DNA of 64,000 nucleotides, from the NCBI GenBank assembly GCA_022539475.1, contig VCMS01000165.1, forward strand, positions 110,084 to 174,083. The letters are read 5' to 3'. This DNA comes from Gracilaria domingensis (lineage: Eukaryota; Rhodophyta; Florideophyceae; Gracilariales; Gracilariaceae). Position numbers and translations under genes: made by a program. The notes under the pieces were generated by a model. It did not search any database. It worked only from the letters and a program-made list of their open reading frames with translations, and was not told the origin of the DNA. Positions 1-64,000 of this stretch are shown here, one piece after another; positions within the stretch are counted from its first letter, which is position 1; every line of letters begins with the position of its first letter.

Positions 1-4
1 TAGC

Positions 5-2604
5 ATGAGCGATCGTAATCCACTTTCAAGCGGTACCAACTCTCAACCGAATCCCTCTACCGCACTCATTCGACAGGTACAATCAACTTCACTCCCATTG
101 ACAGAAAATGCACCACATTCACCAGAGATAGAGCGTTTGGAGACAACGCAACAACCACGTAGTAATTCCGTGGCTGCAGTATCTCAACCTCCAGATACAT
201 CAGCACTCAATTCTCGTAACAGTTCAAGCGATCGAAGGAAAGGCGGTCGTCGTAAAGCTGCTTGGAGAACGAATTGTGTGCCGTTTTCCCCACAAAATCA
301 GAACGCGAGTGCGTGGCGTTGCCTACATTGCTCTGGTCTGCTTGATACAAACCACGCTACGAAGCAAGCAAATCACAACGTGCGGTGCTTCGCCATGAGC
401 ACGCCTGAGCGAGAAAGTGTGAGCACGCGTTGCAAAGCGCTTTGGGCCGATATGGTGCAATCCAGATCGACGCTAGAACCTCATACCATCGACAGACAGA
501 AGCAACTCGACTACGAAGAAGGATTAGACGGCGAACGATTCATCACGCGCTCAAGTCTAGAGGGAGATCATCCACTGTATAAAAAGAGAAGGATAAACAC
601 TCCTCAAATTGATGAATGCTCTGCGAAGGAAGCCGAAGAAATTAACGAAATGCTAGTCTCCGTGATTTGTGAGAAGGGGTTGCCTTTCAACTTTTTCGCA
701 ACAGGGTCTGAGAGAAAAAACATTTTTGTGGAGTTTCTAAGAAAACGGCGACCTGGTTATGTTGAAAAATATCTTCCTACGCCCCAAAAGATTGCTACCG
801 AGCTTCTTGACAATTATTATTTGAAAGTCAGAGAGCAAGCTCTGGCAGGGATGAGAAGTAGACTTGCATCAGGTTATGGTACAATCATGTTCGATGGTTG
901 GGAAGATATCTCCTCCTCTACTGTCGTGAACATTTTACTGAGGACAGAAGGAAGGCGGAAGTCTCAACAGCTCACCTTCTTTGTTGACTGTATTTACACG
1001 GGTTCTCAACGAAATAATTCTCAGAAGTATGTTGAGGTTGTAGAACAGGCTGTGGCGCCGTTTGGAGGCATGTCAAGGATTTGTGGAGTGGTGAGTGACA
1101 ACGCCCAAGCTTTCATAAATGCTAGAACAGAGTTGTGACGCGCTTTGCAGTTGTTGAGGATATGCTCAGTTCCTTTATAAGAAGCCGTCCGGTTCTTCTG
1201 CAATTACTACGCGAATCCGATTACCGCACAGTGCTCTACAAGACGCGCTCTAGGCAAGCAGAAACTGAAAGACAGGCACTTTACGATGGCGCTATTATCG
1301 ACCATCGCTTACTGCATGAAGCCGTGGAGATTCGAAAAATATTAGGAGTAGTGAGGAAGTACTTACGGCTTTGGGATAGCGAAAAGTGCAGCATTTTGGC
1401 CGTTCTCCCAAGAACGATTGAACTAGAGAGGAGTTTAAGAAACCTCCCTTCCTCAACATTTATGACATCATCTCGCAAAAATGACATTATGAGAGCTTTT
1501 GAGATCCGCAAAACGGGAAGAGATCCGTCTGGTCAACGACATGTGAAGGCAAAACTATTAGAGAACATACATTACGCCGCATTTCTTTTAGATCCACTTC
1601 AATGTCCGGCCGACACCAGTCCCTACCTGGAGCAGTTCAAGGAGCATCTCAGAATGTACTGCCAAGGCACTGGTACTGAAAGCCCTGTTGCACTCGTTCA
1701 CACAATTCTATGGCAGTTTGACGCACAACTCTTTCGATGGCATGATCAATCCGACATGAATGAAGAAAACAAGAGGTACCTCCAGCGGTATCGAGGAACG
1801 CCCTTAGTGTGGTGGACCAATGCTGCCAATCAATCAAACCACAACCTGGTTGAATTCGCTTGCAGGACTTTGTCGTGCTCACCTTCTTCTTGTGCTGCGG
1901 AGAGAAGTTTTAGTGCGCAGGGCCGTCTCCACACGAAGTACAAAAATAGAATATCCGAGGTCCGTATGAAGAAGATCATATTCGCTCATTGGAACGCTCG
2001 AATTTTGCGTCGCGTAGCTCACACTGATGATTCTATGTTCTGGAACTTAGTCTTTGATGCTGAGCCTGATATGCTGGAGAATGAGATAAGGCAAAACAAT
2101 TTGCTGGAATCAGTCATTGGAAGTGATGAAGAGCAAAGGGATATTCTACAGTCGTATAGCCAGAACAGTTCAGCACATTCAACACCACAGATTGCATCTA
2201 CTCCTTCGGAAATCACAGCTGTTGGAAACTATGCCAATCCGGATAGTGATAATGGGCGGCCAATGGTACAGCCAACTGCAACAGAATCACAAGTTTTTGC
2301 CAACGCCTCGAATCCTCTTCTTAATCCAGCTTGCCATTCAGCGATTGCTGTGCTGTCTAATCCAGAAATTGCAAGAGCAACAGAAATACTCCGCTCTAGT
2401 TTGACCTCGAGTGTAGCAGACAGCCGTTTTAGTGCTCGGACACGGGAGAAATTGGTGGCGCGGAACGAACAAGAGGTCACGTCAAGGTCGATGGAGAATG
2501 AAGAATTGCAAAAAAGAACCATACTTCGGAACAAAGAGTTTCTGAATCGACAAGGGATAACAGAGAAAACTGACGCTGTACTTGGGTTTTATGGGAGCCA
2601 CTGA
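5..2604 (+). pseudogene. hAT-superfamily transposase, internally deleted copy
   Basis: Two reading frames, 5-1138 and 1135-2604, together form a hAT transposase. The first carries a BED-like Cys/His cluster near residues 104-128 (CLHC ... H ... C) and a DUF659-type RNase H start with the FDGW motif near nt 890-900 and VVSDN near nt 1090. The second ends in the typical hAT C-terminal dimerisation segment with AERSFS near nt 1900. Compared with the second hAT copy in this window (20,075-22,534, minus), about 85 codons are missing at the junction near 1136, and the reading frame changes there. The missing stretch lies in the catalytic core after the second aspartate, so this copy cannot make an active enzyme. 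The 5' terminal repeat would lie outside the window. The hAT assignment is firm; the exact deletion limits are inferred from one comparison only. Confidence 0.82.
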
Positions 2605-3231
2605 ATGGACGTAGTCACGTGTCTATCAATCAGGCACTGTTGAGCTTTCGCAGATACAAGCCGGCACGGTTGTGTTCCATAAAGTCATAAATGAACGGAA
2701 GCGTATCGATGTATGCGAAGGTGGTAGGCGACGTTCTGCGTAGAAGAGTAGACGTTGCGCGGGGGAATGGAGAGTGTGCATACTGCAGTTAAGCACTACG
2801 CGATTGCTGTCGTACAAAAACAATAAGGAAGCAGTGTGTCAAATGTTTACGAATACTTTAACGCACAAAGGAGTTTGAAGCATATTGTTCGTATTATATA
2901 CGGTTTGAGGAGTTTTGGAAAAAGTTATGAAGGCCTAACACATAGTTTGTTCCGGAATAAGACATTTGCGAGTTAGAACGCGACACTAGTTTTATTCGTT
3001 ATAAAGCAGGTTGTTGATGAGACAATGTGAGATGACTGGAATCAGACCAAGATATGGAAGCCGTGAAGAAATTCCGCAAGAAGTATATGCAGGCTAAGTG
3101 CTATGTGCTGAAGTGTTTTCTGGGATTTGAACGCAAATCGAGCTGCTTGGGCCGGGTTAATGAAAAATGAAAACAGCTTAAGAAGAATTGAAGCTTGTCA
3201 TTATTTTTGACCTGGATCTGATGCAAATCAA
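2605..3231. other. Intergenic, no gene seen
   Basis: No convincing reading frame, RNA gene or repeat is visible. The stretch follows the hAT relic and could contain its 3' end; the terminal repeat could not be identified because the left end is outside the window. Confidence 0.4.
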
Positions 3232-3750
3232 TCAATCAACCTTATTACGATTAGTTGTCTCATGGCCACGTTGCGAAGCCAGCTCTAAGACCTCTACAAT
3301 TTTGGAAAACTTAGGATGGCCGCCAGCACACAGAAGAAGGGAGTCTGGAGACAACTGCAGTGGATACCGCTCCGCACCGTCCAATATGAAGAGCCTCTTC
3401 CCGTCTATTGCGAAGGCGTGACTTAAGCTGTTTCTTAACTTCCTGCTTTCCATACTAACCCGAACTACAAAGACAGCACTGCGAACCTGACCAAGTTTTG
3501 AAAAGGTTCGCAAATTGCTGGAGCGGAGTTCGAGGTTCAGGGACAGGGATTGAATCACATGGTTGAAACAACTGAGGGAGCGCACAATGGGGCGCTGCTT
3601 TTGAAGTTTCATCTCGCACTGTGTAGCGCCACTGCTCCCACTCACTGCCGCAACCGCATTTAGGACAGCTGTTTTCATACAGTCGCCATCGCCCCCCCCG
3701 CGTAAAGAGTCATCCAGCGTTTCGCCGAGCGAACGGAATAAGTCGATCAT
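3232..3750 (-). CDS. Hypothetical protein, 172 aa
   Basis: An ATG-started open frame of 172 codons with no family I recognise. It opens with a leucine-rich segment, has a Gly-Gly-Gly-Asp-Gly-Asp run near residue 20, and its C-terminal half (residues about 95-165) reads like folded protein with regular hydrophobic spacing. It lies 64 bases downstream of another unassigned minus-strand frame (3815-4615), so the two may be parts of one interrupted gene or a transposon remnant. There is no domain support, so a chance frame cannot be excluded. Confidence 0.3.
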   Translation of the reverse strand: MIDLFRSLGETLDDSLRGGGDGDCMKTAVLNAVAAVSGSSGATQCEMKLQKQRPIVRSLSCFNHVIQSLSLNLELRSSNLRTFSKLGQVRSAVFVVRVSMESRKLRNSLSHAFAIDGKRLFILDGAERYPLQLSPDSLLLCAGGHPKFSKIVEVLELASQRGHETTNRNKVD

Positions 3751-3814
3751 CGCTGTGGCGCGCCCCAGCTGGTTTCGAAATCGTTAGAGCAAAACCTGGA
3801 TAGCCTTGAAGAAG

Positions 3815-4615
3815 TCATTTCGGTTTCCGATGCAATGAGGCGTTACTTTCGAGACTGGTTTTTGAATGATGAAAAGTGACATGCGGATGATCCGGCTGAC
3901 TTCTATGTTTTGCATCTAATGTGATGGCCTCCAGTCGAATACTAGAGTCATCCAGGTGCAATGGAAACATTTGCAAGGTGTCAAAGTCTATTGGGTGAAA
4001 TCTGGTTTCCCCTCCTCCAAAACCTTTCGCTGAGAAGAACTGTCCCTCTTTCCACATTAATCTGTCGACCTCCCATGTTTGCCCTTTACCTCGGCTTTTT
4101 AACTCTGTACAATATGGACTCCTGGAGCCCCGGAACCTACAGAACCTTCCTATGCCAGAACGTACTGGTATCGATTCATCCAGCTGGCAATTTTTGGTTG
4201 AGTTGACGGTGGAGCTCTCTGTTAGTGCGGATTGTTCCTGGAAAACGCATCCCTCATTTGAGTGTATATTCTTCGCATCATTCTCGATGCACATAATCTC
4301 ATGTAGAATGCGCTGTTCGCAGTCTTCATGGCGCTCGTTTCCGAAAGCACCCACCGCTACTAAACGTCCGAACAATCCTGTCCTTGGAGCAATTTTGTTG
4401 TTCAGAATCTCACGAAGCCGTTTCAACCGTCCTGAAGGCCTCTTCCGGGCGTTGCGCTTAGCGTTCCGCTTGCGGTTAATACCGTCACTCTGCGGGGTTC
4501 TGCTTCTGAAGGCCACCGCTTCAGGGTGGTCATGACGGAGACCGCGCGAACGAGATGGAGGTAACCAACAAGGGTCGCTACGCACGCCGTTTTGATGGGG
4601 AACAGCCACTTTCAA
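3815..4615 (-). CDS. Hypothetical basic protein, 266 aa
   Basis: An open frame of 266 codons from an ATG. The N-terminal third is strongly basic (a run of Arg/Lys/Asn around residues 45-70, resembling a nuclear or nucleic-acid binding tail). The middle contains several Cys residues, and the C-terminal part is His-rich. No known family is recognised. The neighbouring LINE and hAT relics make a transposon-derived origin possible. The plus-strand frames overlapping it (3961-4535) look like shadows. Confidence 0.28.
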   Translation of the reverse strand: MKVAVPHQNGVRSDPCWLPPSRSRGLRHDHPEAVAFRSRTPQSDGINRKRNAKRNARKRPSGRLKRLREILNNKIAPRTGLFGRLVAVGAFGNERHEDCEQRILHEIMCIENDAKNIHSNEGCVFQEQSALTESSTVNSTKNCQLDESIPVRSGIGRFCRFRGSRSPYCTELKSRGKGQTWEVDRLMWKEGQFFSAKGFGGGETRFHPIDFDTLQMFPLHLDDSSIRLEAITLDAKHRSQPDHPHVTFHHSKTSLESNASLHRKPK

Positions 4616-5039
4616 GTTCCGAGCTCCGAGTAAAGAACGGAAAATCCACTACAATGCTTCTGAGAATCGGGAGTGCTGGGTAGAAGAAGCTACACTGGTA
4701 GAGGAATCTGTCACACGGGCCGTTTGAATTAATTGTCTTGACCGTTATGCCAGCTTCCAGTAATCAAAGCAGAAATTAGTAGTCGCAGTGAGGCGCAGTC
4801 GCAAAGACTGCCACGAAACGGGCCGGTTCTTTTGTCAAAGAGGGAGGATGCTGACATCATTTTATGTTTGTTTCATTGCAGGTTGTGAAGCGAGCGAGGA
4901 GAGGGCAAAAGCTGTTCACGAGGTGCTGTTCACGAGGCATGGGGCAGGGAAACGGTCCTCATTCTTCCGACTATATTCTGCAGAGATATTTGGTACAGTT
5001 ACAAGAACCGCATAGGAGATGTTACAGAGCTAATGAAGC
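4616..5039. other. Intergenic, possible LINE-derived sequence
   Basis: Only short frames are present. The right end abuts the first LINE fragment and may be degraded element sequence, but I see no motif that shows this. Confidence 0.3.
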
Positions 5040-5640
5040 ACTTTATACTGCGTGGCAAACAATACCCCTATGAACCCTGCTAAGTCCGTCATGGTCCCGT
5101 TTACGATGACTAAGTGGCAAGAGAGCTCCGACGACTACTCTCTAAACGTGTCTGGCCACGAAGTCCAGCCCTCCGACTGCGCAAAGTTTCTTGGCGTTGT
5201 CTTAGACTCACGGTTAAACTTTGTAACGCATTTCAAGAATGTGGCTGCAAAGTACAACAGGCACAACCAGAACTTGAGGTTTCTGTCGGGAAAGAGCTAG
5301 GGTTGTGACTGGAAGGCAATTGATACCGTCAGAAGAGGATTTGCCGAACCAATTGCTGCTTATGCAGCCAGCGTTGCAGTGTTGAATGGGAACAAGAGCG
5401 GAGTGTTGACGCTGGAGAGAGTGCGCAACGAGGCGATCCGTGTTCAGACTGGTTGCCTCTCGTTAGCTCCAGTCTCCAATCTAAGAAAGTTGGTGAACCT
5501 CCAGCCGCTGACAGCGATTGCGGAGAGAATAGAAGCCTTCGGGCACATGCGATCCGCCTTCACGTGGTGTGCCTGTCTTCCCTCAACTTTGGGGAACCGA
5601 AACGGATCTGCGGTCGAGTCTCCAACGGAGGCCAACACTT
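5040..5640 (+). mobile_element. LINE fragment A (C-terminal part of reverse transcriptase)
   Basis: Translation from about 5040 gives a segment matching the post-catalytic part of the reverse transcriptase in the neighbouring LINE. Both show an N-P-K/A-K-S-x-V-P-F-T start, a Y-S-L-x-V-x-G segment, a F-L-x-V-x-L-D-x-R-L segment and an A-A-K-Y block, followed by an R-x-x-x-x-x-x-R-x-Q-T-G-C segment near 5440. The two copies are clearly related but far from identical (I estimate roughly 40% over this part by eye). An in-frame TAG at 5298-5300 sits where a Trp codon would be expected. The fragment lacks the catalytic FADD motif, endonuclease and RNase H, and stops around 5560-5640 where the second LINE begins. 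Confidence 0.72.
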
Positions 5641-5643
5641 TTC

Positions 5644-8600
5644 GAGCTAACGAAGATGAAAACATCAAAAAACAACTATGCCCAAGGAGAAATGCGAATA
5701 CTTCAGCTCAACAGCCGGAGTGTTCTGGCGACGGGGAAGCGAGCCGAGATTGCCCGCCTAGCACATGAATAGAACGCAAACATATTATGTCTACAAGAGA
5801 CAAACCTTAGGAAAGAAGATCGAAGTCCAAAGATTCAGGGATTCTCGTTCGTTGGCAGGTGTGACAGGGATGATGGCTACGGGGATCGCCGAGGTCGAGG
5901 CGGCGGGGTGGCAACGTATCAAAGGACCGATCTTGCTCTTGATGTCCTCACAGAGCAGCACATATGCAATGAAATTGAGAGCGTTACCGTACTGGTTAGG
6001 ACACCGAGAGGCCCGCAGTCGATTGCGAACGTATACGTCCCCCCGCAGCTGAAACACGTACTTCGTGGTTCACATCTCTGGATAATCAAGACATGCTCGT
6101 AGCAGATGTCAACGTGTGTGGTTCTTGGTATCCAAACAGAACAGAGGCAGCCGGCATTGAGCTGTAAGAGTACTTGGAGGCTGCAGAGCGCGTCGTTCTC
6201 AATGTAGATGGAACACCGACACACGCAGATCCTGCACGGGGAACGAAGAGCGCTATCAATGTGTCGGCTCTCCCAGAGAAGTGGTTGCCGCTCAGCAAAT
6301 GGAGAACTGCAGAAGCACCGTTTTCAGACCATAATCCCTGTATGAATACGATAGACATTGGCAAGAAGTCGTAGGTGCAGAAGAAGAGAAAATGCTGTAG
6401 TATTAAGAATGCCGATTGGGACAAATTTGCGACGGAAGTAGATAATTCGTTGAATATGATAGATGATAGAGCGTTAGACACTCTGGGTAGTCATTATCGT
6501 GTTTTTCACTCGGCCGTCTTGCAAGCTGCTAAGAAGTCGATCCCTTATGGTAGAAAGAAGCGAGAAGCGCCATGGTGGAACCCACAAGCGGCAGAGGTCG
6601 TTATGTTGAGATCTGACATGTGGAAAGTTTATTGAGAACACCGAACCCAGGAAAACAAGGTAAGTTTACAACAGGCTCGTGTTTATGCGAGGGTCGTAAT
6701 AGATCAACTCAAAAGAGAGACATGGAGAACTATGGTAAGTAGCTTGAAGCCTAACGACGAAGATGCGAAACTGTGGAGAATTACAAAGGCTATTGAGACG
6801 GGCAACACGGACCCTGCCACATTGTGTGCCCCAGGCGGAGAGCATTGGTTTGATAAGAAGAGAGCGAGATGGTTTGTCAAGTCTGAGATTAGAAAGGTTC
6901 GAACTCATGAAAAGTACCGTGAAGTAAGAAATGCATACCGGAAGGCCTTGGACAACTATGAACGCAAATCCCGCGGACTACAGGTCACCATACAGCACCC
7001 ATTCAGCATGAATCACCTAGACCTAGAGTTGAAGGATATGAGCCCCAAGAAAACCGGTGGCCCTGACGATGTTCAGATAGCCTTCCTACAGCACTTTCCT
7101 CGAAGCGCAACGGAGCTGCTGCTTGCCTTCATTAATAGGAGCTTCAAAGAAGCCAAGACCCCGGCGCAGTGGCGGCTGTTGTGACTTATACCCATTCCTA
7201 AACCAGGAGTGAAAGGTAGGTTCAGGCCCATTTCGTTAACGTCGGTTGTGGCAAGACTCGCTGAAAGGATGATAAACAGGATATTCATGCAATGGCTAGA
7301 ACCACAGTTACCACCTTGCCAGGCTGGCTTCAGAATGAACTGGCATTCCGAGGAGCATGTAGCAGCGCTTTGTGAGCAGGTAACTCAGGGATGGCATAAC
7401 CGAAATTAAACTCTTGCTGTCTTTGATTTCTCGAAAGCCGATGATTGTGTCCAACACCACCGGCTGATGCTCAAGCTGTACAGCATGGGATGCCCGGTTC
7501 AGCTATGGAGATGGATTCGAGCTTTTGTAATGGACAGAAGATGGACCTGTAGGTGGAATACTGCAGATACTGCACCCTTCGTCGTTCCTCAGGGACTGCC
7601 ACAGGGTGCTACATTGTCTCCTGGTTTGTGGATTGCATATGTGGCAGATTTGCCAGAGAAAGTAACAGCAGGAGAATCTGATCTCTCGGTTAGTCTCTTT
7701 GCTGACGATTTGGCTTTGTGGAACACTCACCGCAAATTGGAGCGCTGCAAAATGAATCTCCAGCATGCTATCGAGCGTTTAGGGGATTACTGTGCAGAGA
7801 ACAACATAGTGTTGAACCCGAAGAAGACGTCTATCGTACCGTTTACATATGCGCAATGGAAGAAGGACAGACATAAGTATTCGCTCAAAGTCGCAGGGTC
7901 ATGGATAGATTTGGAAGAGAGTGCTAGGTTTCTTGTCGTCCAGCTAGATATCAGACTCATGTTCCAATTCCACCTGCACAAGTTAGCAGCGAAGTACCAA
8001 ACAAGATGCAAAATACTAAGGCGCCTCACAGGGACGTCGTGAGGAGCCGATTGGCGCACAATGAACACGTTTAAGATTGGTTTTCTCGAACCAATAGCCC
8101 ATTATGCTTCCAGTGTCGTTATTCCGAACGCATTGACTGGTGCCGTTGAAGTACTGGAAAGAGCACGAAACAAGGCAACACGAACTCAGACCGGATGCAC
8201 GAAGTCCTCTCCAGTACAGTTGCTACGTGGCCTCGTCCATCAGCCCAGTTTGTACCCCGTGGCGGTGGCACAAGCGGCGACGTTATATGAGAAGGCGATG
8301 AGGTCCAAAGAACTGTGCACGCCATTATCCTTTGCTTTAAAGCTGGAATCCTTGACGCGTATTAGAAAGTCGAGGTCAACGTTTAAGCAATGTGCAGAAG
8401 AACGACTGGCGGCGTTTGGATTTCTTCAGCTGCCGAGGGCCCCGTTACCGAAAGAGACTGGTCTACACCAAACAGGAGCATTATCCTTTCACTATAGTGA
8501 TTGCTCGGAGGATGATCCTATTCAAAAGCAGCACTATGAAGCTACAAAAGCCTTACGGGCTTTGCCGAATGCAGATTGCGAGATATGGACAGACGGATAG

Positions 8601-9661
8601 GTTGGCAAACCGCAGTGGCTTTCGCGCGCTAAACTTCTCAGAGCTGCTGTAGAGTGGAATGAAGGCTGGTACGCAGGCATAATACAACAAGAAGATCAGT
8701 TCGATCAAAGCAGCGCACCGGTACGACAGTTTGACACAGCGTGGCCATTTGCCAGCCATCGTCATTGCTTATGATGATAATATTACGCTTGATTACGATA
8801 TCATTCATAATAGGGGTGCCATGGTAGACAAAGAGGGTGATGTACTGAAAAAGAAGGTTCTTTCTGTTCACGAAGTTGGTGCTGGCTCATACGCCATATG
8901 GTGGAATCGAGAAGAACAGCCACATGTCGGAAAGGCACCTGCAGGAGTCGGAGTTTGTTCATTTTTTTCCGAGGTTATAGCGCTGCAGAAGGCATTGGAG
9001 ATACTATTACGCAAAGTGCGCAGCGGATGGAGAGGAATTGTTACAGCAATAACAGATTCACGAAGTGTTATAGACTCCCTGCAAGGGCATCTGCGCCGAC
9101 AGCCCCACTCAGTGCAAGTGCTAGCTCTTATGCTTTGTGAAATTGCGTCAACGTGTCGCGTTCATTTCTTGTGGATTCCAGGCCATTGCGGAATACGCCG
9201 TAACGAGTTCGTGGATGCTTTGGCAAAAGAAGCGCTGGAACTTACCTTGGAGACGCAGATTGTGGTACCAATTGACTTTACTGACGTGAAACGGAGAGTG
9301 AAACAGAAGCCTCACAGCCTCTCTTATCTGCTGTACCGAAGGCTTTACAGCACGAAGTGGGTTGAGGGAGGCAGAGGTTGCTCTGGCTCAACTATATGTT
9401 GGACACACTCCAACTTTACATCCTCTGGGATCGTATTTGCAAGAGAAGCGAATGACATGTTCTTGTAGACCTGGGGTTCTCAATAGCGTTGAGCACTACG
9501 TTTTGAGATGCCCAAACCGGACCTATTCTCGCCGCTTGTGCTTGCCTCCCCTTTGAAAACGTAGAGGTTTAGTAGTTACCGATTTGATTAGAAAGTGGCC
9601 GGAAAATGTGTTGGTCTTTTTAGTGAGAGAGCGTTTTTTCGACAAAGATGCTCCGCAATAA
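5644..9661 (+). mobile_element. LINE (non-LTR retrotransposon) ORF2 relic: endonuclease, RT, RNase H
   Basis: A degraded ORF2 can be followed in order. An apurinic endonuclease starts at about 5690 with an LQLN-like opening, the LQET motif near 5800, a G-G-G-V-A block near 5905 and SDHNP near 6330. The reverse transcriptase runs from about 6990 to 8040, with R-P-I-S-L near 7225, F-D-F-S-K-A near 7425, P-Q-G-x-x-Q-G near 7590 and the catalytic FADD near 7700. A thumb/connection region runs to about 8560, and the RNase H domain (8575 to about 9230) has W-T-D-G and W-I-P-G-H. A Cys/His knuckle follows near 9465-9515 and the frame ends with TAA at 9659-9661. In-frame stops lie at 5770, 6165, 6372, 6633, 7182, 7407, 8040 and 8598, with frame changes near 6070, between 8600 and 8830, and near 9360. 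The element is dead. The RT call is firm; the LINE clade is not assigned. Confidence 0.88.
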
Positions 9662-9873
9662 GTTGCAATTAGACTCTTGTCGGCTAACGTCGGTACCTAT
9701 TTCGCCGCTGGCGTGTCTCGCCTTTCGCTGGCTATGGGCTCTGGACTTGAGACGGTAGTGCAATAGTATTCAGAACATTCTTGTGTGTTTAAAGGGGTGA
9801 ATGTGTCCTCTTCACAGCTTATTGTGTTAGAAGTTTTCGTTGATAAGCTAGCTTGTCAGCCAATCATGTTAAG

Positions 9874-12862
9874 TTACAGGGTATCACCTTCATCAAAGAG
9901 ACTATCGAGAGCAACGTCCTCTAACTCGAGCTCATCCAAGTCGCCTCTTTCTAGTCTGGCTCTTCGTTTTGTGTTAATGGCCTCTAGTTTTTCGGGAAGC
10001 ACGTTGACCTTTGTCTCTCTTCTAGTTACGGTCCCTTCATGATCTGCAATTCGATTCACAAGATCGCGCAAGAGCTGTTTGTGCTTTTTTGGTTTGCTCA
10101 CTTGATCGGTTGTCGCTATCTCCGGAATACAGTCACTAACTCATCCCTGCAGGACTCCATTTTCCCCGAGAGTGGAGTATAGTTTGGGTCCGCTTTCAGC
10201 TGGCCATTTCCTAGTAATCGAAAGCATAGCCCCAACAGGTGCGTCTATAGATGTGTTTGCCTCACCCACGGTAAGAACAGCCGCTCCGAACGAAATTTCC
10301 AAGAGTGGTCCGAAAAACTGGAAGCTAGAGCGTGGAGGAACTTCGGCATCGAGAGAAACAGTGCTGAAAGAATAACGGAAAGAGCTCTTGTCATTTGCGT
10401 CATGTCCAGGACTGCGGGCCGTGATCCACAAAGCCGAAAGTGCGTCCCCAATGACAGGAACTTGGAACTGCGGAGGAAAGTATTCCTCGACCTGAGCTCC
10501 AGAGGAATCTTTCCGATCACGAGCCGATGGATATATTCCCGTAATCAAATTCACTGCAGCTCTACGCAGCCACGATCTTCCAAAATCTGGAGATGTGTCC
10601 AGAGCGGAGGAGTCGCTAGACGTTTATGCTCTCTTGATCGAGGCGTCAATGAGCTCTCTGGCGCGGAGGAGAAGCTTCGGAACATTAGACTTGGCAACTT
10701 GTTCCAAGAAAGATGGGTCTGTAGAAACAACGGAAAATGAAAACAGTGGACATAGGACACGAGATATAAGCCCCAGTAGATGAAATGTTTCCATGCACTG
10801 AAAATCTGTAGGCAAGGCTCCGATAATCACTGACAAGTGCTTCGGAGATTTTGTCACACCCGACAAAACACACGCACGAACGATTTCGTACCCGCTAGTT
10901 CTCAAGGAGTTAAGCGTTTCACGGATCCAAGCAAACTGGGAATCAGGCTGATCGATCCCGTAGCTGCACAGAATCCCATAGCATCGTTGTTCTTGAACTG
11001 TGGGTCCTTCTCTGAAAGCCGCTTGCCTTTCTTCGTATGAATCGTGTTCGTCTGCAACCCTCTTTAACACATCTGGGTTGTCCAAGTTGACAACGTGAAC
11101 CAAATATTTGCATGTCGGCAACAAAACGTTACGGCGAAGTTTATCAGTGTTGTCACGGCGAAATCTGGCCGGATTAAAGAAGCCATGCAGAGTGGAAAGC
11201 ATCATGCTGATATCCTCAACGGCCTTTGGGGCAATAGCATGCGACAGTATACCAGTAATGAGACCTGCTTTGGAGCGCTTGACTATAGGGCGAGATATTT
11301 GGTGCTTGCTGCTCCGACAGTACACAAAATGCGCACAGAATCGGTGATACATCCTCTTCAGGTCCCTTCACGAGAAACTCCAAAAACGTTTTAGGAGATT
11401 GATGTACAGAAAGAGCCATAGCAGAAGAAAGCTTGTTAACCAACGGCATTAACATACGCTCAATTTTATGTTCAGCCTCCTTTACATCCGGTATAGACAT
11501 GACATACGATACGCTTGCCTCCATAAGCTGCAGCTTGTCCTGCTCATGAAACTTAGGGTTCAATAAAGTGCTCACCGCATAGTCGCATAACATATTCGCG
11601 AATCGACCAACATGAGCGTCCTTGGAACGACACAACCGTTGACAAACTACACGCAACGAAAGACACGCCCTGGACCGAATTGAGCTGGGCGTACTGTTGT
11701 TGTCAATTAAACTTCCAAGTGTTTCAATGCAGGTATCGAGTTTTGATGGGTCTGTTGAGTACAGCAAAAACAATACTCGCAGCACGTGGATCTTAGGTAC
11801 GACCATATCCACTTCGTTCCAAGCGATGATGACTTCAAATGCTTGCCTTTGAAGGGCGGTTATTTGGGTCTTAACATCCGCCGAGACTTTGTCCGAAGCG
11901 ATGTGACACATGGAATCGAGCGCAGGGCATATTGTATCTATACAATATCGCCAAGCTCTTTTGTCTCTGACAAAGTCCCCAAAATTCCAACTTTGACTGG
12001 TGGAATCAGGGCACACGATCCCAACTTCGCGCGGCCCAGCAGTGCTGATATATCTTGCACATGGCGTGGGCTGCGAAATCAAACGTATCAACCGAGAGAG
12101 TACCAACAGTGCACTCACCTCTGGCAGAATTTGAGCAACGGCCCGAAGTGCGCCATACATCAGTCCATTGAGCTTCCTGCGGGCCACTCTGAACGATATA
12201 TCATCTCCACCGTAATCAACCTCTTTATACAGCTCCACGTCAGGGTAAAATGAAAACTTCAACACGCCGGCAGTGGCTGCATACAGGAAGGTGACAAGGA
12301 ACGAAGCAAGTACACAGCGGAGCTGCTTTTTAGAGATATGACCAGTCATCGAGGTAAAGAAGTTGTAGACTGTTTCTATTAACACATAGGAAGGGCACGA
12401 CAATTCGGCTGCCATTAAATCGACAAACGCTGCGCTAAGTTCGCGATCATTGTTCGATAGTTCTTTCAGATGACAATTGCAGCCTAGAAAAGAACGCGCA
12501 AAATGAGTGGTGCCAAGTTTCGGGAGTACCTCGAAAAACTTCATTGTGAGCTCGTGAGCGTCCTCATCTACCCAGTTTAACGCTTGAGATTTGAACCATG
12601 CCTCTTTTAGCGGTGGAAACGCGTCAGTAGACGGCACAAGACTGCGCGAGAGTGGAGCAAGTAGCAGAGGAGTTTGTACGACAACATTGAGAAGCCCAAA
12701 AAAGATCTCTCGAAACGCTGTGTTTGGATTGACACCATCTTCTGCAGCAACTGTTGACGGAAAGGTTCTTCTGACAAAATCAAAAAGGGCGTTTAAAACT
12801 TCGTTTCTGACCTCATCGCATGAGTTCGAAACCAGCATGAAGCACGCATGATGAACACGCAT
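9874..12862 (-). pseudogene. Exportin-5/HASTY-like karyopherin, truncated and interrupted
   Basis: The main frame (12,862 to 11,216, 548 codons) and a second frame (11,352 to 10,624) form an alpha-helical HEAT-repeat-like protein. A segment near 10,900 (W-I-R-x-x-L-x-S-L-R-x-S-G-Y) and the order of helices recall exportin-5, called HASTY in plants, which exports small-RNA precursors and cargo from the nucleus. The frame change near 11,270-11,350 could be a short intron or a frameshift. The same frame then continues past a TAA at 10,624 and a TGA at 10,141 into a basic/acidic tail ending at 9874, which fits an exportin C-terminus. The N-terminal 250 or so residues expected in this family are absent, and a stop precedes the first ATG. 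Pseudogene is the simplest reading; unrecognised short introns are the alternative. The family call is from memory of conserved segments and is moderate. Confidence 0.5.
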
Positions 12863-13940
12863 TGAGAACAGAACGTTGGGTGAGGCTCAAGGCAGAAGAA
12901 ATCGAATGCATTGCACGAAGGAAAGAAGAGCATTTGAATTGGCAGGTGAAAGTTGTCGTGAACCTTCCGTGGCGCTGTCGGTAAGGGCGGTTTGCGGCGC
13001 TTGTCGTGAATACATGCCGAAGGCTTCTGTCTTAGAAGCAAAATGACTGGAACGCACAAAACTGGCAACCGACGCGCTGCACGCATTGGGTGACCGTTTT
13101 TAGAGCGAGCACATCGAAAGCACGGTTTGCGCCAGCGCTGATCACAAGGCACGGTTTGCGTTAGCGCTGGTCACAAGGCAACACACCACGAGAAAGATGT
13201 TAAAGCTGTTACAACACACAGCATATTCTTTCTGGGCGCTGCTCGTGATTGCACGGTGAAACCTGGTGCAACTTGCACCAGCGACGAAAAATAAAAAGGG
13301 CGATTGCGCGCCGGCTCTACAATCTACACGTACAGAATCATAGATTCCGTTTTCATTCTACGACGGCGTACACTTCTGAAGATTGACCTTCCAATTGCAT
13401 ATACATAAGAAATGAAGTGCGCTTTTACCCCCTAACACATGTTTCTGAACGACACGATCTATGTATTTCAATTACAGGACATTGAGCTAAATCTGTTGGC
13501 AGAAACACTACAATGTGTCTCATTGCTTAAAATAGTTTGCGGAAAAACTGGCAGAGGAGAGAGGGAGTCTCCACCGGCACGGAGCAAAACAGCAAAACAG
13601 CAAACGTTCTTACGCGCTGACAAACACGTGTACCCTTGTAGTTCTTTTTTTTGCGCAGAAGACGTTTGCTTCGTGTTTCCGGAGCAAATCTCGTTGATTT
13701 GCTTCGGATTTGTTGACCTGTTCAAATCGGTGCAGCAAAACAGTAAACGCCATTGAATTTTGAGTAAATTTTTTGAGGTGCTCTCGACCAATCATTTCAA
13801 CAAAAAAAGCTGACGGATACTACAGAACCTGAGGGGTTTACGCCAACGACCGTTGTACAAGTGTGTTTTGTGTTGTCAGAGCTTTTGGTTATTTGCTCCA
13901 CATTCTTGTACCGGTGGAGATGCTCTTAGCCCCTGAACGC
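12863..13940. other. Intergenic, no gene seen
   Basis: Overlapping frames of about 100 codons occur on both strands around 13,440-13,790 without protein-like composition. Apart from the 29-bp tandem repeat and a small palindrome, nothing is supported. Confidence 0.4.
13121..13178. repeat. Tandem repeat, 29 bp x 2
   Basis: Two adjacent 29-base copies (13,121-13,149 and 13,150-13,178) differ at only three positions. A short palindrome (TGGTGCAA/TTGCACCA) lies about 90 bases downstream, near 13,268. No coding sequence is seen here. Confidence 0.7.
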
Positions 13941-14056
13941 TATGGGGCACCGGCCCGTTTCCCATATAAAAAGGTGGGTTTTTTGGCACGCGGTTCCCCA
14001 TATTTTGTATGAGGCACCGTCGGTACCCCATAATCATGTTTGGGTGCCCCATAAAC
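13941..14056 (+). repeat. Left subterminal repeat cluster of the piggyBac-like element
   Basis: Three related units, each running from a GGCAC core to CCCATA or CCCCATA, lie at 13,946-13,967, 13,985-14,004 and 14,013-14,034, followed by a partial unit at 14,041-14,054. The third unit matches the inverted unit at 17,519-17,539 at about 20 of 22 positions with one gap. Placement on both sides of the transposase and in opposite orientation argues that these are transposase binding sites at the element ends. A TTAA target duplication was not found. Confidence 0.65.
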
Positions 14057-14234
14057 CTCGTTCAAGAACGCGCCAGTTCTCTTTGAGCCTGACAGAAAGC
14101 GCGCGCTTTAACGGCGGGCTATGATTTGAATCAGTCCGTGAGCACTTAACAGGTAATCACAGTATGCAGATTCACAGCGCAGCTTCAGTCTCGAGCCTCG
14201 AAGCATTGGATGGATTTCTCAACACATAGGCACG

Positions 14235-16907
14235 TTGCCCAATACTGCAGATGACATTGAAACGTCTTCCTTGTGCTCGGACAGCGAATTGCTTTATGCT
14301 AACGATGTGGACCTTGACGAAAATCCCAATGATTCGATTGCAAAGTTTGTCCATAAAAAGCCCTACACCGCTCCTGAAATCTTGACAACACAGGTAGACG
14401 AAACCGCAATGAAAGAGGTGCAACGAATAGCAAGTTTAATCAAAACCCGCATACATCAAGCATTGGACTTAAATAGTGAGTCTTTGACTACCTGTCAACC
14501 TTCAACTTTGTTCAATTTGTTGCTTGTGGGAGAGGTTTTGAAAGAGCTTGTAAGAATTTCAAGCAATGGACTCAAAGAACAGCAGTTACGCCCCTGTACT
14601 GAAGAAGAAATGAAGGTTGCAATAGGAATAGTTGCTGCATGTGCCTTCTACAGAACGTCGTTTGATGACTTGATTAACGTAGACAACAAAGATGTGTATA
14701 ACTTTGGATCTGTAAATGTAGACAGAGTCCGTGAAATAATCACATCAATTGGAGTGAAGAGTCGCGATTCTACTGAGGCGTGCAGAAGTATGCAAGGTTC
14801 TTATGATCGGGATATAAACTGTGAGGAAGAGGTGTTCGCAGCAACTTGCTGCCAGTTCCTCTACGTCCCTGGCATGTCGTTCTCAGCAGATGATGATGTG
14901 ACCAGACAGCGTTCTAATGAACTTGGTCCGGGTACAGGTCTTCGACAGGTAAATCTTGAAAAAGTTAGAGGCGCACAGCAAACCACCCTCTCCAATCCCC
15001 TTACTAATCTGACGCTCTGCACGCGATACGCAGTACCAAACGAAACCCCAGTAATCACTATTGGGACGCTAATACGCCGCGTTCAGGGACAGTCGGAACC
15101 CACCAATTGCATGTTTAGAAATACAAGCACTCTATACATTGACAGGGGATACGTTTCTGACAAAGTAATAGAGTTTTTGAGAAGTGTTGAAATGCATATT
15201 GTGGGCACCCAGAAGCGTGGTCCTCAAGCTCCATTCACGTATGGAGACAGTAGGGAGTTCAGTTCCACAAGAATAATCCAAGAGTTTGGAATATTGTCGG
15301 CATACTGGGCGGAGATGCAGCATAATGGAGGAAAGAAATCTTATCATCTCGCGTTGCGTGAGGCCAGTACTACCAAAGGAAGAGTTGCACTCCTAGTAAC
15401 AACTCGCGCGGACCTTGCAGGAAATAAATGGGTTGCGATGGAGGGAAGTACGAAGGAGCAACGGGAATTGTTCCAAGACATTGCCATTAGTTATAAACAG
15501 GGCGAGAACGTCTGTAACGCTCCACTTCAAGTGTTCGGAGACCGTTTACAAGAATTGTTTCTCCAGTCTCTCAACATCATTACGGTAGCACAATCCAGTG
15601 ATGACAAACTTTGGTTCCTCGCCAGAGGTCTTTACTTCCCATCCACAACAACGCTGTCTTTCCTGGAAGCTGCCGCAAAATACAAACCAGATGAAGTCCT
15701 TATCACAGCAGAGTATGTTTTCCTATGCGACTTGGTTGGAATTCGCGTACGTCCTTCAGACGAAGCGACAACGCCATTGTCGCTGATATCTATGGTGCAA
15801 AGTGAGAAAATAAACGTCACGCAATTGAAAGAAGCCTGCAGAGCCCGCAAGATCGCACGGTTCTCAAACAAAGGAAAGCAGGATTTACGTGAAATGTTGG
15901 CTGCATGGAGCGAATCTTCGGGAGATACCATGGAGTTTTCCGAAAGAATTGCAAACCTTGCGCTTCAATCGTGGTGCTTTAAACCACGGAAATCAAGCGA
16001 AGACATGCGAGCAGGTTCACGCAATGAAGCGACGATACGAGAGACATTACCACAATTTCTATTGACACATGCTGGTCTTGTGACGCTTAGTGCCAGGTGT
16101 TACGGCTTATTGCAAAGAAAGAGCGATGCATTCGATCACATGGCGACATCTCCTGACATGATTGCAGTCTTGATGAAAAATGAGGACACTGCCCACAACC
16201 ATGACACCGAACCACAAGCAAATACGTCCGCTACCACTGTTGTTTGTGAGTTCAAGACTTTTAGTGGAAACGATTCATTAAGTATGGCGTATGATGTTCG
16301 CGACCGGCACGGCATATTTTGCGACGTTACCATTGGGGTTAGTTACGGTGGTGAGGAAGACACAGTTACACACTCCATTCAAGACAGCCAGAAAAAACTG
16401 TTCCACTCCGTTGTGCCGTGGAAAGCGTATCGGTACCAAATACTCCACCACGCAGCAGTGTTTAGTTCGCCCGTTCTGTTCGTTGCAGCCTCTAGAACAG
16501 AAATAGTTTATGTTGCTCGTATACAATGCACTCAACCGGCCGCTGATTCTATATGTACCTTAAAGCGGAACCTTCAACATAAATATATACGGTGGTCTAG
16601 AATACCATTAGGGCCAATTCCAGAGTTTCGGAAACCAGTATATGGTTTTGGGAAAGACAACCATTCAGTGTCATGCTACCTAGGATTGGTAGCAAGCTTT
16701 CACGAAATGGTGAAGAAAAGCGGACCCATAAAAGCAGCCAAATACATTAGACCAAAACTGGTTGTCTGCTGGAATGTGCATAAGGGTGGAACAGATGTTC
16801 TGTCCAGAGTGATTTCGAACTATTCATTCAGAATGTCCAAGCAGTCTCTGCGGGGAATCATTATATGGCGTTTGTTCAAATCCTTTTTGTTAATGCATAC
16901 TACTTAA
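14235..16907 (+). CDS. PiggyBac-like transposase carrying SAP and PD-(D/E)XK nuclease segments
   Basis: An uninterrupted frame of about 890 codons. A DDD transposase core is visible: S-A-D-D-D at residues 217-221, Y-I-D-R-G-Y at 301-306 followed by I-V-G-T-Q at 322-326 (the piggyBac second-aspartate block), and H-K-G-G-T-D at 849-854 for the third aspartate. Between the second and third aspartates lie about 550 residues instead of the usual hundred or so. This insert holds a SAP-like helix pair (about 524-558) and a YqaJ/lambda-exonuclease-like PD-(D/E)XK pattern: N-E at 597-598, S-P-D at 639-641, E-F-K at 672-674 and Y-x-Y-Q at 732-735. The frame opens at a TTG right after a TAG, with a splice-acceptor-like sequence at about 14,221-14,229. 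The N-terminus may therefore come from an upstream exon; the first in-frame ATG is at 14,409. No stops interrupt it. Confidence 0.75.
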   Translation: MPNTADDIETSSLCSDSELLYANDVDLDENPNDSIAKFVHKKPYTAPEILTTQVDETAMKEVQRIASLIKTRIHQALDLNSESLTTCQPSTLFNLLLVGEVLKELVRISSNGLKEQQLRPCTEEEMKVAIGIVAACAFYRTSFDDLINVDNKDVYNFGSVNVDRVREIITSIGVKSRDSTEACRSMQGSYDRDINCEEEVFAATCCQFLYVPGMSFSADDDVTRQRSNELGPGTGLRQVNLEKVRGAQQTTLSNPLTNLTLCTRYAVPNETPVITIGTLIRRVQGQSEPTNCMFRNTSTLYIDRGYVSDKVIEFLRSVEMHIVGTQKRGPQAPFTYGDSREFSSTRIIQEFGILSAYWAEMQHNGGKKSYHLALREASTTKGRVALLVTTRADLAGNKWVAMEGSTKEQRELFQDIAISYKQGENVCNAPLQVFGDRLQELFLQSLNIITVAQSSDDKLWFLARGLYFPSTTTLSFLEAAAKYKPDEVLITAEYVFLCDLVGIRVRPSDEATTPLSLISMVQSEKINVTQLKEACRARKIARFSNKGKQDLREMLAAWSESSGDTMEFSERIANLALQSWCFKPRKSSEDMRAGSRNEATIRETLPQFLLTHAGLVTLSARCYGLLQRKSDAFDHMATSPDMIAVLMKNEDTAHNHDTEPQANTSATTVVCEFKTFSGNDSLSMAYDVRDRHGIFCDVTIGVSYGGEEDTVTHSIQDSQKKLFHSVVPWKAYRYQILHHAAVFSSPVLFVAASRTEIVYVARIQCTQPAADSICTLKRNLQHKYIRWSRIPLGPIPEFRKPVYGFGKDNHSVSCYLGLVASFHEMVKKSGPIKAAKYIRPKLVVCWNVHKGGTDVLSRVISNYSFRMSKQSLRGIIIWRLFKSFLLMHTT

Positions 16908-17471
16908 CAAGAATTCTTCGAGTTGATGAAACAAAGTTTTCCTCCTACAGAAAACGGCGAATAACTGGCGCTAATCGGTGCACATTCAAACGTGCTTAGA
17001 AAAAAATATTCCAGTCTCTGCTGAAGACGAAAAATGCGAAGCGTTCCGCTCCGTCAATTCAAAGCAAAAATAGAGAATGGGATGATGAGACTCAATTGTT
17101 TGACGTCAGAAACGTTAGACTAAGTACTGCATCATTAAGGGCAACAAATCTTTAAAACCTGCGGCTCCAAACCGCACAAAGTCACAAACCAATCTTGATC
17201 AGTCGTGGTTGTATTGCCAAAGAGAATACTGTTCAAGGAAATCCAAGATGGTGTGTTGTTTGCAGTTCAACGACGTTGATCAATGGAAACCCAAAGCGGA
17301 TTGGAAACAAGAGCCGACACTTTTGTTCGATTTGCAAAGTATCGCTTTGCCGGGTGGTGAGACGAAAGGTGCCAAACAGGTTAGAACGCAGTTGCTGGAG
17401 AGAGTGGCATGAGCTCAAGAATTTGAGTTTTCTCTGATATTTGTTTCAAAATTTTAATTAAATTACTTGAA
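16908..17471. other. 3' flank of transposase, no gene seen
   Basis: Between the transposase stop and the right repeat cluster there are only short frames, the longest about 80 codons. Probably untranslated element sequence. Confidence 0.4.
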
Positions 17472-17539
17472 ATTATGAGGAACCGATATGGGTGCCCCAT
17501 ACATGGGGTACCTAAAACATTATGGGGTACCGCAGTGCC
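17472..17539 (-). repeat. Right subterminal repeat cluster of the piggyBac-like element
   Basis: Read on the minus strand, units at 17,519-17,539, about 17,503-17,513 and 17,472-17,497 repeat the GGCAC ... GGTACCCCATAAT theme of the left cluster (13,941-14,056). They lie about 560 bases after the transposase stop and mark the probable right end of an element of about 3.6 kb. Confidence 0.65.
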
Positions 17540-19737
17540 TACCAGTGAAACACAACTTGAATAAATTTATTCCAGAACGCTCTCGTCACGCAGCGTACGC
17601 AAAAAACTTTGTCTGTCACAGGCGTCTGTACCATTTTCGTGTTAATGTCGAGAAAAACCGAAACCCATCTCCTTTTTTCGATTTCCATGCATGTACAGAG
17701 TCAAGCATGAAAACACTTCTTGCGCAACAGCAGCCATTCCGCCAATCATATTGCCGTTCAACGTAAGAGAAACCGACTTCTTTCTTCGGCCGACGGAGTT
17801 TGGTGTCGACTCACATTTGCTCAACTTTGCTCAAAACGAGCTGTAATAGCTTTGTCTAGCTTTGCGCAAAAAGAAGAAGAAGCTGCCTCCACAACGTTTA
17901 CCTCAACTACGCGACAAAAAGATGCGCACAATAACTGCTCCTCTCCTGAAACGCCTACTGCACATTTTTACGCTCGTGCTATAACTGTACATGCTCTGGT
18001 TGTTTCTTCTCTCCCGTTCAAGTTTATCCACTCTCTTTCACGATAATCGCTGTCTGCTGCGTTTTCGCTGGATTCCTTGGCACCACCGTAGTATATTGTG
18101 GATGATGAAGCAAAACACAGCTCCAAAAAGTAACAATCTACACAATCAAGTGAAGTCCAGAAGTCGACTTCTGTCCACAACGAACCCAAATGTCCCCAAC
18201 AACAGCCCGCTTTATCGCCCTGGATTCCTAATCCAAAATTCTTGCACCTGTGGACGTAAAGTTCTGTCCACATCGTGCCACAGAGATGGTGGCTGCTTGT
18301 CTACGTTCAGGTAAGTTTTCATACAAAACGATTCCAACGCTCTTTACTAACGATTTTAAGTGCATACTTCAAAGTGATTTCGAAACGAAGAACAAGAAGA
18401 TCTCCCACCCCGATGTTAATGATGTTAATATTGAGATGAACTCTTCTTCCTCGGATTCTATCGACGGATCTACTACCTTGTCTACGTTTGCACTAATGCA
18501 GTGAACTAAAGTTATGAAGTCCGGTTTTACGAGTTTAAGTATTGAGACGAAACATTATCATCTTTCATGTGCATTTTGCCGCTAAGGATAATTCGTGATA
18601 GATGCCATTCGTGTTTGCGTAGTGCTTTACTGAGGTCGGGAAAGTATTTGGATAACGATGGGCAGGATTAATTTCAAAGCTCAAGATTCACATTTACCAG
18701 TTACGGGGATTCAATCTTGAAACAAGATAGACATAAATTCTCTTGAGGAAACCCGAACATTTCTAATCTAACTTCTGAGGCTGGTTCTCTGCCTCTCAAA
18801 GACTATTAACTGCCCGCCCTATCTCTTCTTATACACATGCTCACAAACCCCGTTTCGACTCGAACGTAGATGAGTCACAACACCTCTTTCGACTCGCACG
18901 TAGATGAGTTACGAGTAGTATTCACGGTTGTGGCTGTCGCACTCAGAGCCTGCTCTTGTCGAATTCTTCGAGTTCGACTTCATATCTTTGATGCAGACCG
19001 ACGTCTTCCGTCCATCAGCTACGGCACCAGGTCTAACTGAAACAACCCTGTTTTTTTACCTCAAGTATTCGTTCAAATCATCCACGCGGGCAGAACGAGG
19101 AGATGCTTTAAGCAATAGAGCAGTTCCTCAGATGGCGGCCGGAGCTGGGGAGCTGCAGAACAGTAGAGCGCACCCAGTGTTCTTAATGCAAACTAGGCAA
19201 GTCTTCTTCCTTGCAATTCACACAAGCTATTGCGACCGTCGCAATGAGACATACCCCGTGTTCACAGTCTGCATTGTTCCATGATCCTTCAGTATCTCCC
19301 CGGCGACCAGTTGCCCTTTTCGTTTCCAGTTTTGCCCTCGCTGTCGCCAATCCTTTCATGTACACTATGGCTCTCATTTTGTTCCCGTTTTGTTCTTTCG
19401 CTGTTTCTGCGGTCCGTTCGAGAATGCCGGGCCCGATTCTTTTGGCTCAGCCGCTTCTTCAGAGAAGCTCGTGGCTTCCTCCACTCCCTCTACCTTCTTC
19501 GTACCACCGCTCTCCTCTCCTACCTCCTCACCCCCGCATTCTACAAATCTTGCTCGCCCTCCGCTCGCCCCTTCCCGCCCTTGTCCTGCGCCAGAGCTTG
19601 TCTACAGCTCCCTCCCCATCTCTACCGAGATGTATCTTTTTCATTTTGCCTGCTTTTGCGGGGTCACCCAACCTCCCCGATCTCCCGTTGCCTCCTCAAG
19701 CTCGTAATCGTGGCCAACGTGCTCCTCAAATTGCACC
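17540..19737. other. Intergenic, no gene seen
   Basis: No frame has convincing protein character. A 26-base direct repeat lies at 18,853-18,878 and 18,887-18,912 (three mismatches). The plus strand from about 19,430 to 19,690 is rich in C and T, which explains the overlapping Pro/Ser/Leu-rich frames there. Confidence 0.4.
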
Positions 19738-20062
19738 CTATTGACGGTCGAGTGGAATGTCAAGTTCTAATCTAACTCGCTGGTCATCAGCCAAACCTTG
19801 CACATAATCTGCTAAATCTGAACGATTAACGTCAGAGCGAAAGGTAACCACCAGCTGAAATTCATACACTTCAAAGCGGCGTTTGGTCTTCTTGCCAGGA
19901 GAGTACTCAAAGTCATCTCCCTTGCTATGTGCTTCGATTTCACGGACGTCATCGACATGAACTTTCACGTATGGTGCGTTTCGGAGCGATGCTGTCACGC
20001 TCTCATTCCGCAAATGAACGGAAACATGGCGGGTCAGAAGGCAGCCGAACAAAGAAGGCAAA
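19738..20062 (-). pseudogene. Orphan protein fragment (about 105 aa) abutting hAT copy 2
   Basis: Reading on from just below the hAT stop, this frame gives about 105 residues with a balanced, folded-protein composition: a V-K-V-H-V-D-D-V segment, a basic P-G-K-K-T-K-R-R stretch and a regular beta-strand-like F-E-V-Y-E-F-Q-L-V-V-T-F segment, ending at a stop at 19,738. I do not recognise the family. It has no start of its own, since upstream it runs into the hAT coding region in another frame. It may be the 3' part of a gene disrupted by the transposon, or an exon of a neighbouring gene. Confidence 0.4.
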
Positions 20063-20074
20063 CTGCTAAGTTGC

Positions 20075-22534
20075 CTACTGGAAAAGGCTGCCCATAACAC
20101 CAGCGTCGGGAAGCTGGGCTTCCTCATGCTCATTTTCAACGTCTGAAAAAGCCGATTCGACGATGACTTCGGTGATTGCCTCTTCTTCATTGATATGCTC
20201 ATTGTTTGCGTCAACGCTGGGGTCCATGTCAAAGTAGGAGACGAAATCTCCGGTGCCTAAAGGAGTCGCTGTCGGTTGCCCTTGGTGCGTCGGAGCTGTT
20301 TGCTCTGGAGCTACGTTAGATCCTTGTGGGGATGCCACTGCAGCATGAGCTGATCTCAATGCATTCTTACCAGAGCGATGTGTCTTTGAGTTCAGTGCAC
20401 GGTTAAAGGCACAGAAGATCATCTTTTCCACTTTGAGTGGATGGAGCCGGTTTCGTGAAGGGGTTCGAATTCTCCCCTGCAGGCTGAAACTCCTTTCCAC
20501 ACTTGACGATGAAGGGCTCACCGATAAAATGCGTAGGGCGAAGTCTCTCAACCAGTGATTACCTCTGAACTGCATCCAATAAACAACTGGAATATTCTTA
20601 AACGCCATCAGCGCTTCTCGTCGTGTCAGATTATCTGCTTGCGCCCTCCATGATAGCCGCGTGAAGCTAAATTCTTCGAACAATCGATGAACACCACCAT
20701 CAACTCCGCCTGAACTCGGTAGTTTTTGCGAAGGCGGGAACACATCGGAGGTAACGTACGCTCTGATGTGCCTCAACACATGTTTGTTGTAGTCTGTAAC
20801 GTCCTCATTTAGACTTCGAATATCGATAAAGTACGCCACGAAGTGTAGAGAAGTCAACAGCGGAATTTTTCGTGAGTCGTCTTTCATACGACCACGGAAG
20901 GATGTCAGTACTTGGTCCTTTCGAACGGCGGTGAAAAACGGCGTCAAAGGGAGGGCTTGGAGTTCTCGTTCAAGTTGCCTCGTTGCAGGGAACACTTCTG
21001 AGATGACAGAACTTTCGTCATCAAATATGCGCAAATACTGTCGCATGAGGCGGAACACATAATAGATGTCGAGGCACTTCTCAAATATGGAATTGTCGCG
21101 AACAGTGGCCTCAAAGTAGTCTCGTCGATGGGCATTCCTGTTCCCATACAAATTCTTGTGAAAGTCAGGACAGTCCACCAACTTCCTGTATATGGGTTTG
21201 CCCCTAATAAAGGAATGAAGCATTCCTTCCGAACTCGCAAAGCGAGTAGCCGCCATTTTCATTGGCAGCACTGCGGTTCGAATTGGGACAACGCGGCCAT
21301 ACTGATCGACTTCCCGGTTTCGTGTGATGTAGCCCGTGTTGCGAAGGTTTATGTTGAATTGATCCTTAAGTTGCTTAAAGCGGAAATAAAGTTTAGAATG
21401 CTTCCGTAAATCGTTGACTACCCCTGAAACGGTAGACAGTATATCACCAATCCACGGCAGTTCTCCGACGTCCTGCATTAACAGGTTTGCCACATGGGTC
21501 TGATCTTGCCCGGAAATGATGTGGTTATGTCGTCGTGCAATCTCCTCTTTTGCCTTAACGCAGGAGGCAGTATTGTCACTGACAACGCCAGTAACTCGGC
21601 TCATGTCTCCGAAATCTCCAAAGACTGAATCAACGATATCGGAGTAAAGGCTTGAATCGCAGCTGGCGGCTCCCGTATAAACAGAACGCAAAAAATACGT
21701 GACTCGGGAGCGATCAACACCGGTTATTGTGAGCAGCACGTTCACAACGTTCTCGGCATTTGCGTCGGTCCAGCCGTCAAAAATGAGCGTGCCGTAGGTT
21801 CAGCGTAGTGCGGAAGAAATTGATGACTTAACCAGATTCATCTGTTTCAAGTAGTATCCTTCGATATTCTTGCTTGCCATCCTGGCAATAGTCGGCACGT
21901 GGCGTTCCAATCGAGGATCCAAGAGCTTCACAATCTCCATGAGCTCGTTTTCATCTTTCCGTCTACTTAAAATGTTGAATGGAAGCATATTGTGCACAAT
22001 AAAACGTGTAAGTAGATCATGAAGCCGTGAAACTCTGCTGCCGAATTCCTTTTCCACCGTTTCATCCTTCGAAACGTGCCCAAGCTTCTCTTTCTTCTGA
22101 ATGGATACAGTTGGGGGTCTACTGAGGGCTGTAGAATCAGAACGTTCACGTACCTTAGACGGGGTAATGGGAATATCAAAACATTCAGACGTAGACCCAA
22201 GCTTTCGATGAGCTTTGAGTAGAGAAGGTGACTTGAGTAGTTTTGTCAAAGTGTCAGACGACGTAAATTCGCACTGTAGAAGATGTTGCCCGAGCTGCGT
22301 AGCATTCATTGTGGCAGATTTCGTCTGCCGCCCGCAGCCATTGCAAGTGGTATAGATATTGTCGGTAGGGGTTGTAGAATCATTGTCTTGCTGGAGTGAA
22401 AAGCACTCGGTTGGCGACCAGCTGCGCTTTCTTCCGACTTTGCGTGATGTGGATGAGTGGGATTGGTTTGGCAAAGACTGATTTGAAGCTGAGGCGTTAT
22501 TCGCAGACATTACGGGATTAGAAATATTCGCCAA
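20075..22534 (-). pseudogene. hAT-superfamily transposase with one in-frame stop
   Basis: A continuous 820-codon frame from an ATG at 22,534, broken only by a TGA at 21,800-21,802 (after codon 244). It shows a C-x2-C ... H-x4-C BED-like finger near residues 64-94, F-D-G-W just after the stop, V-V-S-D-N-T in the second aspartate region, and the hAT dimerisation block with S-V-E-R-S-F-S near nt 20,500. The tail is acidic and resembles that of the first copy at 5-2604. The stop lies between the finger region and the catalytic domain, so the enzyme half would need reinitiation or readthrough. Otherwise the frame is clean, indicating recent inactivation. Terminal repeats were not identified. Confidence 0.83.
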
Positions 22535-23666
22535 CTCAAGTCGGTGAGCGGTTAAACATGCGCGCTCTTTGTGAAAAACAGACGCTTAAAGAGAGATTCG
22601 TATTGCTTCTTGTGTTTTTGTAGCGGTGCGGCAAGACAAAGAAGCTCCAAGAGGAGCAATGCGTTCGAGAGCTGAGTAGTCGAGTGCATAATCAGAAGCA
22701 ATGGCTGCGGGTGGCTACAAAAGAAAGGGGCAATAGCAGGAGACCAAGATAAGAAATAGGCAACTTCTGACGTTTCCGTTGTTTAGTGCGCCAGTGTCAT
22801 GGGCGCGTGCTACGGTTTGTATGTAACCCAAATATCTGACTTCTGTTCTACAGAGTTTTTGTAACGTGAGCTCCACAGAAGTCAAATGTTTGGGTTAAAC
22901 TCTTTTGAATGCGCAGATGTTGCGTGGCGCGTTTTTATGGTGCAGTTTTAGGTCATGTCTGGCCGATGACCAGTGGCCATCAGCTGATTTTAAAGCCAGT
23001 CCGATGGTCCTGCCAAGATTGCATGACTTCTATACTACTTGGCAGAAATGCGTAGCAAAATATACACTGTTGCTTTGTAAGCAGTATTGCTCGGAACTCG
23101 AGAGTCGTAAGGGCAGCGACCAATCGTATGAATTTCACTTGGTATTCAATGCCTACGGCATTGAATATCAGGTGTACTTCGAAAGTAGACTCAACCAGCC
23201 CACACGTCGATTACTATTCGGCGTGTAACTACTGCAGTCACGTCTCCAAAGGACGATGGTATCGCCCAATAAATTTTCTTCGGAGGCAATAAATTTATTG
23301 AAGTTGTGTTTCGCTGGTGCCTACCTTGTAAAGGGCTGTCATGAACTGCCTTCTAGTGGCATCGCGCTTCATAATATACAGCTAAGGTTTGGTACGCCAA
23401 AAGGTCGGGATCAGAGAAAGGGTATTGGGGAAGGATGGCCGTCACAGTTGTGCGGAAGGTCAAATTCTGGTGGTTTAGAATTATGGGGAACCCAACTGGG
23501 TAACCTTCTCAAAGGCTCAAATATATACACGGCGCAATTTGATACGGCGATTTTCTCCGCCCCTCCGAAGAAAACAAGTTGAATTGATGTTGCTACCCTT
23601 GCTGCCGTTCGGCTTTGACACTCTTCTTCAGCACGCAACTCCCCCGCCTCACGATGACAGTCTTAC
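22535..23666. other. Intergenic between two transposons
   Basis: Apart from the hairpin at 22,825-22,896, two frames of about 107 codons (22,905-23,228 and 23,256-23,582, plus) lack recognisable features. This stretch may include the 5' flank of the pogo-like element. Confidence 0.35.
22825..22896. repeat. Inverted repeat / hairpin, 22-bp arms
   Basis: The arms at 22,825-22,846 and 22,875-22,896 are reverse complements at 20 of 22 positions and are separated by 28 bases. Transcribed, this would fold into a long near-perfect stem. It lies in gene-free DNA between the second hAT and the pogo-like element. Confidence 0.75.
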
Positions 23667-25637
23667 TTGGTCTCATTGCCAAGAATGCCGAAGTCAATGC
23701 GGACAATGTCCGCACACTACAAGAGACAAAGAAAAGCACGTGAAAGTGAAAAAATGCGACGTAAGGCAGCACTGGAGCTTTTGCGTACCGGTCTCTCTCT
23801 TCGAAAGACAGCGACGGAGACGGACGTTTCCTTTGCGACGGTTCAGAGGATTCGAGCAGCGCTACTCAAAAAGAACGACAGCGAGCTTCAAAAGCTTCTA
23901 GATCCTATAAACCACCACGCTGGAAGAAGATTTGTCGTCGAAATGCCGGAGCAGTTGCTCCTTGTTAACCGCGCATTCGAAGCTGCTCGCAGAGGGTTCG
24001 CAATCGACTACGAACAAATGAGATTGTTACTAAGCCGTGTCACAGAAGACAACCGAGATGGATTCAAGAACAAACTACCTTCCCATGATACTTTGCGCCG
24101 TTTCCGTGCACTACATAGACAGTTGACATTTCGAAATGCGGAGAACATGACAGCCGCACGTTTGGCTGAGCAGTCATACAGCCATGTAAAGACTCTGAAA
24201 GAAGTTTTGGAGCAGCTTGATGAAAAGCATCCCGGCATTTTGAGCGATCCTAACCGCGTTTGGAACTATGACGAAACCAGCGTAATGCCTGAGTTTGGCA
24301 GGCGGGTGAAGTGCTTCTGTCCAGCCGATAGTAACCGAGGGGGCACGAGACTGGCAATGAAAGAGAATGGGAAACATGTTACAGCAGGAATTGCTGTGTC
24401 AGCTGCAGGTCACGTCGCACCCTTGCTACTTATCATAGCTGGTAAGCGTAAAATGTCCCACTGGCTGGCTCCATTGCACCGCAAAGACTTTCAAGAGTCA
24501 GACGGAAGGCCACACTGGCTGACGAAAAAAGATTGGTGCCCAGGTGATACATGTTTACTGATGAGTGCGAATGGCTCCGTTGAAAAGGAAAACATGAAAC
24601 TTGTAGTGAAACATATCAACGACTACATTCGAACTATCGTCCCACAGGAGAAACCCGTTCTATTGATGCTGGACGGTCATAGTTCTCGGGACGGCATAGG
24701 ATGGCTTGAAGTTTGTGAGGTTGCTAACGTGTTCGTAGTCAAGCTGCCGGCGAACACTACCCACTTTTTACAGCCATGTGACAAGGCAGTGAACAAGGCA
24801 TTCCAAGTTACTATTAGGAAAACTCGAGATGATCTCATGCGTCAGTGTCATATATCTCATTCTAACGTTGCTCTGAAGATCAAGATGGCCGTAGCCGGAT
24901 TCCACGCGATAACCCCGGCGGTTGTAAAGAAAGCGTTTAGGGAGGCCCGGCTATGGCCAATGGACTATCGCTTTATGAAGCCGTTTTCTCCGTCAGATGG
25001 AGAGGGTGTTGCACACCGAATGTTGCAAAGTGGCTGTATGATTCATCATGACACATTTAATCTACATTCTGTGTCAGCATTTCAGAACCAGCGTGCCAAG
25101 AGAACCTTGATGTCTCAAATTCATGCCATGACATCAACAGGCAGTAGACCATCTTTTGCGTTGGCGGAAATTGCTATTTTGATGCGTAATAGATATGTTG
25201 TGGAGCAGTTGTTGTGGAACGGTGTTGGCCCGTCGAAGAAAGCGACCGCTTTACAAGAGCCGAACAAAATGATTGAGGCAGGTAATGAAGCTGAATTGTT
25301 AACTGTCGAGAAGATGAAAGCAAAACTTGCTGCGATGAAGGCCAGTAAGCCTTCAAAGAAGCGTGTGAGTGGGGGCAAAGGCTCTAAGGTTGATGATGGA
25401 TCGGCTGATAAGGAAAACATTGGTGCACAAACGAGTCAAAACTCTGTATCATCACCAAAGAACCGCAAGAGCCGTAGTTTTGATGACCTACCAATTGCGC
25501 AGTGGCCAATTCCTTATTGTCGTCGTGAAGTGGCTCCAACCGTTTTGCAGACAATTGACTGCAATAGGACAGCGGCTGAAGCGTTGGTTTCTCTCTCGGA
25601 GAACAGCGGGAGAGGAAACAATAGTGCCAGCCGCTGA
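23667..25637 (+). CDS. Pogo/Tigger-like DDE_1 transposase
   Basis: An intact frame of 656 codons. An N-terminal helix-turn-helix (residues about 35-75, A-L-E-L-L ... L-S-L-R-K-T-A ... T-V-Q-R-I) precedes a DDE_1 catalytic domain. The acidic triad lies in W-N-Y-D-E-T-S (about residue 197), L-M-L-D-G-H (about 332) and F-L-Q-P-C-D (about 371), which is typical of the pogo/Tc1-mariner-related family. The C-terminal third is basic and low in complexity. The enzyme would bind its own terminal repeats and insert at TA. Because all three acidic residues and the frame are preserved, this copy may be young or co-opted. The best start could be the ATG at 23,667 or the one at residue 6; clear terminal repeats were not found. 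Confidence 0.88.
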   Translation: MVSLPRMPKSMRTMSAHYKRQRKARESEKMRRKAALELLRTGLSLRKTATETDVSFATVQRIRAALLKKNDSELQKLLDPINHHAGRRFVVEMPEQLLLVNRAFEAARRGFAIDYEQMRLLLSRVTEDNRDGFKNKLPSHDTLRRFRALHRQLTFRNAENMTAARLAEQSYSHVKTLKEVLEQLDEKHPGILSDPNRVWNYDETSVMPEFGRRVKCFCPADSNRGGTRLAMKENGKHVTAGIAVSAAGHVAPLLLIIAGKRKMSHWLAPLHRKDFQESDGRPHWLTKKDWCPGDTCLLMSANGSVEKENMKLVVKHINDYIRTIVPQEKPVLLMLDGHSSRDGIGWLEVCEVANVFVVKLPANTTHFLQPCDKAVNKAFQVTIRKTRDDLMRQCHISHSNVALKIKMAVAGFHAITPAVVKKAFREARLWPMDYRFMKPFSPSDGEGVAHRMLQSGCMIHHDTFNLHSVSAFQNQRAKRTLMSQIHAMTSTGSRPSFALAEIAILMRNRYVVEQLLWNGVGPSKKATALQEPNKMIEAGNEAELLTVEKMKAKLAAMKASKPSKKRVSGGKGSKVDDGSADKENIGAQTSQNSVSSPKNRKSRSFDDLPIAQWPIPYCRREVAPTVLQTIDCNRTAAEALVSLSENSGRGNNSASR

Positions 25638-26287
25638 TTCAAATTGCACCGGCCGGTTCAAATTGACAACAAGGTGTGCTCATTTGGGCAACAATATCGC
25701 GCAAATAGGCTACGTAAATGAATGTTTCTGTACTGTCGTTATGTGTATCAGATTGGGCCGGCGAGGAGGGCTACCCCATAAAATTTTCGGGGGTTAGGAT
25801 ACCGTCGGGTACATGGATCTGGAGTATGAGCATTGTGCCCGCGTTTGCAGATTGAAAAAATAGTCTTGACTGGTTGGGTTGCCGCCGCAACCAAATCTTG
25901 GGTTGGGCGGACACCGCCGTATTTTGACTTTTTACGGTGCAAAAAATTATCCACTGGTAGACTTGCTCTTATCGGAATACATATTTATTGAACCAATTTT
26001 ATCCTTATATCCTTGAGATGTATAGATTCATAGGATTGGTCGTGCCTACTGGCCTAGGATGAAGCAGGCCGGTGAAGTCTTGCTCAAAGACCTAAAATGT
26101 CAGGGCCCCCACACCCGTAGAAACCAATTTGGGAAGGGTATACGTACTGAAGAGTGCTTGGACTGACTCGCATACAGGAAGCTAGGTATATGCTCGGAAA
26201 TGAGCGAGGTCGTTCTCTCCCTGACACCAACCAAGCTTCAACACTTTCTTTTTCCAGACAACCCTGAGCGTACCTGTTATCGCATCC
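25638..26287. other. Intergenic upstream of GalNAc-transferase
   Basis: No gene is seen. It includes the 3' flank of the pogo-like element and the promoter side of the glycosyltransferase gene. A small GGTTGC/GCAACC stem lies near 25,875. Confidence 0.35.
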
Positions 26288-27802
26288 ATGGTAACTCCAT
26301 CGTCCATTTACAGCCGGAGGAAACTGCGTTCTTCAAATGATGAACAAAGAAGCATGGATCGCTCTTCTCCGTCTAGTTCAGGCTCCAACAAGTTTCGTAA
26401 AACCTCCTCTCCATTTATGAAGCGCGGGCTGCTCCAGTTGGCGTTCGCTATGCTCATGGCTGCCCTCGGATGGTTTGCACGTGACTTTAGTGGTTCAACC
26501 AGCTCCAATGACATCCGGTCTTTCGAAGATCCGCCATGGTGGTTGGAGGACACTCTGGATGACTTCTTCTCTCGCGTATACGTTCCCGGGCTCCCAGCTG
26601 TTCGCAAGCTGAATGTATCGGCATACTTCACTGGCATGTGCGGCCGCTATCGTTTTGACGAGAGCGCAATGCCTACCGCAAGTATCATTGTCACTACACA
26701 AAATGAGCAAAATGGAATGTTGACACTAACAGTGCAAACCCTTTTAGCGCGAACACCGCCTGAACTGTTGAAGGAGATTATTATAATAGATGATAACGGA
26801 TTGGAACCATACCGGGACACTATCAACGAGGCAGAGTTTGTAGATCTTAGGCGTGTAAGTCCAAAGGTGAAGATATTGACAAACACTGAAAGGGAAGGGG
26901 TCGCAAGATGCAGAATGCGTGGGTCTAGAGCTGCAACTGGAGACGTTCTTGTCTTTGTGGATAGTCATGTGGAGATGCTCAGTGCCACCTGGCTTCAGCA
27001 TCTTTTGCTTCCCATACTTGAGCAACCAAAAACTATTGCAGCCCAAACACTTGATATCATTAGTGACCTTGATTGGTCATACGGACCAGGGAGCGGCGAT
27101 TTGCTGTATGGTGTGATCTCGGACAAATTCTGGTTTAGTTACCAACGATCTCGTTTCAGTGGCCCTGATGGAAATGGGTCCGAGACAGAAACGCCTGGTA
27201 GAAGACTACCTTACGAAACGCCTTTTGCTGCGGGGAGCCTTTTCGCTATCAGGCGGGACGTCTTTATGGACTTGGGTGGGTACGATGAAGGAATGTACGT
27301 CTGGGGTGGGGAGAATACGGATTTTGCCATAAAGATGTGGTGTTGTGGAGGTCGCCTGGTGATGGTTCCGTGTTCAAGAGTTGGTCATATGTATCGGCTG
27401 CACATACAGGACACTGGTCGATGGCCACCAGAGCTTCCTCAGGAGCTAACTGACAGACTTCATCTCGGCGGGCCAGCTGCATTTCTGGTTGACGGGCAGC
27501 CTTCAAGCAACTTTTCAAGAATAACTATGAGGAACAATATCAGAGTTATGGAACGGTGGGCGAAGCATTCGAATGCGAAGACTGGATATTATAAGGAAAC
27601 TCTCGGGTCAGAAACTCTTCCGGAGGAATGGCAGATATTCGCAGATGAGATGAAGACGGAAAAGTATGCTGTGCGTCAGCAGGAGGTAATCGACAAAAAT
27701 CAATGCCGTGACTTTGATTGGTTCGATAAACACGTGATGGTAAAGCTGGCTGGGGTCCATCACCCTTGGCACCCAGAATCACCCGGGAAGACGTGGATTT
27801 GA
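26288..27802 (+). CDS. Polypeptide N-acetylgalactosaminyltransferase-like (GT27), no lectin domain
   Basis: 504 codons. A short basic cytoplasmic tail and one membrane segment (about 47-63) give a type II Golgi topology. The GT-A domain opens at A-S-I-I-V-T-T-Q-N-E (131-140). The metal-binding D-S-H is at 225-227, and the Gal/GalNAc-transferase motif runs from G-G-Y-D-E-G-M (330-336) through W-G-G-E-N (339-343) to C-S-R-V-G-H-M-Y-R (362-370). The family transfers GalNAc from UDP-GalNAc to Ser/Thr in the Golgi lumen. The usual E-x-S-F-R after W-G-G-E-N reads D-F-A-I-K here, a noticeable departure. The protein stops soon after the catalytic domain, so the ricin-type lectin domain of typical family members is missing. 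A second member follows 1.5 kb downstream on the same strand. Confidence 0.87.
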   Translation: MVTPSSIYSRRKLRSSNDEQRSMDRSSPSSSGSNKFRKTSSPFMKRGLLQLAFAMLMAALGWFARDFSGSTSSNDIRSFEDPPWWLEDTLDDFFSRVYVPGLPAVRKLNVSAYFTGMCGRYRFDESAMPTASIIVTTQNEQNGMLTLTVQTLLARTPPELLKEIIIIDDNGLEPYRDTINEAEFVDLRRVSPKVKILTNTEREGVARCRMRGSRAATGDVLVFVDSHVEMLSATWLQHLLLPILEQPKTIAAQTLDIISDLDWSYGPGSGDLLYGVISDKFWFSYQRSRFSGPDGNGSETETPGRRLPYETPFAAGSLFAIRRDVFMDLGGYDEGMYVWGGENTDFAIKMWCCGGRLVMVPCSRVGHMYRLHIQDTGRWPPELPQELTDRLHLGGPAAFLVDGQPSSNFSRITMRNNIRVMERWAKHSNAKTGYYKETLGSETLPEEWQIFADEMKTEKYAVRQQEVIDKNQCRDFDWFDKHVMVKLAGVHHPWHPESPGKTWI

Positions 27803-29365
27803 TTGAATTGGGGATCGTTCGCGGAATGGTAAACACTGATAATATCGTTCTTATGTCCATTCGCGGACAAAAGATCAGACCGAAATTTGCCACACTGTGT
27901 CTATCAGGGCAGCATCCTTGACCAAGACAGCTTTGGGCGTACGTCAACTTGACAAATTGCGTAACATGAATGCGGTAGCGAGATTGAACATTTGTGCAGG
28001 TACCGCTCTTAGTTAACGAAGTTATGTGATAATCTGCTCTTTGCGTCACGCAATGGTATCAACGAATCAAGCTTCAGACTGTCTTGCTTCGAAACGGGCG
28101 CAGGAAGGTAGTACCCGTCTTGTCGACGACTTTTGACTTTCAATTGTTTAGTATTTCACCAGGCATCCCCCTCACTTCAGCCTGCTATGCGAAGTCTCTG
28201 GCACGGAATCGTAAGAGAAGGACCGCTCCGAAGGAAGTTGGGAACAATTGAGCTGCGAGCACCGCACTCTTGTGCCAACAGTAACAAGCGGCTTTTCTTG
28301 AGATTCAAAGGATTTGTTCAAAGTCGAAAGTTTATGGCCAGGGAGGATACACTTTATGTGCTGCTACCTGAAACGCAGAGACGATTCGCGATTCAAAGCC
28401 GAAGGTTGTGTTGCGCAATCAAAGCTGAAACCGAAAGGATGATCGCATTCATTCGCAGGCTTCCTCCTCTTGTAGTGGTCAGCAGATGTGCAGCGCCCGG
28501 ATATTTAGTGATAACTTATCACTGAAAAGGTCATACCAACGGTACAGTACCCACACCTTTTTTTTCTTCTTCGTGGCTGCAACATGGTGTTTTGATCGTT
28601 CTGGATATCGCACTGTCCTTGATGGATAAATTTCAACATGTGCATCATGCCCTGAAGAGGATGCAAACGACAAGGTTTTGGTAATCAATGATTATTCACT
28701 AACCACATGACATGTTTGCGTAATCATTACATACAGTAGTGTTAGACCGAACGTTTAATGCATTGTATAGGTAATCGTATTAAATACGTGCACGTGTACA
28801 AGGAGGTTGACAACAGTACACGTACGTGTACCGCAGCTTGGGCTTGTGTGTCGTGGAACTGACGGTAAGCTTACAATGGGCGGTGGCAGATCGAAACGCA
28901 CAATCCGCGCTCGTAGCCCACGAGTGGTAGGGGCGCTAAGTAAGTTACGGTAGGGCGTGATGACGTCGAAGAGAAAGTATGACACTGTATGCCGGCAAGA
29001 GTGTTGTGCTCAGCGAGCCTCTTGTGGCTTCCCAGATGGATCTCATCGAGCCAGTGCTCACACTGAGCGCTTTTCTCGTTGTTTGGTCAACCATTGAAAA
29101 TATTTCTCCCCCGTTATAGATACCCCTGGTACGTAGATATCTCCGTTTGGTGGCCGTTGGCACGGCGGTGAATTATGATTTGCAGGTCAACTCCGTGACC
29201 CAACTTTTATGTCGACCACAGGGCATCAGATAATATTAGCGTTTCACACGGCCACGAGCGACAGCAGGCTATTAGCACGACTTCTGTACGTCGGTACCGG
29301 CGTTTACCGGCAGCCAAGTTTATGACATCTTCATCATTACACGTCTTCCTATAGAAGCACTCAGG
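27803..29365. other. Intergenic between the two GalNAc-transferases
   Basis: The longest frame (28,133-28,525, plus, 130 codons) has no recognisable features. No repeat or RNA gene is evident. It likely carries the 3' end of the first gene and the promoter of the second. Confidence 0.35.
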
Positions 29366-31312
29366 ATGAATTACGCTCTACCACTGCGAAGAAAAACTTT
29401 ACGTCGCCTCAAGGCTAAACGAGTAAGACGGAAAGCAGTTGCTGCCGTCGCCGTAACGCTGACAGTGTTTGTGTATCTGGCATTCGGAGCGTCGCACAAA
29501 CCCTCTCGACGTGTTCCGGGACACGTTCCGAGGCATGTTCCGAGACATGTTCCGCGCATTGAGCTCTCCGAAATGAAACGTCCTCGGCATGTTCCGAACA
29601 TTAAGCTTCCGAACATGAAGATTAACCAAGGCGGTTCGCGGTTGCGTTTAGAGCAAGAGCCAATAACAGATGAAGAACACCTGCACGGAAAACATATAGG
29701 CGAGTTGAATGGTGTACCTCACTGGGTCCCGACTCCACTAGACTTTCTCGCTCAAAGCGAGGAGGAAAAACATTTTGCTCATACCAACTGCAGTTTCAAT
29801 CGCATGCGTTCAGATTCACTCGCGCTGGATAGACCCATCCCGGATGTTCGACCAGACGTGTGCGCTACGGAATGGTTCTACGATTCGACAGCCAAATTGC
29901 CCACAACCTCCGTTGTCATTGTGTTCTACAACGAACCATTATCGACGCTACTTCGCTCAGTTCATTCGATACTCAACCGAACCCCGCCTCACTTGCTGCA
30001 CCAAATCATCCTTGTGGACGATGGCAGCGATGATGGCGCACCATGGCTGCTCGACGGCGCTGACTTGGATCAGCATATTGCTGTGCTACCCAAAGTCATC
30101 CTATCACGCTTGAAGGGAAGGAACGGCCTAATGGCTGCTCGTAACAGCGGTGCAAGTCTGGTATCTGGCGACACAATAACATTCCTAGATTGCCATATTG
30201 AAGTCGGTCCTGGTTGGGTACAGCCGTTGATGGGGCGCATTGCTGAGGGTGTTCTAGACGGCGTGAACCATGTTGTTGTGCCCAGTATCGACTTTATTGA
30301 CGCAGATACATTTGCGTACACCAAAGGTGGAATAGATATCCTTACCCATACATGGGGTCTGACACAGGCTGGAATGCCAGGTGGATACTCTCAAAACGAT
30401 TCCAAACCTATCCAGTCTCCCATCATGGCTGGAGGATTATTGTCATTATCCACTGCTTACTTTGACGAATTGGGCTTTTATGATCCGGAAATGCAGCTAT
30501 GGGGCGGAGAGGAGATGGAGATTTCATTCCGCATATGGCTTTGCGGAGGCACCATTGAGTGGGTGCCCTGTTCGCGGATTGGGCATGTATTCCGCTCCGA
30601 CAAGCACTGGAAAGGGAGTCTGTACACGATTCCCGAGGGAACTATACAGCGGAACCGAATGCGAGCAGCGTTTTGGATGGGAGAATACAAGATTCTGTAC
30701 GAGGTTTCCACGATGCCATTGCCAGACGGTATGGATATTGGGGACATGAGTTTCTACGAGGATATCAAGAAACGAATGAAATGTCGTTCTTTCAAGTGGT
30801 ACCTGGAAAACGTTAACACCAAGCTTCTAAGCGATGCTAAGAAATTGATGGGCCCCGATGGGTCTCCACGTTTCCAGGCGACGGGGTACTTGAGGAATAA
30901 CCAAAGTAGGTCGTGCCTTGATCATCTGCACGAGAACGGAGACCGCGCCGTATTCGGTGTATTTCCATGCCATTATCAGCAAGGCAGTCAGTCAATAGTG
31001 TTGACTTCGTCAAATCTGGTGTTATCGGGTGAACACTTGCTGGATGGGTGCCTGACGCGCGGCGAGGACTCCAAGCTATTTCGCGAAAAGTGCAGCAACT
31101 TAAAGACGTCGCAACAAACCTGGCAGCCCACATTCGCTCCGGACGGTACGAACGTGTACATGACGTACGAGGGCCAGTGTCTGACTGTCGTGGGCGGAAG
31201 CGATGCAGGCGGAAAGAGCCTGATGTCGTTACGCATGAAGCCGTGCGGGAAAGCGCCGCTCGCAGGCTTTCAGAAATGGGAGTGGGAGCACCGCATCGCG
31301 CGGGACAAGTGA
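29366..31312 (+). CDS. Polypeptide N-acetylgalactosaminyltransferase with ricin-type lectin domain
   Basis: 648 codons. A very basic N-terminus precedes a membrane anchor (about 24-41). A lumenal stem follows with a short repeated H-V-P-R unit (residues 53-77). The GT-A domain has T-S-V-V-I-V-F-Y-N-E (181-190), V-D-D-G-S-D-D-G (217-224), the metal-binding D-C-H (275-277) and the family motif W-G-G-E-E-M-E-I-S-F-R (379-389), then C-S-R-I-G-H-V-F-R (402-410). Residues about 515-645 form a ricin B-like lectin domain with paired Cys and a final W-E-W. This is the canonical GALNT architecture for O-GalNAc initiation in the Golgi. Motifs match the animal-type consensus more closely than those of the upstream neighbour (26,288-27,802). 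Confidence 0.9.
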   Translation: MNYALPLRRKTLRRLKAKRVRRKAVAAVAVTLTVFVYLAFGASHKPSRRVPGHVPRHVPRHVPRIELSEMKRPRHVPNIKLPNMKINQGGSRLRLEQEPITDEEHLHGKHIGELNGVPHWVPTPLDFLAQSEEEKHFAHTNCSFNRMRSDSLALDRPIPDVRPDVCATEWFYDSTAKLPTTSVVIVFYNEPLSTLLRSVHSILNRTPPHLLHQIILVDDGSDDGAPWLLDGADLDQHIAVLPKVILSRLKGRNGLMAARNSGASLVSGDTITFLDCHIEVGPGWVQPLMGRIAEGVLDGVNHVVVPSIDFIDADTFAYTKGGIDILTHTWGLTQAGMPGGYSQNDSKPIQSPIMAGGLLSLSTAYFDELGFYDPEMQLWGGEEMEISFRIWLCGGTIEWVPCSRIGHVFRSDKHWKGSLYTIPEGTIQRNRMRAAFWMGEYKILYEVSTMPLPDGMDIGDMSFYEDIKKRMKCRSFKWYLENVNTKLLSDAKKLMGPDGSPRFQATGYLRNNQSRSCLDHLHENGDRAVFGVFPCHYQQGSQSIVLTSSNLVLSGEHLLDGCLTRGEDSKLFREKCSNLKTSQQTWQPTFAPDGTNVYMTYEGQCLTVVGGSDAGGKSLMSLRMKPCGKAPLAGFQKWEWEHRIARDK

Positions 31313-31752
31313 CGGGTGCTTGTTTTCTCCTTTTGCTGACGATAAAGAACACTCTGTTTGATTCGCGACGCGCCAGGGTTGCGGGAATGTCGTTCATGCG
31401 CGACGAGCATCGCGGCGCCGCGCGAAGGTCAGCAACGGGGCGCGCAGTGGTCCAAAACGCGCCGTGTCAGCCACGGCGCAATTTGAAGCCGCCACGCGAA
31501 GCGGACACGCGCAATCTCGCAGCTCGCGGTCGTCTCGCCGCGTCCATTTGTGGCCATCCGATCCGCGCGCGCGCGCGCGCGCGCAACCCCCGCCGCCGCG
31601 AGCATCAAATCTGCGCCCGCATCGCAGCGTCCCCTCCCCCCGACGCCGGCGTTCCCCCTCAATCCGCGCTCCCCTCCCCGCCTCCCCCCCCCCGCCACCC
31701 CCCCACATCGCTGCCCCCCCGCCCCGCCGCGCTTCCCCGTCGCCCAGCCGTC
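31313..31752. other. Intergenic, sharp GC increase
   Basis: Base composition changes from about 50% GC to well over 65% within this stretch, which includes a (CG)n run near 31,565-31,582. It serves as the upstream region of the Psb27 gene. Confidence 0.45.
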
Positions 31753-32277
31753 ATGTCGTCGCGCACCGCCTTCGCGCCGTCAACCTTCCTGTCGCCGTCG
31801 CCGTCGGCGCCGGCGCGCGCGCGCGTGGCGCGCAGGCCGGTGGTGGCCATGTCCACCACGCCGCCTGTTTCCCGCCGCGCCCTGCTGCTATCCGCGCTGC
31901 TCTCGACCACGGCGCTGGCGCTGCCGCGCGCGTCGCGCGCATTCGGGCGCAAGACGTCGATGACGGGCGACTACAAGGTCGACGCCGCGCAGGTACTGGG
32001 CGACATGCGCGCCGCGTGCGACCTGGGTCGCGGCGCACCCGGCATGGCCGAGAAGGTCGGCAAGACGCGCGAGGAGATGAATGATTTTGTGGCCCTGTAC
32101 CGAAGGAATGACAAGGTGGCCGGAAGCACCAGCTTCTCCACGCTGTACACGGCCATCAACACGCTGAGCGGGCATTACGCGTCCTACGGCAGCAGTTACC
32201 CCGTTCCGGAGAAGAGGAAGAAGAGGTTGTCGCAACAGTTTTCCGAGATTGATCGCGCACTTTCTCGCGGACGATAA
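31753..32277 (+). CDS. psb27: Photosystem II assembly factor Psb27, plastid-targeted
   Basis: 174 codons. The N-terminal 40 residues are rich in Ser, Ala, Pro and Arg without acids, as in plastid transit peptides. They are followed by a twin-arginine lumenal signal (S-R-R-A-L-L-L) with a hydrophobic core and a cleavage-like R-A-F-G. The mature part has the Psb27 four-helix signature: Y-R-R-N-D near residue 116, S-F-S-T-L-Y-T-A-I-N-T-L-S-G-H-Y-A-S in the centre and P-E-K-R-K-K-R-L near the end. Psb27 binds the lumenal side of CP43 during photosystem II assembly and repair. I chose the ATG at 31,753 because the longer upstream frame is GC-rich and not protein-like. The gene is convergent with the SLC25 carrier, 244 bases away. 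Confidence 0.92.
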   Translation: MSSRTAFAPSTFLSPSPSAPARARVARRPVVAMSTTPPVSRRALLLSALLSTTALALPRASRAFGRKTSMTGDYKVDAAQVLGDMRAACDLGRGAPGMAEKVGKTREEMNDFVALYRRNDKVAGSTSFSTLYTAINTLSGHYASYGSSYPVPEKRKKRLSQQFSEIDRALSRGR

Positions 32278-32521
32278 TTGTGTTTTGTTTTTCTTTATAT
32301 ATGCTCTCAATAGCTCTTTTGTTGTGCCTGCCGTCGGCGGCATCAAGCACATGCCTCGAGGTTGAGCAATAAAAACTGCGAAACGTCTTACAACCACCAT
32401 CGCGGGGTTTGGAGCCATTATGTGGAGCGACAGATTGGGAGTTAACACAATTATCAGGCCAGTACTAGTCAGTTGATTAATACCCAAAACGACACGCGGC
32501 GCGCAGCAGCGGACGGCGCGG

Positions 32522-33563
32522 TCACCGGCGTGTTCGCTTCGAAACAGCGTCGTCCAACGCCGGGTCCATTTGAAGCTGTCTTCGCCTGCCATTGTGTTGT
32601 TCGGCATACCTCTTCACCAGCTCATACGACGTGAAGGTCAACATGCAAGCCGGAACAGTTCTCATAAGGTTGACCACAAAGCCGCGATAAAAGCCCATGG
32701 GCCCGTCCCTCTTGATGATATCCTTGATGAGATTGGCCATTTTCTTGGGTTCCACAATGCGCGTGGCGGCGCTGGTATCCACCTGTATTCTGGTGCGCAG
32801 CACCTCGTGCGGGTAGAACACGGCCGACGCCACGATCTTGGACACGGAAGACGCCACGAGCACGTGCGACGCTTGCACTTGGTGCTCATCGCCGCGCGAC
32901 AGCGTGGACTTGAGGTGCTCGTACAGCGGGAACTGGATGGCGACGTGGCCCAGCCCCAGCAAGGTGGGCGTGAGGCCCTTGTACAGCGCGGCCACTCCCT
33001 CCTCGCGAATGATCTTGCGAAAGCCGTGCGGCACGGAGCGGTACTTGCGGCTGTTCGGCGCCGAGCCAAAATCGACCTGCAGGCGCGACTTGAGCGTCCA
33101 GAACGGCGCGGTGGTGACGGCGGTGATGCCGCCGGCGCTGAGCGCGCTGAACACGTGCACCATCGGGGTGGAGCTCTGGCCCCGCGGCGTGTACGCGCGC
33201 TTGAAGGACTCGTACGCATACCAGTAGATGGCCCAGTTGGGCACAAACGCCCACAGGCTGGCCGACAGGCCGCGGTAGTACGACGGGAAGCCCTCCTCGC
33301 GCAGCATCTGGCTGAGCGCGTGGAACAGGCCGCGGTACTTGTGCGCGGCAAACGACGCGGAGCCCTGCACCTGCAGACGCGTCTTGACGACGTCCAGCGG
33401 CGACAGGATGAGCGTGTTGACGAGGCCGGCCAGCGCGCCGGCGCCAAACTGCGACAGATGCGCGCGCGCATCGAAGCGCGACGCGGGCGGCGGCGGCGGC
33501 GGCGGCGGAGACGACGGCGGCGACGCGGACGACGGCGACGACGGCGACGACGAGGACTTTTGG

Positions 33564-33609
<46 letters not shown>

Positions 33610-33664
33610 GGGCGGACGGGTGCGCGGCGGCGGACGACTGGTGGGATGCGGCTAGCAGCGTCAT
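32522..33664 (-). CDS. Mitochondrial carrier (SLC25), NAD/pyrimidine nucleotide/folate carrier-like
   Basis: 380 codons from the ATG at 33,664; an in-frame ATG at 33,712 would add 16 residues. Three carrier repeats are clear, each with the P-x-[DE/W/H]-x-[LV]-[KR]-[ST]-R signature: P-L-D-V-V-K-T-R-L-Q, P-F-W-T-L-K-S-R-L-Q and P-H-E-V-L-R-T-R-I-Q. The P-H-E form in repeat three and a Trp-containing second repeat resemble the branch of NAD, pyrimidine nucleotide and folate carriers, so the substrate stays open. The protein lies in the inner mitochondrial (or plastid) membrane. The N-terminus is odd: two long proline runs and serine tracts encoded by GGC/GGA-type microsatellites on the plus strand (about 33,485-33,610). 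Confidence 0.88.
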
Positions 33665-33975
33665 GGGGCGACGTGGGCTGATTGCATGACGATGAAAGCG
33701 AGCGAAAGTCATTCAGCGCGCCGCGGCCAGGCGTGGCGGCGGACGGGCAACGGGCAACGGGCAGCGGGCGGGCGCGGTGGCGGCGGCGGCGCGGGGGGGA
33801 TGGGGATGATGGGGGGGGGGAGGAGGGGGAGGTGGGGAGAGGAGCGGGGGGAAGACAGCGGACGGCGGCGGGCCGCGCGCGAGGCGCGGCGCGATGTCGG
33901 CGCGAGATTGCGCCAGAAAACACAAACACAAAACGCAGCACAAAAAACAGAAAAAAAAAAAAAAGCAGCCGCGAC
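33665..33975. other. Short GC-rich spacer between two minus-strand genes
   Basis: A G-rich low-complexity stretch (33,770-33,850) and a poly-A run near 33,950-33,964 on the plus strand. No gene is seen; it holds the carrier's 5' flank and the WD40 gene's 3' flank. Confidence 0.4.
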
Positions 33976-35217
33976 TCACACGGCCGGCGCCGCCGAGCGG
34001 CACCACACGACGGACACGCCGCGCGCCTCGTCGCCCACGGCCAGCACCACCACGTCGTCGCGCGCAAACGCGCCGCGCCGCACGGCCGCCGCCGTGGCGA
34101 ACGCCGCGCAGCACACCACATCGCCGCCGCCATCGCCATCGCCGCCATCGCCGCCATCGCCGCCATCGCCGCGCGCGCCGCCGCCGCCGCCGCCGCCGCC
34201 GGCGCGCGCGCGCGCGCGGCGCACGTCGACGCGCTCGACGCGCAGCGCGTCGCGCCGCCGGCGCGCCGACACGTCCGCGACGCGCACGCCGCCGCGCACG
34301 CCGTCCAGCACCATCCAGCGGCCGTCGTGCGACAGCGAGCCGCCGATCTGCGCGCCCTGCTCGCTGCGCGCGCCCTTCCTGGGTCGCGCGGACGCGGTGG
34401 CGCCGGCGCGCACCACGTGCACGCGGCCGTCGCCGCACAGCGCGAGCAGGCGGCGCGCGTCGGGCGCGGGCGACAGCGCCAGCACCTTGGAGCCGGCGCG
34501 CCGGCGGCGCCGCGTGGAGCTCACGCGCAGCGTGCGCTCCACGCGCAGCGCGGGCTTTGGCGGCGACGGCGGCGGCGACGGCGGCGACGGCGGCGGCGTG
34601 CGCGGCGGCGTGCGCGGCGGCGTGCGCGGCGCGGTGGCGTTGGCGACGTGCAGCACGCAGATGGTGCCGTCGTAGCAGCCGAGCAGCGCGTGCTGTCCGG
34701 CGTCGTCGAAGCGCGCGACGGTGATGACGGAGCGCACGTCCAGCTGCGAGACGCACGCGTGGTCGGCCGGCGTCCACATGCGCAGCACGCCGTCGCAGCC
34801 GCCGCTGATGACAAAGTTGTCGTTGTTGGGGTGGAACGACACGGCGGTGACCATGTCCGGGTGCACGAAGCGGCGCAGGCACAGCGCGGTGTCGACGTGC
34901 CACAGGCGCACGCAGCGGTCCATGCCGGCCGACAGCAGGAAGTTGGAGCGCGAGAAGCTCATGTGCAGCACGTCGGCGCTGTGGCCGCTGTAGCGGCGCA
35001 CCGGCGTGGCGCGCAGCGCGCACTGCTTGTCCGGCAGCACGTAGTGCAGCAGGATGGCGCCGTGCTGCACCGCCACCGCCAGAAACATGCCCGACGGCGA
35101 CCAGCACAGCGCCACCGGCTTGTGCTCGCCCGCCGACACGCGCTGCACCACCGTGGCGGCGCCCAGCTGCGGCGCGCGCGCGCGGCGGCGCGCCGTCACC
35201 ATCACGCGCGCCGACAT
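33976..35217 (-). CDS. WD40 repeat protein, WDR44-like
   Basis: 413 codons. WD40 units are recognisable: Y-S-G-H-S-A-D-V-L-H-M-S-F-S followed by a M-D-R-C-V-R-L-W-H unit, then H-P-D-M-V-T-A-V-S-F-H-P with G-G-C-D-G-V-L-R-M-W, and a third with A-L-L-G-C-Y-D-G-T-I. Their order and wording recall WDR44 (Rab11-binding) and related plant WD40 proteins, which act in membrane trafficking, but that is family-level inference. A proline-rich insertion near residue 200 and a glycine/aspartate run near residue 345 are encoded by GC-rich simple repeats and are probably disordered loops between blades. The N-terminal Rab-binding region of WDR44 is absent. The gene is divergent from the SPX gene. Confidence 0.78.
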   Translation of the reverse strand: MSARVMVTARRRARAPQLGAATVVQRVSAGEHKPVALCWSPSGMFLAVAVQHGAILLHYVLPDKQCALRATPVRRYSGHSADVLHMSFSRSNFLLSAGMDRCVRLWHVDTALCLRRFVHPDMVTAVSFHPNNDNFVISGGCDGVLRMWTPADHACVSQLDVRSVITVARFDDAGQHALLGCYDGTICVLHVANATAPRTPPRTPPRTPPPSPPSPPPSPPKPALRVERTLRVSSTRRRRRAGSKVLALSPAPDARRLLALCGDGRVHVVRAGATASARPRKGARSEQGAQIGGSLSHDGRWMVLDGVRGGVRVADVSARRRRDALRVERVDVRRARARAGGGGGGGGARGDGGDGGDGGDGDGGGDVVCCAAFATAAAVRRGAFARDDVVVLAVGDEARGVSVVWCRSAAPAV

Positions 35218-36933
35218 GGCGCGCGGCGCGGCGCGGCGCGGCGCGGCGGAGCGCTACGGCCGGCGCAACTGCTCTCGGCGCGGCAGCGCGGCAGCGGCAG
35301 CGCGGGCGGCAGCGGCAGCGGCAGCGGCAGCGGCAGCGGCAGCGGCAGCGGCAGCGGCAGCGGCAGCGGCAGCGGCAGCGGCAGCGGCAGCGGCAGCGGG
35401 GGGCGGTACGAGCGGGAGCGCGGGCGGGAGCGGGGTCGGGAGCGGGGGCGGTACGAGCGCGCAGGCGGGGGGCGGCGGGCGGCGGGCAGGCGGGAGGAGG
35501 GGCGGCGGCGCGCGCGCTGGCGATACGCGCGCTGCTTGTTGACTGCGCGCGATATCTATCTACGCGCGCGCGCGGTGCGCGCAACGGCGGCGGCAGGCTG
35601 CCGCCGGCAGTTTGAAAGTTTGGTTGGCTGCCACGTGCAGCCGCGCCGTTGGCGTCATACACGCGCGCGCGTTTGGCGCTTTTACGGTAATCGCCTTACC
35701 CGATCTCACCGCCGCGCGCACGCACCCAGTGTGACACGCAGCCACCGACCTGCCTCCGCGCTTCCCGCGCCTCGCTGCGCCTGCCGCGCGCGCGCCATCC
35801 CGCGCGCGGCGCGGCGCGGCTGCGCGCGGGACTAATGGGCGCGGGCGACGCCGCGCCGCGCGGGCGGCGCCGCGCCGCGCGTGGGCGCGGCGCGCTCGCC
35901 GAGGCCGCCTGCGGCCGGCGGCGTGCTGCGGCGCGCATCTCGAGAGCGGCGCGGCGCGGCGCGCGGCTGTCAGGCGCGGCGGCGGCAAGCATGGAACGCT
36001 TCCACGGCGCCCCCCGCCGCAGGCGGCGGCGCCGCGGCGGCGCCGCGGCGTGCAGCAGCGCGTCTCCACCGGCGCGCGGCGCCGCTGGCGGCGCCGCCGG
36101 CGGCGCGGCGGGCGCGCGCGGCGGGTAACGGCCGCCAGGCTCGCTCCGCCTCGCAGTGGAACGGCTCTGTGTAAAGCCACTGTAACTCGCCGCGCGCGCG
36201 GAGCTTGCGCGCGCCGTGCGCCGCGCCGCGCCGCCGCCTGCGCTTGCACGCCGCGCGCCGTGCACACGTCTGCCAGCGCGGCCAGCGCGGCCACGCGGCC
36301 ACGCGGCCAGCGCGCGCGGCGCGCGCATATTCGCATCGAATCTTGCGCGCGCGTAGACGTGAGCAAAGCTGCCACCGTGGCGGAAAGGACGCGCTGTCGA
36401 AAGTGCGCGCCCGGCGCGCGCGCGCGCCGCCGCCGCATGGCTCAATCGCCCCGACGCGCGCGCGCGCGTCGCGTGCCCGCCGCCGCGCGCCGCGCCGGCG
36501 GCCAAAACTGGCGCCGCGCGCCGGCGACGCGGCGCGCCGCAGCGCGCCGCCGACACACACACAAGTCGCAGAAGATGCGATCGAAACGGCCGCAAGGCGC
36601 CTCGCGCTGCGCGCCCTATGAGCGCGCCACACGTGGCGCGCATGAACCCTTGCGCCGCGCTTGTTGCATACACCAAAATGCAGAACGGCGGCTGCTGAAT
36701 TTTCGCACTTGTGTGCATCTGCCGCCGATAAAGGCTCCTGTGCTTTCCGCTTGTTTTTATGCCGCGCTTGCTGCCCCCCCCCCCCCCCCCGTCTCACCTC
36801 TGCTTCCCGCTCTCCTTCATCCCCAATTGCCGCCCCGCCGCGACGCGCTTGCGCTCTTTTCGCGCCCGCCCAGCCGCCGCTGCTTTTGCGTTCGCAACCA
36901 CCCCCCCCCTTCCCCATTTCTGCGCGCCGCGCC
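35218..36933. other. Very GC-rich divergent intergenic region, no gene seen
   Basis: Long frames exist on every strand and frame but are dominated by Arg/Ala/Gly from GCG/CGC repetition, with no domain, so I treat them as composition artefacts. The region separates the divergent WD40 and SPX genes and presumably holds both promoters. Toward 36,660-36,930 composition shifts to C-rich pyrimidine tracts just before the SPX start. Confidence 0.45.
35303..35400. repeat. (GGCAGC)n hexanucleotide microsatellite
   Basis: About sixteen near-perfect copies of the six-base unit in the divergent region upstream of the WD40 gene. Confidence 0.92.
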
Positions 36934-38439
36934 ATGAAGTTTGGCAAGAGGATACGCGCCGTCGCCGACCAGTCGTACGAGGAGTGGCGTCCCATGTTCA
37001 TGAGCTACAAGGATCTCAAGAAGATTCTCTCCGCCGCCATCTCCTCCTCGTCCGCCCCGTCCTCCGAAAACAACACCACGCAAACCAGGAGCAACGACAC
37101 CACCCCGCAATCGTCGCCCACAAACGCGCTGCTGTCCGCCGCCGCGCTCGCCGCGCACAACACTGCTCACCACAATGACGTCGTCGTCAAAACCGCCCAG
37201 CTGCAAGACTCCCAGTTCTTCAGCCGCTTCCGCGCCGAGGTGGACAAGGTCAACGAATTCTTCCTGGACAAGCAGGAGGATTACATAATTGAGCACCAGC
37301 AACTCACCGACAAGATGAACCAACTGCTGCAGCCGGCCGCCGCAACGCGCCAACAGCTCATCCACCTCCGCCAGCGTCTCACCGCCTTTCACGGCCAACT
37401 CGTCCTGCTGGACAACTTCTCCACCGTCAACTACACCGGTTTCCGAAAGATCCTCAAGAAGCACGACAAGAAGACGGGGCTCAACGTGCGCAACGTCTAC
37501 TTGAAGACCGTTCTCGTCACGCCCCTCTTTCTGTCTGACACCGTTCCTCAGCTAATACGCGCCACCGAGTCGCAGCTGGCGCAGCTCGATTCCGTGCCAA
37601 AGTTTCGACGCACCACCACCTCATCCTCCGCAATCCACAGCGCCATGCGTTCGTCCCCAACCAGTGCAACCCTGAGCCAAGTCACCCCAAACCACACGCC
37701 TTCCAAAACCGCACACATATCCACCTCTTCTCCATATCTCCATCCTCGTCCGCATGCGTTTATTTCGCCGTGCTCCACTCTTTGGCGCTTCCACTACGAG
37801 ACTCGCCTTTATGCGGCGCGCGTGCACCAAGCCTTCCAGTCGTCTCACGACTGCATTCCGTTGCCAAGTCCAACGCTTTCGCAGCTGTTGGATTCGGTGC
37901 ACCCGTCCGAACTGGGAATTCATTCGTCCTTCATTTCGAGCGTGCCCACTGCGTGCGATTATCGCATTGCCACCGATGCCAACTTTGCAATGGGCTTCTT
38001 TGTGTTTGGTCCTGGCACCCAGTTGCAGCTGTTCAACGTGCGCGGAGCCACCGTCACGCGCAATCTGTATGGCCGAGTCAGATTACGCTGCTTTGAGACC
38101 GTTCGCACTCAACAAGCATCGTCGGCGACGACGACGATGACAACAGCAGCCGCACAAGCTGTTGTCGAGCCGCAAAAACAGTGTGATGAAGCGAGTGACA
38201 CTCTGCTCGTACGGGAGACGCGACGAGGTGTCACCAACGGTCCGTGGCCGGCGGTAACCACTCACGCCAACTCTCATGTGCAGTGGACACCTCAGACACA
38301 AAGTGCGCTGTTTTATGTTACCGCCCCTTCCAAAGCTGTGGAACGACTGCCGCGATATCGACTGCGACCGCATGAGCATTCTACGTTCAGCGTGCTTGAT
38401 GAAGGCGAATGTTGGCCAGTAACACAAGTGTTCAGTTGA
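36934..38439 (+). CDS. SPX domain protein fused to a PCO/ADO-like cupin
   Basis: 501 codons. Residues 1-34 and about 90-200 form an SPX domain: M-K-F-G-K start, Y-K-D-L-K-K, and the inositol-pyrophosphate-binding lysine cluster K-I-L-K-K-H-D-K-K (172-180). A Ser/Thr-rich linker follows. From about 310 the sequence matches the plant cysteine oxidase/cysteamine dioxygenase family: L-L-D-S-V-H-P-S-E-L-G-I (318-329), F-A-M-G-F-F-V-F-G-P-G-T (351-362) and L-Y-G-R-V-R-L-R-C-F (378-387). Where that family has the iron-binding H-x-H, this protein has F-N-V (367-369). A third His candidate remains at 482. I infer a phosphate-status sensor carrying a catalytically altered cupin. SPX is firm; the cupin relation is a by-eye alignment. 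The start ATG is the SPX-consensus start. Confidence 0.82.
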   Translation: MKFGKRIRAVADQSYEEWRPMFMSYKDLKKILSAAISSSSAPSSENNTTQTRSNDTTPQSSPTNALLSAAALAAHNTAHHNDVVVKTAQLQDSQFFSRFRAEVDKVNEFFLDKQEDYIIEHQQLTDKMNQLLQPAAATRQQLIHLRQRLTAFHGQLVLLDNFSTVNYTGFRKILKKHDKKTGLNVRNVYLKTVLVTPLFLSDTVPQLIRATESQLAQLDSVPKFRRTTTSSSAIHSAMRSSPTSATLSQVTPNHTPSKTAHISTSSPYLHPRPHAFISPCSTLWRFHYETRLYAARVHQAFQSSHDCIPLPSPTLSQLLDSVHPSELGIHSSFISSVPTACDYRIATDANFAMGFFVFGPGTQLQLFNVRGATVTRNLYGRVRLRCFETVRTQQASSATTTMTTAAAQAVVEPQKQCDEASDTLLVRETRRGVTNGPWPAVTTHANSHVQWTPQTQSALFYVTAPSKAVERLPRYRLRPHEHSTFSVLDEGECWPVTQVFS

Positions 38440-39295
38440 TTCTGCGATTAAAAAGCGGGGCTCTTGTACATTGTGTCTTGTGTGACACTGTGCATTGTCT
38501 GTATATCAAACATGATGTATATAACACAGAAAGCCTTCGCGTTACCTTGTGCTGTTTATTTTCCTCCGCTACACGTAGATTGTAGATGACATAGATACTG
38601 TAGCACGCGTTCTCTCAAAAAGTGCCTAGCGCGAATTGTCGCTCTCAAGCACAGTACAGAGCAGTGGCGCATCTAGACACAAGCGTTCAAAAAGGGTGTG
38701 GTACGTCTCCCAACTTGTGCGCCACTACCTTTTGGTAAGGGTTAGAACGCTACCTCGTATGTGCCGGAGGTATCTAACATGGCAGCAACTCGTTCACTCC
38801 CTTACGAGCGATGGACGTCGACTGTCAACTGGTAGAACTCGTCATGCATGCTGCTGGCTGACAAGGCATCGAAACTAGTCCTTGGCGGCGGGCACTTCAC
38901 TGCAGCCGATCTAGCTTGCACAGTATCTACGTCGCGCCTGCCTCTATTGGAACGTGTTATCGGGACGCTGACTGCTCTCCTTCCCTGACTTGCGCTGCAC
39001 AAAGACCAATGATAGCGATATCTGTCTCGCCCGTTTCTCTCAGGAGAATCTGTGCCCCAGCCTGACGAGCTGGTCCAACCACAGTTGCCATTTGCACATT
39101 CGAGATGGCGGTGCGCGGGATTTGCACGGTTCCCCGCAAGATACGAATGGGATATACAAAGGCCCGTACAGCATTGGAAAACGAATAAAAAGCAGCAGAC
39201 GAGCAGGATTTGCAAACCCTGACGCAATCTGCACTCTCCACTAGCTACTAGATACCGAGGGAATAAGTATATACCACAGCACGCCAATACCGTTT
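38440..39295. other. Intergenic, possible small minus-strand frame
   Basis: A minus-strand frame at 38,957-39,241 (about 94 codons) has protein-like composition but no ATG and no family I know. Otherwise nothing is supported. GC is near 48%, unlike its neighbours on both sides. Confidence 0.3.
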
Positions 39296-40258
39296 TCAGC
39301 CTAGAGCGAGTTCTTTTCGAGACCATTCCTTCTGCTCAAGAATCTGTCTCGTCCGCAAAACTTGGCGAACAATTTGCTCGAATTGGTGCCCCAGGGAGCG
39401 ATACTCCGCCAGGCGTCCGCGTTCAACGCGCAGTTCTCTCTCCACCTGTTCCTCTCTCTCAGCAAGCTCCTTGGCCACCACGCGCAGCGCGGCGACGCTA
39501 TCCACGGTATACGTGTGGCTCATAATCTGCGCGCGCAGCATGCTGAGCTTGGAGGACATTGCAGCGCCGCGCGCAAGCAGCGCGCGCGCGCGGCATGCGT
39601 CGTAACAAGCGCCGCGCTGCCTCGCGCAAGTATCCAGCTGCGCCGCGCGGAGCGCCGTGCGCGCCGCCGCGTGATGGAGCGACAGCGCGACGCGGTGCGC
39701 GCTCGTGATGCGCGCGTCCAGCCTGCGCGTGCGCTCGACGCACGAGCGCATTCTGGACGTGTGCGCCAGTATATCCGACGCCAAGTGCGCGGGGCCAGCA
39801 CTCGACTGCGGGCACAGCATGGCGCCCCACGCCTCGCACAGCTGCTCGCCGGCGGTGGCGGCCGCCTGCGCCAGCGCGGCGCTCGCGTCGTCGCGCTGCG
39901 GCGGCGCGAGGCGGCGCGCCGCGTCGAGCACGCGCGCGCGCCGCCGCGCGGCGCGCACGGCCGGCAGCGCGGCGCGCGCGGCGCGCGCGTTGGCGTGCAC
40001 CATGGCCACGAGCGGCGCCAGCTGCCGCCGCAGCGCCGCGTCGTAGCGCGCCAGCGCGCGCGGCAGAAGCAGCAGCGGCAGCGCGCAGCGCAGCAGCTGC
40101 AGCAGGCTGTGGTGCGCGCGCGCCGCGGCGCCGCGCGCGCGCGGCAGCGCGCGCAGCGCGTGCAGCTGCGACAGCGCGCTGTGCGCGCAGCCGGCGTGCA
40201 GCGCGGCCGTCAGCGACGACGCGGGGTCGGCGGCCAGCGCCGGCGGCGGCGCGGACAT
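39296..40258 (-). CDS. Ala/Arg-rich coiled-coil protein, possibly augmin HAUS4/AUG4-like
   Basis: 320 codons. The first two thirds are rich in Ala, Arg and Leu with heptad-like spacing. The C-terminal 70 residues form a clear coiled coil (A-K-E-L-A-E-R-E-E-Q-V-E-R-E-L) followed by a segment with L-G-H-Q-F-E-Q-I-V and Q-K-E-W-S-R-K-E-L. That ending is reminiscent of the C-terminus of HAUS4/AUG4, an augmin subunit that recruits gamma-tubulin to microtubules, but the match is short and from memory. The composition changes abruptly at about residue 240: the codons beyond are at normal GC while those before are extremely GC-rich. It is divergent from the RNA polymerase gene, 443 bases apart. Confidence 0.55.
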   Translation of the reverse strand: MSAPPPALAADPASSLTAALHAGCAHSALSQLHALRALPRARGAAARAHHSLLQLLRCALPLLLLPRALARYDAALRRQLAPLVAMVHANARAARAALPAVRAARRRARVLDAARRLAPPQRDDASAALAQAAATAGEQLCEAWGAMLCPQSSAGPAHLASDILAHTSRMRSCVERTRRLDARITSAHRVALSLHHAAARTALRAAQLDTCARQRGACYDACRARALLARGAAMSSKLSMLRAQIMSHTYTVDSVAALRVVAKELAEREEQVERELRVERGRLAEYRSLGHQFEQIVRQVLRTRQILEQKEWSRKELALG

Positions 40259-40282
40259 GATGAGGATCAGGAGGATGCGGCG

Positions 40283-40395
40283 CGCGCGCGCTCGCTCGCT
40301 CGCTCGCCTTCTCGCTCGCTCGCTCGCCTTCTCGCTCGCTCGCTCGCCTTCTCGCTCGCTCGCCTTCTCGCTCGCTCGCGCGCTCGCTCGCTCGA
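40283..40395. repeat. Tandem GCTC-rich repeat array
   Basis: A unit of about 16-20 bases, alternating GCTC runs with a GCCTTCTC block, recurs four to five times in the divergent promoter region between the coiled-coil gene and the RNA polymerase gene. Confidence 0.85.
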
Positions 40396-40701
40396 GCCGA
40401 CGCGCGGCGCGGCGGCTCGGGCGCGTCCAAAATTCAAAACGCGGCGGCGCTCACGTGCGCTCACGGCGCGTGTGGCGCGCCGCCGCGTCGCACAACTGGC
40501 CACGTTGGCGGCGCCGCCATCGCGCCGCGGGCGCGCGCCTGCGCGCGGCGCCGTGATTGCGCGGCCGCGCGGCGTGCAGCTCGCTTATCAACCGGCGGCG
40601 CGCCGCGCCGCGCAGCGCCGCGCCGCGCCGCCCCGCCCCGACCGGCGCCGCCGCTGACCGCTCGCCCCCGCCGCTGCCGCGCCGCCGTTTCGCGTTTCAG
40701 C

Positions 40702-43549
40702 ATGCATCGCCTGGCCCGCTCCCGCTCGCTGTATCGGCGGCTCTCCACGGCGGCCGCCAACGCGCCGCAGCGCTCTGCCGCAGCCTCGCCCGTGGCGGAT
40801 CTTTTCGACGATCATGTCGCCAGCCACCTCCTGGCGCCGCCGCCCGTGGCCGCCGCGACCCCCGCGCCGTCGCCGCCCACCCACATGCGCGACGCCTTTC
40901 TCTACGCGCCCGCGGAGCAGTCGCAGTACGAGCGCCAGCTGCAGCTCGAGGAGCAGACCATCGAAACCGCCGTGCAGCGCTACCAGAAAATGGCGTCCGA
41001 CGCCTCGCAGCGCGGCGACGTCGTCACCCACAAACCGGCCGCCGACCTGCTGCTCTCGTGGTACAACCCGCTCAGCCTTGCGATCCGCGATGCCTTGCAG
41101 TGCGGCTCTCTGTCTGCCAACCCCAAGTCTGCTCAGCGCTACCCGCTCAAGCAGAACGGCCCAGTCGCTGGCTTCCCTGTCTCCCGACACCATATCCGTC
41201 GTCACCTTGCACACCGTTCTTGGCGCCCTCATCCGCGAATCGCACGGCGTGCCGCTCACGCGGTTGGCCATCAACGTCGCAAACACAGTGCGCGCCGAGA
41301 TTAACTTCAAGAAGATCAATGCGTTGCAAAGAAAGCAACAACAGGCTGAACAGCGCATACGGTCGCAACCGCCCGAAGAGAACGCACCAAAGCGCAAACA
41401 GCGACCAAAAAAGGCGCGTGACGTGCTCAACAGAGCGATGAAGCACTCGCCAAGCATGATATCGGCCGTCAATTACGCCGCCCAGCAAGTCGCCGTTCAA
41501 GATTCCACCTGGAGTTCCAGTGAGCTTGTGTTGATAGGCACCAAGCTTCTCGACCTCATGATTCGCGCTGCCAAGGTGCAGGCGCCCGATGGAAACTTTG
41601 TGCCCGCAATCTCGCATTTCAAGCGATTTAGGAAGTCGGAGAATACTACTGTGGGTATGCTTCAGCTTACGGACACTGCGGTTCGCACTTTGAGCGAAAA
41701 CCAAGTTGACCTATCGTCCGTAGTTTCCCCAAAGCAACAACCGATGTTGGTTCGGCCACGCCCGTGGATTTCGCCGACTGAGGGCCCCTATCTGCGATGC
41801 CGCGCGCCGCTGGTGCGCACAGTACCGTCCGCGCAGCAGGAGTTGAAGGACGCACTGGCGGTCGCCGACCTGTCCACCTTGTTCGACGGTCTCAATGCGC
41901 TAGGCGACCAGCCTTGGCGCGTGAATCGCAGCGTATACGACGTGGCACAAGAGCTGTGGCGTCAGGGAGGCGGTATCGCCGGACTGGTGACAAAGACAGA
42001 CGCGCAGGTGCCGAACAAGGCAGATTTCATGCAAGCGCAACTGGCAGCGTTTGAGCGCAGAAAACGGGAAATGATGCAGTGGCGAGAGCAAGAGGAAGCG
42101 GAGAGTGACGACGAAGAAATGGTGTTTGACGAGAAGAAGGCGTCAAGAAGACTACGTGCTGAGCGACGAAAAGCGCAAAAGATGAACCGTGAACTGCTGT
42201 CTTTGCGGGCGGATACGTATCACAGATTGAGTCAGGCAAGCAAGTTTGTGAACGAGGAGCGCTTCTGGCTGCCGCACAACGTGGACTTTCGCGGGCGGGC
42301 GTATCCAATACCGGTGCACCTGCAGCACATGGGGTGCGACCTGACGCGCGCGCTGCTGACATTCGCGTCGCCGGGTGTGGAGCTTGGCGAGCGCGGGGTG
42401 TATTGGCTGAAGGTTCACCTGGCCAACCTGCTGGGCGCTGACAAGCTGTCTTTTGAGGAGCGAGTGGAGGTGGCGGAGGCAGCAATGCCAAAGGTGATGC
42501 AGGTGGGGCGAGATCCGCTGCACGAGCAAAACCTGGAGTGGTGGAGCTCGGCCGAGGACCCGTTCCAGCTGCTGGCGGCGTGCTCGGAGGTGGCGGCGGC
42601 CGTGGGGCGGCACGGCGGCTCGCGCGCGCTGGAGGCGTACGAGAGCACGCTGCCCATCTCCATGGACGGGTCGTGCAACGGGCTGCAGCACTACGCGGCG
42701 CTGGGGCGGGACGTGGCGGGCGGGGCGCAGGTGAACCTGGTGCCGAGCGAGCGGCCGCAGGACGTGTACTCGGGGGTGGCGCAGCTGGTGCGCGAGAAGG
42801 TGGGGCGGCTGGCGGACGGGGGCGACGGCGTGGCGCAGCTGGTGCGCGACAAGATCAGCCGCAAGGTGGTGAAGCAGACGGTGATGACGAGCGTGTACGG
42901 CGTGACGCTGATCGGCGCGCGGCAGCAGGTGGCGAACCGGCTGGCGGAGCTGGGCGCGGTGCCCGAGGAGCGGCTGTTCGCGGCGTCGATGCTGGTGGCG
43001 TCGCTGACGCTGTCGTCGCTGGGCGACCTGTTCGGCGGCGCGTGGCGCACGATGGAGTGGCTGGCCGAGAGCGCGGCGCGCGTGGCGAAGAGCGGCGAGG
43101 AGGTGCGCTGGACCACGCCGGTGGGGCTGCCGGCCGCGCAGCCGTACCGGCGCCGCGACGGGCAGGTGGTGCGCACGCTGCTGCAGAGCGTGCGCGTGCA
43201 GCGCGACGGGCGCGGCGCCGTGTCGGCCGCGCGGCAGCGCTCGGCGTTCGCGCCCAACTTTGTGCACTCGGTGGACTCGGCGCACATGGTGCTCACCGCC
43301 GTGGCGTGCCGCCGCGCCGGGCTGCACTTTGCCGCCGTGCACGACTCGTTCTGGACCAGCGCCGCCAGCGTCGACCGCATGAACGCGCTGCTGCGCGAGC
43401 AGTTTGTGGCGCTGCACGAGCGCGACCTGCTGGCCGAGCTGCGCGACGCGCTGGCGCTGCGCCACGCCGACGTGCCGCTGCGCGCGCTGCCGCCGCGCGG
43501 CCAGCTGCCGCTGCGCGCCGTGCTGCAGTCGCGCTACTTCTTCAGCTGA
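40702..43549 (+). CDS. Phage-type (T3/T7-like) mitochondrial RNA polymerase, with apparent one-base frameshift
   Basis: The N-terminus lies in one frame (ATG at 40,702, with an Arg/Ser-rich, acid-poor presequence fitting mitochondrial import) and the rest in another. Protein-like translation passes from the first to the second at about 41,157; one extra G at 41,158/41,159 would explain it. The catalytic parts are complete: D-F-R-G-R near 42,287, the A motif (S-M-D-G-S-C-N-G-L-Q-H-Y) near 42,660, the B helix (R-K-V-V-K-Q-T ... S-V-Y-G) near 42,865 and H-D-S-F-W near 43,340. About 948 codons after joining, normal for RpoT. It transcribes the mitochondrial genome. Either an assembly error or a true mutation is possible; intact downstream motifs favour the former. 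The last kilobase has third codon positions almost all G or C. Confidence 0.88.
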
Positions 43550-43879
43550 GACCCCTCTTGTCCGGCTCGCGGCCACGCCGCCAGCGCGCACGCGTGGCGC
43601 GCCGCGCCGCGCCACCCCCCGGCAGGTGGCCCGCCACCGCGCCGCGCTGCCGTGCCTCGCGTGCCGCTGCCGCGCGCGCTGGCGCCGCGCCGCGCCGCGC
43701 CGCGCCCGCGTGCGCGCCAGATGCCGCCGCGCGCCCAGCGCCGCCCTTCATCATCGCGCCCCCGCCCCCAGGTCCCCCCCCCTTCCCTTCCCCTCCCTCA
43801 CCCCCTTCCCTTCCCCTCCCTCACCCCCTTCCCCCCCCCCCGGTCACCCCCGCTCCCGCACACACGCGCCCCGCCCGCC
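43550..43879. repeat. Polypyrimidine tandem repeat upstream of the OTU gene
   Basis: Between 43,760 and 43,845 a C/T-only unit of about 23 bases repeats nearly three times, ending in a C run. The stretch before it is GC-rich and holds no gene. Confidence 0.7.
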
Positions 43880-45153
43880 ATGCGCGTCCGCCTCGACGCC
43901 CACGGCCGACCGCGCCCGCCGGCCCCCCCCCGCCGCCCGCCGCGCCGCCCGAGCCGCCCGCGCCGCCCGCGCCGCCCGCGCCGCCCGCGCCGCCCGCGCC
44001 GCCCGCGCCGCCGCGCGCCGCCGCGCCGCCGCCCGCGCCGCCCGCGCACCCCGCCCCCCCGCTGCGCCCGCTGTCCTCCGCCGCCGCGCCGCCCGCGCTG
44101 CCCGACGACGAGCGCGGCAGCGACAGCGGCGCCAGCGCCGCCGCCGAGGGCTACAACTCCGAGGACGAGCACCCGCACGCGCGCATCGACCTGCCCGCGC
44201 GCACGCAGCGCGAGCGCGAGGCCGCCTTCGGCGCGCAGCTGGCCGCGCGCGGCCTGCGCGTCGTCGAGATGCGCCCGGACGGAAACTGCCTGTTCCGCGC
44301 GCTGGCGCACGTCGTGTGGAACGACGCCGAGAAGCACGCGTCGCTTCGCGCCGCCGTCATGCAGTACCTGCTGCAGGAGAGGGACTACTACTCGCAGTTT
44401 GTTGCGGAGGATTTTGTCAGATATGTGCGCCGGAAGAGAAGGGATGGCACCCACGGAAATCACCTCGAGCTGCAGGCCGCCGCCGAGCTCTTCGGCCGAC
44501 CGATAGAGGTCTACGCGTACTCGTCCACCCCGGCCACCGTCATTGAGGCGTGGGGCACTGCCAGCGCGGCTGACGCCTCGCCCACGCCGGAGCCCATTCG
44601 CCTCAGCTTTCATCGCGGAAGCCACTACAACGCCCTGGAGCCGTTCAACGCCCCGGATAAGAGCGCGAAGCGTGCTGCCGCTGAGGCTGCCGAGCACGCC
44701 GCATGGCGCGTGGCCGCCGATACGCGCGCGACGGAGGAGGAGATTGAACGCGCCGTGCTGGCGCTTTCGATGCTTGAGGCGAACCGCGAAGAGCATGTGG
44801 CCGGCTCTGCCAGCTCGTCCGCGGCTGCCGTGCCTGGTAGCGTCCTGGCGCTCATCAGCTCGGGCTACTCGGAGGAAAGCGCCAGTGAAGCGTATCGTGT
44901 CGCCGGGAAAGGCGGCTTGTCAGAGATGGTCCGCTACTTGACTGGAGACCGCTTCCAGTCGAAACGACTGTCGCCTGCGCCCCCGCGCGCGCCCCGCAGT
45001 GGCAAGAGCCACAATCTGGCCGTGTCGGGGCGCGCGTTCGCAACCGAAGCAACGAGCGAGCAGAGGCTGGATCGTTCCTTTGAGAGATCACTAACTATTG
45101 ATACGGATGTTGACGATTCAAAGTCGCGGACGAGTGAAGAGGGCGGTGCTTAG
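43880..45153 (+). CDS. OTU-family cysteine deubiquitinase, with apparent frameshift in a C run
   Basis: The plausible start is the ATG at 43,880, but the domain is in another frame that contains no ATG before it. The frames join if one C were added in the C run at about 43,921-43,930, giving a Pro/Ala-rich N-terminal tail. The OTU domain follows: D-G-N-C-L-F with the catalytic Cys near 44,285, H-G-N-H-L-E-L-Q near 44,455 and the catalytic His in S-H-Y-N-A-L near 44,623. This wording is closest to the OTUD5/OTU5-like branch. A C-terminal segment near 44,845-44,945 (L-A-L-I-S-S-G-Y-S-E-E-S-A) looks like a UBA-type helix bundle. It removes ubiquitin from substrates. Convergent with the methyltransferase, 355 bases away. 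Confidence 0.82.
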
Positions 45154-45335
45154 CAAGTACTGTATGCGTGTGTGTGTGTGTGTGTGTGTGTGCTAGTTGC
45201 TCTGCATGCGTCCTTGTGATTAGGAGCGTGGTGTGTAACTGCGTATGTACAAGGGTGTGTTGGTTTTGTTCGGCGATGCTCAAGCTATGGCTGACTCGAT
45301 GCGGTTTGACGTTGTTCTGTTTTTTCTTTCTCTCG

Positions 45336-45367
<32 letters not shown>

Positions 45368-45507
45368 TTCGCTCTCTCATTATCTCTCAGTCTCTTTCAT
45401 AGGTTTCACATTTGAGAGCAAAAGTGTAATTGATAAACAAGTCCTTTTTCCCGTAAGAGACTACACTAAAATTTTGCTTCTTGCGCGAGGCACTGTCGTT
45501 TTTGGGT
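45154..45507. repeat. (TG)n and (TC)n microsatellites in a convergent intergenic region
   Basis: A TG run lies at about 45,167-45,191 and a TC-rich run at about 45,329-45,378. No gene is seen between the two convergent stop codons. Confidence 0.85.
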
Positions 45508-46842
45508 TCAACTTGGTGATAACAGTATCACTCCCTTGCGTATCATGTCCCGAACGCCGTCCAGCGATAAGTCGGCTTTATCGGCCGCCTCCCCCACGGA
45601 GATGGAGTCCCGTTCTACAATTTGGGAGGCAAAACTGTGTTCGTGCTCCGACAGCATGACTGGAAAATAGTCTCGGTCCATCAGCACGGTGCTGGGCCAG
45701 CCTGTGATGCATTCTGATAGGCATGCGCTGGCATTTCGCAACAGCTCGTCATTGGACCAGTCGGTTCTGTCGAGCGGCGGCTTTGTCAGAAAGAACTCGA
45801 AGTGTGTCACCGATTCCGGGTCTAGTAGCTCCACCAGTCTGTACTGCTGCCTCTCTGGAAGGGCCATGGCCGTGTCCAACAGCTCCTCGTCGTTCGCTAC
45901 TAATCGGGTCAGATCCCATGTGCGCGGGTTCGAAAAGGCAACAAACTGAAGCCCCGAGTTGTCTATGAGTTTAAACAGGGACGGAATGTCGTAGTCAACT
46001 TCTTGCGGATGAAGGTACATGTCTGCAAACGTGGCGTCCTTCTTGTTTTCTTGGGCCCAGCGTTCGTTTTCGCGCACCTTCAGTCGATTGCCGTCTGGGA
46101 GTGCGGCAAACACCTGTCGGCCAAGTCTAACGCCGTTTTCAAAATCTTGTTTGCCCTCCTGCAGAATTCTCAGCGCTTTCTGCATGAGCGAGATTTCCCA
46201 CCGACCGTGGGCAGCATAAACAAAGATGTGCATGATGCCACCAGGTTTTAATTTCTTTGCGAGGGCGCGCAGAGCCTTTTCTGGGTCCGGGGTGTGATGA
46301 ATAACGCCGACACAGTTGATGTGATCAAATTGACCGTCCAAGTCTGCCACATCGAATATGCTCTTGTGAATGAATTGGCATCGATGCATCTTGTCCGGCA
46401 AACTGCGTTCCATTCGTTCTCTGGCGACGTCTAAAGCGCCGTTGGAAAGGTCAATGGCCGTGACGTGTGCACCATCATTCAGGTGCACCAGATACGAAGT
46501 GGACTCGCCCGTGCCGCAACCGGCGTCCAAGATGCGTAGCGGGCGGTCTAGCACCTGTGGCAGACGAGCGGTGCAGAATGCATAAGCAGAAGGGTAGTGC
46601 CAGCGCCAATTATAACCGATAGGAGCCTCGTCCAACAGTGTCTCTGGGGGAAAAGGGTACGTGTCGTACAGACGCTCTACGGTGGATGATATATTGGCAT
46701 CGGGCTCGTTCTCGGGCCTTGCGACCATGCGTGGCTGACGGTGGTTGCGTTGATGACGGTGCGTGGACTGAGAACGTGATAGAGATACAGGCGCGCTCGG
46801 TAGCCTATTGAGCGTGTATGGCGATGGAATGAATGCGTTCAT
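45508..46842 (-). CDS. Class I SAM-dependent methyltransferase, probably plastid-targeted
   Basis: 444 codons from the ATG at 46,842; an in-frame ATG at 46,917 would add 25. The N-terminus is rich in Ser, Pro, Arg and His and poor in acids, like a plastid transit peptide. The first conserved block has Y-D-T-Y-P-F-P and G-Y-N-W-R-W-H-Y-P, which I associate with a cyanobacterial and algal methyltransferase family of unknown substrate. Motif I is L-D-A-G-C-G-T-G; the acidic end of strand two is A-I-D-L-S; V-I-H-H-T-P-D-P and L-K-P-G-G follow. The C-terminal 200 residues form a separate helical region without known catalytic motifs. The substrate cannot be named. It is divergent from the APH-like kinase gene, about 1.1 kb apart. 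Confidence 0.8.
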   Translation of the reverse strand: MNAFIPSPYTLNRLPSAPVSLSRSQSTHRHQRNHRQPRMVARPENEPDANISSTVERLYDTYPFPPETLLDEAPIGYNWRWHYPSAYAFCTARLPQVLDRPLRILDAGCGTGESTSYLVHLNDGAHVTAIDLSNGALDVARERMERSLPDKMHRCQFIHKSIFDVADLDGQFDHINCVGVIHHTPDPEKALRALAKKLKPGGIMHIFVYAAHGRWEISLMQKALRILQEGKQDFENGVRLGRQVFAALPDGNRLKVRENERWAQENKKDATFADMYLHPQEVDYDIPSLFKLIDNSGLQFVAFSNPRTWDLTRLVANDEELLDTAMALPERQQYRLVELLDPESVTHFEFFLTKPPLDRTDWSNDELLRNASACLSECITGWPSTVLMDRDYFPVMLSEHEHSFASQIVERDSISVGEAADKADLSLDGVRDMIRKGVILLSPS

Positions 46843-46917
46843 AATGAATGAACGGTGACGCAATAGCACACGACGGCGGATCGAATCGATGGCGTTACCG
46901 TGGGTGTCCTTCGGCAA

Positions 46918-47981
46918 TAAATGTGAACTCGTAGATAATATCTATCTACGCCTGTGTTTATGTCTTGCACGCACGGAGAGCGAGGTGGTGGGTGCGGGGC
47001 TGAGATCAACATTCGGAGATTTGAGCTGATGGCACAAAAACTTCCACGTGCGATTTCGCACCGGCCGTTGCAAAAGATTTGCAATAATATTATCTATGCT
47101 GATTAATTTGATTTTCCGCGCTTTCACGGAAGATCGTCGTCATGCTCCGCCGTGTCTTCGGAAGATCATTCTCATCGTGATGGAGATCAGCTTGCGTCGC
47201 TTGCCCGGAAACGCACAACGCCTATATGACCTGGGACCGCCAAAAGGATCGCTGTATGCTGCGAAGGGCTAGACCTCATGCTCGTCCCTCGCCCCGATGC
47301 CCTCATGACACACAGCCTTGGTGAATAGTTTTGCAGCACCTGAAAGGGATATCCTTCGCCATTCACCCTGCGGCAATGCGGCTATGCCCCGCTTCCAACG
47401 GTTTAGGCACGATGGCGCAACAAAGGGGGAAGCTTGGTGTTCGGGAATTCCACATTTCATGATGTTGCACAGGCGGCTCACCTTCCTAAGCCATGAATTA
47501 ACATTACTGTGGAATCTACCGTGCAGATACTGTACATCTTTGCAAAGACGTCGCGATGTTTGTCTCTTGCGGTTCATCTCGGCGGACCGTGTCACGGCGA
47601 GGCGCCGAGAGCCGCAACATTACAGAAATCCTGACAGCAATCGCGATAATCGCCCGAGATATGGTTTGCAGCAAGCCGCTTCGTCTTTGAAGGTCTGGCA
47701 GCCCTTTCTTCTATGAAGCCCCATGCCCTTTGGTTGCAACATGCACAGCTTAAGTTGTACAACTGTACAGTCATGAGCCAACGTATGTTGACACAGAGGT
47801 ACGGACTTTCTTGCATATCTTCGTCTCTTTTGTTACAAACGGGGGGAACCAAGTTCCCCGCCACAATCCGTCGCACTTTCATGGGTTGCGGTCGCCCCTC
47901 TTCCTCTGCGGCACTTTTCGACGTTCGAAATCCTCCCCGCAACCTATTTTCTTCCCTTGGGTGCCGTTGCGCGCTTCCTGC
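46918..47981. other. Divergent intergenic region, no gene seen
   Basis: Frames on both strands at 47,269-47,716 have no recognisable features. The region presumably holds promoters for the methyltransferase and the APH-like kinase. Confidence 0.35.
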
Positions 47982-49403
47982 ATGATGTACAGCGCCTCTC
48001 TATTCCACATTCTGATCAGCCATCCACATAACAGCAGCGTTTTGACAACTTCCGACAACCGACTTCCCTCTCTCAGCTACGAGGGAGACTATTACTCCGA
48101 TCCTCAACAGATTTGTTCCCTGGCTCGGGAAAGCATTGGCGCCTCCTTCAGACTGGACTTTCTACATCCTGATGCAGAGATGTATTGTGGCTTTTTTTAC
48201 AGGGCCGCGCTCCTTGTCTTCAATCTTCCATACAGCGACAAACCTGATGCCCCGCAGTCGTATAAATGGTTACCAATCAATCAAGTTGACTCCATAATTG
48301 TGCATCCACGAAACGAGTCAGTGTTGCAATATCTACAACAGTACAAGGTTCATGGTTTGGATGCCAACGGTGCACGCCTGCGACCATATTCCAGGGCCAA
48401 TTGGTTCTGTGATGCCTCAAAGTGGTTTAAAGAAAAGGTAGAAGAGTTCAGTAAAACTCAAGTGCAACAGATCATAAAACTGAGAACCGGATCGAACGCG
48501 TGTGTACTTCATGCAAAGACATTGCCCGAGAAACACTTCTACATGAAAACTGTGGTTCCCAACAGACCATACGATGAAATCAACGCCACCTACGCGGTCA
48601 GCACAGTACTGCCGCGATACTTCCGCAAGCCGTTTGTCATTCATCGAAACACAAACTCCATGTGCATGGAGGACTTTGGAAAAGTGTTATCTGGTGAAGA
48701 ATGTACACTTATGGAGAATCCCCAACTTGTAGAAGAAATCTTGGATGCGTGGGGTTGCATACAAGAAGCGTCGGTTGAGGTTATAGACGAGTTGAAACTG
48801 AAAGGTGTGCCTGTGCTTGGTGGTAGGGAAATCATGTGCAAGCTGCAGACCATTGTAAACGACGGACAATGGTACGATGCACAACTGGATGCTTTAAAGC
48901 GGTTAGAGATGAGAGCGTATGGTCGGGATGAGTACATTGAGAGATTCATGAGATATGCGAATGGGGTTGTGGGCAAAGCATCTGAGTTCAAAGTCCCACT
49001 ATCACTTGTACATGGGGACCTCAACCCAGTGAATGTAGCTGCAAGTTCGAAAGGTCGTTTTACGTTTTTCGATTTCGAAGCGACATGTATTAGTTATCCT
49101 ATGTTGGACGCAATGAACTTCATATGTGTTTGTAATGAGTATAACACAGCAACATTTGATGATTTGTGGTTTTACACACAGAGATGGAGTGAGTACGAGA
49201 GTGAATCCAGGCTAAAGGAATTATTTGAAGTAGTATCTGAAATCGAAAACCTCATTAGTGTCTGCAACAGCTACGAGTCGTGGACAAGGGCAGAGGAGGG
49301 TGAAAGACTTTTGATGTTCACTGAGATGGGGTCTCCAGTTTCCAAGCATTTTGAAGCGTGGGAGGAATCAAAACGGGATACATGTATGAAGAAGGGTTGC
49401 TGA
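47982..49403 (+). CDS. APH/choline-kinase-fold phosphotransferase
   Basis: 473 codons from the ATG at 47,982. I prefer this over the upstream ATG at 47,811 because the intervening 57 residues are not protein-like. Residues beyond about 310 carry the aminoglycoside phosphotransferase signature: V-H-G-D-L-N-P-V-N-V near 49,010, with catalytic Asp and metal-binding Asn, then F-F-D-F-E near 49,065 for the second metal site. An N-lobe precedes it with K-L-R-T-G-S-N-A and Y-M-K-T-V as candidate ATP-lysine region. The first 170 residues are an additional domain I cannot name. This fold phosphorylates small molecules such as sugars, choline or drugs; the substrate is unknown. It faces the divergent protein kinase gene convergently. 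Confidence 0.75.
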   Translation: MMYSASLFHILISHPHNSSVLTTSDNRLPSLSYEGDYYSDPQQICSLARESIGASFRLDFLHPDAEMYCGFFYRAALLVFNLPYSDKPDAPQSYKWLPINQVDSIIVHPRNESVLQYLQQYKVHGLDANGARLRPYSRANWFCDASKWFKEKVEEFSKTQVQQIIKLRTGSNACVLHAKTLPEKHFYMKTVVPNRPYDEINATYAVSTVLPRYFRKPFVIHRNTNSMCMEDFGKVLSGEECTLMENPQLVEEILDAWGCIQEASVEVIDELKLKGVPVLGGREIMCKLQTIVNDGQWYDAQLDALKRLEMRAYGRDEYIERFMRYANGVVGKASEFKVPLSLVHGDLNPVNVAASSKGRFTFFDFEATCISYPMLDAMNFICVCNEYNTATFDDLWFYTQRWSEYESESRLKELFEVVSEIENLISVCNSYESWTRAEEGERLLMFTEMGSPVSKHFEAWEESKRDTCMKKGC

Positions 49404-49970
49404 CGAATGAGGGAAATCACACACGGCCTCTTGCATATGAACTTACTCCGGAACTTAATTCACCTACTTTTAGTACATTATGTAGATTCAACGTACTTAA
49501 CTCTATCAACTTCGGCAACTTTTTGTCCCTTCACATAAAGGGGTCACTCCTTTCCTGCGAGCCTTAAAGGAACCTAATAACAACACAGCCATGCTTTCTT
49601 AGGAGGCATGATTTTGGTTTGCTCTTTACCGGGTAATCAATAGGCACCTGGAACAATTTTGATCTGTACCGAGTGAGTGCTCAAAGAGAGGTTGTAACTT
49701 GTCAGACACAGGCAGTTCGAAAGGCTTCGAAGCATAACCCAAACGATGCATCAAATGGATGGTTTTGTTCCGCAAGGAAGGAGACGCCACATTGCCATCA
49801 GTTCCATCAAGCAAGAATCACATACTCCCAGACCGTTGCCATTGCACACTGGACACTCTACCACAAACGTAATGCCCACTGTGACGACTACTCACAAACG
49901 AGGCTCGGTTCAGCAGTCCAGCGGAATAACATCCATTCTTTGTGCCCGATCTGAAGTTGCAACCAACCCG
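49404..49970. other. Convergent intergenic region, no gene seen
   Basis: Only shadow frames. Contains the 3' flanks of the two kinase-like genes. Confidence 0.4.
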
Positions 49971-50801
49971 TTAGTCCGGAAGTTGACCTGTCTCAAGGTA
50001 TCTGTTCACTTTTCGCATGCTGTAGAAATCGTTCTCGAAACTTGAAACTGTAGCGTTAACGTCACAACAGTCCCACGCCCCTCTCTTGTGTCCCATCTTC
50101 TCTCCATTTCGTCGACAGGAATCAAAATCAATCAGCGCCACAGTATCGTCCTCACGAAACATAATGTTGCTCAGACTAACGTCATTATGACAGAGGCCCA
50201 ACGAATGCAAGTGCTGTACTGCGCTACGAATGCTTCCCATCACAGCCTCCTTGTCCACTGCTTGCCTTCTCATCCAAGTCCTGTTGTATAACGTTTCCGC
50301 GCACTTTTCTAAACAAATCCCAACTATTCGGTTATCCTTCACAACACACCCATAATACTTCATAATGTTTGGGTGCGGAGATTTCGATATCTCCTCCAAA
50401 TTCTTTACCTCTTGCAAAAATGTCACAGGTATCTTGTCAGTCTTCCCGTTTGGATCGTAATAAACAAGGTTTGGTATTTTCAACCATCGCCCTTCAGTGT
50501 CACTCTCTGACACAATAGTTATGCCATTTTCATAAAGTGGAAATATGTGCTCGTCTGGGATCAACACGGGATCAACAATCATCGAAGAAACGTTTTCCGC
50601 ATTAATTTTACCAGACCTCACGGCTGATGTCTTCCCTATAAAAAACCGATTGCATGAATCTCTGTACGTGACATTCGCCCGAATAAACTTGTAGTTGGTT
50701 GGATCCACTTCGTCACATGCGCAAAGAATCTCCATTCTGTAGAGCACCTGGGGCAAAAACCTTGCGCAATTAGGCGTCGTATTCACGTGCGCGTCGCCCA
50801 C
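49971..50801 (-). CDS. Divergent protein kinase-like protein
   Basis: 276 codons. The C-lobe is clear: C-H-N-D-V-S-L-S-N-I at 204-213, in the place of the H-R-D-x-K-x-x-N catalytic loop, and I-D-F-D at 224-227 where D-F-G is usual. A helix E-V-K-N-L-E-E-I (131-138) and H-P-N-I-M-K-Y-Y-G (143-151) match the alpha-C and beta-4 region. The Gly-rich loop is not recognisable and the lysine replacing the R-D-x-K lysine is absent (S instead). Asp and Asn needed for phosphotransfer are retained, so activity is possible. The protein ends soon after the activation region, leaving most of the C-lobe helices out. It may be truncated, or have a further exon downstream. Confidence 0.7.
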   Translation of the reverse strand: MGDAHVNTTPNCARFLPQVLYRMEILCACDEVDPTNYKFIRANVTYRDSCNRFFIGKTSAVRSGKINAENVSSMIVDPVLIPDEHIFPLYENGITIVSESDTEGRWLKIPNLVYYDPNGKTDKIPVTFLQEVKNLEEISKSPHPNIMKYYGCVVKDNRIVGICLEKCAETLYNRTWMRRQAVDKEAVMGSIRSAVQHLHSLGLCHNDVSLSNIMFREDDTVALIDFDSCRRNGEKMGHKRGAWDCCDVNATVSSFENDFYSMRKVNRYLETGQLPD

Positions 50802-51017
50802 GAAAACAAAAGTCAGGAGCCCTAGACTCCAAGAATACCATATGGCATATGGTAACGAAAAGTCCCTCAGCGTGAATGCAGATGCGCAAAAGGCGTAAGG
50901 CGAGAGGTCTCACGGTGGCCGCGTCATGGAGATGGTGGAGCCAGCTCGTCGCAGAGCAAAGTTTGATATCTGAAATACCAAGGGTATCTATCCTTCGGTT
51001 GGTATTGGTAGATATAG

Positions 51018-51810
51018 GGTGTCATATGGAGTCCATATTATGGACCATATAGCCAGAACAAGGGGGGCTGCGGAGACTGTACAGCAAGTCACAGCTCCTC
51101 GTCAACCTGGCAGCTCATTGGCTCCAGGGAGATGCGGGAAAATCCTCAAAATACATTGTAGCGAAGCAGTTATATATTTGCAGAACAACTTTCATTAAAG
51201 ATATTCCTAACATATGAAGAAGAAGAACTTGTTCATTTTATTAATGTCTAGTGTTTAAAGTAAGCAGACATCACATCATTTACAAATGGAACGCATAAAA
51301 CTCTGAAAAGGTTTTATAGGATGAAATAAATCCTCGTCAAAAATAGGACAAGCGTTATATTCTATTTGGCGAAGAGAAGGAATATGAACTATTTAGAAAA
51401 CAACCAACCTTGTACAGTTCTCCTTCTTTTGATTGAATCAATCTAGACTTCCAAAAAGTACTTTAAAGAAATGACTTGCACTAGCCATTCTTTTAACATT
51501 TTCTTTCTTTAGGCTTCGTTCAGGAAATTTTAGGGGGCTTAAACACTTTTATGGTACAAAGAGAGATTACAAGAAGACAATCTACGAAAAATGTTCTGAA
51601 GTAGCAACGTCTTTTCCTAGCAATTAAAGTAAACCTTTGAGGTGTATTACGTCACAAAAATGTTTGTCCCTCTAACGAACACAAACATTTTACAAAAACT
51701 TCTTATACCACAATGAAATCTTCAATATCATTCAAATAAAAGTATTCTTGAAGATATGCTTGTTCCAAGTGATAGAAGGTGTCATATGGACCATGTACCC
51801 AAAACAAATA
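51018..51810. repeat. Direct repeat pair sharing GGTGTCATATGGA
   Basis: Two copies, at about 51,018-51,062 and 51,776-51,810, share the start GGTGTCATATGGA followed by CCAT(A/G)TA-like and AACAA blocks; the first carries about 11 extra bases inside. They are about 760 bases apart and could be ends of a small insertion. Confidence 0.5.
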
Positions 51811-52600
51811 GAACCCAAAAAGAAAAGAGTAGCTCAAAAGCATTTAAACTTACAATACTGTAAAAACCAAAATCTTATACTACATTACAACCAGTTATTT
51901 TTCACTTGACAGTGCGCGCACCGTGAACATCTCAATGCCTACAGCAGACAAAAGAATCATATAAATAATTTTTGACGTTTTAGAATAAACATAAAAAGCG
52001 CTGTGTGACAAGTAATAAAATAAAAAATTATATTTTGTTTTGCAATAATCTAAAATTTTTATTTTCTTTATTGCTTAATTTAAAGTATCGACATTTGTAA
52101 TGAAATCTGTAAAAACGTATGTACATCTGTGAAAATATAAAACTGAAGTCAAAATCATAATCCTAAATATAACAAAACATTTTTGTTGTACAAAAATATA
52201 AAACGTTTGTAATGTTCTTACTACAGACAAAACGTAGCATATTTTGTACAAAAAAAAATTAAAAATTTTGTTTTCGCCAACAACTATCTGGCGAACACCT
52301 CTCATTCTGATTCATATGATTTGGAAATGAATTATAATTTTTTAAAAAGAAAAAGTTTCTTTAAAAAATATTTTTTTCTTATGAAACCGTTACACTTTTT
52401 GAGATTTAGTATCAAGTGTTGAAAAGACAATTACGAAGCTCACTACTCTATTCACATCTGAATATCATCAACAGCTATTATGGGGTTCCGCTAAGAAGAA
52501 ACTTTTAAGTAGTTTCTCTATCTAGATCAAACTGAAAAGTTGATCGACTAAAACAACTTTTCATCAATTTCCGTCTTAACTTTTCGCATCGTTTGTGTAG
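51150..52600. other. AT-rich gene-free block
   Basis: GC falls to roughly 25-30% and in places near 12% (around 52,030), against about 48% around it. No frame longer than about 75 codons is present and no RNA gene is recognised. Direct repeats at 51,018-51,062 and 51,776-51,810 overlap its left part. Confidence 0.7.
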
Positions 52601-54232
52601 TGCAACGCTGAGGTATGAGAAATTTTGCTGGACTTAGTCATAATTCCCATTCACGGGTTTGCCTGGTACACACCAGTATATGTCTAGTAGTAACTAGTGG
52701 TTGCCATTGAGATTGTTTGCACACTTAAGACACGGTAGAGCTGATCGGCGGTTGGCCACTACAGATGTGCGTTTGCCATAATTAGTGGAAGGTTTACTTA
52801 ATATTATTTATTAATTTTAGTGTGAACACTACTTAGTACGACGGCGTCGCCGCCGTCGCACCAGGAATGTTCCCCAACCAGGGTGATCCTAACTCAAGGA
52901 TTTTGGCACTAGCCACTCTCGCCTTCGGAGGTGCACAACTCCTTATCGGAGGTACTCTCCGTTGTAACGGTGCGGCTATCAACCCTGTGTCCCCACAGAA
53001 TCCAACTTCGGAAGTGTTATAACCATCTGTTGTCGCGTTCGAACCTGTATAGAGAATACCTCGGCGATACGGAGTACCTCTCTTCTCTCTCTCTTTCTCT
53101 TGTGCAAAACCCGGCGATGGGGAAAGACACGCAAAGACGGTTCAGACCCTCCCTCAAGAGGTGAGCACAGCAGTAGAGCGCTCCAACAGATGCGACACAG
53201 CAATGCCGGGTGTAAGACCGGGGTCGACCCCTCCCAAGTAGCGGAGGGAGCGGTAGGCGAAGAAGGCGCCTAAGGCGATAGATATCACGACACAAGTCGG
53301 GCGGTGACCTCAGTATGGCGGACGACAGCAGTCACAAGAGTGGCGACGACGCCCGTTAGCGGTACAGAGCGGCGCGCGCGCGCAGTAACCAGAGGACGGT
53401 AGACACCGGTATGCATACACGCAATACCTGTGCACAGGGGTCAAAAGGGCACACGAACACACGAAGATAGACGCGCAAAAGCGGTAGTGTTGTGTAGAAT
53501 GCCACGAGGCTGATGACAAACCCTGCACAAGGTGTCCACTCTCCGGGAGGAGGATATCGGTCACCAAGGGTGAAACATCAGAGCCGAACACTCGGTTGGT
53601 TCGTTTACTTCCCCGACAATGGGTGCAGCTCAACCTACTAAGTATTGTAGAGTGCCAACCCACAGTCAAGCGGTGTAGCGAAGATATCTAAAATACCCCA
53701 ACCAATGGGTGCAAACTCCCCACACGTGTATGACTAACCAGCAATTCTGTGCACACCTCCTGGATCCCATCCAGTGTATAATCCGCCCAAGAATGGATCT
53801 TCCACCTCTCTTTATAATTTGAGGTACCATCTCCCGCGTCGGCGGCGTATGCTATGACTCGCAACAGCGCTGAAGTGACCGCAAAAAGCGTTGCACCACA
53901 CTTTCCCTCTGTTCCGTTTTCTCCACTCTGTGGCTCGTCCCTTTTTCGGGGCTGCTACGCTCACGTGTGAGTCATCCTTCCGTATTCAACTCTCAACGCC
54001 CTGTCTTGACGGTCTGGCCCCAGTCTTACACCCGGCTAGTCGCGCCAGTCCAGAGAGGCTCTTTTCACTGGGCTGCCCTCAGTAGAGGAAGATCTCCAAC
54101 ATCTTCGTGGTGATTCCTGCTCGCAGGTATTGCACTACAAAGTGGTCTTCCGACTTAGAAGACGGGAAATTCGACGCACTTTGGTATACCCTCTTTGAGG
54201 TTCGTTTTCTTTCGGAAGTTCTCGTGTAACGA
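52601..54232. other. Repeat-rich intergenic region
   Basis: No protein gene is seen. It includes a short palindrome at 52,840-52,859 and the inverted repeat at 53,204/54,010. The overall look, with a gag-like frame following at 54,233, suggests transposon sequence. Confidence 0.35.
53204..54032. repeat. Inverted repeat pair, core GCCGGGTGTAAGAC
   Basis: The left copy at 53,204-53,226 and the right copy (minus strand) at about 54,010-54,032 match over the 14-base core and partly beyond. The 800-base interval has no clear coding sequence. These may be ends of a non-autonomous element, though no target duplication was seen. Confidence 0.5.
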
Positions 54233-54730
54233 TTGGATTGGATACCGATGTCTCGGAAGCGCTCCGATGTGGAGCCTGCGATCACTTGCAGCCGTTCCAC
54301 CAACGGTTGTAATCCGACGGATGGTCGGCCTCCCTCGAGGATACCAGTTCGCCCTGGATCGACCCTGGGTAACAGGCCGTCCTCGCGGACGTCTAACCTA
54401 CCAGCGCGCCGGACACTTTCGTTTTCCCTGTTGATCCCTCCCACTGATGGAATTGCTCCGGCATCTGCCCTCGCCAAACCGGCTTCTGCGGGGCAGGTGA
54501 AGGCTACCGCCGAAGCGTATCAGTCCCTTCGGGAGACGGTTGACAACCCCCAGTGTACAACCCTGGAAGAGCAGGTTCGCATGCTGCGAGCTGCTCACAA
54601 TTCTCTCATGGGAGCCCATAATTCCTTCGCGGGCGAAGTCCGGACTCTCCGAGAGCCTCTGTGTTTCCGGAACGCTCGTCTGTGTTCTGCAAAGTGGAAT
54701 ATAGTCTGTTCGCTTTGGAAACTAAGCTAG
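54233..54730 (+). CDS. Possible gag-like retroelement fragment
   Basis: 165 codons. The N-terminal half is rich in Pro, Ser, Arg and Thr. Residues about 95-145 form a coiled coil (E-E-Q-V-R-M-L-R-A-A-H ... E-V-R-T-L-R-E). This pattern, a disordered basic head before a coiled coil, is common in gag proteins of LTR elements, but no zinc knuckle, protease or RT follows. It may equally be a fragment of an unrelated gene. It ends at 54,730 in a region without coding signal. Confidence 0.28.
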   Translation: MDWIPMSRKRSDVEPAITCSRSTNGCNPTDGRPPSRIPVRPGSTLGNRPSSRTSNLPARRTLSFSLLIPPTDGIAPASALAKPASAGQVKATAEAYQSLRETVDNPQCTTLEEQVRMLRAAHNSLMGAHNSFAGEVRTLREPLCFRNARLCSAKWNIVCSLWKLS

Positions 54731-55144
54731 TTTTGGGGCTATTTGGGGCGCGCGAGGGGGTAGCAGAGGCTGGCACTCAAAAAATTAAGAAATTTTGGAA
54801 TATTAAATTCCATTTCGCGCAGTTTAGTTCTTGGGTCCCCTAGTTTTTGTAGAGGTTCTACTTCGCCGCACCACCCCATTCACTCTTTTCCGCGACCCTC
54901 TCTCAAAACTGCACTCGTGCTAGTTTGCGTTTCCATTTTCTCCCATGTTGCAATGCCAATCGCAACTCATCCCACCTCAATCATCCCATCACTTCTTCCC
55001 AGTCCACACCACCCCCGCTATTTACCCATTTCTCGCCCATCACGCGTTCCCATCCTCTCTCTCCGTCTCCGCAAACGTCATTTTGTAGAAGTCAGGTGGA
55101 CAACCCTCCCCCTTCTCGTATACCCGCCTCGCCCCAAAACGGCT
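54731..55144. other. Intergenic, pyrimidine-rich on the plus strand
   Basis: Nothing recognised. The plus strand is strongly C/T-biased from about 54,900 onward. Confidence 0.35.
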
Positions 55145-56074
55145 TCAAATCCGTCCCATCCTTCTCTCCTCCTGTCCCCTCAGAATCCCCTTCGCAGTCC
55201 GCGCTACCTCCGCCGCACTCCTAAACCCAGTCACCACCGGAGCTCCCACTCCCTCCCGCGGCACCTCCTCCACCACCTTCTTCATCTCCTTACGCCTCTT
55301 CTTCAGACGGCTCTTCCCATCCCCAACCCCACCACCCTTTGTCTTCCGTGTCACAGGAGACCCCTTCTGCACCGCCACCCTTCCCACACTTCCCTTCTCC
55401 GTCTTTCCCTCCACACCTCCTTTCACCGTCTCCTCTTCCACCAATCTTTGCCTCTTGCACAGCTCCTTCACCTCCTTCTCCAGCACGTCCAACCTCTCGT
55501 TCAGAACCCTATTCTCCTCCCGCAACTCTCCAACCTCCCTTACCGCACACTCCACTATCCCATACACATGATTTCTCATCTCCACTGCCAATACCGACAA
55601 CGAATTCCGCAGGCTCGAAATCGCCTCAACCGAAACACCACTACCACCCCCACTCAGCACCACACCGCCCATTTCCGTTACAATCTCCACAATTCCATCG
55701 TCCAGTTGCTCCTTCATCACCAACCCCAACATCCCCACCCTCGCCTTCATCTCCCCCACAAACCGCATCTCCCTGTCACCCTCTCCGCCCCCACTCTCTA
55801 TCTGGTCTCCAACCTCTAACTGACTCAGATGCACCGCACCCGTTCTCTCCATTGCGACCCCCTCCACCTCCAATTCTACCCCCTTCTCCACCTCATCAGC
55901 ATCCCCTCTCCTTGCCTCACACTGCTTTCCTTCATCAGCCACTTCGTTCTTCTGCGACATCCGACCAGCCGCCGTAATCAAGTCCTCTTCCCGCTTTGGT
56001 GACGGCGTCTGCGGTACCTCCTTCCCCTCCAACAGCGCCAACAGCTCCTCATCCTTCACGTATCCGTTCGACAT
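55145..56074 (-). CDS. Hypothetical coiled-coil protein, 309 aa
   Basis: The frame is open further upstream, but the ATG at 56,074 gives a better N-terminus (M-S-N-G-Y-V-K-D-E-E-L-L-A-L-L-E). The protein is acidic early, with a Gly-rich stretch near the middle, a well-formed coiled coil (V-G-E-L-R-E-E-N-R-V-L-N-E-R-L-D-V-L-E-K-E-V-K-E-L) and a basic C-terminal third with a nuclear-localisation-like cluster (R-L-K-K-R-R-K). No family is recognised. Given the nearby repeats it could be a mobile-element protein, but no element enzyme is adjacent. Long Ser/Pro frames on the opposite strand are shadows of its G/A-rich sense strand. Confidence 0.5.
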   Translation of the reverse strand: MSNGYVKDEELLALLEGKEVPQTPSPKREEDLITAAGRMSQKNEVADEGKQCEARRGDADEVEKGVELEVEGVAMERTGAVHLSQLEVGDQIESGGGEGDREMRFVGEMKARVGMLGLVMKEQLDDGIVEIVTEMGGVVLSGGGSGVSVEAISSLRNSLSVLAVEMRNHVYGIVECAVREVGELREENRVLNERLDVLEKEVKELCKRQRLVEEETVKGGVEGKTEKGSVGRVAVQKGSPVTRKTKGGGVGDGKSRLKKRRKEMKKVVEEVPREGVGAPVVTGFRSAAEVARTAKGILRGQEERRMGRI

Positions 56075-56416
56075 CTTCAGAAGAAGAAGTAGTAGTTGGA
56101 TCGAAGTTTCCGCTGCGATACAGTGCAATCGAGCTAAACTGTGCTGTCCACCCCCACTGTCCAACCACACGGGCTATATCCAGTACCATGATTGTCCCTG
56201 TTTCCCTCATCCCATTTCCCGCCAAAACATCTACTGTACACCTTCGCACCTTCCACTATTTGAGCGCCACCTCTCTGTCTCCTCTTTCGCGCTCACATAA
56301 TCCCCACCCACCTCGCCTCGACCGGCGATATTTCTCTCTTCCACCATAACCCCACTCGATGGTTATAGCAAAACAGGAAGATATTGCCAGTGGAGGCAAG
56401 CTAGGGACTAGTGATT

Positions 56417-56668
56417 GTACTTAGAGTTGCTCACCCTCTGTCTCGACTGGGGGCATGTTCTTCTTCCGTCACATCCTTTGTGGGTTGTGACAAAAAAAGA
56501 ATATGTCACCACTCGACACCGGATGGGTAACAATGGTAGCACGTAGAGTAGTTCATCCTCCCTCTCAGCGTCCACTGGGAATATATTGATGTTCTCTCAC
56601 ATCCTTTGCCGGTTGTGATACAAGAGAAATACATCTCCAATGGACACGGAGAATATAGTCGTGATAAC
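56417..56668. repeat. Imperfect tandem duplication, about 125 bp x 2
   Basis: Units at about 56,417-56,543 and 56,544-56,668 share TCACATCCTTTG, GGTTGTGA, CAC(C)GGA-type and (A)GCACGTA/AACACGTA blocks in the same order. Divergence between copies is substantial. No gene overlaps. Confidence 0.6.
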
Positions 56669-56714
56669 ACGTAAAGGTAACAATGTAATAAACAATAAAT
56701 TTATGCTACTATCT

Positions 56715-57036
56715 CTAACCAACCTTTCGAAAACCAGCTATGACATGAGCTGGGTTACTCGAGCCAAAGATGGCAGATCCTGCAACTGAAATGTTTGCAC
56801 CGGCCTTCACTACTGCTTTCACAGTACTCAGTCCAATACCTCCATCCACCTGTATCCCTCTTCTTGGGTACAACTTCCTTGCATGTCGCACCTTATCAAG
56901 AACACCCTCCATAAACGCCTGTCCTCCAAACCCTGGCTCCACCGTCATCAACAATAACATGTCTACAACTCCTTCCTTCATAACTGCTTCTACGACCTTT
57001 ATAAACGTATTCGGGCGCAATCCAACTCCATCCTTT
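56715..57036 (-). pseudogene. Ribulose-phosphate 3-epimerase, C-terminal fragment
   Basis: About 106 codons match the C-terminal half of ribulose-phosphate 3-epimerase, a Calvin cycle and pentose phosphate enzyme with a TIM-barrel fold. M-T-V-E-P-G-F-G-G-Q, V-D-G-G-I and A-G-A-N with V-A-G-S-A-I-F-G are all present in order. The frame has no ATG: a TAA lies just upstream of the first matching residue at about 57,036. The N-terminal half (about 115 residues including the first catalytic region) is not found upstream. It is either a truncated duplicate or the last exon of a gene whose upstream exon I cannot locate. The second catalytic Asp (in V-D-G-G) is kept. Confidence 0.8.
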
Positions 57037-57432
57037 TAATTATGGCAATCCGAGTGAAGCTATAAAACCCGTTCACGTCATTTATGAAGCCAAAATGGCT
57101 CCTTTCATCCTGTATTCAAGCTCCCCGTAACTCGTACTTTACAACTACTTTACAACTCAGGTTCGAAATCAGTTTCATTCATTGCACACTTTCTACTCTT
57201 GCAATTACCTTTCATAAAACATCATCACACTTTGTGGCTTGTCGTCCCATACAAGCCCTATCATTCATTCAGTACAATCACATATCCTACATTTCGCTCA
57301 CTTTCACAAAGTGAACCATGTTCCCGTTCTGCGCTTCCCAACCGTTTGTACTTAAGTATCACTCTTTACCCCAGCAGTTCTCCGCCCCATCTTCCATTTC
57401 TATCGTCACACAAAAACATTCGAACACTTGCA

Positions 57433-58335
57433 ATGAACTCCCAGTGCGACATGCCTCCCACTCCGCCTCCGAGTCCCAGATACTCTGACGTCCCTCAGGC
57501 CTCATCTCCCGCCCGAAGGACTCGGGCCGTTATTGTTGGAAGGGGGCGTATAGGTACCATGCTGGCGAACGAAGAAGATACGGTCATTTCCGCACACGAA
57601 TTCTGCAGCATGGCTGCTACCTCTCATCTTTCTGATGTACTGATACTAGTTTGTGGAAGAACGAACACCCTGGAGACCGTAATTCAGGCTTGCCCTTATT
57701 CGCTCAGAGAGAATCTCGTTTTCTTCCAGAATGGAGACATCATACCATTGGTTTCGAAGCTCGGTGTGGACACATGTTCAAAAGTTGTCCTATACGTTGG
57801 TGTGCCTTCAAGAAACGCAGCTCCGCAGGATGGTGTCACTCCTCAAAGTCCGGATGGTCTCACTGTCGCAACAGGAAAGTGGGCCTCCAACGTTGCAGAC
57901 AGGTTTAGGTCTATGGGTCTCACTTGCGGGGTTGTCGACGAAGACACATTTCTCGTAAGCTATTATGAGAAGCTCGTGTGGCTATCAGCGTTCAACATCG
58001 TCGGGGCCTCAAGAGGTTTCATTCCTATGGACGTAGTCGCTACGGAGTGCAGTACGGTTGTGCTCACAATAATGAAAGAGCTGTTGAAGAGAGTTTCGCT
58101 TAAGACAGGTACTACTTTCAACCTGGAAGAGACCGTTGGGCGACTTCTTGCATATGGGAAAACTCTCGTTGGCTTCCCTACTTCTTTCTCCGACTTTCAG
58201 TTTAGGAACGCGTACTTCTACGACTTTTCCCGCCAAGAAAGAAACATTGTAGGCGGTGACCCCGCTGCTTTTAATACAAACTACGTCAACGTTGTTAAGG
58301 AAAAGTTATCCCCCTCCCCATTCCCCCAGCTTTGA
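57433..58335 (+). CDS. Ketopantoate reductase-like (ApbA/PanE family) oxidoreductase
   Basis: 300 codons from the ATG at 57,433; the longer upstream frame is Ser/Pro-rich 5' flank. After a Pro-rich head, a Rossmann start R-A-V-I-V-G-R-G-R-I-G (about 29-39) binds a dinucleotide. F-F-Q-N-G-D at about 96-101 corresponds to the Q-N-G block of ApbA/PanE. The C-terminal domain has Y-Y-E-K-L-V-W-L-S-A-F-N-I (family lysine and asparagine pattern) and a G-F-P-T-S-F-S-D segment matching the S-M-x-x-D region. In the family this reduces ketopantoate to pantoate for pantothenate synthesis, but divergent paralogs have other roles. Spacing to the HAD gene is about 550 bases, same strand. Confidence 0.72.
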   Translation: MNSQCDMPPTPPPSPRYSDVPQASSPARRTRAVIVGRGRIGTMLANEEDTVISAHEFCSMAATSHLSDVLILVCGRTNTLETVIQACPYSLRENLVFFQNGDIIPLVSKLGVDTCSKVVLYVGVPSRNAAPQDGVTPQSPDGLTVATGKWASNVADRFRSMGLTCGVVDEDTFLVSYYEKLVWLSAFNIVGASRGFIPMDVVATECSTVVLTIMKELLKRVSLKTGTTFNLEETVGRLLAYGKTLVGFPTSFSDFQFRNAYFYDFSRQERNIVGGDPAAFNTNYVNVVKEKLSPSPFPQL

Positions 58336-58883
58336 GGTTAGAACACATGACTTTTCGGTGTTGTAAACCTTTTAGAGATAGTTAAACATAAAAGTTATTT
58401 TATCGAAATGACCTGTTCCTATTACATTACTTATATTGTTCGTCCTTCTGTGGTTCAAATATGCCCCTTTAAATCCTACATCCCTTATCACTAATACCTG
58501 GCTAAGTTTTTGCTAGATGGAAAAGGGTCATTCCACATCATTAAAGTGCACGATACTAGTAACGAAACAAGTACAAAATTGTGATATTTCTGAAGAACTA
58601 ACCCTTTGCAATACTTGGGGCACCCGTATAAAGTAAGGTAAACCTTTTATGGGTTTCAACCCTTAATGGAGGTTGTTTTACTGATCTTGATTTCTAAGCT
58701 CATGTACAAGATATTCATAGTTTTCTCTACCCACTTGAACACGTACATATAATTTATGACTAAATCATCCTTTCTTTACTGCAAATCGATTCAAAAGCTT
58801 CTCGTCGTAGTAACGTTTTAAAACAGTACTACAATACCCGTATATGGTCGTTCTTAGACTCTTTTTATACTACGAAACACCTT
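58336..58883. other. Intergenic, no gene seen
   Basis: AT-rich spacer between two plus-strand genes; no feature recognised. Confidence 0.4.
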
Positions 58884-58961
58884 GTGAACATCAATCACAT
58901 CCTTCTCATTCGTATACCCACACCCATTTGCAAAACGAACCCTTTCGAAAGCTTTCAAAAC

Positions 58962-59834
58962 ATGTATAACTCAGAAGTTAGAGCCCAAGAACTAACTCCT
59001 CAGCAGCTGGCTAACGAAATATTCGAAAATGGCTACGCCGTGATTAGTGATGTTGACGGTACTCTGAAAAGAGCTGGGGAGAACATTCCTGCCCAAACAG
59101 TCAAATGCATGAAGTACATCAACGCACGCGTTGGTTTCGGAATTGCTACTGGGCGAGATATAGAGGATGCCGAGAGTTTCATGGAGCACCTGGGTGGCTA
59201 CACTTTTGGCATCTCTGGAAACCAAGGCGCACGGGTGAGATTATCCAATGGTACCGAAATTGATCAGGACCTTGACAGGGAAGGCTACGAAAGATGTGCA
59301 GCCGAACTTGAGAGACTTGCACTCTCCTTAAATGAATCGCACGGACTTCACGAAGAGCGTCAACAAGCAGTGGTGAGCACTAGAAAAGACAGTGGACTCC
59401 CTAACTTCACGTACAATGGACTGTCGAAGTGGAAAACAGAAGTTAACTCCGGTATTTCAAAAGTGTTGACATCCTTTCCGAACCTGGTTGCGTACCCTCA
59501 AGATGAAAACTGTGACATAGGGGACATTCGTTTCACGAAAAATAGTGGGGCGCTAGCCTTGGTTGAAAACGACCCCCAGTTCGACACACATTTAATCGTT
59601 GCTTTCGGGAATGCTTCCAATGATGGCCCTCTATATGAAATGGCAACCCTCGCAGTTCATGTGAAGGGAGACGACCCTCCACCAGCGGTAACATATCTTG
59701 TTGATGTGGTGGAGGACGTGCATGAGACCATCAGAAGGGTGGCAGAACTGTACGGGTACAGAAAATGCAAGTGTCAAAGGTTTAGAAATGCTCTTGGAAT
59801 TTGTTTCAAGTGCTACGATGCCTTTAATACTTAG
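58962..59834 (+). CDS. HAD-superfamily phosphatase (Cof/trehalose-phosphatase-like)
   Basis: 290 codons from the ATG at 58,962; an in-frame ATG at 58,884 would add 26 residues, and the numbering here uses that longer form. HAD motif I is D-V-D-G-T at 56-60 with both aspartates. A-T-G-R-D (about 88-92) gives motif II, a W-K-x-E-V segment carries a candidate motif III lysine, and F-G-N-A-S-N-D-G-P is in the motif IV position. This order, with a cap between motifs II and III, fits the HAD-IIB group that includes Cof phosphatases and OtsB. Substrate is unknown. The C-terminus is Cys-rich (C-K-C ... C-F-K-C). It is convergent with a paralog whose stop is 52 bases away. Confidence 0.8.
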   Translation: MYNSEVRAQELTPQQLANEIFENGYAVISDVDGTLKRAGENIPAQTVKCMKYINARVGFGIATGRDIEDAESFMEHLGGYTFGISGNQGARVRLSNGTEIDQDLDREGYERCAAELERLALSLNESHGLHEERQQAVVSTRKDSGLPNFTYNGLSKWKTEVNSGISKVLTSFPNLVAYPQDENCDIGDIRFTKNSGALALVENDPQFDTHLIVAFGNASNDGPLYEMATLAVHVKGDDPPPAVTYLVDVVEDVHETIRRVAELYGYRKCKCQRFRNALGICFKCYDAFNT

Positions 59835-59886
59835 CTATGATATGAGATCTCAGTAATAAAAGTGTCGTGTATATCTCGATACCCTT

Positions 59887-60798
59887 TTATGAATCTTGGT
59901 GGTTTTTATCGTGCTGCTTTTCCTCGTAGCCGTACAACAGAGCCACCAACATAATTGTTGAATGTACATCCTCCACGCTTTCGAACAGGTTCTGTACTCC
60001 ACCCGGGATACAATCTTCTTTGACGTGAACGCCGTACACGCCTACCTCATGCAAAGGCCCATCGCTCAAAGCACTTCCGAACGTCACGACGTCATCCGTA
60101 TCAATAAATCCCGGTTCATTATCCACAAGATTTTCTCCTCCGCTTCCTTTTGTGTATCGCTTGTCCACAATTTCGCAACTTTTATCGCCGGGATAGATAA
60201 CAAACGCATCCATCTTCTGCAACAGGTCCCCAATAGCAGAATCCACTTCTTCTTTCCACTGCCACAGTTTGTTGTACACGAAATTGGGAAGGCCACTATC
60301 ACTTCTGGTCTCCACGAACCCCTTGTCATCATCATTCACAATACCATGCCTCCTATTCAAATCCCTTGCCAGGAACAGTAGTCCGTCAACAGTGTGGTCA
60401 AGGGTGTGATCATTGAATGCACCCTTAATTTCCCTCTCGTCAGAGAAACGCAGGAAAGCTCCATGATTCGCCGAGACACCAAACTTATAGTCTCCGAGTC
60501 CTTCCATTTTCCCCTCCACGTCGCCCACATCACCCCCTGTGACAAGTCCGAAACCAACACGTTCGTCAATGAACTTCATACACTTCACAACTTCTTCTGG
60601 AATTGACTCTCCTTCTCTTCTCAACGTTCCATCAACGGAACTTAATATACCGTAACCATTGGCATATATGAACTTAGACAAGGTATTGGGTGAAATTTCC
60701 GCCAAGTCTCTCTGTTCCTCTGCCATTTTTCCTGATACAGTCACCATACTGCCACAAGTACCGCATAGACAGGAACTGTATAGACTTCTCAGTTTCAC
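59887..60798 (-). CDS. HAD-superfamily paralog lacking the catalytic aspartate
   Basis: 303 codons. It aligns end to end with the convergent neighbour (58,962-59,834), sharing G-E-x-I-P, V-K-C-M-K, R-V-G-F-G, D-S-G-L-P-N-F and D-G-P-L. In motif I the nucleophile is replaced: S-S-V-D-G-T (53-58) instead of S-D-V-D-G-T. Motif II reads V-T-G-G-D in place of A-T-G-R-D, and motif IV reads F-G-S-A-L-S-D. Without the nucleophile the phosphatase reaction should be lost, so a regulatory or binding role is inferred. The N-terminus has a C-L-C-G-T-C segment not found in the neighbour. Start choice among three nearby in-frame ATGs is uncertain. The frame is clean, which argues against a decaying gene. 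Confidence 0.8.
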   Translation of the reverse strand: MKLRSLYSSCLCGTCGSMVTVSGKMAEEQRDLAEISPNTLSKFIYANGYGILSSVDGTLRREGESIPEEVVKCMKFIDERVGFGLVTGGDVGDVEGKMEGLGDYKFGVSANHGAFLRFSDEREIKGAFNDHTLDHTVDGLLFLARDLNRRHGIVNDDDKGFVETRSDSGLPNFVYNKLWQWKEEVDSAIGDLLQKMDAFVIYPGDKSCEIVDKRYTKGSGGENLVDNEPGFIDTDDVVTFGSALSDGPLHEVGVYGVHVKEDCIPGGVQNLFESVEDVHSTIMLVALLYGYEEKQHDKNHQDS

Positions 60799-61062
60799 AC
60801 TTCTCTTAAAAGCAACCTTAAGTGCAGTTTCAGAAATGTTAGGACGCTACATGTTCAATTGCGAATTGACTGGTGCCACCAATGATGTTAACGATACCGA
60901 GCATTTCGCATGTTGCAATTAGACGCAACTGGACCAAAGACGTTTGACATTTGTTCAATTACCAGCCTGCCGCACCTTTTCTATGTTCATATGTATAGCC
61001 TTGTAATAGTATACTACTCTTAATACTCGCAAGACACACATAATTTACTAATCATCTCATTC

Positions 61063-64000
61063 TCATCCACTTCGAGGCGCTCGCAGCCTCATTATTGGCA
61101 AATCGTCATCACTACTACTCTCGAGCACTTCGGTTCTACCGGCGTCCGCTTCCACACCAATCTCCACGACCACTTGGTCTTCGTCCATGTCAACCGCCCC
61201 ACCCTCCTTATCGGACAACAGTTCATCCTCCGCCTCCTCCTCCTCGTCACCATTGACAAACGTGGGTCGGAAATCCCGCACCCGATGAACAGCATCAGGT
61301 AGTGCGTAGCCCTCTGGTACTATGTACATGTGGTATCTAACCAGCAAATCCATAGACTCGGGCCTATCCACCTTGTCCTTCCCACTTGCTCCAGCATGTG
61401 TCACATCACCACGGCCCACGAATACAGAGTACGGTGGGATGATTATCTTCTTCGCTGGATACACCTCCGACATCACTCGCAACTGTTGGTTGTTCATCCC
61501 CACCAGTTGATGGCTTCCAGCGCTCACCCAGAGAGGAAAGCCCTCTTTCCCAGAGGCCATTACAAAGTATCCGGGGTTGCCAGTATTCATTGTTTCCTTC
61601 GTAACCAGACCACTGAAGTCGGTGTGCAGCGTCTGGCGCTTGCACTTTCTCGTCGTCCCCAGAAATCGACCACCAGTTTTCGGAGTGTACATCTTCACAG
61701 CTTCCCTTTCATTGTCCCATAGTCCCAAAGCCGCAGCAATTGTACCCATTCGAACATCAAGTAAAGCACGCGACCTTACAACCACCTGAGCTCCTCATTA
61801 TCCTCCGGCTTCTCCACCGTACCCCAACGTGTCGACATCACTCTCCCCTCAAATGGTCCATCGCTACCGTCCTTCCATCCTTCATCATCGTTGATTATTT
61901 GAACAAACGACTTCTGTTCCTCTCCTTTCCGTATATCCGGCATCGCTCCATACTCATTCTCGAAGAAGTCCACCAACTTCCCCGACACATCTCCGAACTC
62001 CCGAACTTCTTCCAACTCCTCCCATTTAGGGACACCATTATCCGTCGCAAAGCCATCAAGCACGCAATATCCATTCTGCCTTAGCTCAGCTTGCATTCGG
62101 GCGAAGAACATTTGCCCAAATTCGTCATGCTCCTTCGCAGCAACCCACAGCACCTCTTCATCATCCATACCTGTCGGTCGAGTACGAGGATACTGCATAC
62201 CAAATGTCTCCGCCCGTAGGCGATGTTCAGCCCTTGCAGCGTGCCAAAAGACAAGATGGTGTACATCTCTGAGATTCGAGACACTTAGCAGCTCCGACCT
62301 ATGTCCCTTCGGCAAGTGAATGACTCTGAGCCAGGGGTCCTTGTGCTCAATTACGTTCTTCCCTTGCCATTCCTGCGGTCTCAGCCTGGCATACCCGCAC
62401 CATGATGGGTTCGGTGGGCCATCATATGGGTCTCCTCGAACAAGTCCGTGCTCCTCAGATTCCGGAAGAGCTGTAGGTAACTCGTCATCAAATGACCCCC
62501 CACCTGTCTCTTGCTGATCGTCTGGCGCAGCATCTTTCTCGACGGTGACAACCCGTGGAACTGTCACAGAAAGAAGCTCATCGTCATCCACAAATGCAGA
62601 ACTGCCTGCGTTCTCTGCATTCGCTCCCTCTCCCAATGCCACGAACTGAACCTTCATCGACCTTCCTCTCAGCACATGTTCATTTAGTTGAGACATCAGG
62701 TCATCCGGTGTCATGCTGTTCAGAGTAGATCTCATCTGTTGTGTGAAAGTCTTTCTCCGTTTCTTCCTCGGCGGAGCCGCTGTTCTTCTTCAGAGCTATC
62801 CAGAACTTCTATGGCACCTCGATTTCGGCCGTGTTCAATTTCCCTATAACTCACCTGCGCCCGTTCTCGTGCACTTCTTCGCGGCTCCCCTTCTTCACTG
62901 GCAGATGTTGCAGCAGCAGCAGCGGGAGTCCTCCTCTTCGTCACGGACTGCTTCACTGGTGCGGGGGGCGGAATTACCTTGAGCATCGTCCGCAATCGAT
63001 TCTGAACGGAAGTCGTGGCAGTTCTAATTGAGTTCGTCCTGCTCCGAACACGCGGCAATGTGTTGAAGTTCACAACTTGTCCCAAAAGGAACTGATACAC
63101 AGCTGCGTTGTTGTCTGGGTCTTCAACGTCATCTTCATTCGATGGAGCAGAAAGACTGACTTCGCGTTTCAGGAACACTTCCATGGACTCTTCCTCGTTT
63201 AGTTCATTCCTCACTGCTCTAGCCGCGCGGAACAGAGACACTGCTCTATCATAAAAGAAACCTCGAACCTCCTCAAAGCTTTTCCATTGCTTTGTCTTCG
63301 TCGACTTGCCCTTCAATAGAAACATCTGAAGACAATCAAGAATGAAGGAAAACTCCTCGGCATCCAAAACATATAGCGGAGTATGGGACAGATGTGTGAG
63401 ACCTATGTCACTCACAGTCTCACATATATCCTCGAAATGGGCCAGCATTCCCTCACGAGACATGAGTTGCAGGGCGACATTGGCATATTCAGGTACTGAC
63501 GCTCTTGCACAGTCCCAATCAGTTGGCTCTCCTTCAACACTTCTGTCACTTCTGCAGGATCCACGTCTGCCGGCGTCACCCCCTCAACATCTTCAATTAG
63601 AATGGCGACCACACTAACTATAGAGTGTATCTTGTCTGCAAACATCATCCTTCGCATGGTACTCGTCGACTCATTGAGGTACGAAGCAACACATAACAAT
63701 TGCTTCATCCCAATGGGCCTCCCATCTCTTCGTATCAGCAGATTGCAACGCCAAAACTTGGCTAATCGCTTCCACTTCGGTGCACCAGTCGCTGCCAAAT
63801 ATTGTATAGCTTTCAGACGATGCAAACCATCTACAATGAAGCACTTCTTCGTTAGGCGTCCCTTGTCAGTATCCCTCTCTCCCGTAGTAGCATCTTGTAT
63901 AGGCACCACTGGAGAAACCCATCGCTGCATATTCCCCCGCTCCTGCCAATACTCTTCACAAGGGCTTCAACGTGGCGTTAACTTATCCACAGAGTAAATG
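61063..64000 (-). pseudogene. ParB-like domain / 2OG-Fe(II) dioxygenase gene, interrupted and running off the window
   Basis: Four minus-strand frames follow one another: about 63,930-63,412, 63,463-62,732, 62,735-61,776 and 61,785-61,063. The first has F-I-V-D-G-L-H-R-L-K-A-I and a downstream Y-L-N-E-S-T, the pattern of ParB/Srx-type domains. The second and third are charged, with a P-R-K-K-R-R-K nuclear-type signal and acidic runs. The third and fourth form a double-stranded beta-helix dioxygenase: H-T-D (residues 54-56 of the last frame), T-H-A-G (His 130) and L-V-R-Y (Arg 150), with PhyH-like spacing. Frames change near 63,500, 62,740 and 61,785, and a TGA near 63,967 interrupts coherent sequence upstream. 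Short introns or decay could explain this. If expressed, it would be a nuclear, possibly DNA- or protein-modifying, oxygenase. Confidence 0.6.

Follow-up and report, generated by a model that had tools for sequence, protein, structure and literature searches.

Cells read phosphate status through SPX domains and oxygen through PCO/ADO enzymes. The SPX fusions described in PMC13153306 and PMC12388464 are SPX-EXS, SPX-MFS, SPX-RING, SPX-VTC, SPX-DUF202 and SPX-CitMHS. The protein studied here is like them in that SPX is joined to a different domain, but none of the listed fusions carries a cupin, and the word "cupin" is absent from the main text of both sources. The main text of a survey that includes three rhodophytes mentions neither cupin nor PCO (PMC8717665). 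A full-text search, with most subscription journals and preprints outside its coverage, found no paper treating an SPX domain together with a cysteine oxidase or thiol dioxygenase, and none on a cupin dioxygenase pseudoenzyme. The combination of SPX with a PCO/ADO-like cupin looks new.

Residues important for both parent families have been reported. In AtSPX1, Y25, K29 and K139, and K136, K140 and K143, are putative inositol-pyrophosphate (PP-InsP)-binding residues, and both alanine mutants of these residues lost AtPHR1 binding in the yeast two-hybrid assay (PMC7810988). The iron ligands of ADO are His112, His114 and His193, a 3-His site described as strictly conserved across the thiol dioxygenase superfamily, and ADO also has Pro210-Pro211-Tyr212 and Cys220-Tyr222 (PMC8503633). 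Asp206 of ADO is essential, with activity reduced by 99% in D206A and 98% in D206N, and F101 stacks on the substrate (PMC12098869).

Gene organization and the SPX half

The gene lies on the plus strand at 36934-38439 of the window, that is, the whole 64,000-nt stretch of DNA that was analysed, and no second copy of its protein was found within the window. Frame analysis gave 501 uninterrupted codons from the ATG at 36934 to the TGA at 38437-38439. Over the same interval each of the two remaining forward frames is broken by 10 stops; in the three reverse frames the stops number 3, 17 and 23. Upstream of 36934 the frame stays open as far as a TTG at 36661. Position 36934 is nevertheless the likely start, because the protein beginning there has the MKFGK N-terminus of the SPX chains recovered by the PDB sequence search. 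The features of the gene are listed below.

36934-38439, plus strand: SPX-cupin gene, 501 aa, in a single stop-free frame with no intron required
36934-37032, plus strand: N-terminal part of the SPX domain, residues 1-33, from alignment to PDB SPX proteins 1 and 2
37033-37203, plus strand: Ser/Thr/Asn/Ala low-complexity loop within the SPX domain, residues 34-90, seen in the sequence and poorly matched in the PDB alignment
37204-37590, plus strand: SPX core, residues 91-219 (PF03105 match; 7e40, E 2.1e-31)
37591-37884, plus strand: Ser/Thr/Pro-rich linker and beginning of the C-terminal half, residues 220-317 (sequence; model helix 282-303)
37885-37920, plus strand: PCO-type lead-in LLDSVHPSELGI, residues 318-329 (shuffle test against AtPCO2)
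37984-38094, plus strand: cupin motif 1, residues 351-387 (Pfam, PDB and shuffle comparisons)
38032-38040, plus strand: F367-N368-V369 where the H-x-H iron ligands would stand (ADO His112 and His114, as given in PMC8503633), from several alignments
38110-38199, plus strand: Thr/Ala/Gln-rich low-complexity insert separating the cupin motifs, residues 393-422 (sequence and alignments)
38251-38334, plus strand: degenerate cupin motif 2, residues 440-467, with TTHANSHVQW and FYVTAPSK (alignments; predicted strands 447-453 and 457-463), not significant alone
38275-38277, plus strand: His448, possible third iron ligand (ADO His193), from ADO spacing to A464-P465; one column off in MAFFT

The homology to known families is strong for the SPX half and modest for the cupin half. 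The SPX domain claimed in the original prediction was recovered clearly. Against the full protein PF03105 gave E 2.1e-22 and 81.1 bits, exceeding the curated cut-off of 27.8 bits, and against residues 1-224 it gave E 1.4e-25 and 91.5 bits. The best PDB sequence relatives were SPX domain-containing proteins 1 and 2 (7e40, E 2.1e-31; 7d3y, E 4.2e-28), which we take to be rice proteins. All six AtSPX1 PP-InsP residues have counterparts, matched by number and spacing and not by alignment to AtSPX1: Tyr25 and Lys29 carry numbers identical to Y25 and K29, and K172, K175, K176 and K179 reproduce the K-x-x-K-K-x-x-K spacing of K136, K139, K140 and K143. Because these residues are present, we infer that the SPX half can bind inositol pyrophosphate. 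Compared with the plant stand-alone SPX proteins (7e40, 7d3y and AtSPX1), the protein shares the MKFGK start, the best PDB matches and the six residue counterparts, but its SPX domain contains a low-complexity loop of 57 residues, and it has about 180 additional residues predicted as a cupin. GC3 is about 0.85 in the SPX half and 0.49-0.65 in the cupin half, a drop compatible both with relaxed selection and with a local GC gradient.

Kinship and active site of the cupin half

The Pfam evidence for a PCO/ADO-like cupin depends on the segment scanned. PF07847 (PCO_ADO) matched the full protein with E 6.6e-6 and 26.1 bits, slightly below the curated cut-off of 27, residues 274-501 with E 1.9e-6 and 27.9 bits, above it, and residues 260-399 with E 2.5e-4 and 21.0 bits; the match spans profile positions 36-117 of 201 only. 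Residues 274-501 matched no other Pfam family at E up to 10, residues 380-501 alone matched no Pfam family, and no family of NCBIfam or PHROGs was matched. Among the PDB sequence matches of the full protein, taken up to E 10, there was no cupin, and a single-sequence PDB search with the C-terminal half ranked AtPCO5 first at an E of only 0.92.

Shuffle tests against PDB-derived stretches indicated similarity above chance for motif 1 and the lead-in. For the motif 1 region (residues 300-400), none of 2000 shuffles matched the real score against AtPCO4, AtPCO5 or ADO, and 54 of 2000 did so against AtPCO2. When the lead-in was compared with AtPCO2, 2 of 2000 shuffles scored as high as the real sequence; with a longer stretch of AtPCO2, 1 of 2000 did. 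For the motif 2 region (residues 396-501), the shuffles scoring as high as the real sequence, each of 2000, numbered 236 (PCO5), 748 (PCO2), 1109 (PCO4) and 1467 (ADO), and since at least 236 of 2000 score equally, this similarity is not significant by itself. A PCO-family profile built from 18 bacterial and 3 plant sequences gave 8.6 bits for residues 272-501, against 6.5 bits for the best of 2000 shuffles (1189 of which had any score), 1.2 bits for the reversed sequence and 0.2 bits for the SPX half. With hhalign, seven bacterial PCO_ADO homologs, a shallow profile (effective depth about 2.2), were aligned to the C-terminal half at a probability of 0.4% (SPX-half control, 0.1%); despite this value, F-N-V was placed beneath H-N-H.

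The cupin half was also modelled twice with AlphaFold, from alignments of 8 and 19 sequences. Confidence was low (pLDDT 47.5 and 55.2; pTM 0.44 and 0.49), and the models consist of two helices, one of them at 282-303, followed mainly by strands. For each model the Foldseek ranks 1-22 were PCO/ADO chains (best E 3.7e-5 and 2.3e-5), with query-normalised TM-scores over these ranks of 0.28-0.37 and 0.36-0.46 and an rmsd often above 10; the result is partly circular, because the model alignments included PCO_ADO homologs. CENP-C was among the Foldseek matches of both models, and canavalin and vicilin among those of one. In the CENP-C cupin and in canavalin/vicilin the cupin barrel serves a non-catalytic role. 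Their matches were weaker than those of PCO/ADO, and these cupins are without SPX.

The original prediction had proposed that SPX is fused here to a PCO/ADO-like cupin. Of this claim the fusion and the kinship are borne out by PF07847, the shuffles and Foldseek, but the Pfam score is borderline and passes the cut-off only when the C-terminal half is scanned alone. The lead-in LLDSVHPSELGI (318-329) and the LYGRVRLRCF strand (378-387) on which it was founded were both found exactly, on either side of F-N-V at 367-369. The claim was to be given up if neither a PCO_ADO match nor a cupin prediction could be obtained for the C-terminal half; PF07847 matched, and Foldseek returned PCO/ADO chains.

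Searches for relatives elsewhere were conducted with several queries. Viral contigs were scanned for close relatives of either half and also with the bacterial PCO alignment, and no relative was found; nor was any found in the plasmid searches with the cupin half and with L003, a bacterial PCO_ADO gene obtained by scanning with an AtPCO5 stretch. L002, the match of a separate scan with such a stretch, was dropped, as the sole frame of at least 70 aa over the matched region is one of 990 aa on the opposite strand. Bacterial genomes with a PCO_ADO match numbered 7 of 387 and 18 of 384 in two overlapping sets. Each of the 18 distinct PCO_ADO frames inspected from bacteria keeps the H-x-H, N-x-H, Asp and P-P-Y motifs; these frames come from one bacterial group and therefore share ancestry and are not independent. 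They remained from 20 rows after removal of L004 (the same gene as L003) and a spurious minus-strand frame in L014, while L022 (20.7 bits, below the cut-off) lay outside these rows; the L012 match crosses one TGA, and only the frame preceding that stop was counted. The bacterial motif search demanded H.H and so could list only frames that have it; nonetheless all 18 matches above the cut-off were recovered (17 plus L003/L004).

Six of the seven aligned bacterial proteins (L005-L010) begin with a stretch of the type M-[DE]-[DE]-Y-x-RR-x-F followed by a hydrophobic run. This stretch presumably resembles a twin-arginine export signal. To our knowledge, an exported thiol dioxygenase is unusual.

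In the SPX-cupin protein the active site is altered. In the sequence alignments the first two iron ligands, His112 and His114 of ADO, are replaced by F367 and V369, and residues 351-377, which cover all of motif 1 as far as the following strand, include no His, Glu, Asp or Cys. The place of Asp206 is taken by Y461 (ADO spacing and MAFFT) or F460 (PCO spacing), with an acid at neither. The Pro-Pro-Tyr of ADO corresponds to P465-S466-K467, so that equivalents of Pro211 and Tyr212 are absent, and no Cys-x-Tyr occurs in residues 440-501. F101 of ADO is kept as F356. The third iron His may persist as His448, because it lies in a predicted strand and stands 17 residues ahead of the proline in A464-P465, the distance from His193 to Pro210 in ADO. 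The MAFFT alignments shift His448 one column off the third-ligand position, and the alignment there is statistically insecure.

These residues bear on the remaining claims of the original prediction. The loss of iron ligands holds for the H-x-H pair, replaced by F-N-V, and extends further to Asp206, Pro211, Tyr212 and Cys-x-Tyr, but it may be incomplete if the third His remains as His448. The suggestion that the cupin is non-enzymatic agrees with the missing equivalents of the iron His pair, Asp206, P-P-Y and Cys-x-Tyr; judged from the sequence, the cupin is probably non-enzymatic. As was also suggested, it may be SPX-controlled. The other option offered, a changed metal site, is little favoured by a motif 1 that lacks His, Glu, Asp and Cys from 351 to 377.

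Compared with the PCO/ADO thiol dioxygenases (AtPCO4/5, human ADO; PF07847), the likeness consists of the lead-in, motif 1 and the Foldseek ranks 1-22; the differences are the missing equivalents of two of three iron His, Asp206, Pro211, Tyr212 and Cys-x-Tyr, and the fusion of the cupin to SPX. Assignment of the protein to the PCO or ADO enzymes was considered and rejected, because the defining features tested (iron His pair, Asp, P-P-Y and Cys-x-Tyr) are absent. A single frameshift as the origin of F-N-V was likewise rejected, since the protein alignment runs on at both flanks.

Interpretation and alternative explanations

The reading we prefer, held with about balanced confidence, is that the protein is a phosphate-responsive scaffold or adaptor, composed of an inositol-pyrophosphate-binding SPX domain and a non-catalytic, partner-binding cupin derived from PCO/ADO. 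It builds on the fusion frame, the SPX homology, the weaker cupin homology, the SPX ligand residues and the absence of the catalytic Asp and of the first two of the three iron ligands. When phosphate is plentiful, the SPX half, with its intact ligand residues, would bind inositol pyrophosphates. The cupin half would have descended from a PCO/ADO N-terminal-cysteine dioxygenase, would be incapable of holding the catalytic iron and would have lost activity, and it could then act as a non-catalytic module binding a partner or peptide. Ligand binding to SPX might alter the availability or exposure of this module and so couple the two halves. The cupin half is accordingly read as a putative pseudo-thiol-dioxygenase tethered to an SPX sensor. 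Against this reading stand the borderline Pfam score, the AtPCO5 match at E 0.92, the hhalign probability of 0.4% and the low model confidence and TM-scores; in addition, the viral scans for close relatives of each half and the plasmid search with the cupin half yielded no ortholog to indicate that selection maintains the fusion. The original prediction was right in its observation and mostly right in its interpretation, which rests on one gene in one organism; the mechanism given above is a proposed one.

The main rival, which we consider somewhat unlikely, is that the cupin half is the unneeded relic of a fused thiol dioxygenase and that the protein acts as an ordinary stand-alone SPX regulator. 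Several active-site features are gone together, a pattern such as drift leaves, and the non-significant motif 2 and the lower GC3 of the cupin half would suit it as well; but the frame is stop-free to its end, strands are still predicted, and the lead-in, motif 1 and F356 at the place of ADO F101 persist. If the cupin instead continued to act as an enzyme or as a ligand sensor, binding another metal or a small molecule through new ligands, His448, which fits the third-ligand spacing of ADO, and the nearby His444 could serve. The absence of His, Asp, Glu and Cys from residues 351-377 and the missing equivalents of Asp206, Tyr212 and Cys220-Tyr222 speak against such changed catalysis, and we regard it as unlikely.

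Doubt can also be directed at the kinship itself. That the C-terminal half is a cupin of another family, or no cupin, and resembles PCO/ADO in one stretch only would be in keeping with a Pfam score near the cut-off confined to profile positions 36-117 of 201, with the hhalign probability of 0.4%, with the AtPCO5 PDB match at E 0.92 and with the low TM-scores. It is made improbable by PCO_ADO being the sole Pfam family for this half at E up to 10, by the lead-in match to PCO2 and by the PCO/ADO chains at ranks 1-22 of both fold searches. We think it very improbable that two genes were merged artificially through a misassembly, a missed intron or a missed stop. There is a single source sequence, and GC3 shifts at the linker; yet the 501-codon frame is continuous through about 100 linker residues where the other forward frames have 10 stops each over the gene, and position 36934 yields the MKFGK start shared with SPX chains.

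A more specific and speculative version of the scaffold reading, to which we give little credence, is that the protein works as a decoy within the cysteine N-degron pathway and is gated by phosphate. The iron-less cupin would retain its grip on N-terminal-Cys peptides or on genuine PCO/ADO enzymes, and binding of inositol pyrophosphate to SPX would switch this grip. If this were true, phosphate status would directly tune oxygen sensing. More generally, a natural protein uniting the SPX and PCO/ADO folds would offer a physical clue to how the phosphate and oxygen pathways might communicate, and it would count as a pseudoenzyme candidate within the thiol dioxygenase family. If conserved, it would readily allow a test of the use to which an inactive oxygen sensor is put.

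Neighbouring sequences in the window

An Rfam scan of the window found no family, and a promoter and terminator scan, whose patterns are bacterial only, gave nothing useful. The segment 34001-36000, immediately upstream of the SPX-cupin gene, has 78.6% G+C, and outside 30-48 kb the window is mostly at about 40-50%. Two hAT-type transposase frames with DUF659 and Dimer_Tnp_hAT matches were found at 5-2604 (plus strand), where DUF659 is below the cut-off, and at 20075-21745 (minus strand); the former copy may be broken, because its DUF659 and Dimer_Tnp_hAT sit in two adjoining frames. Adjacent family-2 glycosyltransferases with a galactosyltransferase-type motif lie at 26288-27802 and 29366-31312 (plus strand), the second with an additional ricin-type lectin domain, as in GalNAc-transferases. 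A 409-codon frame at 31048-32274 (plus strand) carries a Psb27 domain at residues 275-405 (E 5.1e-28) with relatives in the PDB, and has a long N-terminal extension, as in a nuclear-encoded plastid protein. This frame indicates no more than a photosynthetic eukaryote, which may be a red alga. Downstream of the SPX-cupin gene, a frame of the single-subunit RNA polymerase type at 40814-43549 (plus strand) is overlapped by one at 42538-45153 (plus strand) with an OTU protease domain downstream, and a convergent pair of HAD-like hydrolase frames is located at 58884-59834 (plus strand) and 59887-60798 (minus strand).
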